From: Tenrec ecaudatus
Lineage: Eukaryota; Chordata; Mammalia; Afrosoricida; Tenrecidae
Assembly: GCF_050624435.1 (NCBI RefSeq)
Contig: NC_134543.1
Span: forward strand, 126,447,475 to 126,511,474
Direction: 5' to 3'
Length of the DNA: 64,000 nucleotides
The position numbers were made by a program, and so were the translations under genes. Position 1 is the first letter of the stretch; each line of letters starts with the position of its first letter. Shown in pieces: positions 1 through 64,000 of this stretch. The notes beneath the pieces were generated by a model that saw nothing but the letters and a program-made list of their open reading frames with translations, made no database searches and was not told the origin of the DNA.

Positions 1-633
1 CTCGCAGGAAGTGGAATGCCATCTGAGTCTGTGTTGTAGCTCGCATGTTAGGGCCGTTTGCATTGGGCCCCAGCTACATCGAGATGAGCAGGGGAAATCT
101 TTCATCCTTTACCTTGCTAGGTCATTTCCATGTTTTTAAAAAAGCCTTTGTACTTCAGCGTTTTAACCATTTGACACACAGGTCTTGGGTAAGTTAGCTG
201 TTGTTTAGGGTCATGCGGGACCTCCACTAGAGGCGCTCCCTCTCGAGTTGAGGGTGTCTCCTGCTCCTTGGCCCCTAAGGAAGAGCGGGCGCTCTTGGGA
301 TTGAGGGACTTTAAGCAGCTCTAGGAGGTAGAGTCGAGACTAAGCTCCTGGGCTCTCAACAGCTTACTGTGCGGAGAGATTCAGAGACCCTTCTTTCCCT
401 GTTGGTTCCACGAGTCCTTGGCCCCGCCCTTCCTCCCTGCCTGGGGCTGCATTGGCCACTTTCCACTCACGTGTGTGCTCTGAGGAACCTGAACATCCAT
501 GCAAAGGGAATAGCTTTTCAGCTTAGAGAGCCGTTTCCACAGCTGGCTTGTCTCCCAGGAAACTCAGGGATGGCTCTGTCCTTGATTGCTCCACTGTGCC
601 TCCTCCTGGGCCAGGAGGGGAAGGGGACTTTTT

Positions 634-952
634 TTTTTTTTTTATTTTAACAATTTATTGGGGCTCATACAATTCTTTTCACAGTTCACACATATACATA
701 CATCAATTGTATAAAGCACATCTGTACAGTCTTTGCCCTAATCATTTTTTTCTCTTTTCTTCTTTTACATTTTATTAGGGACTCAAACAACTCTTACCAC
801 AATCCATACATATACATACATCAATTGTATAAAGCACATCCATACATTCCCTGCCCCAATCATTCTCAAGGCATTTGCTCTCCACTTAAGCCCCTTGCAT
901 CAGGTCCTCTTTTTTTTTTCCCCCTCCCTCCCCATTCCCCCCTCCCTCATAT
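634..952 (-). mobile_element. HAL1-like LINE 3' end, dimeric subfamily
   Basis: Starting from a T-run (the A-tail seen in reverse), the family 3' end appears twice in tandem: once from about 645 (TTTATTGGGGCTCATACAA) and again from about 771 (TTTATTAGGGACTCAAACAA). The same head-to-tail dimer recurs at 60.6 kb, which defines a subfamily. Confidence 0.75.
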
Positions 953-960
953 GAGGGGAC

Positions 961-1893
961 TTTTTTTTTTTTAATCATTTTATTGGGGCTCGTACAGCTC
1001 ATCACAAGCCATACATCAGTTGAATCAGGCATGTTTGTACATATGTTGTCCTCATTCTTCTCTGGACATTTACTTTCTGTTGAGTCCTTGGTGTCAGCTC
1101 TTCCTTACCCCCCTGAAGCCCCCTGATAGATTGTGTTGTTATTAGTTTCATCTCTCACACCGACCGCTGTCTCCCTCCCCCTTGTTTTCTGTTGTTCTTC
1201 CCCCTGTAGAGGGGTGCATGGTTCTGTGTCGATCATTGTGATCAGTTCCCCCCTTCTCCCTTCCTCTCCCTCTCTTCCCCCTACCCTCTGACATCACTAT
1301 TCCCACCCCTGTTCCTGATTCTGTGTGTCGTGAGCTCCCATCCCTTCCTATACCTGTGTACAGGTTCCAGGCTAGTCTGAGCTGGGAAGCAGCACTGGGG
1401 TCATGGTAGTGGGGGGTGAGGAAGCCTCAGGGAACCAGAGGAGTATAGTGTGTCTCATCGATGCTTTACTGCACCCTGGTGACTCATCCCTCCCTGTGGC
1501 CCCTCTGTGGGGAGACTGTTCCACTGTCTACAGATGGGCTTTGGCTCTCTGCTCCAGCCCCCCTCATTCTCAACAATATGTTTCTGTTTGTTATGTGTCT
1601 GCTGATGCCTATTACTCGGTCCCTATGATTCCTCATGATCTCACCGGTGGTGTGCTTCTTCCATGTGGACTTGTTGCTTCACTGCTGAATGGCGGCTTAT
1701 ATAACTTCAAGCCTTTAAGACCCCAGCCACTGTATCTTTTAATAGTCGGGCACCATCCGCCTTGTTCACCACGTTTGCTTATGCACCCGTTTTGTCTTCA
1801 GCAGTTGTGTCTGGTGGGTGAACATATCACACTGCTGATTGGTTAGAACAAAGTATTCTTGTATTGAGAGAGGGTACGTGCAGAGGCCCAAAG
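961..1893 (-). mobile_element. HAL1-like LINE, 5'-truncated, divergent subfamily
   Basis: A T-run is followed by TCATTTTATTGGGGCTCGTAC, then the family 3' region read in antisense, ending near AGGCCCAAAGTCCATCC. It is closest to the 48.1 kb copy (both have the ATTGTGATC-GGTTCCC block) and more diverged than the 39.7 kb copy, so it is older. Confidence 0.75.
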
Positions 1894-2083
1894 TCCATCC
1901 CGGAAGAGGCCTTTTTAAGTGCAAGAGAGTGGGGTTGGATCAGAAGGGGAGCTCATCTGACAGAGGTCAAGATTGGGCTCTGCCCTGGGTGTCTGGTAAT
2001 CATCTGGTATTCCTACCGGGACCTTGGGCTTTTGCCGTCTTTTGTCTGTGCAACACTCAACCGTGGTTCTGCGATCATTATAG

Positions 2084-2447
2084 GAGACAGAGCCCCGCAT
2101 GTGGACTTATGTGTATCCTGCCAAGTACTCGGACATCAAGTCAGAGGATGAGCGATGGAGAGAGGAGCGGGATCGCAAGCTGAAGGAGGAGAGGGGTCGG
2201 AGTAAGGACTCTGTGCCCAAGGAGGATGGGAAGGAAAGCACAAGTAGTGACTGCAAGCTGCCCCCGTCGTCAGAAGAGGCCCGGGGCAAGGAGCCCCGAC
2301 CAAGTGTCCATGTGCCTGTGTCCTCGCCCCTCACCCAGCACCAGTCCTACATCCCCTACATGCACGGCTACTCTTACAGCCAGTCTTACGACCCCAACCA
2401 CCCCAGCTACCGGGGCATGCCTGCTGTGATGATGCAGAGTTACCCAG
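2084..2447 (+). CDS. ZNF609: ZNF609 coding exon (KYSDIK...MQSYP)
   Basis: The acceptor is TAG at 2081-2083 and the exon opens in phase 0 with GAG ACA GAG. The donor is TACCCAG|GTACAG, leaving one base of a Gly codon. It encodes the charged coiled segment and the YMHGYSYSQSYDPNHPSY region. Confidence 0.93.
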
Positions 2448-4829
2448 GTACAGCACCACGGACCTGGCGGGGTGGTGGGCATAGTTGGCAAAGCCAGATT
2501 TGCTCACATGCACAGCCTTATGGTTTATTATTGAAATTCAGTTAGATGGCACTCCTCTTTGGAAAGTGTTTTCCTGAGGCGCCGAGCTGCAATGAGCACA
2601 CTCCTTGGGTGACCCCCAGTGGCCGGCTGTAGGAACAACAGTCTCCCTCACTCCAACCAGAGACTGGCTCCTCCTGTCTTCCCTCAGTTGGCATTTTCAA
2701 GCATATACTCTACATTCTTCAGTGTTCTAGACACTGAGTAGAAAAGAAGTGAAAACAACTAGGTCCCTCCCCTTGAGGAGCTCACAAAGTAATTGTAGCA
2801 AGGGAGACACATGCAGCAATAGAAAGTCATGCATACACCCAGGCCAAGTGTATGCATGCAACTTCCAGCTCCTGTTCAGCAGTGGGAGGAGCAGGGGGAT
2901 GTCAGGTTGGGGGGAGATGCAATGAAAAGGGTCCCACCAAGGAAGCAGAAATAGCACACCCATCCGTGCTGACGGTGCCCTACGATGTCGGGGGTTCAGT
3001 GTTAAACGTGTGAGGAGATGCTCTTAACTAGTTGTAGGCACTGATGGCTGCAGCCTGGCTAGCAGGCAGGGAACTTCTGAGCTGAGGGCTGCTCTGTAAC
3101 ACAGAGCTCCTCAGGGCTCCCGGCTCCTGTTTGAGCACAGCCTACGAGCCTTTATGTGCTGGTATCACAAGTAAATGTTACAAAGAGGGATGCCCAGCTG
3201 ACTCCCTGTGGTATTGCTTTCGGCCTGTCACTTCCACCCATTGGTATAAAATTAATACATGTGTGTATGGAGCAGTATGGCGAGGGATTTGGTGTCTTTG
3301 TTGGCGGCTACAGAAAATGGAGCTTAGAAAGGGGGTTAATTTGCTCCCGGTTACCCAACTAGTAAGTCTCAAGGGATTTGAACCCATGGCCACCAGACTC
3401 CCAATACTATGATCCTTGCACTTGGCCAGACGCTGCTCCAAAGTGACTGTGGTTCGGAGATCTGCAGCGGGTGTGGGGAAGTTGGCTGAGAAGGTGGTTC
3501 CATTGTAGAGCTTGGGTTCTGACCAGGGGAAAGAGGACAGCAGTAGTCTCAGTCCAAGGCTCCGAGGCCAGAAGGACCTCACCCTGTTCCCGGGAAGCTC
3601 ACTGACGCCCTCCCTGCTTCGTTTCTCATCCGCAGGTTCCTATCTGCCTTCCAGCTACTCCTTTTCCCCCTATGGCAGCAAGGTCTCCGGGGCTGAGGAC
3701 GCTGACAAGGCCCGGGCCAGCCCCAGTGTCAGCTGTAAGTCCAGCGCGGAGTCCAAAGCCCTGGACATCCTGCAGCAGCATGCCAGTCACTACAAGAGCA
3801 AGTCCCCCACGGTAAAGGCACTCTGGGAGCTACTGCAGGGCACCTTGGTGGGGCACCCCCTGGGTTCTGGGTGACGTGCCGTTTTGGGGAGTTTTGGCAT
3901 GGGCCCTGAGCACCTTGCTCTCTCCAAGGGTGGTATGCCTCAAGGCAGTGCCTTATGTCTGCTTTCCTTTCTAGATCAGTGACAAAACTGCTCAGGAGAG
4001 AGACCGGGGCAGCTGTGGGGTGGTTGGGGGTGGTGGCAGCTGTAGCAGTGTCGGGGGAGCAGGCGGGTCTGAGAGGAGTGTCGACCGGCCCCGCACCTCC
4101 CCTTCGCAGCGCCTGATGTCCACTCACCACCACCACCACCATCTGGGCTACTCACTGCTCCCCGCACAGTACAACTTACCCTACGGGGCAGGTAAGCCCC
4201 TCTGTCTATTCCAGGAACAAAGGGCCCCAGGTAAGAAGCCCCAAGCTTCAGTATTTAGGCCCCAAGGTGGCACCAGGGATTAGAAGTTGGTGGTGCAAAA
4301 CCCACCTCCACCTTGCACCCCACAGCACTATGAGAGGGAGGACCTGGCAGCCTGCTGCTGTGAGGGTCACGGCCGAGGAGACCCTGTGGAGCAGTTCTGC
4401 TCTGTCACCAGGCGGCCTCCAGGCAGCGGGATAGGCTCAGGGGAACAGAACACAGTCTGTCCAGAGCCCTGGCCCCCTCACCCATCACCAGTAAGGCATA
4501 AGGCACTGATTTCCACCTTTGGAGCTTGGAGATGCCCAAGACTCCTCCAGAATAAATAGGCTTTGCTAGTCTGGAGAATAAGGAACAGGTGTTGCTTCCC
4601 CCAAAGAGCAGCACACTCTGAGAAGTACAGCCTTACTGCCCACGCCCAGATGCTCTGCTCTTGTCTGCCCTCCTTCCCGGTGCCCGCCCCTTCCCCGTGC
4701 CCGCCCCCCTGCACGGGAAGCACTTGACAGGAGAGTTGCCTGTTCTCCTCCTCAGGGCTTCCCTCCGCGGCTATTGTCGCCAGCCAGCAGGGCTCAGCAC
4801 CCTCACTGTACCCACCCCCTCGGAGGTGA
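2084..4829 (+). CDS. ZNF609: ZNF609 C-terminal coding region (four last coding exons)
   Basis: This is the 3' coding end of zinc finger protein 609, a large nuclear regulator linked to NIPBL/Integrator-dependent transcription; its single C2H2 finger lies upstream of the window. Four exons join in frame: 2084-2447, 3636-3811, 3975-4191 and 4756-4829, together 276 codons plus TGA. The protein starts ETEPRMWTYVYPAKYSDIK and ends SLYPPPRR, agreeing closely with my memory of the human C terminus. Visible features are a charged Glu/Lys/Arg stretch after KYSDIK, a Ser/Tyr/Pro-rich low-complexity region, a Gly-rich patch and a run of six His (STHHHHHHLGYS). All introns have GT-AG ends and phases match at every junction. 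The 5' exons lie outside the window. No disruption is seen and conservation is high, so this is the functional orthologue. Confidence 0.96.
2715..2830 (+). repeat. L2-like ancient LINE fragment
   Basis: The succession GTTCTAGACACTGAGTAG, CTAGGTCCCTCCCCTTGAGGAGCTCACA and a GGGAGACAC block matches the 3' half of mammalian L2. It lies within a ZNF609 intron. Confidence 0.5.
3310..3425 (+). repeat. MIR SINE fragment
   Basis: The pattern GTTACCCAACTAGTAAGT...GGATTTGAACCCATGGC...CCAGACTCC is the core and 3' part of MIR, an old mammalian SINE. It is intronic in ZNF609. Confidence 0.65.
3636..3811 (+). CDS. ZNF609: ZNF609 coding exon (SYLPSSYSFSPYGSK)
   Basis: The acceptor is CATCCGCAG|GT and the donor ACG|GTAAAG. 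The exon completes the Gly codon of the previous exon and ends in phase 0 after KSKSPT. It carries the ALDILQQHASHYKSKSP motif typical of ZNF608/ZNF609 C termini. Confidence 0.94.
3975..4191 (+). CDS. ZNF609: ZNF609 coding exon (Gly-rich and His-run)
   Basis: The acceptor is TTTCTAG|ATC and the donor GCAG|GTAAGC. It encodes ISDKTAQERDRG, a Gly/Ser-rich tract, SVDRPRTSPSQRLMST, six consecutive His and the LGYSLLPAQYNLPYGA segment. Confidence 0.94.
4756..4829 (+). CDS. ZNF609: ZNF609 terminal coding exon with stop
   Basis: The acceptor is CTCCTCAG|GG. The exon encodes LPSAAIVASQQGSAPSLYPPPRR and then TGA at 4827-4829. Five bases further on, AATG|GTAAGT is a strong donor, suggesting that the exon continues to 4834 and is spliced to a non-coding last exon. 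Confidence 0.92.
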
Positions 4830-7419
4830 GAATGGTAAGTAACTCTGGGGTCAGGGGATGGAAATGGGGGTCCCTCCCCAAGCCTCTTGGACAAATTTCC
4901 CATAAAGCCAGGTGCTTTCTTGCGGAGACGCCTGCGGATCACCCCTGTTCCTGGACCCTGCCTGACCGCTGTGCACTTTTTTGTTCTCAGAGCACCACCT
5001 TACGGTTGTCATACCAGCCAGCTGCATGCTGTGACCTGTCCGTGTTTCCCTTGCAGACCACCAAGTGCCCAGATAAAGTCAGCTTCGCGGGTCCGGACTG
5101 GCTCACCCATGTCGCTGCTGGAGGTGCTGTGTAGACATCAGTTAAATGGTGTTGATCATCCTGTTTGCTGTTCCCACCATGGCCGAAGGCAGCCCCTTGG
5201 CGCCCCTCGCCTCCATCAGGCCCTTAGACTCTCACTCCCCACCCCCCCTCTTCCTCAGGAGCTGCTGGAGAGCTGGTACTTGGCAAACATATTTATTCTT
5301 TTGGCCACAGTGTGACTGGAGTGGCCTCTGTGGAGATGAAGGCACAGGCAACAGCCAAGGGGCGTGACCTCAGCCCAGAGAAGTCACTGCTCTGTCGCCC
5401 AAGCCCCTGGTCAGCTGCCAGAGCAGGACCAGCCCCCAGGGAGGGACCCCTGCACTGGATGAGGTCTGCAGACAGCACGGCAGCTGTCCCCTCACCGTCA
5501 TTCTGCCGTCACTAGTCTCCCCAGCAGCCTGGGTCCCAGGGACTGGCAGCACGTGGAGGAATTCGAATCTCAGGAAAGAAATTGGGGGCTGTTTTTTCTG
5601 TAATTGTGAAAACGAGGTCTTCACACATGGAGACTTCTCCCCCTGCACAGGAGCACATGGAAATGCTCAGCACCCAGTCTGGAACAGAAGACCCCAGGCA
5701 TCTGCCACCAGGCAGAGAGCAGGGGTCCCAACACTAGCGAGGGGCTCCGTGGGGATCCTAGGAGGGGTGGGGTCAGGGCTGGAGCAAGAATGGAGTCTGT
5801 GAACTAGAGTCTGCAGCCCCACCAAGTCCAGCACTGCTGCTTCCCAACTCCTTGCCCTTTCCTCCCTTCCTTCCTGATCCCTCGGTACCTGCCTCAGGGG
5901 GCCCTACACTGGCCTCTACTCCTCTTTCCCACTGCTTGGCTCTGAAGACTCAGATAAAATGGTAGGCCCCCAGCATGGGAGCAGGCATCTGCCAGGACAC
6001 TGAGGACACGCCCGGGTCCGACCTTAACAATGCCCTGTCCGTGCGTTAGCCATCTAAGTGTACTGCTCATTTAGGGCCACAGACAAGGGGCATCAAAGGT
6101 TCGTGGGGAAATTCCATTTCTTCACAAACTTTTTGAAGGTCCTCTCCCCATCCAGCCCGAGTTCCCGTATGCACAAGTACAAGGTTTTATATAGCTCAAT
6201 CTGTAACTTCCATGTGTGCCAAGATACACGGTTTCTCTGTAAGACTGCTTCTATTGTCGAGGCCGTTGGCCGCAGGAGGTTTTTTCTTAGACCTGGGATG
6301 GCACGCTTTCCTTGGTGCAGTATCCTCTGTGGCATTTCCTGGAATTCTCCCATCTGAGCTGCTTGGAATTTATGGTGATTCGGTAGCTTGAACAGAGTCC
6401 TAGCCAACCTAAGCCTTTGTTCTTACCTTGCTTTAGGGGTACCATCCCTGTGTTCTCTGTTCCTGCCTTTCCTCGGCCCTCTGCGTCAAGAGCCGAACAG
6501 CTTAGGCTACAGAGAGGCGTTTATGAGGAGAGGGCCAAAAAGGAGCAGGGACTTGGCTCTGACTCAGTTGGAGGAGGGGGGTGGGGGGCACAAAATACAA
6601 TGCCAAGAGGTGGCTTCCCCGAAGCTTGGAGCCCAAGCCGAAGGCAGGCGTGGGGGGCCCAGTGCCCACAGGGAGTCACATATGCCCTGTAGACCTGTCC
6701 TCTTCAGTTTCCTATCCTTTTTTGTTCAAGCTGAGTTATCTCCCCCTCTCCCAAAGAAGCCCGTGTTGAGACATCTTGGCCCCCATCTCACTCATCACTT
6801 TCCTCCTCCAGCCGCCCTAGCAGGCAGTGGTCTCCCTGTCACCCATGGAAGCAGCTGGTGTAGACATCTTCACCCACCTAGCCTGAGTCACACCTCCATC
6901 TTGCCCTCCCTGCTCCAGTGGGGCAGAGCTGAGAGCCCCCTCTGTCCCTGTCCATGTTTCATGTTTGGTGTCTGTGGCACAGGCCGACAGGACAGCATGC
7001 TCTGTACATATTGCAAAGAAATGGTGTGGTGTTGTTTTCTTTCCACTGGGCAGGCCTGGCCTCACATTCCTGCTCATTTCCACTTTGTTCTGTAACTGAC
7101 AGAAGGAAGCCTGCATTCGCAGGGCAGCCTTGGCATCTGCAGATGGGAACAGCCTTTTCCTTCCTTTCAGAAACATTTGGCTCTCTGACCCTTACATCCA
7201 GTTACACCTTGCAGAGCAGGGGCTGCTCCGAGGAGCAGGTGACAGCTGGCCCCCCTCCCTCCCTGACAGAGCAGCTGGAGGCCATGCAGGCCTTGGCAGG
7301 TGCCAAGCAAAGCTTTGCTGTCCCCCTCCAGGAAGGAACACAGGTGGAGGCACATGTTCACCCATGATCTGGTCAGAAGTAAGATCAGAATGCCCTCCAC
7401 CACTAACACGCCCCTCAAA

Positions 7420-7453
7420 ACACACACACACACTCTCTCTCTCTCTCTCTCTG
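7420..7453. repeat. (CA)n(CT)n microsatellite
   Basis: An uninterrupted CA run changes into CT repeats inside the ZNF609 3' UTR. Confidence 0.9.
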
Positions 7454-8200
7454 TTCCCCCTACCCCCTCCCTCCCCTCACCCAACCTCCCAAGCCTTGGC
7501 CAGTTGCCAGGGCTTCCCCAGAAGAGGGCAGGGGAGTCTGAGGTTTGGAGACCTCACTTTGGGACTGTCATCTGCTTCCTCTTCAGGGTGGGTCAGCACC
7601 CTCCCCTCCCTGACTTAGGTTTGGAGGTTCCTTCTCCTTCCCACCCTTCTCCATACATCCTGAGGTCAAAGGACCACATGCAGAAAGGGGAGAGAGCACC
7701 GCATGACAGGAAATGGTGACTCTTAGATCTCTTCTCTCTAGGCTCCAGGGGGGGAGGACTTGAGTAGGGCACTGGGGATAAGACTACGGAAGAGCTAGAG
7801 AATTACTGTCGCCAGGCTTTCGGGCCGACATGTCTGTAAACCCATTCAGCATCCCATTGTCTACTCTGATGCCCTCAAGATTCAACTGGGCAGCTAGCTG
7901 GCTCCATGATGCCGAGCCGTTATCACTTGCTTTATTTCTAGGGCATCCCAGGAAGCTTTCCAATGATCCTCTGCCAGGGCCCCTCCCGGGACCGGGCCTC
8001 TCTCACCCAGCCCCGCCCCTCCACAATGCCTTGGTGCTCAGACCCCCAATGGGAGCAGGTTGGGGTGAGCCGGAGGCCCCGGGCTGAAGGGGCAGTGTTG
8101 CTGTTCATAGCTTTTGTTCCATTGGCGTTGCTGTTGGATTTAATTTCAGTCTTCCTGATTCTTCCCTTCTATAAAGTGTACATTACCAAGTTCCTTGTTT

Positions 8201-8250
8201 TTATATACATATATATATATAAGTATATATATATATACACACACACACAC
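8201..8250. repeat. (TA)n(CA)n microsatellite
   Basis: An AT-rich dinucleotide tract ends in CA repeats about 45 bases before the proximal ZNF609 poly(A) signal. Confidence 0.9.
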
Positions 8251-8294
8251 CAACTGTACTCTTTTTGCCTGTGTACATTCAGGCAAGAAGAGAA

Positions 8295-8300
8295 AATAAA
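8295..8300 (+). terminator. ZNF609: Poly(A) signal, proximal (ZNF609)
   Basis: AATAAA lies in the context AGAAAATAAATC, followed by T-rich sequence. It would give a 3' UTR of about 3.3 kb. Confidence 0.65.
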
Positions 8301-8893
8301 TCTTTTTAAGAGACAATCACAAATCTGTGAGGGCTGCTGGTTCTTTCTCCTGGAATTTGCTGCTGAGCTGCCCCCTCCCCACCTCCTCCCCTCTTTCCTG
8401 ATCCTGCTCCATCCCAATCCTCAGCTTCACCTTCCCTGGTTGACGGCAGCTGTTTGAGCTCAGTATCCAGACTCACCCGAGCCCAGCCACCATGCCTCTC
8501 ACCACCCTATAGATGCCAAAATGGCTTTGGGATTAGGCCACTCACCTCGGAAACTATGCATCTGGGAGCTCTCTGCCTAAGAGTCTGCACTGGTAAAACT
8601 TACCTGGCCCATGGCTTCTTAGGTGTGCAGCGGAAACTTGCCCCCAGCTCCAGGCCTCTGAGTGCTCAGCCCAGAGCCTTCATGCTGCTGGCCTGCTGTG
8701 ACCACCCACCACAACAAGGGCTCTGGGTTTGAGTTGAGAGCATTTGATCAGCATTTCAAAGAGCCCAGCCAACATTCTGAAACCCCCAGCCAAACCACTG
8801 TTCTGCCTCAACTTGCTCTTTTTCCTCCTACTTCCTTTTCATAATTGGCTTTGGAATTGAAGTATATTTTTAAATTATTTGTTGTATTTATTG

Positions 8894-8899
8894 AATAAA
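8894..8899 (+). terminator. ZNF609: Poly(A) signal, distal (ZNF609)
   Basis: AATAAA within TTGAATAAAGTTTTT follows an AT-rich stretch and is followed by GT/T-rich sequence. This is the last plausible end before the convergent OAZ2 gene. Confidence 0.65.
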
Positions 8900-8920
8900 G
8901 TTTTTAATGTCCCTGTTCTT

Positions 8921-9825
8921 AAATTTAGATTTAGTTTGCCTTTCACGTTTCATACCACCCCCAAAAAAAGGCACTTCAAGTTGCTTTGGTTTTTAATTGG
9001 CGTGTAGCCTTTCAGAGCCCTATTTCTGCCCCACCAGGGGTCTCCAGTACTAGTTGTCTGTTGTAAAGGGGAGCTCCTGAGTCAATCCTTGTAATGCTGG
9101 CTGTGGAAGGCCTGGTGGTGCAAGCTGTTAGAGCACTCGACTGCTGACCAGAGTTGGAGGCTCCAATCTACCCAGAGGTGCCTGAGAACTTAAGGCCCAG
9201 CAGTTGACCCTGAGGAAATCATCCACAGAAAGCTAGCCTGTGAAGTAGCTCTGGCTGTGTGGGTGGTGAGCTACCCCTCCTAGTAACAGGTGGAGTCCAA
9301 GGTTAATGGGTTGGCTCTGAATAGAAATACAAGGAAGCGCTAAGATTATGAAAGTGGGCTCAACCCCCCCCAAACACTAAAGACAGCACAACTCAGTCCA
9401 GCTGGGGACTCGGGGGGACCATGCCCAGCACTGCACTTAGGGCAGCAGCAACACAGGAAATGCTCATAAGCCCCTGAGAAATGAAAAACAAGACCCTCTG
9501 TGTAGGTCTCCCCTACAGTGCCGAGATCCTCAGGCCAATGGTACCAAAGGATGGAAGCTGTCCAGGCACTGGAAGGTATGTACTTCCTTTAAACTGTTAG
9601 GTCAGGAGGAAGCTCCCTGTAAAAGCCAGTGTTGTGTCTCAGAACTCAGCTTCTCTTTGGGAGGAAGACGGTCTGTGTCCCAGCCTCCTAGCAACCCCAC
9701 ATCTCCCGGTGGAGTGTGGCCCCGGGTCCTAATCCCACTGCACCGCGGCTTGCTGCCGCATCCCTATAGGTTCGACTCTGAGCGGGCAATAATGTCAGGG
9801 GGAACCTGGTATGAGAATCAAGGCC
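8921..9825. other. Intergenic gap between convergent ZNF609 and OAZ2
   Basis: About 0.9 kb separates the two inferred 3' ends. It holds one tRNA-derived SINE (about 9107-9260) and otherwise nothing I recognise. Confidence 0.6.
9107..9260 (+). mobile_element. AfroSINE-like tRNA-derived SINE
   Basis: GCCTGGTGGTGCAAGCTGTTAGAGCACTCGACTGCTGACC followed by a box-B-like segment is the tRNA-related head typical of afrotherian SINEs. The copy is diverged and its 3' limit is uncertain. Confidence 0.6.
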
Positions 9826-9829
9826 AGAC

Positions 9830-10869
9830 CACAACTTTAAATCAGTTTATTGACACAGTAACACAACACACTTGCCTCCCTAACAGACCCCACCCTCTCA
9901 CCCAAACTAGATGTCGCCCACTTCGTGGCTGTTCAGTGACAACCAAAAGGCAAGCCACCTCTACACCGAGTCTCCCCTGGGCCCTGTTGTAGGCACAACT
10001 CAGCCTGTCCGGGAGGGCAGGAGACTGTCACTGCTGAGGCAGCCGGTCCTTAAGAACAGACTGCGCACCCCGGGCCCGGAAGGGCTCTTCCTCTTCTGTT
10101 CTCCAGGACCCTGGGAAGGAGGCCTTGGGGGCCTGGGCCACAGCTGGGAGCTAGAACACCTGGTGCGAATTTGAGAATTGTTATTTGGCAGGGTTTGTTT
10201 TTTTTTAAGACCCAGGCCCCTGCTTAAAAAGCTCTGGTGGCGGGAGTGAGTGTCAATGTCCCTGTTTTAAAATGCACTGACAATACGAAACGGACAAGCC
10301 AGCTTTCACTGGGGCCAGTACACCACCAAGCGATACTGGAGGGGTCAGCCCTGCTTGTTCCAGGCAGACAAAAACAAGTGCACAGAGAAGCCTGGATGGA
10401 GTGTCAAACAACTCCAGGACGCTGCCAGGGGCTGGAAGCCTACATCAAGGTGTCCCTGGGGTGTGAGAAGCATGGAAAGAAAAATACACAAGTTTTAAAA
10501 ATCAAAAAAAGCCCAACTGGACAGCAGGGGCACGAGGTCTGGCAGTGCTGCTCTCCAGGTGCCCTGCCCCCTCTAGGCACTGCCCTCCCCTAGGCTAGAT
10601 AGAGCACATCACACAGCGCAATTTAAAAAGCTAATGCCAGTTCATAAACATCTTCATTTACTATTGGTGATTACATGTGAATAATATGTTTATACTGTTC
10701 TTTATGGAAAACAATTTCAACGAGCAACTCCGAGAACACAAAAGGCAGCCCTCGCCCTGAGCCCCTCGGCGTCCTTCCCAAGACAGCAGGGAGCACCACC
10801 GCAGTCCCAAGGCTGCCTGCCCTGCCCTGATTCCCCAGCTGGCTCTCGGGCAAAGGGCCTCCATGACCA
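9830..10869 (-). other. OAZ2: OAZ2 3' UTR
   Basis: This is contiguous non-coding sequence between the OAZ2 stop codon and the canonical AATAAA at 9846-9851. No other gene is visible here. Weaker AGTAAA/CATAAA variants near 10.65 kb could give a shorter form. Confidence 0.65.
9846..9851 (-). terminator. OAZ2: Poly(A) signal of OAZ2
   Basis: TTTATT on the plus strand reads AATAAA (GTCAATAAACTG) on the OAZ2 strand, about 1.0 kb after the OAZ2 stop. Cleavage is inferred near 9825-9835. Confidence 0.7.
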
Positions 10870-11000
10870 TTAGTCCTCATCGGACAAGTTTGGGTCCAAG
10901 GGATAGACCATGAACATCACGTCTGGCCGAGAGGGGACACAGGGATGGCCTGGACGCACAATCTCAAAGCCCAGGAAGCTGAAGGTCTTCAGGAGTGGAG
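10870..11000 (-). CDS. OAZ2: OAZ2 terminal coding exon
   Basis: It encodes [15 protein letters not shown]...[20 protein letters not shown] and TAA. The acceptor is CTCCCACAG. Relative to my memory of human, Gln is replaced by Pro in LDPNLSDED. Confidence 0.96.
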
Positions 11001-14000
11001 CTGTGGGAGAGAGGGTGGAGAGAATGCTGACCACACTACAGGTGCACAGCCAAGATGGGGGGAACGACTTCTCGGGAAACTCAGCCCACCCTCCCACTTG
11101 CTGTGCAGGAGCCCCGTTCCGCCCTAGACGCCACTGGCCACCTCACCTCTGTCTTCCCGGCCCTTCCTGAAGCAGACAAAGATGTAGTTCACGCTCATCT
11201 TCTCTTCAGCAAATTCCAGTAGTGCTAACAATCTAAGAGGAGCAGAAGATGGCTCAGCCCCCTGGGCTGCCATCCCATTTCCAGCCCCCCCTCAAAAGGC
11301 AGGCTTCACATGACACGGGATTAGAAAAGGGGGAGTGTGTCCGGGAGAGGCTCGCAATTGAAAACCTGAAACCCTAAACTTAGCCACAAACCCTGAGAAA
11401 GGTATAATGAATTTTCTTCTGAAAACCAGTTCTTCACCTGAAGTTAACACGACCTAACTTCCAAATGTAGCTCACAAATAAGCATTTCCCAGGCTCTCCC
11501 AGGAGGCCCTCCGAGAGTGCCAGGCATGGCCAGAGACAGAGTGTGGGCCCTGCTGCTGCCCACTGGGACTCCCTAGGGCGGCCAGGGGTGGTTCTTAGGC
11601 CCTGGCTGGTGAGTCTGGCCAGCCCCATGATCACCCCCTGCAGAACCTAAGCTTCCTGGACTGGGAGCCGCACTGTGCGGGGGATATCGGGGGAGTTAGT
11701 GTCTGCATAAAGAATGAGCCATCAACTGGCAGAGATTTGATTAATGTGATAATGATCTACTTTATCACTAGAGCTGCCCTGGTGTACTGGCGAAAATTAA
11801 CCGGTTACAAAATGGTATCTGCTTAGGGAACCGAGCACTGGGGTGGAGTGGGCCCAGAAGCCCCCCCTCCCTCTCCTCTCCTCCCCAGTCTCCACGCATC
11901 CCCTTCTCCGGAGTAGCTTCCCCTCCCCCTTCCTGGCCTGGGGCTCCTTACCCTTCTTTGCTGCCGTCAGCTAACAGTCCATCTGGGATTTCTACAAACA
12001 GACTCTGGCTGGACAGGACTGCGTCCCAAGAGGAGGCCTTCACCTCGGTGACCTCATACTGAAAGTGGATGATGTGAGGTTTTTCATCGTTCACAGGGAG
12101 GTCCTGGGTCACAGTAAGCTTCTCGTCCTGGGGAAAGAATCGGGTCAGAGGACTGGGTCCCTCCTGCCTCTGGGCACATCATATGCTCACTAACCAGGGT
12201 GGTGCTGAGGATCCCCTGGACCCAATCTCACAGCAGCAGGGAATCGAAGCACCCTGACAATGTCCAGCTGCCCAATGGCTAGACGGAGCCATCAGTCACC
12301 ACACTGAGGCATCACGGGAAGGGGAGATTGACCTGGTGTCCCTAAGGTGCCGGGTATGGTGCAAGGTGCCTCTCCACATAACTCGTCACTGCAGGCACAT
12401 GCAGTAGGCATTGATAGCCCCATTTTAAACATGAGAGACCAAAGTCCGTTAGGTAACTGACCCAAGGCTCCACAGCTCATAAAGGCCACAGGTAAGATTC
12501 AAATCCAGGTCTCCCTAACTCCCAAGTCCACACTTTTTCCACAGCACCACGCCATTCCCCTTCCCTCTGTGAAAGGGAAACAAGCAAATAAGGACATGGG
12601 AGCACCTAGGGGGCCAGAGTCAGGTCAAGGCTACCTCCAGGTGGACAGCAGGACCCACAGATCCCGCCTGGGGTCTGAGTCTGACACCCTGTTATCCTTC
12701 CACTCCAGTCCAGGAAGAAGCTAAGCCAATGTCTGAGCCACAATCACACGACGAAAAAGCAGTGAACACTCTCAGGGAGAAGCAAAGGGCTGAAGATGGT
12801 CCCCGAGGTTCCTGCAAGCGCTGGGCCCTGCCCTGTGCTGCCGGGCAGCAGTAACTGAGCTGCCAGCCCTCGCCCCCACCCTGACCCAACCCCTCCCAAT
12901 CAGAAACCGGTCCCAGTGTCCTGGGAAATCGCTCCAGGTGCTTCAAGGGAAACAGGAATGCTTTTAAAAATGCTCTAGGGCAGTGGTTCTCAAGCCTTCC
13001 TAATGCTGCGACCCTTGAACACAGTTCATGTTGCAGAAACCACCAACCATAAAATTATTTTCGTCGCTACATCATAACTAATTTTGCTCCTGTTATGAAT
13101 CGGGTGACCCCTGGGAAAGGGGTCACGACCCACAGGTTGAGAACCGTTGCTCTAGTGCCTTCATACTCAGAACCCTGAGTACACACTAACCACCTGAATA
13201 CTGGCCCCAAGCTGAGGCTGGCAGGTGCCCCCCAAGTCACCCCAGAAGTCATATCTCAGGCTCAGTCCAGTATTTCCAATCTCCCTGCTGGCCCAGAGAC
13301 TATAGGAATGCCTTGTCTCCAGCCTCCTTTAGGCCTCCTTACCTTATATATTAGAGCTGAGAGAGAAGGATCCCTGCTGGCCCCTCGCCCACCGGGGATC
13401 TTCGACAGTGGGTGAGGGGCATCAGGAGCACCACAGAGGCCCCGGAACAATGTGCCTGCAGCACTGGAGCTGGGGACAGCTACTCAAAGGCAAAATGCTG
13501 CTGTAAGAGACAGAGAAGGAGACAGTGACCACAATGGCCTCATGACTAACGCAGCACCCCACCCCTGCCTCTCTACAAGTGATCGGCTCGCCACCACTCT
13601 TCCTACACGTAGTTACTTCAACTTTAGTGTCCAGACATCTACACTCCTAACAGAGGAAACTATGCTCCCTGCAGAAACTGAGCAGCTCCATCTGACCGGA
13701 CGGGAGTGCCTGTCAGTGTCAACTGTCCTCGTGCGTTGGGCAGAGGCTGGGAGGAATAAGATCCAGGCTGGGCAGCTGCCTGGGCAAAGGCTACCTGCGA
13801 AAGCACTGTTCCCATCCCTTTTCCAAGCCCCCAGCGAGGGCCAGGCTGGAGAGCATGGGCATATGGAACCCCAGAGGCCACCTTCCTAATGCTGGCTCAT
13901 TCCCCATCTTGCAAAGAAATCATGTACCCAGATCCCTCTAAGGTCCCAGGGCAGAGGTGCACGATAGTACACCAAGTGGTCCATGGTTGGTTTGTCCCTA

Positions 14001-17000
14001 ACCTGCCACCAAGGCTAGACTTGCAAACAGTTCTTTGGTAGAATCTGGCATGGGCTGGACACAACGGACAGCTTTGGGGACACAGGTGCTCTGATCTGAG
14101 TGAGGATGCCAGGAGTCAGGTGGGTGAAAGAGACGAAGGAGCTGTTACTCCAGGCTGTGCTTTTAGAGCCACCAGGGCCGCACACCTGCTCCATGGCGGC
14201 CTGCGAACCCCACAGGGCAGCTCCTTGGATGGCGAAGTCACTGAGTGAGTACACGCTCACACCCTAGGCACAGGGCAGGCACGACGGGGACCCTGGCTCA
14301 GCCTGTCCCAAGTCCCCAAACCAGCAGCCAGAGTGAAAGCATTTACAGCCTCCAAATCTGCAAATTCTGTAAGCGAGGGCCATTTCCTGAAACCCAGTTG
14401 TAAAATAGTGCCTCGTGGCACCATTGTTCGCACGGTTGCCTCCTGCCTGAACTCATTTGAGGGGCAATGGTACGTGGGCCCTTGGTCCTGCGAGGTCTGT
14501 CCTGACACCCCTGCTCCAGCTCCTCACTTCTGCTCAGCTTCTGAGGGGCTGTTTTCTCAGATTTCAACTAGGGGCCTAAAAGTTCATCTGTAATTTGAGA
14601 AATAGTTCTCAAGAGTTGTGTGGGGCCTGAAGCAGCCCCACCTGGGCTGGTGACCAAATAGCCCACCTCGCCTCCTCTGGAAGGGCCCCCAGGTTCCCGG
14701 AGCTCCTGCCTCGGTCTCACCACTGCTGCTGGCAGAAAGGGCCTGGCAGAGAAGGCTGTGTTGTTGCTGATGTTTCAAAGACGGGGGGGATTTTCTGCTA
14801 GGGAACCTGGGCGATTATAATGTGGAATGAGCCAAATGAGCGCCTGGGCAGGAAACCGGCTTCTCCCAAAAGGCTGGCCCCACAGGATTCATTCCTATCC
14901 ACCCCCTTGTGGCCAGTGTGAGGTCCGGCTGGGCTTCAAGGAGAAGGTGGCTGGCTGGTATTGGTCAGAGGAGTTCCCCGAGGGCACAGGAGATGCACAT
15001 GCCAGAAGAGGTGCTTAGGCTCACAGAAAAACAGACCGCCAAGTCCCTGGCAATTCTAGAATTCTGACGTCAACTCACTTCGAATCCACCCCAACTTGCA
15101 AAAGAATTATAATCCTAATGGTCTGTAGATGGGAAAGGCCCTTCCAACCCCTGCCTGTACATCCAACCATCTTGACTCTCAGCCAATCATTACCTGCAAC
15201 CACCAGAAGCAGTCAGGTCAAAATGGGGTGGTTTTTAGATCCAGCATCTCTCGTCCTACAAATAATCCTGCCCTGGGCCAGCGCGAACCTTTGATTTCTT
15301 GGTATTTCTAGCTTCCAGATCCTCTTCAAACAAATGCACAAGGCCCATGCCATGGGAACCAAGCGTGGGCTCCTGTACAGGGCTCTAAGCCTCTCTCAGT
15401 CTTTCCTCACAGTCAGCACCAAAGCTAACTGGGAGGAGGGCTATTTCAACCCCCCAGCCCTAGAATCTAAGAGAACATCACCATGTTCGGTGCCATTGTG
15501 GGCCACACACCAAGCTGCCGAACCACACAGCCAGTGGTTCAAATCCACCAGTTGCTCCAAGGGAAAAAGATGAGGTAGGGTTAAAAGTTTCCGAAACCCC
15601 AAGGGGCAGTTCTACTTTCTTCTACAGGGTCATTTATGAGTTGAAACTGACTGACTCAATGGCAGTGAGTTTTAAGCGAAACAGCTGGGGTTTAGGAGAC
15701 GGCAGATCACAGTAATCAGCTTATCCCGACGGCTCTGATTTCAGCTAGTTCTGTTAGTGACAAGTTGCTTTTCTTTTCAAGAAATCAAGGTATTTACTTC
15801 TGGAGTGAGAGAGGAAGGTGCACAGGTGGTGATGAAATTGCCCGGCAATGGCACAATCTGGTCAAAGTGGTTTTGCAGCAAAGGGCCTGGGTAGAAAAGA
15901 CAGCTCCAACTATGTTGGGCTTCCTGGTCATTCGTCCTATCCTAACTTGTTCCAGTGTCCCAATTTCCCCCCCTCTCCTCACACCCTGCCACCACACTGG
16001 TGAGGCAGGCATGTGTTACCCACTCCCACCACCAAGATGGTTTAGGAAGCTGAGTGCAGAGATTTTCCGGATCAGGGTGATTAAGGTGATTAAAAAGGAT
16101 CAAATAGATCCAGTCAAACCCAACTACCCACTAGGCTAGCATTGCTCTGGGAGAACACTATACCCAACACATAGCACAAGGCGTGTCCGGTACCTGAGCC
16201 CAGAGTTCAGAAGGGGGAGGAGGGCTGAGAGCCAATCTGTCTACAAGCGGCCTCTTATTTTCTCAGGGGTTACCAGCCCTGCCCTCAGAGGCCTCAGCAT
16301 TGGAGTGCTATTGAGATGCATACCAACTGAGAGGGTTCCATGGCACTGCTGGCTGAAATACCCTTCGCACTCTCATGGCCAGAGAGCCCATGCCCACTCA
16401 AAGTGACCCCACAGGACAGGGTAAAACTGCCCCTGTGAGTTTCCGAGCCTGTGTAACTCTTGATAAGAGTAGAAAGCCTAATCTTTCTCCTGGAAATGTC
16501 CTTAGCGGGTTAATTTCATATTCTGACTACTGGCAGACATACAATAGATGCAGCAGATATATTCCTGGGACATGTTGATGGCAAATCAAATGTTTACCAT
16601 TCAAATCCGATTTAATATCTCTAGGGTGCTCATCTTTACAGGCACGCACCTCAACTCTCGATACAGTAAAGCATCTCCACCACACGAGGACAGCTTTCCA
16701 GCAGTCTCTGATGTCCGCTTGGAGCGTTCTCTTGGTGGGGTGCAGCCAGACGGAGGTTTAATAGGAAAGCAGTGTGGTGGGGGAGCATCCACTTAGCTAC
16801 CAATCTTGGACTTCATTGCTCTTGGATACACTCGTGAGCAAGTTTCCCTTGAATTAGGAGCCTCCTGGGCCCTCTGGTTCCCATTACCCATCAAGAGGGG
16901 CAGGGGTCCTGCTCTTACTGGCTCCAGTCCTGGTACTCCACAGTCCCTCTGCAGGGGCTGTGCCTTGCCCACTTCTCTGGGTCCCTTTGTCTCTGAGACT

Positions 17001-20000
17001 AGGAATGTCTACAGTGATTAGTCCCTTCACATAGGGGACCAGGCCAGGGCTGCGGTGTCGTTTAGCTGAAAATAGGGAGAAAGGTGGGAGGCAATGGCCA
17101 CCCTCGTGAATCCGATTTCCGTTTGCCTTTAGTGGGGCCGCTGTGCATTCCAGAGGGAGGCTACATGCTAAGCACGACTATGCTGAGTGACCTTACCACT
17201 CTAAATCACAGCCTGAAGCAAACTAGAGTTTGGCTGCTTTTCTACAAGATGAATACAGATGGTGACAGCTGGAGGATTGAGCCCCAGGCTTCTCTTTTCC
17301 TTTAGAGATTTCATTACACAGCTGAGCTGACACTGGTCCAAAGGTTAGCCCACTCATATACGCCGCCAGAGGTGGCTGGACAGCGGTGGTGCTTGGGAAA
17401 CAAGCTGCCGTTTTTAATGCTTGCATCCATCCATTTGTATCGCAAGCTCTCACCATCCAGGCTCCAGCCCTTCTTCCCAGGGTGGATGACTTCATTGTTT
17501 ACATAGTTTCAAAGACCTGGGGACTTTTCTTAAGGCTTAGTTCATCCCAAGTGTCTTATTCTGCTGCGGCAGCGGCCGCCAAGAAGCTCCGTTTTGATTG
17601 CTGCAGGTAACTGAAGTCTTGCTCGCCCACTCAGCCATCTCTGGCCTCTGGCTCTCACCTAGGTATCACAGTCTTCTCAATCACGGCGCTAACCTGCACC
17701 GACACTGCTTACTGTTTCAAAACGGGACGCCTTACTCCCCCCCCCCTCCACCTCCAGAGATACATATTTGTAACATCACTCTCCCACTTCTCAGTCCTCT
17801 TTTTGTATTTCTGAGCGGCTCCAAGGCTAAATTTGGATTTCTTGGCAGAATAGGGTATTGCTATTATTAGTCCACACTGCTTTCTGGAGCCTGCAGCCAA
17901 TTTGGGGGGATTCCTGACTACATTGAGACTAACTTTGTGGGGATGACCTTGAAAGCACATCTCTGAAGGAACACTGGCTTGCCCTCACTTAGTCCCCCAA
18001 AAGCCATCGTTGTCAATAACCGGGGACTAACCAATACCAAAGTCTCTGGAGCAAGACAGGGAGGGAGTGCCCTGCCCAGGACCTGTTTTCTAGGATATGT
18101 GTGTGTGTATGTGTGTGCTTTACCCATCCCCAAATGCTCCTTCAGGCCCCTCAACACACAGCCTGTAAAAAAAAAAAGCCTACCAAGCCAGGACTAGCTC
18201 TGTACACACTGTCCAGTCTCCCACTGCTGAGCAAGCTCTAGACAGAAAGGGTCTTCCAGTTCCCACAAGCCCAGGGAGAGAGGGCCCAGGCAGCTTGCTG
18301 CAGCCATCAGATCCTGTATTAGGACTTGTGAATCTCCCCCCCCCACCACCACCACCCTCAGGCACTGTTGACATTTTGAAGGTACCAATCTGAGGCACCA
18401 GGAAAGGAAGAGTCTTGTTTTCAAAACACTGCCTTGTCCCAGACTACAACTACTTCTTCCAAGAAGTCCAATCTCCAGCCTCCCGAGGTTCACTGGAGCC
18501 AGGAAAACCGGAAGTCCCATCCCCCACCCACTGGGAAACTCAAGCTCCCAGCCAGCTCTCTGCTGAGACAAAACACCAAGGGTACTGACCGAGGAGGACA
18601 TCCGGCTCTTATCAAGAGGCCCTCAAGTCAGGGGAGTTAGAGGCCAGCCAGAGAAGGCTGGGAAACCTGCTAAGGAGGCCAGAATGCCAATAACTCAGAG
18701 AGACCAGACATTCTGCACTCCCCAGCCCACCCTCAGACCAAAGTGGGGGAGCCTGGTCCCTGACTATGGGTCCTGGCAGGCCACCTGACTCCTCCCTCCA
18801 CCTGCCTGTCACACAGACACCCCTCAAGTTACCAACACACTGAACAAGAGCCATGGAGACAAGCAAGCCTGTTTTGCTACTTAGGAAGCTGGAAGGAATT
18901 TTCGAGCAAAGCTAACCCAGCCCCCTCTTTTTTCACACCAACTAAACTAGAACATGGGTCACCCTTTTCAACCTGTGAAGACGCTGGTGTTTTGCTCTTA
19001 GGTGTTCCACTCCTCCAGGCCCCAACCGGGCAAGAACTAGGCATCAAAACCAGCTCAGTCCAGGCCACCCCACCTTCCAGCCTCACTGTGGAGACACCCA
19101 AACAGCAGACCATCTCACAGACCCCTTCAGAGGGTAGTCCCCAGCTTCATCTGCCTCCCTGCATTTCATCCTCCCTCTCTCCTATCTGCCTGCCTCTCTC
19201 ACCTCGGCCACACAGCCTTCTTTCCCACAGTAACACCTTTTGCATCCAGCCCCACAATATCCACCACCAATTCCCGAGCTCTGAGCCACTGACTCGAGTG
19301 AGAGAAAATGAGTTGAGGGTAAGAAAGGATAGCAAAGCAGGGGGATGGACAAGGAGAGTCACAATAAAGGAAACTACAGCAGCAGCATGGGATTGTGGGT
19401 AAGGAGGGGTCCGGAGGTGGGGATAATGGGTGTGACCCAAACAAACCAGGAAATGGGGAGTTTCTTTCTGGGGGGTGGGGAGATAAAAGGGGATAGGTGG
19501 TTAGCAGTCTGAGAATTGAGGGAAGAAAGAAGCTAAGGGCTAAGAAGTGAGTAATTTGGGGAAGAATTTAAGAGGTTATAACGGGAGGCCTATGTATGTC
19601 CGAATGGTACCTGAGGAAGACCAAGAAGGACCTGAAGGAGATAAGACTCTTGTCAATGAAGGACTGATGCCCCTAAAGGAGTACGACAGGAGGAACCAAG
19701 GCCTTTTTGAGGACTGGGGAGGGGCAGTGTTCCCCAAACCTAGATGCACATTACAAAGAATTACTTGAGCAGCTTTAAATATACTGATAACCAGGTGCCA
19801 CCCCAGGTCAATCAGATGAGGTTCTTTTGACGGGGTGGGGGTGGGTATCCGTCGTGCAGTCCAGATGGACAAACACCAGAACGTCTCAGCATGGCGTTGC
19901 TGAAGGTTAGGCACTATGTTAGTGAGAAGGCAGGCCAAATCTGAGCAAAACCACGAGCGACGGAACTGTCTGTGAAAGGCCAGAGGAATAGAGAGGCCTG

Positions 20001-21303
20001 TGTGTGAGAGGGGCTAAAGTCTAGCTTGGGACAAATCATAGCACCATTTGAGGAGAGTTTGCAGGAAATGAGTCTGCTTGCCAAGCAACAACCCCAAGAG
20101 AGGAACAGAGGCCATGGGGCTGAACCTGGGACAAAGGAGCTGATGTGGGGATCCAATGCGGTTCAGACTCGATTTGGAGGGGACAGCCACAGGTCTCAGG
20201 ACAAACAAGGAAGTGAATTGGCCCCCAATTGTACATGAATGCCACCCTGTTGTATAAGGGAAAACGAGTAAAATTGTGGGGACGGGGTGTTATACATGGC
20301 TATGGCGAAGAGTATAGGCAGCAGTATGGGGTATGCCCGAGGCACAGATGGGTGGGATAGGTTACCAGGATGAGGAGAGGCAGAAGGGCACGGGAAAGGA
20401 GGTAAGGTGGCAAGCCTGGAAGAGGGAAAGATCAAGGTGTGTAGAAACCCACAGCTGCCCCTTTTCAGAAAGATGTGTAGCCAGCTTTCCAATTAATTCG
20501 GGAAGGCTGAAGCTGGGTTTGGGGAGAGGAACCCACATCGTGGGGCCTAGTTAAAAGCCCCTGGAGATAGAAGGAAAAGGGGGTGGCTCTTAAAGGTCTT
20601 TGCTGGGAGGAATGTGGGCTGAGTTGGGGTGGGGGGGCGCATTGATCTAAAATTAGAGTTCCTTTACGATGGGAGGAATCTAGTCCACTGAGAGAGAAAG
20701 AGGTGAGGCTGGGAAGGAGGGAAAATAGGCCTATCGAGGGGGCAGGTCACTTGAGGGAGGGGGGGAGGGAGGAGCATCCCGTAAAGACCATTAGGCCTGG
20801 GAGAGGAGGGGCGTCCAATTGAGAAGCTGAAGGATGAAGCCTGCCTGAAACGGGGGGTGGGGTGGGGGGGTAGGTTGAATGGCCAGTTTAAATGAAGGGA
20901 GAGGTTGAAATGGGACGGTCAAGTTACTTAAAAGAAGAGAAGAACAGCTGTGGGGAATGGGACCCAATCTGGAGAACCAGATGAGAGAAGGCCATTTGGG
21001 GTACTGGGCACTATTCGGCGGCGCTGAAGGAAAGGGGGAATCTGATTGGACGACTGTTTCCGGGATGGTAGGGGCTTCAGGGGAGTAGGCCGGGATGGGG
21101 GTGCTGGGCCAGACCAGAGGGAGGGGGCTAAAGGATGGAAGGAGGCGCGGGGGTGGAGGCAGGCCCCCGTGGGGGGTGGATAGGGCCCTTTCCGGGGAGC
21201 CAGCTGGGTGGTGGCGGAGAAGGCCCTCTGGAGATGAGGGGAGATCTGAGGAGGAAGGCGAGGAGGCTGGGCCGGGCCGTTACCTGTCCTGGGTGTTTAT
21301 CAT
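10870..21303 (-). CDS. OAZ2: Ornithine decarboxylase antizyme 2 (five exons, +1 frameshift)
   Basis: Antizyme 2 binds ornithine decarboxylase monomers, blocks the enzyme, delivers it to the 26S proteasome without ubiquitin and lowers polyamine uptake. Five exons with GT-AG borders are: 21303-21284, 13500-13343, 12127-11952, 11232-11147 and 11000-10870. ORF1 begins MINTQDSSILPLS and runs to ...GPLWCS followed by TGA. ORF2 continues in the +1 frame as [12 protein letters not shown]... to ...[11 protein letters not shown] and TAA. The exons total 571 bases, exactly 189 codons, one skipped base and a stop, the human length. Exon junction phases all agree. Frameshifting promoted by polyamines is the known feedback control of the family. 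The gene converges on ZNF609, as in human 15q22. No damage is seen, so it is functional. Confidence 0.97.
11147..11232 (-). CDS. OAZ2: OAZ2 coding exon 4
   Basis: It encodes [18 protein letters not shown] then [10 protein letters not shown], part of the ODC-binding core. The acceptor is CCTCTTAG and the donor G|GTGAGG. Confidence 0.95.
11952..12127 (-). CDS. OAZ2: OAZ2 coding exon 3
   Basis: It encodes [19 protein letters not shown]... to ...LLADGSKEG, the start of the conserved antizyme fold. The acceptor is CCCCAG and the donor GG|GTAAGG. Confidence 0.95.
12330..12555 (+). repeat. MIR SINE in OAZ2 intron 2
   Basis: CCCCATTTTAAACATGAGAG...GTAACTGACCCAAGGCTCCACAGCT...GATTCAAATCCAGGTCT...TTTTTCCACAGCACCACGCC follows the MIR consensus nearly end to end. 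Confidence 0.8.
12981..13149 (-). mobile_element. SPIN-type hAT MITE (copy 1)
   Basis: Terminal inverted repeats (CAGTGGTTCTCAA... and ...TTGAGAACCGTTG) enclose the SPIN body with ATAAAATTATTTTCGT and CATAACT blocks. The 8-bp duplications are CTCTAGGG at 12973-12980 and CTCTAGTG at 13150-13157 (7 of 8 match). It is non-autonomous, with no transposase. It lies in OAZ2 intron 2, opposite to the other two copies. Confidence 0.88.
13343..13500 (-). CDS. OAZ2: OAZ2 coding exon 2 with frameshift site
   Basis: The acceptor is CTCTTACAG and the donor AAG|GTAAGG. The first 25 complete codons are in the ORF1 frame up to TGC TCC TGA; after the skipped T, 27 codons follow in the ORF2 frame, starting GAT GCC CCT CAC. 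Confidence 0.96.
13422..13430 (-). promoter_or_regulatory. OAZ2: OAZ2 programmed +1 ribosomal frameshift site
   Basis: On the minus strand the codons TGC-TCC-TGA end ORF1 (TGA = plus 13422-13424). Reading TCC then GAT, skipping one base, opens the antizyme body. UCC-UGA is the canonical vertebrate antizyme shift site. The downstream pseudoknot known in the family would lie at about 13365-13421 but was not folded here. Confidence 0.95.
15494..15680 (+). mobile_element. AfroSINE
   Basis: The tRNA box-B segment (AGTGGTTCAAATCCACCAG), the CTCCAAGGGAAAAAGATGAGG block and the tail GGGGCAGTTCTACTTTCTTC...GGCAGTGAGTTTT are diagnostic of AfroSINEs. Confidence 0.82.
16385..16495 (-). mobile_element. 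AfroSINE fragment
   Basis: Read on the minus strand, this is the body and tail of an AfroSINE: plus-strand ACAGGGTAAAACTGCCCCT, GTTTCCGAGCCTGTGTAACT and AAGCCTAATCTTTCTCC are reversed AfroSINE blocks. Confidence 0.7.
19727..19855 (+). mobile_element. MER5A-like hAT-Charlie MITE fragment
   Basis: CAGTGTTCCCCAAACCTAGATGCAC, AATTACTTGAGCAGCTTTAAA and CCAGGTGCCACCCCAGG...CAGATGAGG follow the 5' part of MER5A. It is an old eutherian element, distinct from SPIN. Confidence 0.65.
21284..21303 (-). CDS. OAZ2: OAZ2 coding exon 1
   Basis: Twenty coding bases, ATG ATA AAC ACC CAG GAC AG, are followed by GTAACG. The ATG sits in GCCGAGGATGA, a fair Kozak context, inside the CpG-rich promoter region. Confidence 0.95.
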
Positions 21304-21705
21304 CCTCGGCGGCTGTGCTCAGGGTGGGAGGAGGCGGCGCGGGGAGTGGGTAGGTGGATGAGTGGGTGAATGTGGGGTCGCACGCGCGTGGCCGATCACT
21401 GCAGGTTAAGTCCCTGTCAGGCCGCGGGCCGTGAGCCCTCCTCCTGCCTCAGCGAGCGCCTGCCTCCAACTGACCCTCCCCGGCCGCCGCCGCCGTAACC
21501 GCCCCGCCCCCGAGTGCCTCATCTGCATAGCCCCACCCCGGAGCCGCGCGGTATCCTGGGATACCGGGCCCCACAACAAAGGGCAACGCACCGCCCCACC
21601 TCCACGCAGGCGCACCAGGGGCCGGTGGCAGGTGGGGGAGGGACGAGGGCAGGGAAACCGGCCTGGAGGCGAAGAACTGCGTTTGGGGGCTTCCGAGAGA
21701 GCGAG

Positions 21706-21730
21706 CGAGAAAGAGAGAGAGAGAGAGAGA
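21706..21730. repeat. (GA)n simple repeat
   Basis: A short purine dinucleotide run lies at the edge of the OAZ2 CpG-rich region. Confidence 0.85.
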
Positions 21731-21799
21731 GCTCCTCCTGGCGGTCGCTGTGGTCGCTGCCATGCTATGCAATCGGCTCGAGGGCTATGTTGTATTTTG

Positions 21800-22364
21800 A
21801 GGACGGAGTCGACCTAATGGTGGTTCCTGCTTCTTGTTTATGTGGGCCCAGCAAGCTATTTGTCGACATTTTATTAAAAGAAAATCGAAAATCTAAGAGC
21901 ACCAAGCCCAGTCTCATGTTAGGCCCACAGATGTCGGTTGCCTTGGCTCACAATGATCAATAACCTATGCGCCTTGACCACACAGTGACCACAACAGTGA
22001 TCAAAGTCCTCAACACTGTTTGGGGTCGCCTCAGTCAGATAGATCCCTGTAGCTCACAGTGACCTCACAACAATCCTGGAAGACGCCATTAGTCAACTAT
22101 TCACAGTCACCTCGGATCGTGTCAATGCAGAATGCAGGTTCCTTTGATCAATCACACAAGACTGCTGCTAGTTCATGGTCACCTCACTTCATTAGCCTTA
22201 CTGATCTCTGTAGCAGGTTAGTGACAAAAAGACACAATCATCGCAGGTCACAATCAATGCACTCAATGGTCTCCCCTGTTCACAATCAATCACCCAGATG
22301 GCAATCAAGAGAAGTCAGAGGATCTCAGGTCACAGGGATTTGCTTTTACTTCAAACCACATTTA
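21800..22364. other. Sequence upstream of OAZ2, no gene recognised
   Basis: No coding or repeat match is recognised. A loosely recurring CACAGTGACC/TCACAATCAAT motif is noted in the findings. Confidence 0.5.
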
Positions 22365-22490
22365 TTCGTTCAACAGATCTGCTAGTTCCTAAATACTCCA
22401 GGCATTGTACTAGAGTCCACGAATACTCAGGAATAAAGTAGGCACCAGCCGCCACCATCTAGTGAGCGGGAGAGACACAGAGGCCTCTGC
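22365..22490 (+). repeat. L2-like LINE fragment
   Basis: ATTTATTCGTTCAACAGATCTGC, CCAGGCATTGTACTAGAGTCC and ATCTAGTGAGCGGGAGAGAC follow the L2 3' region. Confidence 0.6.
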
Positions 22491-23767
22491 AATAGAAATA
22501 CTCAGCCACAGAGACAGTAACTAACTACCCAGGGAGGTAGTGACAGCTTTGCAGAAAGGGTGATCACCATCATTCCAGCCGATCAGTTTATAGTAGCCTA
22601 AAATCACAAATATACTACGTCAGTGACATCACAGAATACAATCACTCCACTTCACAAACAGCATGGTTCTATTTTGGTTTTGTGATTTTACATTATGGAA
22701 ATGCAAAGACAGGAGAAAGGTTGGAACTGTCAAGTGAAGGCTTTTCCAACAAAAAAGTAGATGATAAATGAGACTATAAATGCCCAGATTACCACTAAAT
22801 ATTAGGCAAGGCTGGTCCAATACTCTGGTTCACCTTAAGATCTTACCTTGTCTTCTTGACCATCCTCACCTAGTCTGCCACGTTCAAGCCAGACAACGAA
22901 TCAGACAAAGTCAGCCTTGATTCACCCCATCTCAGAGACACTGGCACTCCTCCTGGCATGACCCACTTCGTCCAGCCCCTCCCTGAAGAAATACCTCTGT
23001 GGCCTGAAGGACAGTTTTGATCAGTAGATATTGAAAGCTTACTTTGTCAACAATAGTGACCACTTATTAAACATCATGTTCAAGCAACTCAGCTTTACAA
23101 CCACTTCTCGTGTCCTGGTTTTGTTTCTCTAGAGAACCCTGCCTAACACAATTGGTACCAGGAGTGGTGCTTCAGAAACAGGATCATAAATATGGTTTCA
23201 TGAGTTATTTCTCCAGTCTGACAGTACTGAGAATGTTGCCTCTACCCCTAAAAGTAGGGAGAAGTCCGCCACTCTTACTAGAGAGGGTGGTGTTCGTCCA
23301 TGGTGTGAAGTGGCAAAGTTAATATCCACATATCACCACCAATAGATGAAGTGCCCGTGAGAGGAGAGGCTCTGGGTGAGCGTGTGTTGGATAGTTTCCA
23401 GTCGTTTTTTCCAGAGGAGAAGTCGAGGGAAGCCGGTTGGCTGGTCCTCCTTACAATAGAAAATGTGATCAAGGAAAAGGATGATCTCAGAAGCACGTCT
23501 CAAGTGCCAAATAAAAGACCCCAAAGCTTCTGGATGTGCCACAAATGAGAGCCTTCTCTCCTCTGTAATAGAGCTGACTTTGCTGAAAATCACATCCAGA
23601 GTCTCGTCATCCGAGTAGCTGAATTACAGCGTCAGCTGAATTGCAGGGCTAGAACAGTGTCCGATGTTAAAGTAAGGGCACTAATCAGAAAGAAATGGGA
23701 CCCTGAAACATGGGATGGGAACATATGGGCTGATGATCCAGAAGAGGAGGATGCGGAGTCCCTAAAG

Positions 23768-23950
23768 CAGCGGTTCTCAACCGGTGGGTTACAACCCCCT
23801 TGGGGGTCAAACGACCCTTTCACAGGGGTCACTTGATTCGTAGCAGTGGCAAAACTACAGTTATGAAGTAGCAAAGAAAATAATTTTATGGTTGGGAGGG
23901 TTCACCACAACATGAAAGGATCGTGGCATGAGGAAGGTTGAGAACCACTG
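23768..23950 (+). mobile_element. SPIN-type hAT MITE (copy 2) inside ERV-L
   Basis: It runs from CAGCGGTTCTCAACC to GGTTGAGAACCACTG, with perfect 8-bp target duplications CCCTAAAG at 23760-23767 and 23951-23958. The internal blocks CCTTTCACAGGGGTCAC and AAATAATTTTATGGTTGG are SPIN sequence. There is no transposase. Confidence 0.93.
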
Positions 23951-24200
23951 CCCTAAAGTGTATTGAGCCACCCATCAATAGATTCACCCCTCCCACCTGA
24001 GGGGATTAATCCAGTCAGTAAAGTAACTCACCCTAACCAAACTGTGCATGCTGAAACGCCACATGGGCTGCATCTGGAACACTGCCTGGGGGAGATGCCT
24101 TACAAGATGGTTCTGAGAGCCCCAGAGAAACACCCCCACTACCTGTTATTTTGTTAGGATGGGCACAAAAGACCAGCTTTAACGATCTGCCAAGGTATTT

Positions 24201-24332
24201 AGTTTGGAATGAGAGTACAGGGGTCAGGGTGAGGGAAGATCAGAAGACAGAGTAAAGAGAGATGAGAAGGTAGAGGATGTCAGCGAGCACGAGCAAAGGA
24301 ACCAAGGAACCCGCGTTAATAAACTTGAACGG
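24201..24332 (+). repeat. Unidentified repeat, copy A
   Basis: GAGGGAAGATCAGAAGA, an AAGAGAGATGAGAAG-type purine stretch and GTTAATAAACTT recur in the same order at 27920-28090. It is possibly part of an LTR or of an inserted element flanking the 24.3-27.9 kb interval. I do not recognise the family. Confidence 0.5.
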
Positions 24333-24859
24333 AGAAGGGGCTAGAGACCCTGAGAACCTTAGCATTACTGCCGGACCCTTTTCCCTGCCTTTTAATAATC
24401 CGAAGTATGGGTGAAGGTCTGTTTTCTTCTGTAATTTCTTCCTGCTGGACGTGGGCTGTGAACAACCTAAAATTGTCCTGTTTCAGCAGAGTCCAGCTAG
24501 TGCTTCAGGGGTTGGAATTCAGCCACATGCAGGTCTGATTGGTGAAGACACGTCTGCAAAACACTTGGAAAACAACCAAACCAACAGAGTCCAAAGCACA
24601 TGCTCATGCATATTAAATAAACTAAGAAGTTCCATAAGTGGTAGGAGCCAGGAAGCTTAAGTTTGCAAATCGGTGATTAATGTTATTTTCGTTTAAAGAC
24701 TCATTATTTGCAGGTCCTGAAATACCCTCCAAATCATGCGTGTGAAATCCACTTTCCTCACACCTTCTATGACTTACCTTCAAGCTCGGCCTTACTAATC
24801 CAGCTTGCAGTACAAGCAGACATTCTAAGACAAACTACTTTCTTTAACTTCTTAAAAAC

Positions 24860-25035
24860 TCGTGATTTGGGGAGGGAGGGGAAACAAATGAAGAACTGAT
24901 GCCAAGGGCTCAAGCAGAAAGCAAATGTTTTGAGAATGATGATGACAACAAATGTACAAATGTGCTTGACACAGTGGATGGATGTATGGATTGTGATAAG
25001 CGTTGTATCAGTCCCCAATGAAAATGATGTTATAA
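24860..25035 (+). mobile_element. HAL1-like LINE 3' end
   Basis: The family 3' end GAACTGATGCCAAGGGCT...GCAAATGTTTTGAGAATGATG...ATGTATGGATTGTGATAAGC is in sense orientation. Confidence 0.8.
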
Positions 25036-25496
25036 ACCCCACCTCGTTACCTGCAGGTAGCATACACCCTGACAGACAAAGTTCACCTTCCCTCAAACCT
25101 TCTACAACTTACTGCACACCCTCACACTTCGTTTTGCCATTTTCACATTCTGGCACAGCCAGACATTCGACTTTCAAGTCAAAACTCCCTCTTTCCCCCC
25201 CTCTCAGCTTACCAAATATTTTCCCTAGCTGGCTTGGAACTTCACTTCCTGGTGCTTAAGATTTTTAGCTAACATAACATTTAAGCCTGTCTGATTAGCA
25301 TATTGGGCAGAATCGTGGAGAACAGAGTGTAAGGGTTGGGAATAACGGGATGAACTAGGCAAGACAGCAGAGTTGATGGCTTTAGGACCTTGAACACATC
25401 TGTAGCTGCCACCAGGCTCCATGATGGGCAGAAGCGCTGTGTTGTAGGGAGAGTGGAAGGGCCTTTGCAGGGGCTTGGACTGTTTTTCATAAAAAT

Positions 25497-25795
25497 CAAG
25501 GGCTTTTACAACTCTTAGAACATTCCACACATCAATTGTATCAGGCATATTGGTACATATGTTGCCTTCATCATTTTCTAAACCTTTACATTCTATTTGA
25601 GGTCTTGGTATCAGCTCTTTTTACCCTTCCCCACCCTCCCACTCTTGTGAATCCTTGATCAATTATATATTATTATTTCGTATCTTACACTGTCAGTTGT
25701 CTCCCTTCACCCTCATTTCTGTTACTCATTCCCTTCAGTGTATATATCCAACCTTGTGATGGGCTCCCCCTTTCTCCCCTTTCCCCTTCCCCGGT
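25497..25795 (-). mobile_element. HAL1-like LINE fragment
   Basis: The antisense family 3' region (ACACATCAATTGTATCAGGCA to TCCCCTTTCCCCTTCCCC) is closest to the diverged subfamily at 961 and 48126. Confidence 0.75.
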
Positions 25796-26489
25796 GAGGG
25801 GTTTAGAGATGATAGGTTTAACTTAAGGTTTTTTGAGTTCTGGAGAGTGATAGGTTATTGGGACACATTAGGACATTTTGAAGCATTTTGTAACCTGATG
25901 TAAACAGACTGAAGATGCTAAGCAACTGAAGGCTGAATGACACCCCACATGGGGGTGAGGGTGGGGGCGTGGTAAGTAGAGCAGGTCATGAAATAAAAGA
26001 ATTGGTGGGGGGTGTTGGAACACTAGGGCTACTTTGGGAGGACGTGAAGGCAGGCAGCATGTCTGGCGCTGCTTTTAAGAGAAATAGTAGGTTTGGAGCC
26101 TGGGAGGCTTCTGTCAATTGCATAGATATTCCTGTTTTGAATTGAGTAAGACTCTCTCTGCCCAGTAAGGGGACGAGGTCATGTGGAACGAACAGAAGCT
26201 GCCATGAGAAAAGTATACAATGCAAGTGTTTGTGTAATGAATGACTGCTCTAGTCTGCTTGTGACTCCTGGAAAAGTGGTGGGTGCTAGTGAAGTCTGTC
26301 ACAAGTGTGTAAGTAATGTAGAATATTCAGAAAGGAAAGAAATGGGCTTACCCGAGATGGCAGTAGTTACCCTGGGCATGAGATGGGTGATTTCCGTGGG
26401 GACCTCTGACCCTGACCCGCACTATCAGCTTTTCATTGCTCAGACTAGGAGCCCTGATGGGGAGGCATCTTGAGCAGGTCACTCCGGAG

Positions 26490-26833
26490 ACCGTGTGGGG
26501 GGTGGGTGGGGGAAAAAAGGAGAGCCCATTACATGGTTGGATAGATAGCCCCCCAGGGGGATGAATAACAGAAACGTGGGTGAAGGGAGACAATGGACAG
26601 TGTAAGACACGATTAACAATAATAATATATACTTGATCATTGATTCGCTAGGGTAAGAGGGAGGGGGAGGGAGGGGATTAAAAAAAAAAGGAGCTGATAC
26701 CAAGGGCTGAAGTAGAAAGAAAATGTTTTGGAAATGTTGATGGCAATATATATACAAGTATGCTTAATACAATTGAATGATGTATTGTTAAAAGATTTGT
26801 AAGATCCCCCGCAATAAAATAATTAAAAAAAAA
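26490..26833 (+). mobile_element. HAL1-like LINE 3' end
   Basis: The sense-oriented family 3' region (GATGAATAACAGAAACGTGGG, then AGCTGATACCAAGGGCTGAAG) ends in CAATAAAATAATT and an A-run. Confidence 0.8.
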
Positions 26834-27900
26834 CTGTGCCGAATTTCTCTTGGGCTTAAGGTATGAATTTCATTGCTTCTTTACCCTGTGTGGGGGATAC
26901 ATCATAGTTATAAGAACTGTATAAATATCTTGCCAGGTAAGATTGTAAGACTGAGTGCGATTTTTAAACTTTTTAAGTCAGAGGCAAAGGTTCTTGCTAG
27001 AGCAGGTCACTCATACATTTGAGAACGGAGTGTGCATTTTTACCAGCTTCTCTGGATGGAGGCGTCTGATTCAAAGAAGCCGCTTGCGTGCAGGGAAGGG
27101 CTCAAGGTCACTGGGGAGCGGCTGCGACGGTGCCTGCCAGCAGGGAGATGGCGCAGCAAGGGGGACCCGGGCGGTACCGGGGAGGTGTCGAACGTGACGA
27201 AGATGGCCGCGGAGGGAGGAGGATTGGCGAGGAAAGAAACGTGGGAGGAGCTGTGGACAAAGCCTGAAGGGATTCCTCAGGAGGAGGGGAAGAAAACTGC
27301 ATTGGGAATTTGGGTGGAGCTCCGAGGCTGCCGGGGCTCGGAGCGGTACAAGGCCAAGGGGATTTTCATTGTTTCGAAGGGCGTGTTTGCCCTGGGCTAG
27401 CAGGAATTGGGAGGGATGAAAGTGGAAAATCAAATCCTTTGATTTGCAGCAATCATTCGAATTGCTAAATCGGGGGTGACATCTAGTGGCCACTTAGAAT
27501 GATGCGGTTTAATTTGTAGCCTAGCCGGATTGTCTATGATGAATTGTGTCCCCAGCGGTGGCAGGGTGCAATATCCCACGATCGAAGGCTCCGTGAGTGA
27601 AAATTCGAGTTCCGGAGAGGAGCCCCTGGGGCTGGGAAGGCCGTCTGATTGGCAGACGACCTTGGAGTGGCGAGCTTTGGCTTTTACACTCCCGAATCCT
27701 TTCGCGCTGGAAGGTCTCTAACTGCAGGCAGATGTGCAGGAAGCTCGCTCTGACGGTCCGCGAAGAGGCGGCCATGGCTCCTGCCGCGACGGCCCTGGCC
27801 TGAAGTGCCTCTTCCGACTTCAGCATCATCATGTCAGAACGGGAATAAAAGGAAAACGGAACCAGAGCAGGGGTTTTAATTAACGTGTTTTATTAGCGTT
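26834..27900. other. Unique-looking stretch with a CpG-rich patch
   Basis: Between repeats lies sequence much richer in CpG (about 27.06-27.83 kb) than its surroundings, with AAGATGGCCGCGG (YY1-like) near 27.20 kb and TGATTGGC (reverse CCAAT) near 27.65 kb. Open frames occur on both strands but none matches a protein I know. It may be an exapted promoter, the 5' region of an unseen gene or internal sequence of an inserted element. Confidence 0.35.
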
Positions 27901-27919
27901 CACCTGCTGGGCTGTTTCG

Positions 27920-28090
27920 AATGGAATGAGAATAAAGGGGTCGGGGCGAGGGAAGATCAGAAGATGGAGTTCAGAAAGAATAGCGGAAAGTAAGAAGGGG
28001 AGAGCTAGTGAGAGGGACCGCCTTGCAGCCGCACAAGGAAGTGAAGAAAGAGAGTAAACAAAAGAATTCGTGTTAATAAACTTTTGGGAC
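27920..28090 (+). repeat. Unidentified repeat, copy B
   Basis: GGAATGAGAATAAAGGGG, GAGGGAAGATCAGAAGAT and TTCGTGTTAATAAACTT parallel copy A at 24.2 kb. The family is not recognised. Confidence 0.5.
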
Positions 28091-29421
28091 AGAAATAAAG
28101 TATGCTGTCTAAAAGGAGCCCGTGCTACCCGACCAAAAAATGAAAGGGGGAGGGTAGGTTTCTATGAAACGTCTTGCGAAGGCGAGGTGTCATGTTACAC
28201 GGGGGTGCGGGGAGAGACAGAAAATGGGTTAGAGGCCCTGGCTATGGCAGAGAACCATCGCATTCCTGCTGGGCCCTTTATAGACCTGTAACTAGAATTA
28301 AATCTCAGAAAGTTCCTAAAGGAAGACAGGCGCTATATGCATGAAGATCTCCTCTCAAGTTTTCAAATACATCTAAACCGCAGCTGGGGACTATTCCTGG
28401 GCATGGTTCCTAGGGTAACTAATGTTACACTGATGTAAGGAACGTAACATTAGACCAGGCTGAGCCCCTTGAAATGGGTCCCCTAAGCACAGATTCTTCT
28501 TTCAATGTCTCAGCAAGAGAAGCTAAGAGAGGACCCAATTGTTTATTTGGTTGGTTCACTGAAACATGTGCTGCCAGATGGCCTAGATTAGACCAACCTG
28601 AGGCACCTGACTTATCTCCGTACACTGCAGAAGAAGGCATCCAAAAGTTTAGAGAAATTGGTATGTTAGAATGGATCTATCAGAATAATCCCATAGCCCC
28701 TAGGACATACCTTTCACCACAACTATCAAGAACACGTATGTAAAGCGGTCCCAGCATCTCTGAAGACTCCCGTGCTTGCTGTTAGTGTGCACCAGGATTA
28801 ACAGTGGGAACTGCCCTAAGTGAACTACCATGTTTGTCTATAATGGGACAGATTGGACTCTGTGGGGGGGGGGCGCAGGCGTCTGCACTGAATCAGCAGA
28901 GATGGGTGGTCATGTTATTATAATGGACAGCAAATTTCCGTAGCAATCAGAGCAACCTGTCTCATGTGGGCTTATGGCATTGGCTACTTAGCCTTGGTGT
29001 CCCTAGGAATGAAATACATGGGACATCTACTAACTATTTACATGATCTATACAGGCAGAAGAAGGCTAGAGCAGGTAAACAGCAGTTCAACTCAAATCAC
29101 CGTAATAGAGTCAGGACCCCTCAATCAAGTCCCAGACTTGAGCCCGTTTACAGACCCACAGCCCCTTGAATGAGGGGAAGGTCAGGTCCCTTTGAAAAAG
29201 GACCCTGCTACATCACCAAAGGTTTATACTGTTAGTCTTTCTTCTAGCCTTCCCCCAAAGGGACTGGTGGCCTTTCACAAGAGTGACTGTTCTTTGGGGA
29301 AAAGAAAATAATCAAATTTTTCGGGGATGATTAGACACTGGCTCTGAACTGACAATAATTCCAGGATAACCAAAGTGTTTTGAAGGCCTGCCAGTCAGAG
29401 AGGGGGCATATGGAGGTCAAG

Positions 29422-29971
29422 TGTGTTAGTCCTGGTAGACTAGAGAAACAAATTCATGGACACTCATATGTGTATAGGAAAGAGGTTTATATACAAGAGC
29501 CATTAAATATTGAGAAAACATCCCAGCTTAGTCCAGATCAAGTCCATAAGTCTGATATTAGTCCATAGGTCTGATACCAATTTATAAAGTCCTCTTCAGA
29601 CTCACGAAACACATGCAATGATGCTGAGTGCAGGAAGATCACAGGCCAGTGGATGGGAAGTCTTGTGGATCCAGTGGCATTGTAAGCATCTCAGTGCTGG
29701 CAGAGGTCTCCACATAGCTTTTCCGGCTCCAGATGTCTGGCTCCATCAGCCTCTCTCCATGTGTCTGCTCCACAGGGATGTCTCACAGGGAGTGATCTGA
29801 GTGAGAAGTGTCTCCCGTCTCCAAGGAGTACTATAGGAATTCACAGAATCCTCAGGAGAAGGCCATCCCACACAGAGGCCTCATTGGGTATGACCTGATT
29901 GACATGCCTGATACTACTCCACCTCTTCACTCTGAATCCTCAAATTGATACCAGAGTATGCAACTATCAAA
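29422..29971 (+). mobile_element. Solitary LTR inserted in the ERV-L fossil
   Basis: A block of about 550 bp beginning TGTGTTAGTCC interrupts the protease-like part of the ERV-L. It is flanked by TCAAG at 29417-29421 and 29972-29976, a 5-bp target duplication fitting an LTR element. The ERV-L sequence resumes directly on both sides. It resembles LTR-like repeats I associate with afrotherian genomes; the family is not named with certainty. Confidence 0.68.
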
Positions 29972-30516
29972 TCAAGTTATTATTAATGGAATTTTAGCTC
30001 AGGTATGCCTCACTGTGGGTCCAGTGTGTCCCCAAACCCATCCTGTTGTTATTTCCCCCGTTCCAGGATGCATCATTGGAATAGACATACTTAGTAACTG
30101 ACAGAACCCCCATATCAGATCCCTGAAATGTGGAATAAGGGCTATTATGGTAGGAAAGGCCAAGTGGACACCTTTAGAACTGCCATTGCCTAGGAAAAGT
30201 AAATCAAAAGCAGTACCGCATTCCTGGAGGGATCCCAGAGATCAGTGCCACCATCAAAGACTTGAAGGATGCAGAGGTGATGATTCCTACCACACCTCCA
30301 TTTAACTCACCTGTTTGGCCTGTTTAAAAACAACAAATAAAACAACAGATGGATCTTGGAGAATGACGGTTTATTATCATAAGCTTAACCAGGTGGTGAC
30401 TCCAATTGCAGCTGCTGTTCCAGATGTGGTTTCATTGCTTGAGCAATTAATACTTCTCCTGGCACTTGGTTTGCAGCTATTGATCTGGTCAATGCCTTCT
30501 CAAAAACAGTCTAGAA

Positions 30517-30708
30517 TAGCAGTTCTCAACCTGTGGGTCATGATCCCTTTGGGGGTCGAACAACCCTTTCACAGGGGTCACCCGATTCATAACGGTAACA
30601 AAATTACAGTTATGAAGTAGCAACAAAAATAATTTTATGGTTGGGGGTCACCACCACATGAGGAGCTGTATGAAAGGGTGAAGGCCTTAGGAAGGTTGAG
30701 AATCACTG
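30517..30708 (+). mobile_element. SPIN-type hAT MITE (copy 3) inside ERV-L pol
   Basis: The copy starts TAGCAGTTCTCAACC (from CAGCGGTTCTCAACC) and ends GGTTGAGAATCACTG. Duplications GTCTAGAA at 30509-30516 and GTGTAGAA at 30709-30716 agree at 7 of 8 bases. The body has GGGGGTCGAACAACCC and AATTTTATGGTTGGGGG blocks. It is non-autonomous. Confidence 0.92.
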
Positions 30709-31622
30709 GTGTAGAAGGACCACAGAAACAGTTTTCTTTCAGCTGGCAGGGGCAACAATACACTCTCACAGCTCTCCCCCAGGGGTACATCAACTCTTCC
30801 ACTCTGCCATAATTCAGTCTGAAGGGATCTTGATCACCTGTCTCTTTCACAGACTGTCACACTGGTCTATTATATTGATGACATTATGCTGATTGGACTC
30901 ACTAAGGAGGATGTAGCAAAGACTAAATTCATTGTTACATCTGCTTGCCAGAGGGTGGGAAAGCAACCCAACAAAGATTTAGGCACCCTCGACATCAGTA
31001 AAATGTCTAGGGGTCCAGTGGTGTGGGGGATGTCGAGATATTCCTACTATTGCATCTGCCCTCCACTTCCCAACAACTACACAGAAGACACAGTGCCTAG
31101 TGTGCCTCTTAGGATTTTGCAGGCAACATATCCTTCATTTGGGTGTGCTACTTTGACCTATTTATCAAGTGATGTGAAAGGCTGCCAATGTTGAGTGGGA
31201 CCCAGAACGAGAAAAGGCTCAGGCAGCCGTGCAAGCTGCTGTGCCACTGAGACCATATGATCCAACTAACCCGATGGTGCTAGAGGCGTCAATTGTATAT
31301 AGAGATGCAGTGTGGAGTCTTTGGCCAGCCCCCTACTGGCGAATCACAACACAGACCCCTGGGATTTTGGAGTAAAGTTCTGCCACCCTCTGAAGACAAT
31401 TACTCCCCTTTGGAAAAACAGCTGCTGCCTGTTACTGGGCCTCTGTTGAGACCGAACGCCTCACCATGGTCACCAAGTCACCTTGAAGCCTGAGCTGCCC
31501 ATTATGAACATGGTATTGTCTGACCCACAGGGCCATAAAGTTGGACAAGCACAGCAACACTCCATTGTTAAATGGAAGTGGTAGATACAAGATGGGGCTA
31601 GAACAGGACCTAAAGGTACAAG

Positions 31623-32073
31623 TGTTAGGTAGTTTAGCTTAGGAACTGGAGTGTCCATTACGCAAGCCCAGAGGTCCGAGCTACTGGCCCATGAAGGAGT
31701 GGTACACTGCGAGTGTTCAGAGGTTCAGGTTTCTGGCCAGGAAGGGGCTGTACACCTGGGTGGGCGCTGCACCTGGATTGGCCCACCTAGGACAGGTAAA
31801 TTTCAATTCAGCCAATAGGATCGACCCAGGTCGTCCACCATGCCTTCCCACGGAATAATTGAAAAGGCAGAAACTGAGAGCAGACTGCGTGACTTTCCCA
31901 GCAGCTTCTAGGGAGGCAGTGCAGGGTGAGGGGCCCTGCGGGTGCCTGTGTAAACCTGAAACTGCTTCTAACTCTCATAAAACTCACTTGGATCACAAAC
32001 CAGACTTCGGCATGAATTCTTTCTCATGCAGAGCCAAAGACCGAGGTACACCTTTCCCCTGAGAGATCTGACA
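31623..32073 (+). mobile_element. Solitary LTR inserted in ERV-L pol
   Basis: A block of about 450 bp starting TGTTAGG and ending CTGACA splits otherwise continuous ERV-L polymerase sequence. It holds a CATAAA-type signal and a U5-like end. Its family is probably an ERV1-type element; no clear target duplication was found, so the borders are approximate. Confidence 0.6.
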
Positions 32074-32529
32074 TAATCTACATGAAGAAGTGGCCCAAAT
32101 GCCCACAGTCTCCTCTCCTGTCACCGAGGCGTCCTTCTCCCAGGCTGTACCTATGGCCTTCTGGGGAGTTCCTTATGGTAAGTGGACTGAGGGACAGAGA
32201 ATGTGTGCTTGGTTTACGGATGGCTCTGCACGACATGCAGGTGCCGCTTGTAAGTGGACAGCAGCAGCACTACACTCCCTGAAGGACAGCGGTGAAGGGA
32301 GATCCTCCCAATGGGCAGAACTTCAAGCATTCACCTGACCGTACCGTTTGCCTGGAAGGAGCAATGGCTAAAATTTACCTCCTGACCTTAATAAATCTGG
32401 ATTCTCACCTTTGAGTTCACCTTCAATGCTGCCTCCTCAGAATGCGAACTGACAGGTCCCTCTGCAGTGTCATTGTGCCTGTGCAATGCCTTCATGGCGA
32501 TGACCACATCTATGATGATATCATGAGTT

Positions 32530-32620
32530 GTTTCATTGATTCTTGTGTCTCACCCCCACAGACTGAAAACTCCAGGAGGGTAAGAGGCACAGAGCCTGGC
32601 TCATAGCAGGGACTCAATGA
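32530..32620 (+). repeat. L2/MIR-type fragment
   Basis: CACAGACTGAAAACTCCAGG, GAGGCACAGAGCCTGGCTCATAGCAGGGACTCAATGAA is the shared L2/MIR 3' motif. Confidence 0.7.
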
Positions 32621-35026
32621 AAAAAAATTTTTTGAAGCATGACAGTGTACAGGATAGTTGGAAAATGTGGTTTGCATCTACGAAACAACTAGGAGGCAAA
32701 GGAAGACAACATGAGTGCCAAGTGGGTTACCCAACCTGAGTTCTAGAAGAATTTATAAAAACTTCCATCCATTTCTTTGACTCCCCAAGAAGAGAGGTGG
32801 TCAAATGACACTCTCTCAAGGTGAAGATAGCACCCACGGCACTGAACAAAGAAATAAAATCAAGGTTATAAAAGGTCCAAGTAAGAACATCAGGGGACCA
32901 AGAGAGGTCTTACCCTTTGTTTGCTCCCAGGATGATGCCAGGGCTGCCTTTGAGAACTGTAGCGCGTCCTAGAAAAATACTGCTTAGGAGCCAGCAGCCC
33001 TCAACAGTGCCCTCAAACATGAGAGCGACGGGGAGCACGGAGCAGTGTTTCATTCAGAATGGACTCCGGGACACCTAACAACCACGAGCCTTAGGTCTGG
33101 CTTTTTGCTGGCTATTGATCTTGGGCAATACACATGTGCTCACCTCCATGCCTTTGAGGCTGAGTGGACACTGGGCGCTCTTTCCAGCTCTGAAGAGTCT
33201 GTAAGCTTCCAAGTGACCGATTGTGTGTCGCCAGACTTCAAACTGGCACAGGGTCACATAGGGTCAAGGCAAACCCCAGGAGAAAAAGACTGAGGTTCAA
33301 GACTCAGTTCTCCCATGCCCTGGAGCTGTGAGGTTTCTGGGACGGTTTATCTTGGTTCTTGCTTCTCAACGCTTAAAGAATTCATGCGGCGGAAGCACTT
33401 TGGTAATCGCAGTAACTGTAATGAGGGAGAGGGGCGTTGCGGGGTGCAGAGTCTCAGAGTGCAAATGCTGTCTCTAGAAAGCGTGCAAGCCTGCATGGCC
33501 GGGGGCCGGGGGAAAGTTTGCCGCTTCAAGGGGGCTCCGAAAACCATGTAGACAATGGCCAGAAAGTAGAGTCCAGAGAACCAGAAGAGGAGTCCTGGGA
33601 CCAGAGTGTGGGCCCTGGGGCGGGGTGGGGGAAGGGTGCTGCATGCACTGAGGCCGCACACAGGAGAGATCCCGCACTTTCACCTGCAAGAGAGCGCCTG
33701 AAAGAGGGGGCGTGGCCTGCCGACAATCCCTGTGTAGCACCACTGGCTAGGGCATGATTGAGGGTTTTGGTTGTTCTTAGTGGCTGTGAGTTAGGGCCTA
33801 GCCTTGTGTGCCCAGGTTGACCTCCACCTGGGCATAGGTGACCTGGGTCTGAGCATGCTCAGTTCTGGATTTTCCCATAGGTGTCTTAAGTGTGCCTGAT
33901 CTTATAATCATTTGGTGGAAACAACCCCTTTTATCCCTAATCTATCTACCTATCAGAACCACGTGGAGTGTGGCAGGAAAGGGTGTGGGAGGAGCCCTGT
34001 GTGATCACCTGCACAGTATAGTTTTTGTCCCACTCCAAAATACTGAGTCACCATCCAGAGGGACTGGCTGTAAGAGGTGGCACAAGATTTGTGAGGAGCC
34101 CTGCCCCTTCCTGCTCCAAGGGCAGGAAATGTCTGGAGGAAGTGGGGAGGGTGCTTTGAAAGTCTAGAATTAAGAATGAGCAAGGAGTACTGACTGGGAT
34201 GTGGGGTTCTGTTCCCAGGGGGAGCATTATTTTAGACCAACAGGAAGGACAAAACCAGTGGTTCCCACCAATTTCCCAGGCCCAGGAAGCTGGAAATGGC
34301 TAGAGATTCCTTTCAGTTCCTCAGAGACTAGCCTCAGAGGCCTGTGACTGCCCCCTTCTCCTGCTGAGTGGGCTCAGGGGAAGAGAAAACTGGAGCTCTA
34401 CCACTCTGTTCTCATCTCATCTCCAGCTCCACTATTCGGACCTGCTTTCTGTGACCACTGAAGAAAAACTTCATGTAAAAAGACCTCTTCCCATCTGCCT
34501 CCATTGGCCAAACTCCCCATCAAAATCTAGTTTTATTCCTTTAGACTGGCAATTATACCCAAAGGAGTGTGGAGAAAGAAAAGAGAAGTTGGGGGTGCAG
34601 GGACACCTAAGAAGATGAGAGCACTATTAGCCATCAGAATTTCCACAAGGGTAGAGAGAAGGCAGGGAGACCAGTCTGAAGAAAGCAAGTCTTTGGGGAA
34701 TCCAAGTCGGAGTGAGGAGGGGTGGGAGGTGGGAGTAGGGCAGCCAGGGGTCAGAGCTTGTAGCCTGCCAAAGCCCCATCCTGGACCCTGGGCTCTGTGC
34801 CTGTTTTCTGATCTGCCACATTGTTCAGCAATTTCCTTCTCTGGAAGTAGTAAGAGGGTGGAGGGGAGGGGCAGGAGGTGGGGTGGTGGGTAGGAGATTG
34901 CATGGCTAGGAGTAAATGGAATAGGGTGAAACTGGGGGAGGGGATCTCTGGTCCATTCCCATGACCTGCTGCCCTTCCGACTACCCTGGGACTGCGTGGG
35001 AAGAGGTCTTGGAGGTGCCTGGGACT
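32621..35026. other. Intergenic stretch, no gene recognised
   Basis: No protein or repeat is identified with confidence. It includes a GC-richer part at about 33.3-33.75 kb with an unexplained hydrophobic open frame on the minus strand (see findings). Confidence 0.5.
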
Positions 35027-35075
35027 CGTGTGTGTGTGTGTGTGTATGTGTGTGCGCGTGTGCACGCACGTGTGC
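35027..35075. repeat. (TG)n microsatellite, interrupted
   Basis: A TG run grades into TGCGCG and CACG variants. Confidence 0.9.
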
Positions 35076-35419
35076 CACAAGGCAAAGAAAGTCCTTTAGG
35101 AATAGTCTCCAGTCTATGTTCCCACTGGGTTCTGCCCTGAGGGAGACAGCAGACCACCCAAGGTCACTGGTAGAACCAAGGCCCTGAAGGGCTCTTGTCT
35201 TCTAGTGACTCATGATTGGCTGGCTTCCCTGGATTTATGGGGATGCTTCTGGAACCTTATGCTAAGCTCCCAGCTTTTGGGAAGCACTCTAGCTGGAGAG
35301 GAACTAGGCATGGGAACTGAAGTCAACCATTCCCACAGTATCACCCCAAGAAGTCCAGAATCACTCACATTCCTGTGGATCTTGGAGCCAGAATGCCAAG
35401 ACATTATATGAAGGTCCAG

Positions 35420-36092
35420 TACTCTGCCTTTTTAAAAAAACTCATTTTATTGGGGCTCATACAACTCTCATATGATAATCTATACATATATCAATTGTGT
35501 AAAGAACATTTGTACATTCATTGCCCTCATCAGTCTCAAAACATTTGCTCTCAAATTAAGCCCTTGGCATTAGCTTCTCATTTTTTCCTCCTCCCTCCCC
35601 TTTCTCCCCTCCCTCGTGAACCCTTGATAATTTATAAATTATTATTTTGTCATATCTTACACTGTCCAACATCTCCCTTCACCCACTTTTTTATTATCCA
35701 TCCCCCAGGGAGGAGGTTATATGTAGATTCTTGAAATCGGTTCCTCCTTTCCACCCTACCTCCCCTCCACCCTCCCGTTATCACCACTCTCTGGTGATGG
35801 TCCTGAAGGGATCATCCGCCCTGGATTCCCTGTGTTTCCAGTTCCTATCTGTACCAGTGTACTTGCTCTGGTCTAGCCAGATTTGTAAAGTAGAATTGGA
35901 GTCATGATAGTTGAGGGGTGGGGGAGGAAGCATTAAAGAACTAGAGGAAAGTTGTATGTTTCATTGGTGCTACACTTCAGCCTGACTTGCTCGTCTCCTC
36001 CCTGTGACCCTTCTGTAAGAAGATGTCCAGTTGCCTACAGGTGGGTCTTGGCTCCTCAATCTGCACTCCCCCAATCCAAGCCATGGTATTTT
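35420..36092 (-). mobile_element. HAL1-like LINE, 5'-truncated
   Basis: The antisense family 3' region runs from TCATTTTATTGGGGCTCATAC to CTGCACTCCCCCAATCCAAGCC. It directly abuts a BovB/RTE tail. Confidence 0.82.
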
Positions 36093-36102
36093 TAACTACC
36101 TC

Positions 36103-36526
36103 ATATACATGTGAAGGTTGGACATTGACTAAGGAAGACCAAAGAAGAATCGATGTATTTGAATTATTGTTCTGGTTAAGAATATTGAAAATACTATGGA
36201 CTGCCAAAAGAACAACTTTGTGTTGAAAGAAGTACAAACAGATTGCTCCTTGGAGGAAAGACTGGTGATATTTGTCTCACATACTTTGGGCATGTTGTCA
36301 GAGGAGACCAATTTTTGGAAAAGGACGTCATGCTTGGTAAAGTGGAGCAGCAGTGGAATAGAGGAAGACCCTGCACAAAATGGATCAACGGTGGCTCTAA
36401 CAATGGTTTTAACCATAAGAACAATTGTGAGGATAGCGCAGGACTGGGTAGTGTTTCCTACTGCTGTACATCAGGTCGCTATGGGTTGAAACTGATTGGA
36501 TGACACCTAACAACAACAACAAAAAC
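36103..36526 (+). mobile_element. BovB/RTE LINE 3' end
   Basis: GACATTGACTAAGGAAGACC, AGAAGAATCGATG, ATACTATGGACTGCCAAAAG, CACATACTTTGGGCATGTTG, AAAATGGATCAACGGTGGC and the terminal GACACCTAACAACAACAAC repeat are the C-terminal part and tail of RTE/BovB as found in afrotherians. It is 5' truncated and disrupted. Confidence 0.85.
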
Positions 36527-36852
36527 GGGACAGGCTGTCCAGGTGTCACTGTTGCCACCACTGCCCACTGCCCCAACTCTGAACTTGAGTAGCAGTGCTG
36601 TCACTCATCATGTATTCATGATTATTTAATAGTTTTCTGTTTATCTGTCTGTCAAAAGTATGGGCACACTCTCCACACATGGAATTCAGGACAGATAAAC
36701 CCTCAGAAACAGTATTGGGAGTAGCAATAACATGAAGGTAGGGGGATGGTCAGGGAGGGGGACAGGGGAGAAAGGGGGAAGGTGTTGTACATGAGCTGGA
36801 CAAGAACAACTGAGACGTGAGATGGAAAGAAATAGAAAAGTATATTAACAAA

Positions 36853-36976
36853 AGGAGGAGGAGGAGTAGGAGTAGGAGGAGGAGGAGAAGAAGAAGAAGA
36901 AGAAGAAGAAGAAGAAGAAGAAGAAGAAGAAGAAGAAGAAGAAGAAGAAGAAGAAGAAGAAGAAGAAGAAGAAGAA
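36853..36976. repeat. (GGA)n(GAA)n purine tract
   Basis: About 120 bases of almost pure purine, first GGA-type units with two GTA interruptions, then some 30 GAA units. The long open frames across it (poly-Leu, poly-Arg) are artefacts. Confidence 0.95.
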
Positions 36977-37276
36977 CTTGCACAGGGACCAGCGACCTGA
37001 AAAGAACAAAATGGATCGCTGGTCCCTCCTGCTTAGAGACTTGGGTTTTTATAAGGTTTCATTAAACTGCTGAGCTGTGCAAGCAAGCTGGTACAGAAGC
37101 AGAACTTGCAGTTAAGCAGTGCAACTGAGCAAGCAGACTTTGCAGTTGCACAATTTCCTGGTACAGGATAGTCTTTTGCTGGTTTTAGGAACAAGGGGCT
37201 ATTTGGTTGTTTTGGTTTTTTTTGAAAATGCTTTAAGGCCTGAGGTTGCATTTTAAGACTGGTGCAGAATGATTGC

Positions 37277-37445
37277 TTAATATAAAATGGCTTTATTTAG
37301 GCTAACTATTACAAAGCCATCACAAGGTTGGACATATAGAACACCCCCCCCCAAGGGGGACGAATAACAGAAATGTGGGTGAAGGGAAACAACAGATGGT
37401 GTAAAGATACGAAATAATAGCAAGGTATAATTGATCAAGGATTCA
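37277..37445 (+). mobile_element. HAL1-like LINE fragment
   Basis: CAAGGGGGACGAATAACAGAAATGTGGGTGAAGGG and the AATTGATCAAGGATTCACGAGGG block are the family 3' region in sense orientation, truncated at both ends. Confidence 0.75.
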
Positions 37446-38204
37446 CGAGGGTAGTGAGAAGTCAACCCTGAGACATGGAATGGGGATAGAATTGAGACAA
37501 AGAAGGTGAGGTTAAGAGCGGCTTTATCAGGGTAGGGAAAGAGCTCCCGGGCGGGAAGGGAACATCGAGAAAGGGAAAGGAGCATCTTGGACTCCTGGGT
37601 GGGTTCTGAGACCCAAAGAGTTAGGTCAGGGAAATCACACCCTTCAGTGGGGCAGTGGGGTATGTAGGATTTGGGTCAGAGAAATATGCAAATGAGGTGA
37701 AGAGAGCTGATGGTGCTTGTGCCGATAAGGAGAAAGGAGGCTTCCTGGTGCTGCAGCTGCAGGGTCTGAGTCCTTCACAGACCAGCTTCTTGGAATGTGG
37801 GGGGAGAGGCTCCACAGTCCAGCTCTGGCCTGGAGAGACAGGGGGGAGGGGCTGCGTGGACCCTGCCTGGAGGGCTCCTTGGAATGCTGGAGGCAATGTT
37901 AATGCTGAGAAACCATCCATAAACAAATACATGTCAGTGGAAGAACATCCTGAAGTCACTGGATACTGTAGCTGGAGGCAGCTGTCCGCCCTTAATTCGG
38001 GATACCTTTGATGTACAATAGGATTTATGACCCAGTTTCTTGAGTTATTCTTTTTTACTTTATGTATTGAAATCACCTTTTAAAAATATTTCTGTGTTTG
38101 GATTCCCAGAGAGCTTTGTACAACTGAATAACAAACCAAAGTAAGAATTAGGATGGTTGAGAGCCATGCCCTCTGTAGAGTACAGACTAAATTATGCTGC
38201 AGTA
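37446..38204. other. Intergenic stretch, no gene recognised
   Basis: Nothing is identified; the open frames here lack recognisable domains. Confidence 0.45.
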
Positions 38205-38262
38205 ACAAAACCAGTTGCCTTCAAGCCAATTCTGACTCCTGACAACTGCCAGGTGAGACCTT
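38205..38262 (-). mobile_element. AfroSINE fragment
   Basis: AAACCAGTTGCCTTCAAGCC and AATTCTGACTCCTGACAACT resemble the reversed AfroSINE tail (CCATCAAGTCAATTCTGACTC). Confidence 0.5.
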
Positions 38263-38267
38263 CCCCT

Positions 38268-39660
38268 ATTTAGATCTCTGTGCATATATTTATAGGTTTA
38301 GTATTATGGTAGCAGATGGACATTGGGCCTCCACTCAAGTACTCCCTCAATGCAAGAACACTTTGTTCTATTAAAGTGGCGTTCTATGATGCTCACCTTC
38401 CCGACACAATTGCTGAAGACAAAGTGGGTGAATAAGCAAATGTGGTGAAGAAAGGTGACAGTGCTGGCTATCAAAAGATAGAGCATCTGGGGTCTTAAAG
38501 GCTTGAAGGTAAACAAGCGGCCATCTAGCTCAGAAGCAACAAAGCCCACATGGAAGAAGCACACCAGTCTGTGCGATCACGAGGTGTCGAAGGGATCAGG
38601 TATCAGGCATCATCAGAACAAAACAAATGTTACCATAGTGAATGAGGGGGAATGCCACTGGACATCCCCTTACAGAAGGGTCTCGGGAAGGAAATGAGCC
38701 CGTCAGGGTGCGATGTAGCAATGATGAAACATACAACTTTCCTCTGGTTCCTAAATGCTTCCTCCCATCCTATAATCTCAATTCTACTTTACAAATCTGG
38801 CTAGACCAGAGGATGTACACTGATACAGATAGGAACTGGAAACACAGGAAATCCAGGGAAGATGATTGCTTCAGGACCAGTGGTGCAAGTGGTGATACCT
38901 GGAGGGTGCAGGGAGGGTAGGTTGGAAAGGGGGAACCAATTACAAGGATCTACATATAGCCTCCTCCCTGGGGGATGGACAACAGAAAATGTAGTAGCTC
39001 TAGACAGCCTTGACAAGAGTGGAGCCATTTTAAGATGACAGAAGCCATTATGAACTATAAATGAACTGGCTGATATTAGGAAGGCAGGCTGTGCTGACAA
39101 GTGCAACGACTGTACCGAAGGAAATATATGTTCAAAAGGCTTGGAAGAACAACTGGAGCGATTATTGTTCAACTAAGAGCAGTGATTGTTCAACTAAGAA
39201 TGACTAACCATAATATCCTGCTTCTGTACTCTGCTTGCTTACACATCTGTACATTGCAAAAGTATAAAAACCTGTGGAAAATTAGACGGGCCACTGCTCA
39301 GACTCCTCTCAAGAGGGCTGAAGTCCCTGCGCAGGTAATAAAACTTCTTCTTTTGAACTTGTCGGTGGTCTGGGTTGTTTTCTTTCTGGGAATGGACAGT
39401 AGGCTACAACAAAAAGTGGGTGAAGGGAGACATCGGATAGTGTAAGATATGGCAAAATAATATTTTATAAGTTATCAAAGGTGCCTGAGGGAGGAGTGAG
39501 CAGGGAGGGAGGGTAAAACTGAGGAGCTGATGCCAGGGGCTTAAGTAGAAAGCAAATGTTTTGAGAATGATGAGGGCAATGAATGTACAGATGTGCTTTA
39601 CACAATTGATGTATGTATGGATTGTGCTAAGTTGTATAAACCCCTAATAAAGTGATTTAA
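38268..39660 (+). mobile_element. HAL1-like LINE, 5'-truncated, split by a solitary LTR
   Basis: The family 3' region, from TTTAGATCTCTGTGCATATA to CCCCTAATAAAGTG plus A-run, is in sense. The LTR at 38990-39408 interrupts it, and sequence on either side (AACAGAAAA / AGTGGGTGAAGGGAGAC) is contiguous in other copies. A second copy inserted into its tail. Confidence 0.88.
38990..39408 (+). mobile_element. Solitary LTR inside a HAL1-like LINE
   Basis: The 419-bp block TGTAGTAGCTC...GGCTACA has TG...CA ends, a TATA-like AGTATAAAAACC near 39.26 kb and AATAAA near 39.34 kb, giving a U3-R-U5 layout. Flanks AGAAAA and ACAAAA match 5 of 6. It looks whole as an LTR; no internal viral sequence remains. 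The class is probably ERV1 or ERVK. Confidence 0.78.
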
Positions 39661-39672
39661 AAAAAATTAGGG

Positions 39673-42600
39673 GAAGATGGTGACGGAGTAACATATACTA
39701 GAGGGACTCCACAGAATTCAGCCCAGGAGAGTTGCTTAGAGGGAAATTCAACTCAGATGGAATGCAGGAGGAGCATCATAAAGATAAGAAGGCACAGACC
39801 CACAGGGTTTTGAGGGGCTGGGGGCTTTTGACTATCCTCAGTGGAGGCTGGCTGGGGCTTGACCTTGGCCCCGCCACTGTCTCTGCCAGAGCTGGGACCA
39901 TTTGGAACCCATAGGGGGCCTTGGTCTCAACACAGTCACAGTTTGCCACCACCCTCCTCAGGGCAGGGACTAGACCCTTGCAGCTCCATGGGCAGGGATC
40001 TAGGTTCAGCTACATTGATACTTTTATTTCCATCTCTTCTCTCTATCACCCCACAGTCTTGGAGGGTTGCACAGGGGCTTTTTCTGAACACAGCCACAGC
40101 TTGCTGCCGCCACCTTGGGGCAGGGACTAAACCCTTGCACCTCCACGGGGGTGTGGGTGTGGTGGTGGGGGATTGGAACTCAACTACATTGTTGCATTTG
40201 TTTCCATCTCTTCACTATATTCCTGGAACAGGCTCAGCAGGCTTACTTTTTAATCCCCCCCCCTTTGTCTCTTTCTTGTTCTCTCACACTCCTCTGCTGA
40301 CCTCCAGACCACTCCCCTCAGCCTAGGGCATTTATGTCTACACCACACCCAGCTAGGTGAGCTCAACCCTGTGAGCTAGGTGAGCTAGGTGAGCTCCACC
40401 CGAGGCTGGGGAAAGCCCTGCTGACCTCCACCAGGGGATATTCTGCTCAACTTCGTACAGGGGAATTCTTGCCTGTGTGCCTGGAATCCTAAGGTAGCTT
40501 GGCCAATACTCCTCAACATTCCAAGCTGCTGCACAAACCTCTGCCCAACCTCCGCAACACCAAAGTAGGTAACCCACCAGCCTTCTGGGTCACTCCCCTG
40601 AGAGGGAAGCCACAGGAGGATAAAGTGGTAGGTTAATTCCACAGTGAAATTAGCTGTGGGCAGTTTGAAGAAGCATTCCTACAAGTATGCCAGAGAGAGC
40701 CAGTGCTCTTTGACTCCCTGGAAAATGGCACCTGGCTTCTCTAAAACAATGCAACGCAAATAGCCATCAGCGCCAACGACCTCAATGAAAAAAATGGGAG
40801 AAACAAAAGGCAGTAGCAGAAGATGTCCTGAACATAATAACATGCATAGAAGAAGCAGACATTGAGCTGTCACAGAAAGAAATTTTCAGAATGCTACTTG
40901 GAGTCATACACAATGTGAGGGAAACAATACAGAAAAAGGATGAAATGATAGAGGAGATAAAGGCCATACACCAAAGGGAAATACAGGAGCTTAGGGAGAA
41001 GATAACAAAAAACAGTAGCAGAAACAGGGACCTCGAGAATCAACTGGAGGAATCAGAGAACCATATCAGTGACTTGGAGGACAGTCGAGCAGACTTTAAC
41101 AAAGGCGAACAGAAATCTAATAAGATCATCAGAGAAGCTGAAGAAAACTTAAGAACTATGTCTGATGCTATGAAGTGGAACAGAATTAGAATTATTGGCT
41201 TCCAGGAGGAAGTTAAACAAAGAAGTCAACTGCAACAATAGTGAGAGAATTCTTGGAGGAAAACTTCCCCAGCTTAATGAATGGAAACCAGGCAACCATT
41301 CAGGAGGCTGAAAGAACACCAGCTAGACTAAATCCCAAGAAGAAGTCACCAAGGCACATAAGAGATAAACTATCCAACTGTGAGGAAAGGAGAAAATCAT
41401 GAGAGCAGCCAGGGAAAAACAAGGAATCACATATAAAGGTTCCCAAATAAGAATATGCTCAGACCTATCAGCAGAAACTATGAAGAAGAGGAGAGAGTGA
41501 AGTAACCTATTCCAAAAATTGAAGGAAAACAACGCAAACCCAAGAATACTCCACCCAGCCAAATTATCGATCAAGATAGATTGAGAAGTAAGTCTTCCCA
41601 GATAAGGAAAAACTAAAGGAATACGTTAGAAGAAACCCAGCCTTACAAAAGATCCTTGCCGACCCAGCACTCACCAAGCATAAATAAGAGACTGCCACAT
41701 AGAACAACCTCACCCAGAGGGCAACAAAGACAAAACAGACCCCAAGATAGCATTGGCTTAAGGATGGAAGGAAGTCAAAGTCCGCTGAGGTAAGCTTTTA
41801 AAAAATGCAAAAAGGGGATAGGGAAAAATCTACTGTATACAAATATTCCTGAGGTGAGGATCAGGTTATATGGGAGGGACCAGACCAAATACAGGGACAC
41901 ACATATTAGACAACTAAAAAGGAGGTGAGGAAAGAACAAAACATAATAAAAAAGAAATGGGTAGCAGGGGCACAGGGCACTAACCCACCCAAGGGAAGGG
42001 TATTGTTTCTATCTCCACAGGGAAAGAGGGACCAGACTTCAACCCAGTGCTCCAAGATGGGGATGCAACATGCCAGCATGGAGTAGGGAACCAGTGGAGA
42101 GGTCTGGGTGGCTGGCCCCAACCCCAACTACTAAGTGGACACCTGCCCCTCGACCCAGAAGAATTTATTTCAAAGGACGGCATTGAGTCTGCAGCTCTAG
42201 GAGAGGGGCATATCTCATCAGAGCACACGGGAGCAGATGAAGGGGGAGGAGGAGAGAGTGGAACACATCCTGGCCCACCAAGATTGGAGGACGATGACCC
42301 CAATTAGAGCAGCCAGTCCACAGCAAAGGTCACATGGCTGGCCCCACTATGAGACAAAATGCCACTCACTGACCCATAGTCCTACAGAGGACAACACTAG
42401 AGACACAGTGTGGGAATTGCAACCGTCCTGATCCCGCCACACTGAGGCAAAACATTAAGGGGGTGCAAGGGAATGGAGCAGCGAGGTCCCCAGGGAATGC
42501 TGAAGGTGGACTGTGGGTCCAGGGCGTGATGCCCCAACAGACTGGACTGGAAAACACTCCTAAAAGCCAACAAACAATCCTTGAACTAACTACAAGCTTT

Positions 42601-44227
42601 TCTTTCTTGTTGTGTTTTGGTTTTTTTTGTCACTGGTTTGTTGTTGTTTTGTTGTATATTGTTGCTTGGTTTTGCTCTACCTTGTTTTTGTGCAGGTTAT
42701 TATCTCTGCAGGTCTGTCTAAGTAAGATAGGATGGATGAACAATCTGGAGGAGAAAACAGCAGGACCGACAGTTCCGGGGGGACATGGGAGAGGGAGAAA
42801 TGGAGGGAAAGGTAGTGGTGTTAACAAAGTGATCCAAATTAGTGATGAGGAGGGTGTGGGAATCCTGGTAGGGCATCATCAAGAGTAATGTAACAAGGAG
42901 GAATTGCTGAAACCCTGGTGGGTCCTGAGCATGATAGTGGGACAGGAGGAAAGTAAAAGGAAATATAGGAAAGAGCTGGGAGACAAAGGGCATTTATAGA
43001 GGTCTAGATAAAGACAGGTACATATGCAAATATATTTATATATGAGGATGTGGAAATAGATCTATGTGCATAAATTTATAGATTTAGTATCAAGGTAGCA
43101 GAAGGACATTGGGCCTTCACTCAAGTACTCCCTCAATGCAAGAATATTTTGTTCTATTAAATTGGCATTCTATGATGCTCACCTTCCTGACAACCGCTGA
43201 AGACAAAGTGGGTGAATAAGCAAATGTGGTGAAGAAAGCTGATTGTGCCTGGCTACCAAAAGATACAGCATCTGGGGTCTTAAAGGCTTGAAGGTAAACA
43301 AGTGGCCATCTAGCTCAGAAGCAACAAAGCCCACATGGAAGAAGCACACCAGTCTGTGTGATCACGGGGTGCTGAAGGGATCAGTTATCAGAATCAAAGA
43401 ACAAAAAATCATATCATTGTGTGCTCACCTCCATGATACGATCGCTGAGGACAAATAGGTGCATAAGCAAATTTGGAGAAGAAAGTTGATGGTGTCTGGC
43501 TATTAAAAGATATAGTGTCTTGGTCTTAAAGGCTTGAAGACAAACAAGCGGCCGTCTAGCTCAGAAGCAACAAAGCCCACATGGAAGGACACACCAGTCT
43601 GTGCGATCATGAGGTCCCAAAGGGATCCGGTATAAGGCATCATCAGAACAAAAATATCTTACCATCGTGAATGGGGTGGGGGGAGTGTGGAGTGTAGACC
43701 CAAAGCCCATTTGTTGGCCACTGGACACCCCCTTACAGAAGGGTCTGGAGAAGAGACGAGCCAGTCAGGGTATGATGTAGCATCGATGAAAAATACAACT
43801 TTTCTCTAGTTCCTAAATGCTCCCCCCGCCCCCCGCCAGTATTATGATCCCAATTCTACCTTGCAAGTCTGGCTAGACCAGAGGATGAACACTGGTATAG
43901 TTAGGAACCGGAAACACAGGGAATCCAGGGTGGATGATACCTTCAGAACCAGCAGTGTGAATGGCGATACTGGAAACGTAGAGGGAGGGTGGGTTGGAAA
44001 GGGGGAACCGATTCCAAGGATCTACATGTGACCTCCTCCCTGGAGGACAGACAAGAGTTCATGAGGGAGGGGGAAGGGAGGGGAAAAATGAGGACCTGAT
44101 GCTAGGGGCTAAGTGGAGAGCAAATGTTTTGAGAATGATGAGGCAATGAATGTACAAATGTGCTTTACACAATTGATGTATGTATGGATTGTGATAAGAG
44201 TTGTATGAGCCCCTAATAAAACTTTTT
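39673..44227 (+). mobile_element. Full-length-looking HAL1-like LINE (ORF1 only)
   Basis: This 4.55 kb element starts GAAGATGGTGACGGAGTAAC and ends CCCCTAATAAAACTTTTT. It is bounded by a 12-bp duplication AAAAAATTAGGG (39661-39672 and 44228-44239). An ORF1-like region lies at about 40.69-41.7 kb; its longest open part (40891-41241) is a Glu/Lys/Arg-rich coiled coil followed by WNRIRIIGFQEE, as in L1 ORF1. The segment after it (NAKPRILHPAKL-type and GDEALTKH-type blocks) also matches L1 ORF1 ends. I see no reverse transcriptase; instead about 2.5 kb of non-coding 3' sequence follows. ORF1 carries a stop and frame breaks in this copy. Mobility would depend on L1, as for HAL1. It is the best reference for the family copies throughout the window. 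Confidence 0.85.
43190..43680 (+). repeat. Internal tandem duplication in the HAL1-like LINE
   Basis: Two successive blocks share GAATAAGCAAATGTGGTGAAGAAAGCTGA-like sequence, TAAAGGCTTGAAG, TCTAGCTCAGAAGCAACAAAGCCCACATGGAAG and CACACCAGTCTGTG. Each is about 230-240 bases. The same doubling is seen in antisense in the 45.4 and 50.9 kb copies. Confidence 0.85.
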
Positions 44228-44239
44228 AAAAAATTAGGG

Positions 44240-45401
44240 AATGATCCTAAACAATTTTAAAGGTCCCTTACCTCAGGGGACCCTGGCTCACCTGAAACTT
44301 GAGCATTTCCAACCAAAGTCTGCCTCCCTATTTGTGAGTTAGGTATGATAACCACTCAGGGATCTCACCCTTTTATTTATTACCCAAACACACATATTGT
44401 CTCATTTCGGAATGTTTTTCAAACTATTGACCATGAACTCGGTAACACTGGTCTCTAAACATGCATTTTTAAAGTTCAATTCCTATTCAGATTTCTTTCT
44501 CATTTATATTCATGATCACAAATATTTTCTCGATTCTTACAGTTGACAGCACTCATGTAATGAATGATTAAACTGTATATCTCTAAATTAATATACATAT
44601 TAACAATGGGGAAATTCAAGCACACAGTGATGGGCACCTGGACTTCTCTTGGCCAGAATTTGCTGAGGGTAATAAGCAACTGCTTTGCAAAAAAAAAAAA
44701 GATTTAGGAGGTTCACAAGAATCCAGGAATTCAAGCACATGGCATGATAATATTTCTCAGTTGGAGATCATTGAATTAGCTCAGTTTTCACATACAGACT
44801 GATATTGCATCACTTGAACTTGGTTATTCCAGCACACACCTATCTCATAACATTGGTTGCAGGTGGTTGGCAGACCAATTTATGTTTTACACTGTGATGT
44901 AGTTGCTACAGGTCACCTCTATCTCTAAATGTGAACGCCATGATTGTTTCTGCTTATCCCATGACGATGGTTAGTATGGCCCTTCTTAAGTGTAAATCTG
45001 TTGACATTAACCCTGTACACACAACTTTCCTACAAGATATGCTACCCATATCCTTCGTGAGCTCATAAATTCTCACTGCACTCAGAAAAAACATCACATT
45101 GATCTTTAGATTCAGATGTTCTTGGCTTATATTCCAGGGCCTCATCCAGGGTGTTTCATTAGTCATTCATTAGACTAGCACTAGACTAGCTAACGCCAAC
45201 ATTCTGAAATGCAAAAATTATAGAAAATATGGCTTCAGAAAACATACAAAAATACTTGCTCCAGTTGTGTACTTTTGAATAGTAAATAGGTATAAAACTT
45301 TGCAGCTTAAAACTACAACTCCTTATATTTTTCTTGTTTTTCTGATTTTGTGACTTAGAAATAGCATGGAGGAGAAGGTTTCATCCCAGAACTCATGTCG
45401 T
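44240..45401. other. AT-rich intergenic stretch
   Basis: No gene or repeat is recognised, apart from the right edge (about 45.30-45.42 kb), which belongs to the unknown coding-like fragment described separately. Confidence 0.5.
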
Positions 45402-46632
45402 GCCTGTTTGAAAATCTTTGTTTGTTTTAATCGTTTTATTAGGGGCGCATACAACTCTTATCCCAATCCATACATACATCAATTGTGTAAAGCACATCTG
45501 TACATTCATTGCCCTCATCATTTTCAAAACATTTGCTCTCCACTTAAACCCCTAGCATCAGGTCCTCATTTTTTCCCCTCCCTCCCTGCTCCCCCTTCCC
45601 TCATGAACCCTTGATAATTTATAAACTATTATTTTGTCATATCTTGCCCTGTCCAACGTCTCCCTTCACCCACTTTTCTGTTGTCCATCCCCCAGGGAGG
45701 AAGTCACATGTAGATCCTTGTAATTGGTTCTCTCTTTCCAACCTACTCTCCCTCTACCCTCCCAGTATTGTCACTCACCCTGCTGGTCCTGAAGGGATCA
45801 TCTGCCCTGGATTCCCTGTGTTTCCAGTTCCTATCTGTACCAGTGCACATCCTCTGGTCTAGCCAGACTTGCAGGTAGAATTCGGATCATGATAGTGGTG
45901 GGGGCGGGGAGGGAAGCATTTAGGAACTAGAGGAAAGTTGTATTTTCCATCAGTGCTACATCACACTTTGGCTCGTCTCCTCCCCTAGACTCCTCTGCAA
46001 GGGGATCTCCAGTGGCCTGCAAATGGGCTTTGGGTCTCCACTTTGCACTACCCACTTCATTCACTATGGTAAGATTTTTTTTGTTCTGATGATTCCTGGT
46101 ACCTGATCTCTTCGATACCTGGTGATCGCACAGGCTGGTGTGCTTCTTTCATGTGGGCTTTGTTGCTTCTGAGCTAGATGGCTGCTTGTTTACCTTCAAG
46201 CCTTTAAGACCCCAGACACTTTACCTTTTAATAACCAGGCACCATCAGCTTTCTTCACCACATTTGCTTATGCACCCATTTGTCCTCAGCGATCGTATCA
46301 TGGAGGTGTGCACCCAATGATATGATTTTTTGTTCTTTGATGCCTGATAATCGATCCCTTCGGCACCTCGTGATCACACAGGCTGGTGTGTCCTTCCATG
46401 TGGGCTTTGTTGCTTCTGAGCTAGATGGCCGCTTGTTTATCTTTAAGGCCTGTTTGAAAATCTTAATGGATGGATGGTGACCCTTCTTCCAAGAAGACAC
46501 TTTCATAGGTCTGGCAAGCTGCCCCTGGCTGGAAGCCTGGAATTCATCAATGGCTGAGTCTAAAACTTGTTCCAGCACCTTGTTCTCTCCTTTGGATCCG
46601 CTTCCTCCCAGCACAGTGCTTAGATTAAGCAT
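45310..46632 (-). pseudogene. Unidentified coding-like fragment split by a LINE insertion
   Basis: On the minus strand an open frame begins MLNLSTVLGGSGSKGENK at 46632, contains SSWKKGHHPSIKIFKQA and is interrupted at 46447 by the LINE at 45419-46447. The other side (45418 leftward) reads on in protein-like sequence with WDETFSSM and ends at a stop near 45.32 kb. Related residues (SWKK, FNQA, FSSM, IRK) occur in the same order on the plus strand at 61.7-61.9 kb. I do not recognise the protein; it may be a lineage-specific gene family or retrocopies. The LINE cut makes this copy non-functional. Confidence 0.45.
45419..46447 (-). mobile_element. HAL1-like LINE, 5'-truncated, perfect 17-bp duplication
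   Basis: The 1029-bp antisense copy from the T-rich tail to CCGCTTGTTTATCTTTAAG is flanked by GCCTGTTTGAAAATCTT at 45402-45418 and 46448-46464, identical over 17 bases. Low divergence from the 39.7 kb copy and the perfect duplication suggest a recent insertion. Confidence 0.94.
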
Positions 46633-48108
46633 GGTGCCCTAAGCTAAAAGATAAATAAAGCAAAATTTACATTATATTAATATTGAGTTACATTTATGTT
46701 TAAATTAAAATAATTAAATACAACTATTAAAATTAATATGCACCTATAAAATCTTACACGTGTGGTTTATAAACATCTGTGTGGGAGCAATCAAAACACA
46801 AGGCCAACAGTAGACAAGAAGTTTGCTTAAGTGAAAGCACCTCTCCTTACTCTACACAAGGTAGCACAATGCTCCAGGACCTCAGATGTGTCCTCTGAAA
46901 CCCATCTCTGCCTTGTCCCCTCTGTATGTGTTTGACTCCATGTGTACTGTTCTGTTCTTTGGAAATGGGAGAATGTTTCCTCACATTACAATGCAAAGTT
47001 TCTAATTCAGTGGTTGATACAAACCCTCATATCTAGAAAGGCCCCAAGGGAAATTGTAAATGGAGAGGAAACCCCAGACACTGACAGGAAGCCAGCTCTT
47101 AACCCCCATTCCCCACTGTGTGCCAGAACTGAACCCTGTGGAACCTGAGTCCCGAGCAATCCCTGAATTCCAAGCCCCCCCTGGAGGGAGGTTTGTGTAT
47201 AGACTCTTGCAGTTTCCTTCTACTGTGTGTACATTATTGAAATAGAGGTTAACTTCTCAATGTTGAGGCTGTCCATTTGAAGAGGTAGAATGCTCTTGGC
47301 ATGATCTCTGCGGACCATCAATCAGCTAGTTACAGTGTATATGTAGAATATGGAATCAATACAACTACCAGCAACAGTAACTCAGTTCAGGCCCTTCATG
47401 GCTAATGCAGTCCATGTCATAACTGCTGGTGTTGGATCTACAGATTGGACAGGAGAATCCCGGAGGTGCCTATTCTGCCTCCAGTCTCCCAGAGCACATC
47501 AGATGCACTGGAAGCATTCAAACATAAAGACATCCTAATCAGGAAAAGCGTCACACATTGTTTCTACCTCTTGTTCAACACATTTTCCTTTCCTTTAAAA
47601 ATATTGCAACAAGGGACTCTCAGGTCAGCACAAACTCCACTGCGGCTTACGTATAATCATAACTTTTCAGTGAATAAGGAGACCTGGGCCCCCTAGGAGT
47701 ATGTCATTTCTCCTAGTTAAAAGAATTGGATTAGACTGGTTTTCATCAGGATCATAATGTGCCTGTGTGGCCTTTTACTGTATGAGTGTCCTGGGGGAAG
47801 AAGCTGGCAACTTTAATAGTTGGCAAAAATATGATTTCTGATGCCAGTTTACTGTACTGGTTAAACCACATAGAGACCAATAGGCACGCAGGACATCATA
47901 TGACTTTCCCCCCTCCCCCAGAATGTAATCTCTCTCATCTATAAGATAAATGCCTAGATGTGCGAGCTAATGACACCCAAACAGGAAGTTATGGTCACAT
48001 GTGGAAAACTACATCAACTGGGTGGGAAACAGATGAAATAAAAACTAAGGATGATCTATCCTGGAAAGGGGTCAGAAATTTCTCCTGGGCCCATATTTCC
48101 CCTGAGGG
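46633..48108. other. Intergenic stretch, no gene recognised
   Basis: It is AT-rich to 46.8 kb and then ordinary sequence; I identify nothing in it. Confidence 0.45.
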
Positions 48109-48125
48109 AGAGACATGGATATTTG

Positions 48126-49819
48126 TTTGTTCTGTTTAATCATTTAATTGAGGGCTTTTAAAAGCTTATTATAATTCATACATCAATTGTATCAGGCACA
48201 CTTGTACATATGTTGCTATCATATGTTGCACATATGTTCCTCTCTAGACAGCCACCTTCCATTGAGCCCCTGGAATCAGCTCCTATTCCCCCTTCTCCCC
48301 CACACTCGTGGACCCCTTAACAGATCACAAATTATTATTATTTTCATATCTCACACTGACCAGTCTCCCCTCCCCCATGTCCTCCATTGTTCTTTCCCCT
48401 GGAGGGGTGTCTGTGGCTGTGTGTCGATCATTGTGATCGGTTTCCCCTCCTCCCCTCCCTCCCTTCTCCCTTCCCATCTGGTATCTCTCTTCCCATTCCT
48501 GCTCCTGGGCTGCATGTGTCGTGGGCTCCCATTACCTATGTACACCTGTGTACATGCTCCGGTGCAGTCCAAAATGAGAGGCATCACTGGGGTCTTGGGG
48601 TGTGTGTATGAGGATGCCCCAAGGAACCAGAGGAATATTGTGTGCTTTACTGCACCCCAGTTGACTCAACCCTTTCCTATGACCCCTCTGGGGGGATGTT
48701 CCATTGTCTCCAGATGGGCTTTGTGGTCTGTGCTCCAAGCCCCCTCATTCTCAACCATATGGTTTTGTTTATTTGATTGTTAAGGATCTTCTGATGCCTG
48801 TTACCTGGTCCTGATAATACCTCATGCTCACACAGGCTGATGAGCTTCTTCCATGTGGGCTTGTTGTTTCTCTGCTGAATGGCCACTTGTTTGACTTCAA
48901 GCCTTTAAAAGCCGGGCACTATCTGCCTTCTTCATCACATTTGCTTATGCACCCTTTTTGTCTTAAGTGATTATGTTGGGAGGGTGAGAATCTCAGATTG
49001 CCAATTTGTTAGAACAACGTGTTTTTTGAGGGAAGGTATGAGCAGAGGCCCAAAGTCCATCCACTACCTCAGTGTATTGCCATATAAATAGATGTACATA
49101 GGTCAATACCTCTATTTTTATGGATTAATATGTTTACACATGGACACACCTATGCTTATACCTCCATCAATAGCTTTGCATCCTAGGTCATTCCTCTGTT
49201 TCCTTTTACCTTCCTTCTGCTCCACCATCATGTTTGCCCTTCTTCTGCCTCGTAGTACTTCCTCTCAGCTAGATTGCTGTTGCTCCCATGCTCCCAGGAT
49301 CACTATATCCTCTTCCTTGATTTTTATTCCCTAGTTGTTCCCCTGTCTATGGCACTGTTTGCCCACCGCACCCTCCCCCCACCCCCCTTTACCCCTAAAT
49401 CCCATTGCTTTCTCCTCGAGCTTGCTTTCCATGCCTGTCTTATGTAAGTAGGCATATCAACAGTGGCATAGACCAAACAAATAGAAAACAAACAACTGAA
49501 AAAGAAAAGTAAGAAGAAGAAGAAGAAGAAAAACACAACAACAACAAAAAAAAAACATGTATAATTCCAGGTCTGTCCACTGACCCTTATGACTATCTCC
49601 CCACTGGTCCTGGGGGAATTCTGGGAACTGCCCCTCCTAGCCTGAAGTCTATTTTGGGGGGCTCTTTAAGGGCTTTGTGGCTTGGCTTTGCTACAATTAC
49701 TGATCTGTTTTGTTCCCTTCTTAGTTTGCCCCACTGCGGGGGATTCAGACTGCACTTCCTCCCTGCTGTGTGTACCCAGTATTGTCCTCCGTCTCAGTAT
49801 GCTCCAGCAAGGGGACGAC
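48126..49819 (-). mobile_element. HAL1-like LINE, diverged subfamily, 17-bp duplication
   Basis: The 1.69 kb antisense copy is flanked by AGAGACATGGATATTTG (48109-48125) and AGAGACATGGGTATTTG (49820-49836), one mismatch. It parallels the copy at 961-1893 and extends further 5', including a pyrimidine-rich part near 49.3 kb and an AAGAAG/AACAAC tract near 49.5 kb. Confidence 0.88.
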
Positions 49820-50479
49820 AGAGACATGGGTATTTGCAAGGTCGTAGCTCAGACCTAGGTTTACAATGCCCTCTTAAGAATCATGCAAAGTCAGAGGATC
49901 AGATTAATCAGACCTCCTTTTAGCAAAGCCCTAGACAAACTCACAATCGTCAAATATAATAACCCTGGATTCACCTGAGAGTGCTGAAAGGCAAGCATAG
50001 GTTTGTTTGCGTTTTTCCTGATGAGCCCAAAGCCAAGAGAGAAGAAAAAACAACAGAACACCACTAGAGATCTGAAGTCCTTGATATCCAAAGCAAAGAG
50101 AACTTCAACACTGATAGTCACAGAATTGAACCTAATACCATTCCCTCTTCTGATCTTGGTTTTACCATTTGAAATCTTGGATGATACTCTGAAGCCCATG
50201 AATTGTGATAGTAGTCATCTCTGCCTCCCATATGACGGAATTCAGCTTTAAGTTCATCAGAGCAGTCCAGTTTCTTTCGTAACACCACTGTAGGAGACTC
50301 TGAAATTGAAGTGACCCTGGGACACTGATGGATGTCAGAAGCTACGTGCCGCTTCCCGTTTGCTGCTATAGGACAAAGTACCACCATGGCTTAGTTTTCT
50401 TTTTTAAATTTTATGTACAAATAAGACTCTGATAAATAGAACATCATCATTAGAGAGTCATGTCACAACATTCCCTGGG

Positions 50480-50879
50480 ATAACATTAAATCACTACATA
50501 ATCTGAGAACTGGTTTCAGGTTCTGTGTTGTTTGTGCTGACAGTGTTCTCATACATTATTTGCCCCTTTGTGACTATCTAGTTCCATTCAGAATAATGTT
50601 CTACAGGTCTACATCATGATGTGCTTTGTGGTTTTTCCAGTATATTTTAAACATATATAGTACTCCATGGTGTGTGTGTACATTTCTTTATCCAATCTTC
50701 TACAGATGGTCTTTTGTGTTGTTTCTAATTTCTTGATATTGTGAACAGTACTTTAATGAACATGGAAGTGCATATGTCTGCCTGTGGTATGTGACCTTAC
50801 TTCTTTAAGCTATATACTCACTATAGTCATTGATAGATTGTATGCAATTTCTTATACCATTTGTATTATCACCATATAG
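50480..50879 (-). mobile_element. L1 3'-region fragment
   Basis: ATTCAGAATAATGTTCTACAGG, TAGTACTCCATGGTGTGTG, TTCTTTATCCAATCTTCTAC and TTGTGAACAGTACTTTAATGAACATGG are the antisense of an old L1 3' end. It is followed at once by a younger HAL1-like copy. Confidence 0.7.
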
Positions 50880-52850
50880 CTTTTTAAAAATCACTTTATT
50901 AGGGGCTCATACAACTCTTATCACAATCCATACATACATCAGTTGTGTCAAGCACATTTGTACATTCATTGCCCTCATCATTCTCAAAACATTTGCTTTC
51001 CACTTAAGCCCCTGGCATTATTTGTTCTCCTCCCTCCCTGCTCTCCCCTCCCTCCTGAACCCTTGATAATTTATAAATTATTATTTTGTCATATCTTACA
51101 CTGTCCGACATCTCCCTTTGCCCATTTTCTGTTGTCCATCTCCCAGGGAGGAGGTTATATGTAGATCCCTGGAATTGGTTCCCCCTCTCTACCCCACCCT
51201 CCCGGTATCACCACTCTAAACACTGGTCCTGAAGGATCATCCGCCCTAGATTCCTTGTGTTTCTGGTTCTTATCTGTACCAGTGTACATTCTCTTGTCTA
51301 GCCAGATTTTTAAGGTAGAACTGGGATCATGATAGCGTGTGTGGGAGGGGTGCAGGGGGTGGGCAGGAAGCATTAAGGAACTAGAGGAAAGTTGTATGTT
51401 TATCATTGCTACACTGCACCCTGACTGGCTCGTCATCTCCCCGAGACCCTTCCATAAGGGGATGTCCAGTTGCCAACAGATAGGCTTTGGGTCCCTACTC
51501 TGCACTCCCCCTCATTCACAATGATATGATATTTTGTTCTTTGATGCCTGATACCTGATCCCTTCGACACCTCATGATTGCACAGGCTGGTGTGTTCTTC
51601 CATGTGGGCTTTGTTGCTTCTGAGCTAGATGGCTGCTTGTTTATCTTCAAGCCTTTAAGACCCCAGATGGTATATCTTTTGATAGCCAGACACCATCAGC
51701 TTTCTTCACCACATTTCCTTATGCACCCACTTTGTCTTCAGCGATCGTATCAGGGAGGTGAGCACACAATGATATGATTTTTTGTTATTTGATGCCTGGT
51801 AACTGATCCCTTCAGCACCTCATGATCACGCAGGCTGGTGTGCTTCTTCCAAGTGGGTTTTGTTGCTTCTGAGCTAGATAGCCGCTTGTTTTCCTTCAAG
51901 CCTTTAAGACACCAGACGCTATATCTTTTGGTAGCCTGGCACCAACAGCTTTCTTCACCACATTTGCTATGCACCCGCTTTGTCTTCAGCAATTGTGTCC
52001 AGAAGGTGAGCATCATAGAATGCCAATTTAATAGAACAAAGTATTCTTGCATTGAGGCCCAAAGTATTCTTGAGTGGAGGCCCAATGTCCAACTGCTACC
52101 TTAATACTAAATCTATACATAAATGCACATAGATTTATTTCTACATCCTCATATATAAATATACTTACATATGTACATGCCTGTATTTAGACTTCTATAA
52201 ATGCCCTTTACCTCCTAGCTCTTTCCTATATTTCCTACACTCCTAGCTCTTTCCTATATTTCCTATACTTTCCTCCTGTCCCACTGTCATGCTCAGTCCC
52301 CACCAGGGTTTCAGCAATTCCTCTTTGTTATATTACCCTTGATCATGCCCTACCAGGCCCCCCACATCTTCCTCAACACCAATTTGGATCATTTGTTGTT
52401 CCCTTGTCCCTAGGTTTGTTAACACCACTTTCTTCCCATCCCCCTACCTCCCCCTCTCCCATGCCCCCCTGGAACTATCGGTCTCGTTGTTTTCTCCTCC
52501 AGATTGTTCATCCATCCTATTTTAGTTAGACAGATCTGGGGAGATAATAACATGCACAAAAACAAGACAGAGCAAAACTGAGCAACAAAAGAAAACAAAA
52601 CAACAAGCCAATGACAATAAACAAAACAAAACACAACAACAAAAAAAGACAAGCTTGTAGTTAGTTCAAGGACTGTTTGTTGGCTTTTAGGAGTGTTTTC
52701 CAGTCCAGTCTTTTGGGGCGCCAAGCCCTGGCCCCAAAGTGTATTTTTGGTATTTCCTGGGGACTTCGTTGCTCTGTTCCCTTTTGCTGTTCTGTTCCAT
52801 GCCCTTAGTGTTTTGCTTTGGTGTGGTGGGATCAGATCAGGTGGAATCGA
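50880..52850 (-). mobile_element. HAL1-like LINE, about 2.0 kb, 5'-truncated
   Basis: It is antisense from TCACTTTATTAGGGGCTCATA through both internal repeat blocks (about 51.55-52.0 kb) to the CAGTCCAGTCTTTTGGGGCG part that corresponds to about 42.54 kb of the full-length copy. Its outer 5' border near 52.85 kb is approximate. Confidence 0.87.
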
Positions 52851-53351
52851 TTCCTAAATTCTGAGGACCCGAAAGGACCTCATTTAATGCAGAATGCCTG
52901 TTGGAGGTCAAGCTGGTGTGTTGTGGTTCAAGATCTGAAATACTGTCCTTGGCTCATAGTCTTACTTTGCCCCGTCTATTCAACAATTATTTCCCAATCC
53001 CTCTCTGATGTTTTCTTTACTTGAAGTCTTGACACTTGACTGATTTTGCATTATTTTGAATATTCTCTGCCAAACAAAGGGGTCTTTCTATTCAGAATCT
53101 TGCATTTCTTAGAGGCTACTGGGTTTACACCTTGTCTTGTCTTGTCTGGGGCCCCACTTTTCTTGTGGCAACTTCTCCCCTGAGACCCTATGATGCTTCC
53201 ATCAGTCTACTCTCACTGAGGTTTTCCATAACCATCAGGCACAAGGATGTAGGGAGGATGTCCTGTTGGAATTAGGGCTCCTTCTCTTGGTTCTCAGCAT
53301 CCCCAGGGATGGTTTTCCTTTTTCTCTAAAATTTCTCCTCACTGCAGGCTT
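52851..53351. other. Sequence before the CAMLG retrocopy
   Basis: I recognise nothing here. It contains no CpG island, but it would have to supply any promoter for the retrocopy. Confidence 0.45.
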
Positions 53352-54723
53352 AAAAGGAGGAACTAGAGTCCGCACCGTCTCCCTGACTGGAGGGAGGATG
53401 GAGCCCGTGGCCGCCGCGTCGGATGGCGGGGAGCGGCCGGGCTCTCCTGCGGGCTCGGGCCTGTCGGCTTCGCAGCGCCGGGCCGAGCTGCGGCGGCGAA
53501 AGCTGCTCATGAACTCGGAGCAGCGCATCAACCGCATCATGGGCTTCCACAGGCCCGGGAGCGGCGCGGAAGATGAAAGCCAGACGAGATCAAAGCAGCT
53601 GGACAGTGATAAATTGAACCCCCTCACCATCCCTTCCGTTTCAAAGCGGGTAGTGCTGGGGGATTCCGTCACCACGGGAGCAGCTGACCAACAGGGTGGA
53701 GTGGCAGAAGCAAAGGTGACCCAACTGGGAGACAAACTAGACTCTCTCATTAAACCACCTGAATGCAGTGCTGATGTCAACATTGAGCTCCGGCATCGGA
53801 ACCGAGGGGACCTGACCTCGGACCCAGTCCAGAGGGCTTCTCGCCACGGCCTGGAACAGTACCTCTCCAGATTTGAAGAAGCAATGAAGCTAAGGAAACA
53901 GCTCATCAGTGAGAAACCCAGTCAAGAAGATGGTAGTACAACAGAAGAATTTGACTCTTTTCGAATATTTCGATTGGTGGGATGTGCTCTTCTTGCCCTT
54001 GGAGTCAGGGCTTTTGTTTGCAAATATTTGTCCATATTTGCTCCATTTCTTACTTTACAACTTGCATACATGGGACTATACAAATATTTTCCTAAGGGTG
54101 AGAAGAAAATAAAGACAACAGTACTAACGGCCGCACTTCTGCTATCGGGAATTCCTGCTGAGGTGATCAATCGGTCCATGGATACTTACAGCAAAATGGG
54201 CGAGGTCTTTACAGATCTCTGTGTCTACTTTTTCACTTTTATCTTTTGTCATGAACTGCTTGATTATTGGGGCTCAGAAGTACCTTGAAGCCTACAGAAC
54301 TTGGAAGGAGCTTACAAGAAACCATTTTTCTTCCATACTACAGTATCTCTAAAGGAGGCAAGCTGGTTACACCTTTATGTAATTCTTTTACATCTATGGG
54401 TGGTAAAATCACTCAATTAGAAAGGGAATGGCAGGTTCCGTGATTTAAAATGATCTCATTTGTATTAGTACTGATGTGAAGCATAGACTACTGAAGGTCA
54501 TGAATTGATTTTTCTTGATTAGATTCCTAGTCTTTACCTTTCCCTCACTTTCTCAGAGTTGTAATCCCACTTTTGAGGGCTGAGCTAATGCTTTTAGGAG
54601 GGCAAGTGAACATGGTCTCAGCCAATCCTAAGAACTGTTTCTTGTATTGTGTCATGCTGTCCTAAGTAATGGAGCCATAATAAAAATAAGTGTCGAATGT
54701 TAAAATAAAAAAAGGAGGAACTA
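53352..54723 (+). mobile_element. L1-type retrocopy of CAMLG mRNA with 14-bp duplications
   Basis: AAAAGGAGGAACTA occurs at 53352-53365 and identically at 54710-54723. The first copy is preceded by TT, giving the L1 endonuclease site TT/AAAA. Between them lie a 32-base 5' UTR remnant, the intronless coding region, about 0.4 kb of 3' UTR with AATAAA near 54.68 kb and a short A-rich tail. CpGs in the 5' third are well kept, consistent with a young or unmethylated copy. Confidence 0.95.
53398..54288 (+). CDS. CAMLG: CAMLG-like retrogene, intact 296-residue frame
   Basis: The protein is CAML/GET2, the ER membrane partner of GET1 (WRB) that receives tail-anchored proteins from GET3 (TRC40) and was found as a cyclophilin B-binding calcium modulator. 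The frame opens [15 protein letters not shown] and ends [10 protein letters not shown], 296 residues as in human. The N-terminal basic GET3-binding motif is whole ([20 protein letters not shown], residues 27-46). Three hydrophobic segments fall at about 189-209, 211-229 and 268-287, and the C-terminal half looks almost identical to human. Human CAMLG is split into four exons, whereas this copy has none. No stop or frameshift is present. It may be an expressed retrogene or a very young pseudogene; a promoter is not evident. Confidence 0.93.
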
Positions 54724-55199
54724 ACATTGTCTGTTTGCAGTACAAATATTAAAAGTGACACTGATCCTTCATTGTCATCTACATAATACATTTTCCTTCT
54801 TAACAAACAGATTAGCATGGTCATTCTCATCATGTTAATAAAAAATTGTTGAAGGTAAGGTCTTGGAGTTGTCTCTTGCAATGCTCCCTGTGCACTGTGG
54901 GTAGTGATTGACTGCTTTTCTCTATATCTGAGAAAATAATTGTGGTGCCTTCTGGGGCTAAACTTGTGACATGACCTTAGTGATTCTTGCTACCCACTGT
55001 CTGTCTCCCTTTATGCAGAAACAGTGTTTCAGGCATAGAGAGACCCCTGACACTGGGAACAGGTGAACTGGAATGACCTGTGCGGTGGGCGGAGACATTA
55101 GTAAGATCATTCATTGGAGTCACAATGAGGCTGAACACTCATTGGAAGGGCACCTTTGAAAAAAAGCAAATGTGTCAAAGAGGAGGAAATTGCAGACTA
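54724..55199. other. Intergenic stretch after the CAMLG retrocopy
   Basis: No gene or repeat is recognised here. Confidence 0.45.
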
Positions 55200-55345
55200 T
55201 CATCTCAGAATGCTCATTAGAATTGAGAAAAGTGAGACTTCTCACATATTCTGAACCCGTGTCCAGGGGGACCAATTCCTACAGAAGGACATCCTGTTTG
55301 GTAGTATCAGCAACATAGAGGAATACCCTGAATTACTTGCACAGA
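55200..55345 (+). mobile_element. BovB/RTE fragment, diverged
   Basis: CTCATTAGAATTGAGAAAAGTGAGACTTCTCACATATTCTGAACC, then GACCAATTCCTACAGAAGGACATCCTGTTTGG, parallels the RTE tail at 36.25-36.35 kb (CTCACATACTTTGGGC, GACCAATTTTTGGAAAAGGACG). Confidence 0.6.
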
Positions 55346-55724
55346 CAGAGTGCCAGTGTAAATGTTTTCAAACTTAGCAAAGGTGAATGGTTCAAGACGT
55401 GGCAGTTTACGTATTTGTTCTGTTGTGCACAGATTATTTTGAGTAAAACTAACTCAAAAGCATCTATCAAAATCTCTGATATAGTGAGGTGTAGAAAATT
55501 CAAATTAATTCTGGTTATGCAAGGGTAATTATCTGAAAAAAGAATACATTATATCATTTTTATATTTAGAAAGTGTTAAAATTACTTAATATTAAAAATT
55601 CAATGCATATACCATTCCTTATTAAGTTTAACTCTATCACTGTCAAACAACCAAGAAAATAGTTTAACAAATAAATAATAAATACTATAAACAAATAAAG
55701 GTGATAGACAAATCTACTCTCCCT

Positions 55725-55860
55725 GACAGCAGAGTGGATTTTACATTGGGATGCTAAGTATAAGTTTGGCAGTTCAAAACCACCATCCATTCCAAAGGAG
55801 AAAGATGAGGCTCTAAAAAGATTTACCAGGATTGCAAATCACATCATCCAAATCCAAAGG
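55725..55860 (+). mobile_element. AfroSINE
   Basis: GCAGAGTGGATTTTACATTGGG, GGCAGTTCAAAACCACCATCC and AAGGAGAAAGATGAGGCTC form the tRNA-like head and body of an AfroSINE. Confidence 0.75.
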
Positions 55861-56649
55861 TGGGTATTGCATCAGAATTAAGTTGTGATATTCTGGCGTG
55901 CAAAAGGTCGTGGATGACAGTGGTAGCTCAATATGCATTTCCAGGATCTACACAAGGAAGACACCTCCTGCGATTTCCCTCTAACCATAATTGAGGGATG
56001 GGAATAACCTGGGGATCAGACAGTGTTGGAGAGATGACGATAGACTAAAATGACAAATCTGACTTCAATGGTTAAAACCTTGTCATTTGACCTCCCCAGT
56101 GATACACTTTGTATTTAATCTGTTTTTAAAATATTTTCTGGGTTTTTTTCATATAGGGTTTTATCTCTATTTTATTTTGTCAGTGTACCCTTTCTTTACT
56201 CCCTGTTATGAATTTTTCTGTTTTTCAATTTATGAAACACAAGATGGGTGAATTTACAGAAACAAGAAATAGAACAAAGGTTCTTGGGGCTGAAGCAGGG
56301 GCCTTGCGGGAGGAAGGGGAGCTGATATAATTTCAAGAAGGAAGACAATGTTTTGAAATTGATTGCAGTAGTTATTGTACAATTGCTTGATAAGATTGAA
56401 CCATAGAATGGTATGATGTCTGGATTAGATCCTAATAAAATGGTTTGAATGATAAAAGAAAGTGTTAAAGGATATTAGTTGCTGAACAAATGTTTTAAAA
56501 TATATTTATTAAAATATTTTTATTTTGAATAATTTAAAAATTATTTTGACAAATAATGTTTCACATAAAAAGAAATATAACACTGATATACTGTTGTCAT
56601 CTAATATATGTTTCATAATAAAAATTTTCAATATATCAGTTAAAGAAAA
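55861..56649. other. AT-rich intergenic stretch
   Basis: It holds possible old LINE remnants near 56.27-56.45 kb (AGGAAGGGGAGCTGAT, ending CCTAATAAAATGG) that resemble a diverged LINE tail, but otherwise nothing recognised. Confidence 0.4.
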
Positions 56650-56750
56650 AAAGATTTACATTGTGTGAAGTCCTAAGGAACAGTTCTACTCTGTGCTAAA
56701 GGGTTGTTATGAGTCTGAATTCACTTGGTGCCAGTGGATTATAGTATTTG
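56650..56750 (+). mobile_element. AfroSINE 3' half
   Basis: GGAACAGTTCTACTCTGTGC, GGGTTGTTATGAGTCTGAATTC and GGTGCCAGTGGATTA match the conserved AfroSINE tail. Confidence 0.7.
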
Positions 56751-57339
56751 AATTTCTCAATTTTTATATTATTTTGGTTGATCATCTCCATTAGTTTGCT
56801 TTCTGTATATTCTGTATTTTGTTTAATCATATTTAACATTGTTGTCAGAGATTGCTCTGTTTTCCATTATCCTAGTCTCCTTAGAAATTCGTTCATTTTG
56901 TTTTTATTTTAATTATGCCCTTTTTTCTGTGACATCATTTATGCTGTTATTTATATTTAATAACATGTTAATGGTTTTCCTTTTATGTATATATTTTATT
57001 GGTTGTGCTTCAATTTACAAGGTAGATTGATAAAAATAAACTTATCCTTCCATTTGCATTATTCCCTTTTTTTGTAATATAAAGTCATCATAATATTATA
57101 TTTCTGTTAAACCAAAGTCTGAGGTCACCAACAAAAGCATAGCTTACACACAGCACTGTATGAAACAGTTGTTTGCTCAAATAGAGAAGAAACAGATCTG
57201 GCTCATCATCAATAGTGGGCACCAGGCCCACAGCCAGCGGTTTCACTCTGTGGCCAGTGCAGGGATGGAGGTTTGCAAGCATTCCTTGTTTGTGCTGCAG
57301 TTGAAGAACAGTGTCCCTTCCCCCGTAGCAAGATAAAGA

Positions 57340-57412
57340 AATCAGGTTGTGCTATGAGGTGGAATCTACTGGAAGGCAGTGAGTTGGATTTGTTGTTGTT
57401 GTTGTTGTTTTG
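57340..57412 (+). mobile_element. AfroSINE tail with (GTT)n
   Basis: GCTATGAGGTGGAATCTACTGGAAGGCAGTGAGTTGG is the diagnostic AfroSINE 3' motif, here followed by a GTT run. Confidence 0.65.
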
Positions 57413-58169
57413 TATATCCCATGCAATGTGCATAGCAATCAGTTTGGGGAATATTGGCATGTGTTCAGCAGAAAGTAGAAGCAGTGTGCTATAGGACACC
57501 AGCTACTAAAGAGAGTTTTTGGATCCAGAGCATGGGAAAGTCATCCAGCCAGCAAGGTCATCATATCCCAGTAGCCAGACTGATGTTATTTGCTCCTATG
57601 CACACCTGGTTCTGTCATGGACTCCAGGGAGTCCAGCAGACTGCACTTGGATTGCCAGCGTCCTCAATTTCCAATTCCTATTGGGGTTTATCTCAGGTGT
57701 ATTTAGTCTTTCGGGGTAACACTCTTGAATTCTTGTTATATGCTTTTCTGTTTTACAGTGGATGAAACTTGGGATTGAGGAATGTATAGAGAGAGCAAGC
57801 AGGTTAAGGGTTGGGAGGTACAGTGGGACGCAGCGTAAGTAAGAAGGAGCTAGCATCAAGGAGTTCAAGAAGGAAGAGGATATTTTGAGACTGATTGTGG
57901 CAGCAATTCTTCAACAGTTTGACGTGATTGAACTAGGAATAATGTGATATCTGCATATAGCTCCAAATACAGTGCTTTTAGAAAAATATTAAATAAAGAC
58001 TATTTATTCCATTGCAAGCAATTTTTGTAAATTCAAGTCATGGCTTATATCAAAATCTCTTTTCCTGTTCATTAAATAGTTTTTTGAAATGTTGTACTGT
58101 GATGAATTTCTATCAGTTTCCGATTATGTGTGAAAAAATGATCTGTCATTTATGTTTAACTTATTTTTT
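57413..58169. other. Intergenic stretch, no gene recognised
   Basis: No feature is identified with confidence. Confidence 0.4.
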
Positions 58170-58299
58170 TCTTTCTTTTTAAAAAAACGTTTTATTAGGG
58201 GCTCATACAACTCTTATCACAATCCATACATACATCAATTGTGTAAAGCACATCTATACATTCATTGCCCTCATCATTTTCAAAACATTTGCTCTCCAC
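58170..58299 (-). mobile_element. HAL1-like LINE, very short 3' end
   Basis: About 130 bases of the antisense family 3' end (GTTTTATTAGGGGCTCATAC to ACATTTGCTCTCCAC), nearly identical to the 50.9 kb copy. Flanking CTTATTTTT on both sides suggests a short target duplication. Confidence 0.82.
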
Positions 58300-58732
58300 C
58301 TTATTTTTCAAATTATATATAGATATGCAACAAAATATTTTCAAAATTCTTCTCAGATATAATTCAGTAACATTAGATCATTGTATTAAACAATTGCCAA
58401 TACCTTAAAAACTTCCTATTACACACATAACAAACTCAGAAAAGAAGAATTCTGACTTGATCATTTCCTCCTTAATATGTAATAAAAAGTTATAAATTTC
58501 TTGCTTCAACGAATTTAAATAGAAGTCTGATTTAATACTTTTCCTTTTTCTATAGGAAGAATGCAGCCTAAACTCTGCTCAATACCTTCATTGTCTTTCA
58601 GGCAGAATTTTTTTAGTGAGGATTTTTGTGGACTATATCTCAGTATCAGTATCTATCTATATTTATATCTTTAGATCATCCTTCCACAAATCCAGAATGT
58701 TTGCAACCTGCAGCACTCTCTACAAAGTTCTT

Positions 58733-58771
58733 CACAGTGAGGGAGAGTCAGTGCGAGCCCACGCATAAACT
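58733..58771 (+). other. Isolated V-type recombination signal (RSS-23)
   Basis: A consensus heptamer CACAGTG (58733-58739), a 23-base spacer with GTCAGTGCGAGCCCAC and a nonamer-like GCATAAACT (58763-58771) reproduce the 3' flank of an IGHV segment. The spacer resembles that of the V pseudogene at 60.1 kb. No V exon is recognised upstream, so the V body is lost or beyond recognition. Confidence 0.6.
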
Positions 58772-59590
58772 AACCCGAGGGAGAAAGGTGACCTTCAGGA
58801 GTGATAACCAACCACCTCGACAAAGTAAAGAAGGCAGTGAGGACAGGAGCATGGATAGGGACTGCAGTGTCTGGTCAGCGAGCACTGCTGACCGCTGTGG
58901 TGCCTCTATTGCCCTGGCAGGAAGTCTTCCGAGAGAGCGCCAAGTAACCCCCCTGACAATAAGCATGAATGCTTCGGCCCGGAGAAAATGGTGCTGTGTG
59001 ACCCACAGAAGGCGGAAGAGAGTGTAAGCCCAGCAAACCCCTCTCCTGTGCGTGACAGGACGCGTCAGCAGGGGCTCGCAGAAACTATTGAGCCCAACAC
59101 CAACCCTGAGTACTGATTCGTGGGAGGAAAAATGAGTGGCTTATTATTTCTGTGGCTTCTTTTAACACCAGAAGTAACCTGTTTGTTAGGAGTTTTTTTT
59201 AAATTCCAACTCTAATTCTAGAAGATAATGTTGAAGTATCTTTTACTGCTTTCCAAATATTCTGAAAGGAGCTATAGGGATGACATACACTTGTTTCCCT
59301 GTGTTCAGAGGTAGGAAAAAAATCAGGTAGGACTGGTCTTGATTCCATTACATGGTGAACACAGTGACTGTTTGCTTTCACAAGATCATCTGGGCACTTC
59401 TAATGTTAATGGACATAAAGTTACATGACACATAAAATATGAACAGATGTTCATAGGATGGTAGAGTGAAGCCCTCAGAGAGAGGATTGTGTTCTCCCAA
59501 GGACACCACCAGCGTTGCTTTTCTAATGTGAGTCCCAGAGTCAGGGACCCATTCAGCCCTTTCACCTTCATATAGCAATGTGCCTCCCAC
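58772..59590. other. Spacer between the two IGHV remnants
   Basis: No exon is recognised with confidence. Confidence 0.4.
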
Positions 59591-59598
59591 GTGCAAAT
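59591..59598 (+). promoter_or_regulatory. Immunoglobulin V octamer-like element
   Basis: GTGCAAAT differs by one base from ATGCAAAT, the octamer of Ig V promoters, and lies about 108 bases before the leader ATG, the usual place. Confidence 0.55.
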
Positions 59599-59705
59599 GT
59601 CTAATAAGACACCAGAGGAAACTACAGCACATGTGTACTTAAATTCACATTCTTTCTCACCCTGGAGAGTATTTTATGGGTGTGCTGAATCTTATCCACA
59701 TGAAC

Positions 59706-60121
59706 ATGAATTGAGTGGGGGTTTTCCTTTCTGGTGGAATCTCGGGAGGTGAGTGCTTCAGGGATTCCTACATGAAGTCTGAGGATGCAGCATCTGAGCA
59801 CATGACTCACTGTGTTTCTATCTCCAGGTGTCCTGGTCCAGGTGCACCTGCAGGAGTCAGGCCCAGGACTGGTGAAGCACTCACAGACGCTGTCTCTCAC
59901 CTGTGCCGTCTCTGGATTCTCTTTAACCAGCTATGATTTGCACAGGCTCCAGGAAGGGAACTGGGGTGGGTTGGGATAATGACGAGTGATGGGAGAACAT
60001 ACTATAAACCAGCTCTCCAGTCACGAGTCAGTATCACCAGGGACACCTCCAAGAGGCAAGTTTATTTCAAACTTAACTCTGTGACTCCTGAGGACACAGC
60101 TGTGCGTTGCTGTGCTAGAGA
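59706..60121 (+). pseudogene. IGHV pseudogene (clan II, IGHV4-like)
   Basis: This is an immunoglobulin heavy-chain V segment. The leader exon (59706-59748, donor GTGAGTG) starts ATG AAT but codon 3 is TGA. An 79-base intron ends TCTCCAG. The V exon (59828-60121) gives [20 protein letters not shown] and [15 protein letters not shown]: framework 1 with its Cys, then CDR1. The conserved Trp after CDR1 is missing and the frame shifts in framework 2, reaching a stop. Framework 3 is recognisable in another frame ([18 protein letters not shown] then [10 protein letters not shown]), where the YYC motif reads RCC. A recombination signal follows at once. The segment is non-functional. No V-region context is expected beside OAZ2, so it is an orphon or marks a rearrangement. 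Confidence 0.9.
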
Positions 60122-60158
60122 CACAGCGATGGGAAGTCAGTGTGAGCCGACACCAACC
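60122..60158 (+). other. Recombination signal of the IGHV pseudogene
   Basis: Heptamer CACAGCG (60122-60128; consensus CACAGTG), then a spacer of 21 bases instead of 23 and nonamer ACACCAACC (60150-60158). The two missing spacer bases and the altered heptamer would make it a poor substrate. Confidence 0.8.
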
Positions 60159-60439
60159 TCCCTGCAACAGCCCATGGTTCCAGGACATGCGTGAGAGAGA
60201 GGAGTCAGGAAGGCTTTCCGCTCAGAAGCGGCGGTTTCCCCACGTTTTCAGCACATGTATACACTTGAGGGAATCTTCGTGCATCTGAAAGTGCCTTCTT
60301 TTCAGTGGAGTGGGCTTTGTCTATCTTTCACCATCTATACAAGAGTTCACAGGTACATGCCTTGATGCAATATGTTTGCAACTGTCTGTACAAACTAGTA
60401 TTATTTGTTGTCAAAGCCAGAAACCTTTAAAAACACCAA

Positions 60440-60545
60440 ACTCACCGCCTTAGAGTCTATGCCAACTCACAGTGATGCCATTGTGGGTTTCTAAGACTAT
60501 AACTGTTTACAGAAGTAAAATGCCCCGTCTTTCTTCCGCAGAACA
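60440..60545 (-). mobile_element. AfroSINE fragment
   Basis: CACCGCCTTAGAGTCTATGCCAACTCACAGTGA, GTGGGTTTCTAAGACTATAACTGTTTAC and AGAAGTAAAATGCCCCGTCTTTCTTCC are the reversed AfroSINE tail and body. Confidence 0.7.
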
Positions 60546-60617
60546 TCTGGTTGTTTTTTAACTGTATACAGGTAGATCTCAGCCCAAAGCATCTACTTTA
60601 CACAAGAGGGCTCCTTA

Positions 60618-60835
60618 TTTTATTTTATTTTTAAACAATTTATTGGGGCTCATACAATTCTTATCACAGTTCATACATATACATACATCAATTGTATAAA
60701 GCACATCTGTACAGTCTTTGCCCTAATCATTTTTTCTCATCTTTTCTTTTTTTACATTTTATTAGGGACTCATACAACTCTTATCACAATCCATACATAT
60801 ACATACATCAATTGTATAAAGCACATCCATACATT
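60618..60835 (-). mobile_element. HAL1-like LINE 3' end, dimeric, perfect 14-bp duplication
   Basis: Two tandem family 3' ends (from about 60.64 and 60.76 kb) are flanked by AAGAGGGCTCCTTA at 60604-60617 and 60836-60849. It has the same dimer structure as at 634-952, so the dimer was made before or during mobilisation and is not a local tandem duplication. Confidence 0.92.
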
Positions 60836-61009
60836 AAGAGGGCTCCTTAAAGAACTATTAATGCAGGAAAAATTTCTCTTGTGAGTCCCAAATTTTCTCT
60901 AAGCAATCAGATGTATTCATTCCAGTGCATGCTCACACATGTACATTTATGTAATAATTTTAACTTCCAGTGACCTGGATAATATTGTATATGTTGACAT
61001 TCTTAGGTA

Positions 61010-61390
61010 TGCTTGAGTTGGCTTCAACTCACAGAGATCCTATGTAGAACAGGATGAAATGCTGCCCAGACACGCACTATCCTGACAATCATTCCTCTGT
61101 TTGGACTGAGCGTTGCAGCCTTGGTGACAACCCCTCTCCTTGAAAGTCTCTCTTGTTGATTGACATTGTACTTTACCAAGCACAAGACCATGCTCCAGGG
61201 ACTAGTTCCTCATGATGACAGGACCAGATAAGTGCGATGAAGTCTTACTCAAATGCGTCCAAGAAATATTCAAGATGTGCTTATTCCAAAACAGACCTGC
61301 TTGTCCTTCAGGATGCCCATTCTATATCCAACATTATTCCCTAACACCATAACCCAAGTTCATCAATTCTTCGATATTTCTTACAGGGTT
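61010..61390 (-). mobile_element. BovB/RTE-like fragment, diverged
   Basis: The antisense pattern with ACTCACAGAGATCCTATGTAG, an internal GAAGTCTTACTC and CCAAGTTCATCAATTCTTCG resembles RTE/BovB coding sequence in reverse. Divergence is high. Confidence 0.4.
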
Positions 61391-61504
61391 TGGGCCATTA
61401 TTGGAGTCACTCTTAGTTGTCACAACTGTGGCAGCTGTGTCCGGCACTCAGCTAATGTCAAGGGATGCTTCTACACACACACACATATACATGCACACAC
61501 ATAT

Positions 61505-61725
61505 ATCTTTTTTTTTTTTTTGCATGATGCCTTATACCTGGTACCTTGGCACCTCGTGATCGCACTGGCCGGTGTGCTTCTTCCATGTGGGCTTTTTTGC
61601 TTCTGAGCTAGATGACCACTTGTTCACCTTCAAGCCTTTAAGACCCCAGACACTATCTCTTTTGATAGCCGGGCACCATCAGCTTTCTTCACCACATTTG
61701 CTTATGCACCCATTTGTCTTCAGCG
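61505..61725 (-). mobile_element. HAL1-like LINE internal fragment
   Basis: A T-run, then one internal repeat unit in antisense (CACCTCGTGATCGCACTGGC to CATTTGTCTTCAGCGATC). It begins inside the element and not at its 3' end. Confidence 0.8.
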
Positions 61726-61736
61726 ATCCTGGCCCT

Positions 61737-61920
61737 TAGCCCTGTATGCAATCCTAGCTTACAGCCAGGACAGCATGCCAGACTTAAGACAAAGCCATCT
61801 TGGAAGAAAAGGCTCCATTCATCTGTTGAGCTTTTCAATCAGGCACTAGATAAGATCTGGAAGGGGATCTTCTCCTCCATGCCGTCTCTTAGTGATAGAA
61901 TCAGAAAAATTAAACAATAA
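61737..61920 (+). pseudogene. Unidentified coding-like fragment, second copy
   Basis: An open frame ends TKPSWKKRLHSSVELFNQA, then KIWKGIFSSMPSLSDRIRK and a stop at about 61918. It shares spaced residues with the minus-strand fragment at 45.3-46.6 kb. The upstream side is cut by a LINE fragment. I do not recognise the family. Confidence 0.4.
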
Positions 61921-62654
61921 CAAAGTAGTTAAAATTTTAACCTGCAAAGTTTTATTCTTGTTTACCAATTATCAGAACACAACTGCAGCCAATTGGATTG
62001 TATTTTCCTTTGAATCATATTTCCTACCATCATTTCCACATGTCAGAATATTGGGAGGTTTAGTGTCCCTTGAGGATAATTGACCTAATCTAAGTTCATG
62101 CAGTGTTTGTGACTATTGTATGTGGGTTCACAGGGAATCAGAACTGACGACAGGACCCCTAGCAATGACACAGCATCATCAAAACAAGACCTGCTATGTT
62201 TGAGGCTAGCATTGCAGCCACTGTATCAATGCATCTCCTTGAGGACTTGACAGAAGGAAAGGTCTTCTCCATGGTCATTTCAGTCAGCACAGGACATCTT
62301 CAGATTATCAGACTGCAGTCTGAGGACACTGCCGCCTATGACTATGTAAGAAACAGTGAAAACCCACATCCCGAAAATGCCAGCATCCCGGGACAGAGGG
62401 AACAACTTTGACAATTTGTTTGCTGTCCTTCTTTGACTCAAGTCATACAATTAGGCCATAAACACAGTCACTGAATCAACTTGAACTCACAGGGGCATTT
62501 TAGGGTCTGGATTGTAAATTTTTGGGAAGCAGATTCTTTAATCCTTCTCCCTAGAAGCTGGATTTCAGGCGGTCAATGCCCTACTCACCGTGCAGCCAGG
62601 GTTTCTATATGCTCACAGCAATTAAAGCAATCAAAACCAACCAAGTACTGTTTT
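61921..62654. other. Intergenic stretch, no gene recognised
   Basis: Possible degenerate LINE sequence lies near 62.1-62.35 kb; nothing firm. Confidence 0.35.
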
Positions 62655-62825
62655 AGATTCCATTGGGGTGACTCTGATTCACTGTGTCACATTGTGCAAA
62701 GAGTGGAACTGCATTTCTATTTTAAAGGCTGAGACCTTTGAGAACTAATTCACTATGCCTGACTTCCAAGGCCTTCTGGGTGAGTTTGAATCACCAGCCA
62801 GCCATTTGGTTCGCAGTGCAGTGCT
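62655..62825 (-). mobile_element. AfroSINE, reversed
   Basis: CCATTGGGGTGACTCTGATTCACTGTG, AGAGTGGAACTGCATTTC and TGAGTTTGAATCACCAGCCAGCC...CAGTGCAGTGCTG read as an AfroSINE from tail to tRNA head in antisense. Confidence 0.68.
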
Positions 62826-63379
62826 GTAAGAATGTCTCTTGACTCTTGTGCCCCATTTTATAATTTTGAAAATGCTGTCCAGGCCTCTTCAGTCACTAAA
62901 GTATGTAACCTCTTTCTCTTCCACACCCAGTTTTGCCACTTTGCAGTGTATTATTACCCAAATGTCAACATCCTCCAGCTCTCAGTATGTGCCCTTTTTC
63001 CCATACCCCATTCCACCCTGCCTCACAAAGTTAAAAAGATTAATGCTTAGCTTCTGTAAACTGCTTGCTGAAAGGAATGTGGCACTCCCAACCCTTCCCT
63101 GCTTACCCACCGAAAGAAATGTAATATTCTCAACCCCTCCTGATTGCCAAACTGGCTTCAGTTTTTGTCCTTATAAACCCGCATGAATATCATTTTGGGC
63201 CTTGAGTCATTCTGGAGAGGCTTGAATCTTCCCCAAAGCCACCGGCTAGAATTAAGACTCCCAATTTGGACATAAAAGAAATTACACCATTTGTGCACAT
63301 CAGAAGACAGCATGAGAAAAGTGAAATGAGAGCCCATGGACTGGGAAATTATTTTTACCAATGACACATCAGACAAAGG
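62826..63379. other. Intergenic stretch, possible LTR-like part
   Basis: The section about 63.0-63.25 kb has a TTATAAACCCGCATG box and a GAGTCATTCTGGAGAGG stretch reminiscent of an LTR, but I find no borders and make no firm call. Confidence 0.3.
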
Positions 63380-63790
63380 GCTAAATACAAAATTATACAG
63401 AACTCTACATCTAAATAAGAAATAACAAGACCCAATCAAAAAACTGTGAAGACAACAAAAAGTACTTCACCAAAAATGAAATACGCATGATTAACAAACA
63501 TGAAAAAATCCTCACGGTCACTAGCCTTCAGGAAGACACAAATTCAAACCACAATGAGATAGCACTTACCCCCTACAATGCCATCCCAAACCAGAGAATC
63601 AAAACAACAAATGCTGGAGAGGACATGAGGGATTGGCATTCATATATACTGCTGGTGGAGTTCTAAACACATACAGCCACTGTGGAAATCAATGTGGCAC
63701 TACTTAAAAAAACGAGAAATTGAAATCCCATATGATCCAGCAATATCACGATTAGGTATCATGGCATTCATAGAGAAATATATTTTAAAA
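63380..63790 (+). mobile_element. L1 ORF2 3' fragment
   Basis: AAACATGAAAAAATCCTCACGG, ACAATGAGATAGCACTTACCCC, AACAAATGCTGGAGAGGAC, ATACTGCTGGTGGAG and CCATATGATCCAGCAATATCACG are the C-terminal part of L1 ORF2. The copy is truncated and disrupted. Confidence 0.85.
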
Positions 63791-64000
63791 AACAACAAAG
63801 TTAAACAGAGATAAAGCTCAACCGAAAAGAAGAGGAATATTAAAAACTACAATAGATTTAAAATGGGTCAAAAAGGATAAAGAGTTATATTTTAACTTAA
63901 CTGTATCTGCAATAATCTACCTTCCAAAGAATGCTGCATGAGAGCAAGGCCATTCACATTCCTGTTCTATGGTCAAAGTACTTCTCCGGTTAATATAGTT

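Follow-up and report, generated by a model that had tools for sequence, protein, structure and literature searches.

An intact and apparently very young retrocopy of CAMLG in a tenrec genome

L1 elements prefer target sites reading TT/AAAA, and a G at the 5′ junction of retrocopies can originate from the mRNA cap. Young retrocopies of the L1 type are well known in mammals: passages of PMC7692494 give the absence of introns, a poly(A) tract and target-site duplications as hallmarks of L1-mediated retrocopies, and an excerpt of PMC5860796 names untemplated 5′-junction bases as a hallmark of L1 integration. The locus described here, which lies in a stretch of 64,000 nucleotides of tenrec DNA analysed as a whole (the window), is a copy of CAMLG, the gene of GET2/CAML, an ER receptor subunit for GET3/TRC40. 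It shares with the processed retrocopies of mammals, as portrayed in sections of PMC8826619 and PMC7692494, the lack of introns, the A tract at the 3′ end, the flanking duplications, the L1-type site and a multi-exon parent elsewhere. It is ordinary in kind; its 5′ end is apparently of full length and its frame is undamaged. Our literature search returned no paper that pairs CAMLG with a retrogene or with a processed pseudogene, and the main text of one retrocopy survey (PMC13251070), searched by word, mentions elephant once and contains neither tenrec, Afrother- nor aardvark.

Anatomy of the copy

Positions 53352-54723 of the window are occupied by an intronless CAMLG copy of 296 codons with zero disabling changes, composed of the following features.

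53352-53365, plus strand: 5′ target-site duplication, AAAAGGAGGAACTA, with an exact second copy at 54710-54723
53366, plus strand: extra G separating the 5′ duplication from the start of the parental match; the parent has C here (junction comparison)
53367-53397, plus strand: 5′ UTR, from CAMLG exon 1; 0 differences in 31 compared bases
53398-54288, plus strand: CAMLG frame, 296 codons and stop; 826 bases compared with the parent, with 7 differences, all of them synonymous
54289-54703, plus strand: 3′ UTR from the parent; 3 differences in 415 bases
54679-54684, plus strand: AATAAA signal within the copied 3′ UTR
54704-54709, plus strand: short poly(A) tail remnant, interrupted by T; the parental match is lost from here on
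54710-54723, plus strand: 3′ target-site duplication, AAAAGGAGGAACTA, an exact match to the 5′ one
Empty site, the flanks joined without the copy: GGCTTAAAAGGAGGAACTAACATT

The first-pass annotation had placed 14-bp duplications at a TT/AAAA site, and the exact pair is indeed found at both ends of the copy, on the plus strand of the window: AAAAGGAGGAACTA occurs exactly twice on that strand of the 64 kb, once per end, while in the 3.5 kb scanned for direct repeats the nine other two-copy pairs listed are all imperfect (75-93% identity). The insertion site reads TT/AAAA, with GGCTT preceding the 5′ duplication. At the other end the parental match stops 19 bases past AATAAA and gives way to a short A-rich tail, the A's of which merge with those of the duplication, forming an A-rich end that begins at 54702 and contains one T.

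What could have produced such an arrangement? The most likely course of events would have a CAMLG mRNA spliced and polyadenylated, then reverse-transcribed by the L1 machinery, with the cDNA inserted at the TT/AAAA site and the 14-bp target duplications made in the process. The site, the duplications, the tail and the G at the 5′ junction all point to L1 as the probable agent. The extra G at 53366 may be untemplated, a copy of the mRNA cap, and a cap-derived G would make the copy full length, which suggests that its 5′ end represents the complete end of a capped mRNA.

The insertion site probably lies outside genes. No sign of a host gene was noticed around the copy, and none of the four open stretches compared with Pfam besides the CAMLG frame, out of 75 listed, reached a curated cut-off. 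Several other elements populate the surroundings. The only Rfam match of the window at gathering score, an antizyme frameshift element (RF00381, positions 13369-13424, minus strand, 74.2 bits), probably belongs to an OAZ gene, which from gene order we take to be OAZ2. A short open stretch at 30823-31194 (plus strand) carries a YIDD motif, presumably of the kind found in reverse transcriptases, and has no Pfam match at E 0.01. Past the end of the window, on the minus strand, there seems to be a KRAB zinc-finger gene (L014:1798-3879 and 8173-8481), with many C2H2 fingers encoded in an open stretch of 694 codons and, some 4.3 kb upstream of this stretch, a KRAB box. The CAMLG frame itself extends without a stop some 68 codons beyond its ATG in the upstream direction, into the flank (53194-53397, plus strand), which is probably due to chance.

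Parent gene, older pseudogene and encoded protein

The separate multi-exon parent sought at the suggestion of the first-pass annotation is present in the same genome, where a search followed by DNA comparison located a four-exon CAMLG on contig C22. A second, much older relative lies on contig C62.

L009 1369-1571, 2953-3413, 5569-5634 and 6266-6872: matching exons of the parental CAMLG; all introns GT-AG
C62:94459500-94461400 (L010), minus strand: old CAMLG processed pseudogene; 73-77% identity, gaps, not intact

The three introns of the C22 parent are precisely absent from the copy and its four exons are joined exactly. The start given for parental exon 1 is the start of its match to the copy. 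Directly upstream of this exon lies GC-rich DNA that has no counterpart in the copy. Pieces of SEC24A and DDX46, which from the human genome we take to be the expected neighbours of CAMLG, were not recognised within 10 kb on either side of the parent in an inspection by eye of open stretches of at least 75 codons, by which short exons can be missed.

The C62 pseudogene is likewise a spliced CAMLG copy, but one derived from the 3′ part of the mRNA: its match to the query of 1372 bases begins only at base 688, leaving the 5′ half of the mRNA without a match, and its 3′ UTR is interrupted by a SINE-like insert roughly 190 bases long. The insert may be akin to AfroSINE; no match to it was found in the window, where three short AfroSINE motifs gave a single 10-base match.

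The claim of an intact, intronless frame of 296 codons is confirmed by the uninterrupted stretch at 53398-54288 and by a complete match of the 296-residue product to the Pfam family PF14963 (Get2_like; profile positions 1-270 of 270, E 6.3e-144). The C-terminal 111 residues agree at 110 positions with the CAML chain of PDB 6so5, which we assume to be human, and the single mismatch, at residue 234, is also present in the parent. Every compared residue is equal between the proteins of copy and parent, and in the 22 codons touched by the uncompared parental gap the residues of the copy are those of the 6so5 CAML. The N-terminal basic stretch, a putative GET3-binding motif, is identical in copy and parent, in keeping with the claim that this motif is preserved. 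The three membrane segments would be retained as well, judging from the identity to CAML.

Divergence and the alternative readings

Over 1272 compared bases the copy is separated from its parent by 10 substitutions and no indels, a comparison that leaves out 65 parental coding bases; this amounts to 99.2% identity, or 0.8% divergence. Seven of the differences are coding, all synonymous (codons 9, 59, 73, 90, 143, 212 and 263), and three fall in the 3′ UTR. The low divergence is the reason for reading the copy as very young, a possibility raised in the first-pass annotation, and the frame and target duplications are still intact. If mammals accumulate about 2-5 substitutions per billion sites annually, its age would be, very roughly and with a wide error, 1-2 million years. 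The accompanying claim that the CpGs have not decayed is nearly correct, but a slight decay is visible: the parent has 49 and the copy 47, four having been lost in the copy and two being present only there.

CpG context suggests losses on the side of the copy at 53424, 53574, 53826 and 54458, and in the parent at 53667 and 54695. The C62 pseudogene, the only outgroup found within the genome, covers few sites in a noisy alignment; it supports the base of the parent at 54186, which places that difference on the side of the copy, and weakly supports the base of the copy at 54695. Neither source gives a side for the differences at 53614, 54033 and 54339.

We consider it probable that this is an ordinary and very young L1-mediated retrocopy of spliced CAMLG mRNA, inserted at a TT/AAAA site, and most likely neutral, untranscribed or weakly transcribed, and destined to decay, its frame being intact because the copy is young. 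Two observations count against this reading: an insertion of such youth would be expected to have a longer and unbroken A-tail, and not one of the seven coding differences alters the protein. Random coding changes in this frame would be nonsynonymous or nonsense in about 70% of cases (69-73%), with or without CpG hypermutability. If half of the divergence is assumed to have arisen in the copy, the probability of seven silent changes out of seven in a neutral copy is 0.002-0.004; it rises to 0.03-0.05 for a share of one-fifth and to 0.10-0.14 for one-tenth. Over all ten differences the corresponding values are 0.01-0.03, 0.11-0.16 and 0.25-0.32, and across assumed shares from 70% to 10% the probabilities span 0.001-0.14 for the coding differences and 0.004-0.32 for all ten. 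A model of full constraint also fits imperfectly, since synonymous sites carry 7 of the 10 differences, an excess relative to the UTR even with every replacement change removed (P 0.02-0.11). The case for protein-level purifying selection in the copy is suggestive at most on these figures.

The intactness of the frame was considered as evidence of function and rejected. A neutral copy with 3-10 changes in its frame would escape stops and frameshifts with a chance of about 0.6-0.2 (assuming a stop share of 0.05 and an indel share of 0.12; the computed stop share is 0.03-0.04), so that a neutral copy this young stands a reasonable chance of remaining intact.

A variant of the neutral reading, compatible with it, is that the insertion still segregates as a presence/absence polymorphism and that most of the ten differences represent variants carried by the source allele or by the parental allele that was sequenced. 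Differences of this origin would account for the coding ones being all silent, and the silent pattern would then have no bearing on selection in the copy, as is equally the case if the changes arose in a constrained parent. The low divergence, the exact duplications, the absence of indels and the two CpG losses that apparently occurred in the parent (53667 and 54695) are in agreement with such a scenario, and among 2025 recent retrocopies of house mice, 977 were each confined to one individual, according to a portion of PMC8826619. The four CpG losses on the side of the copy speak against it, even if they may have been present already in the source allele, as does the base of the parent being favoured by the C62 pseudogene at 54186. 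We regard this variant as quite possible, somewhat short of probable.

Could the copy instead be functional? In this case it would be transcribed from a borrowed promoter or from one seeded by a CpG island, wild-type CAML would be made, and replacement changes would be purged. The comparison of synonymous and nonsynonymous differences recommended by the first-pass annotation leaves room for this outcome, with none of the seven coding differences nonsynonymous, where about 70% would be expected of random changes; ten differences in all carry little power. The copied 5′ end is also locally rich in CpG, with an observed/expected ratio of up to 1.06 (200-bp steps) against 0.27 in the window, and the CpG-rich stretch of exon 1, brought into a CpG-poor region, is a possible candidate seed for transcription. 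However, the DNA upstream of parental exon 1 is missing from the copy, and the same silent pattern is expected if the differences lay in the source allele or in a constrained parent. Nor is a gain from extra protein obvious. According to PMC6695381, CAML exceeds its partner WRB 4-7-fold in molar terms and is degraded when WRB is short, so that extra CAML need not mean extra receptor. This weakens the idea, advanced in the first-pass annotation, that the copy supplies additional dosage of the receptor subunit, and it leaves room for other roles. PMC6695381 also suggests that surplus CAML might make capture more efficient or act in further processes. On balance, we find a functional retrogene unlikely.

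It is similarly improbable that the tenrec carries a species- or genus-specific second CAMLG that arose by retroposition a few million years ago at most, is already under purifying selection at the protein level and serves, with different regulation, as an additional source of this ER insertion-receptor subunit. An assembly artefact, whether by cDNA contamination or by a misjoined contig, is scarcely credible, as we found no point in its favour, and it is contradicted by target duplications at an L1-type site, by ten substitutions from the parent and by the position of the copy inside a 127 Mb contig, about 1 Mb from its end.

Significance of the copy

If the locus is merely a young retrocopy, as the neutral reading has it, it offers a clean example of its kind, complete with an apparently cap-derived G, and its 99.2% identity to the parent over the compared bases is a warning for the mapping of reads. 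Should the copy prove to be expressed and constrained, it would constitute a natural test of whether an obligate receptor subunit can have its gene duplicated while that of its partner is not.
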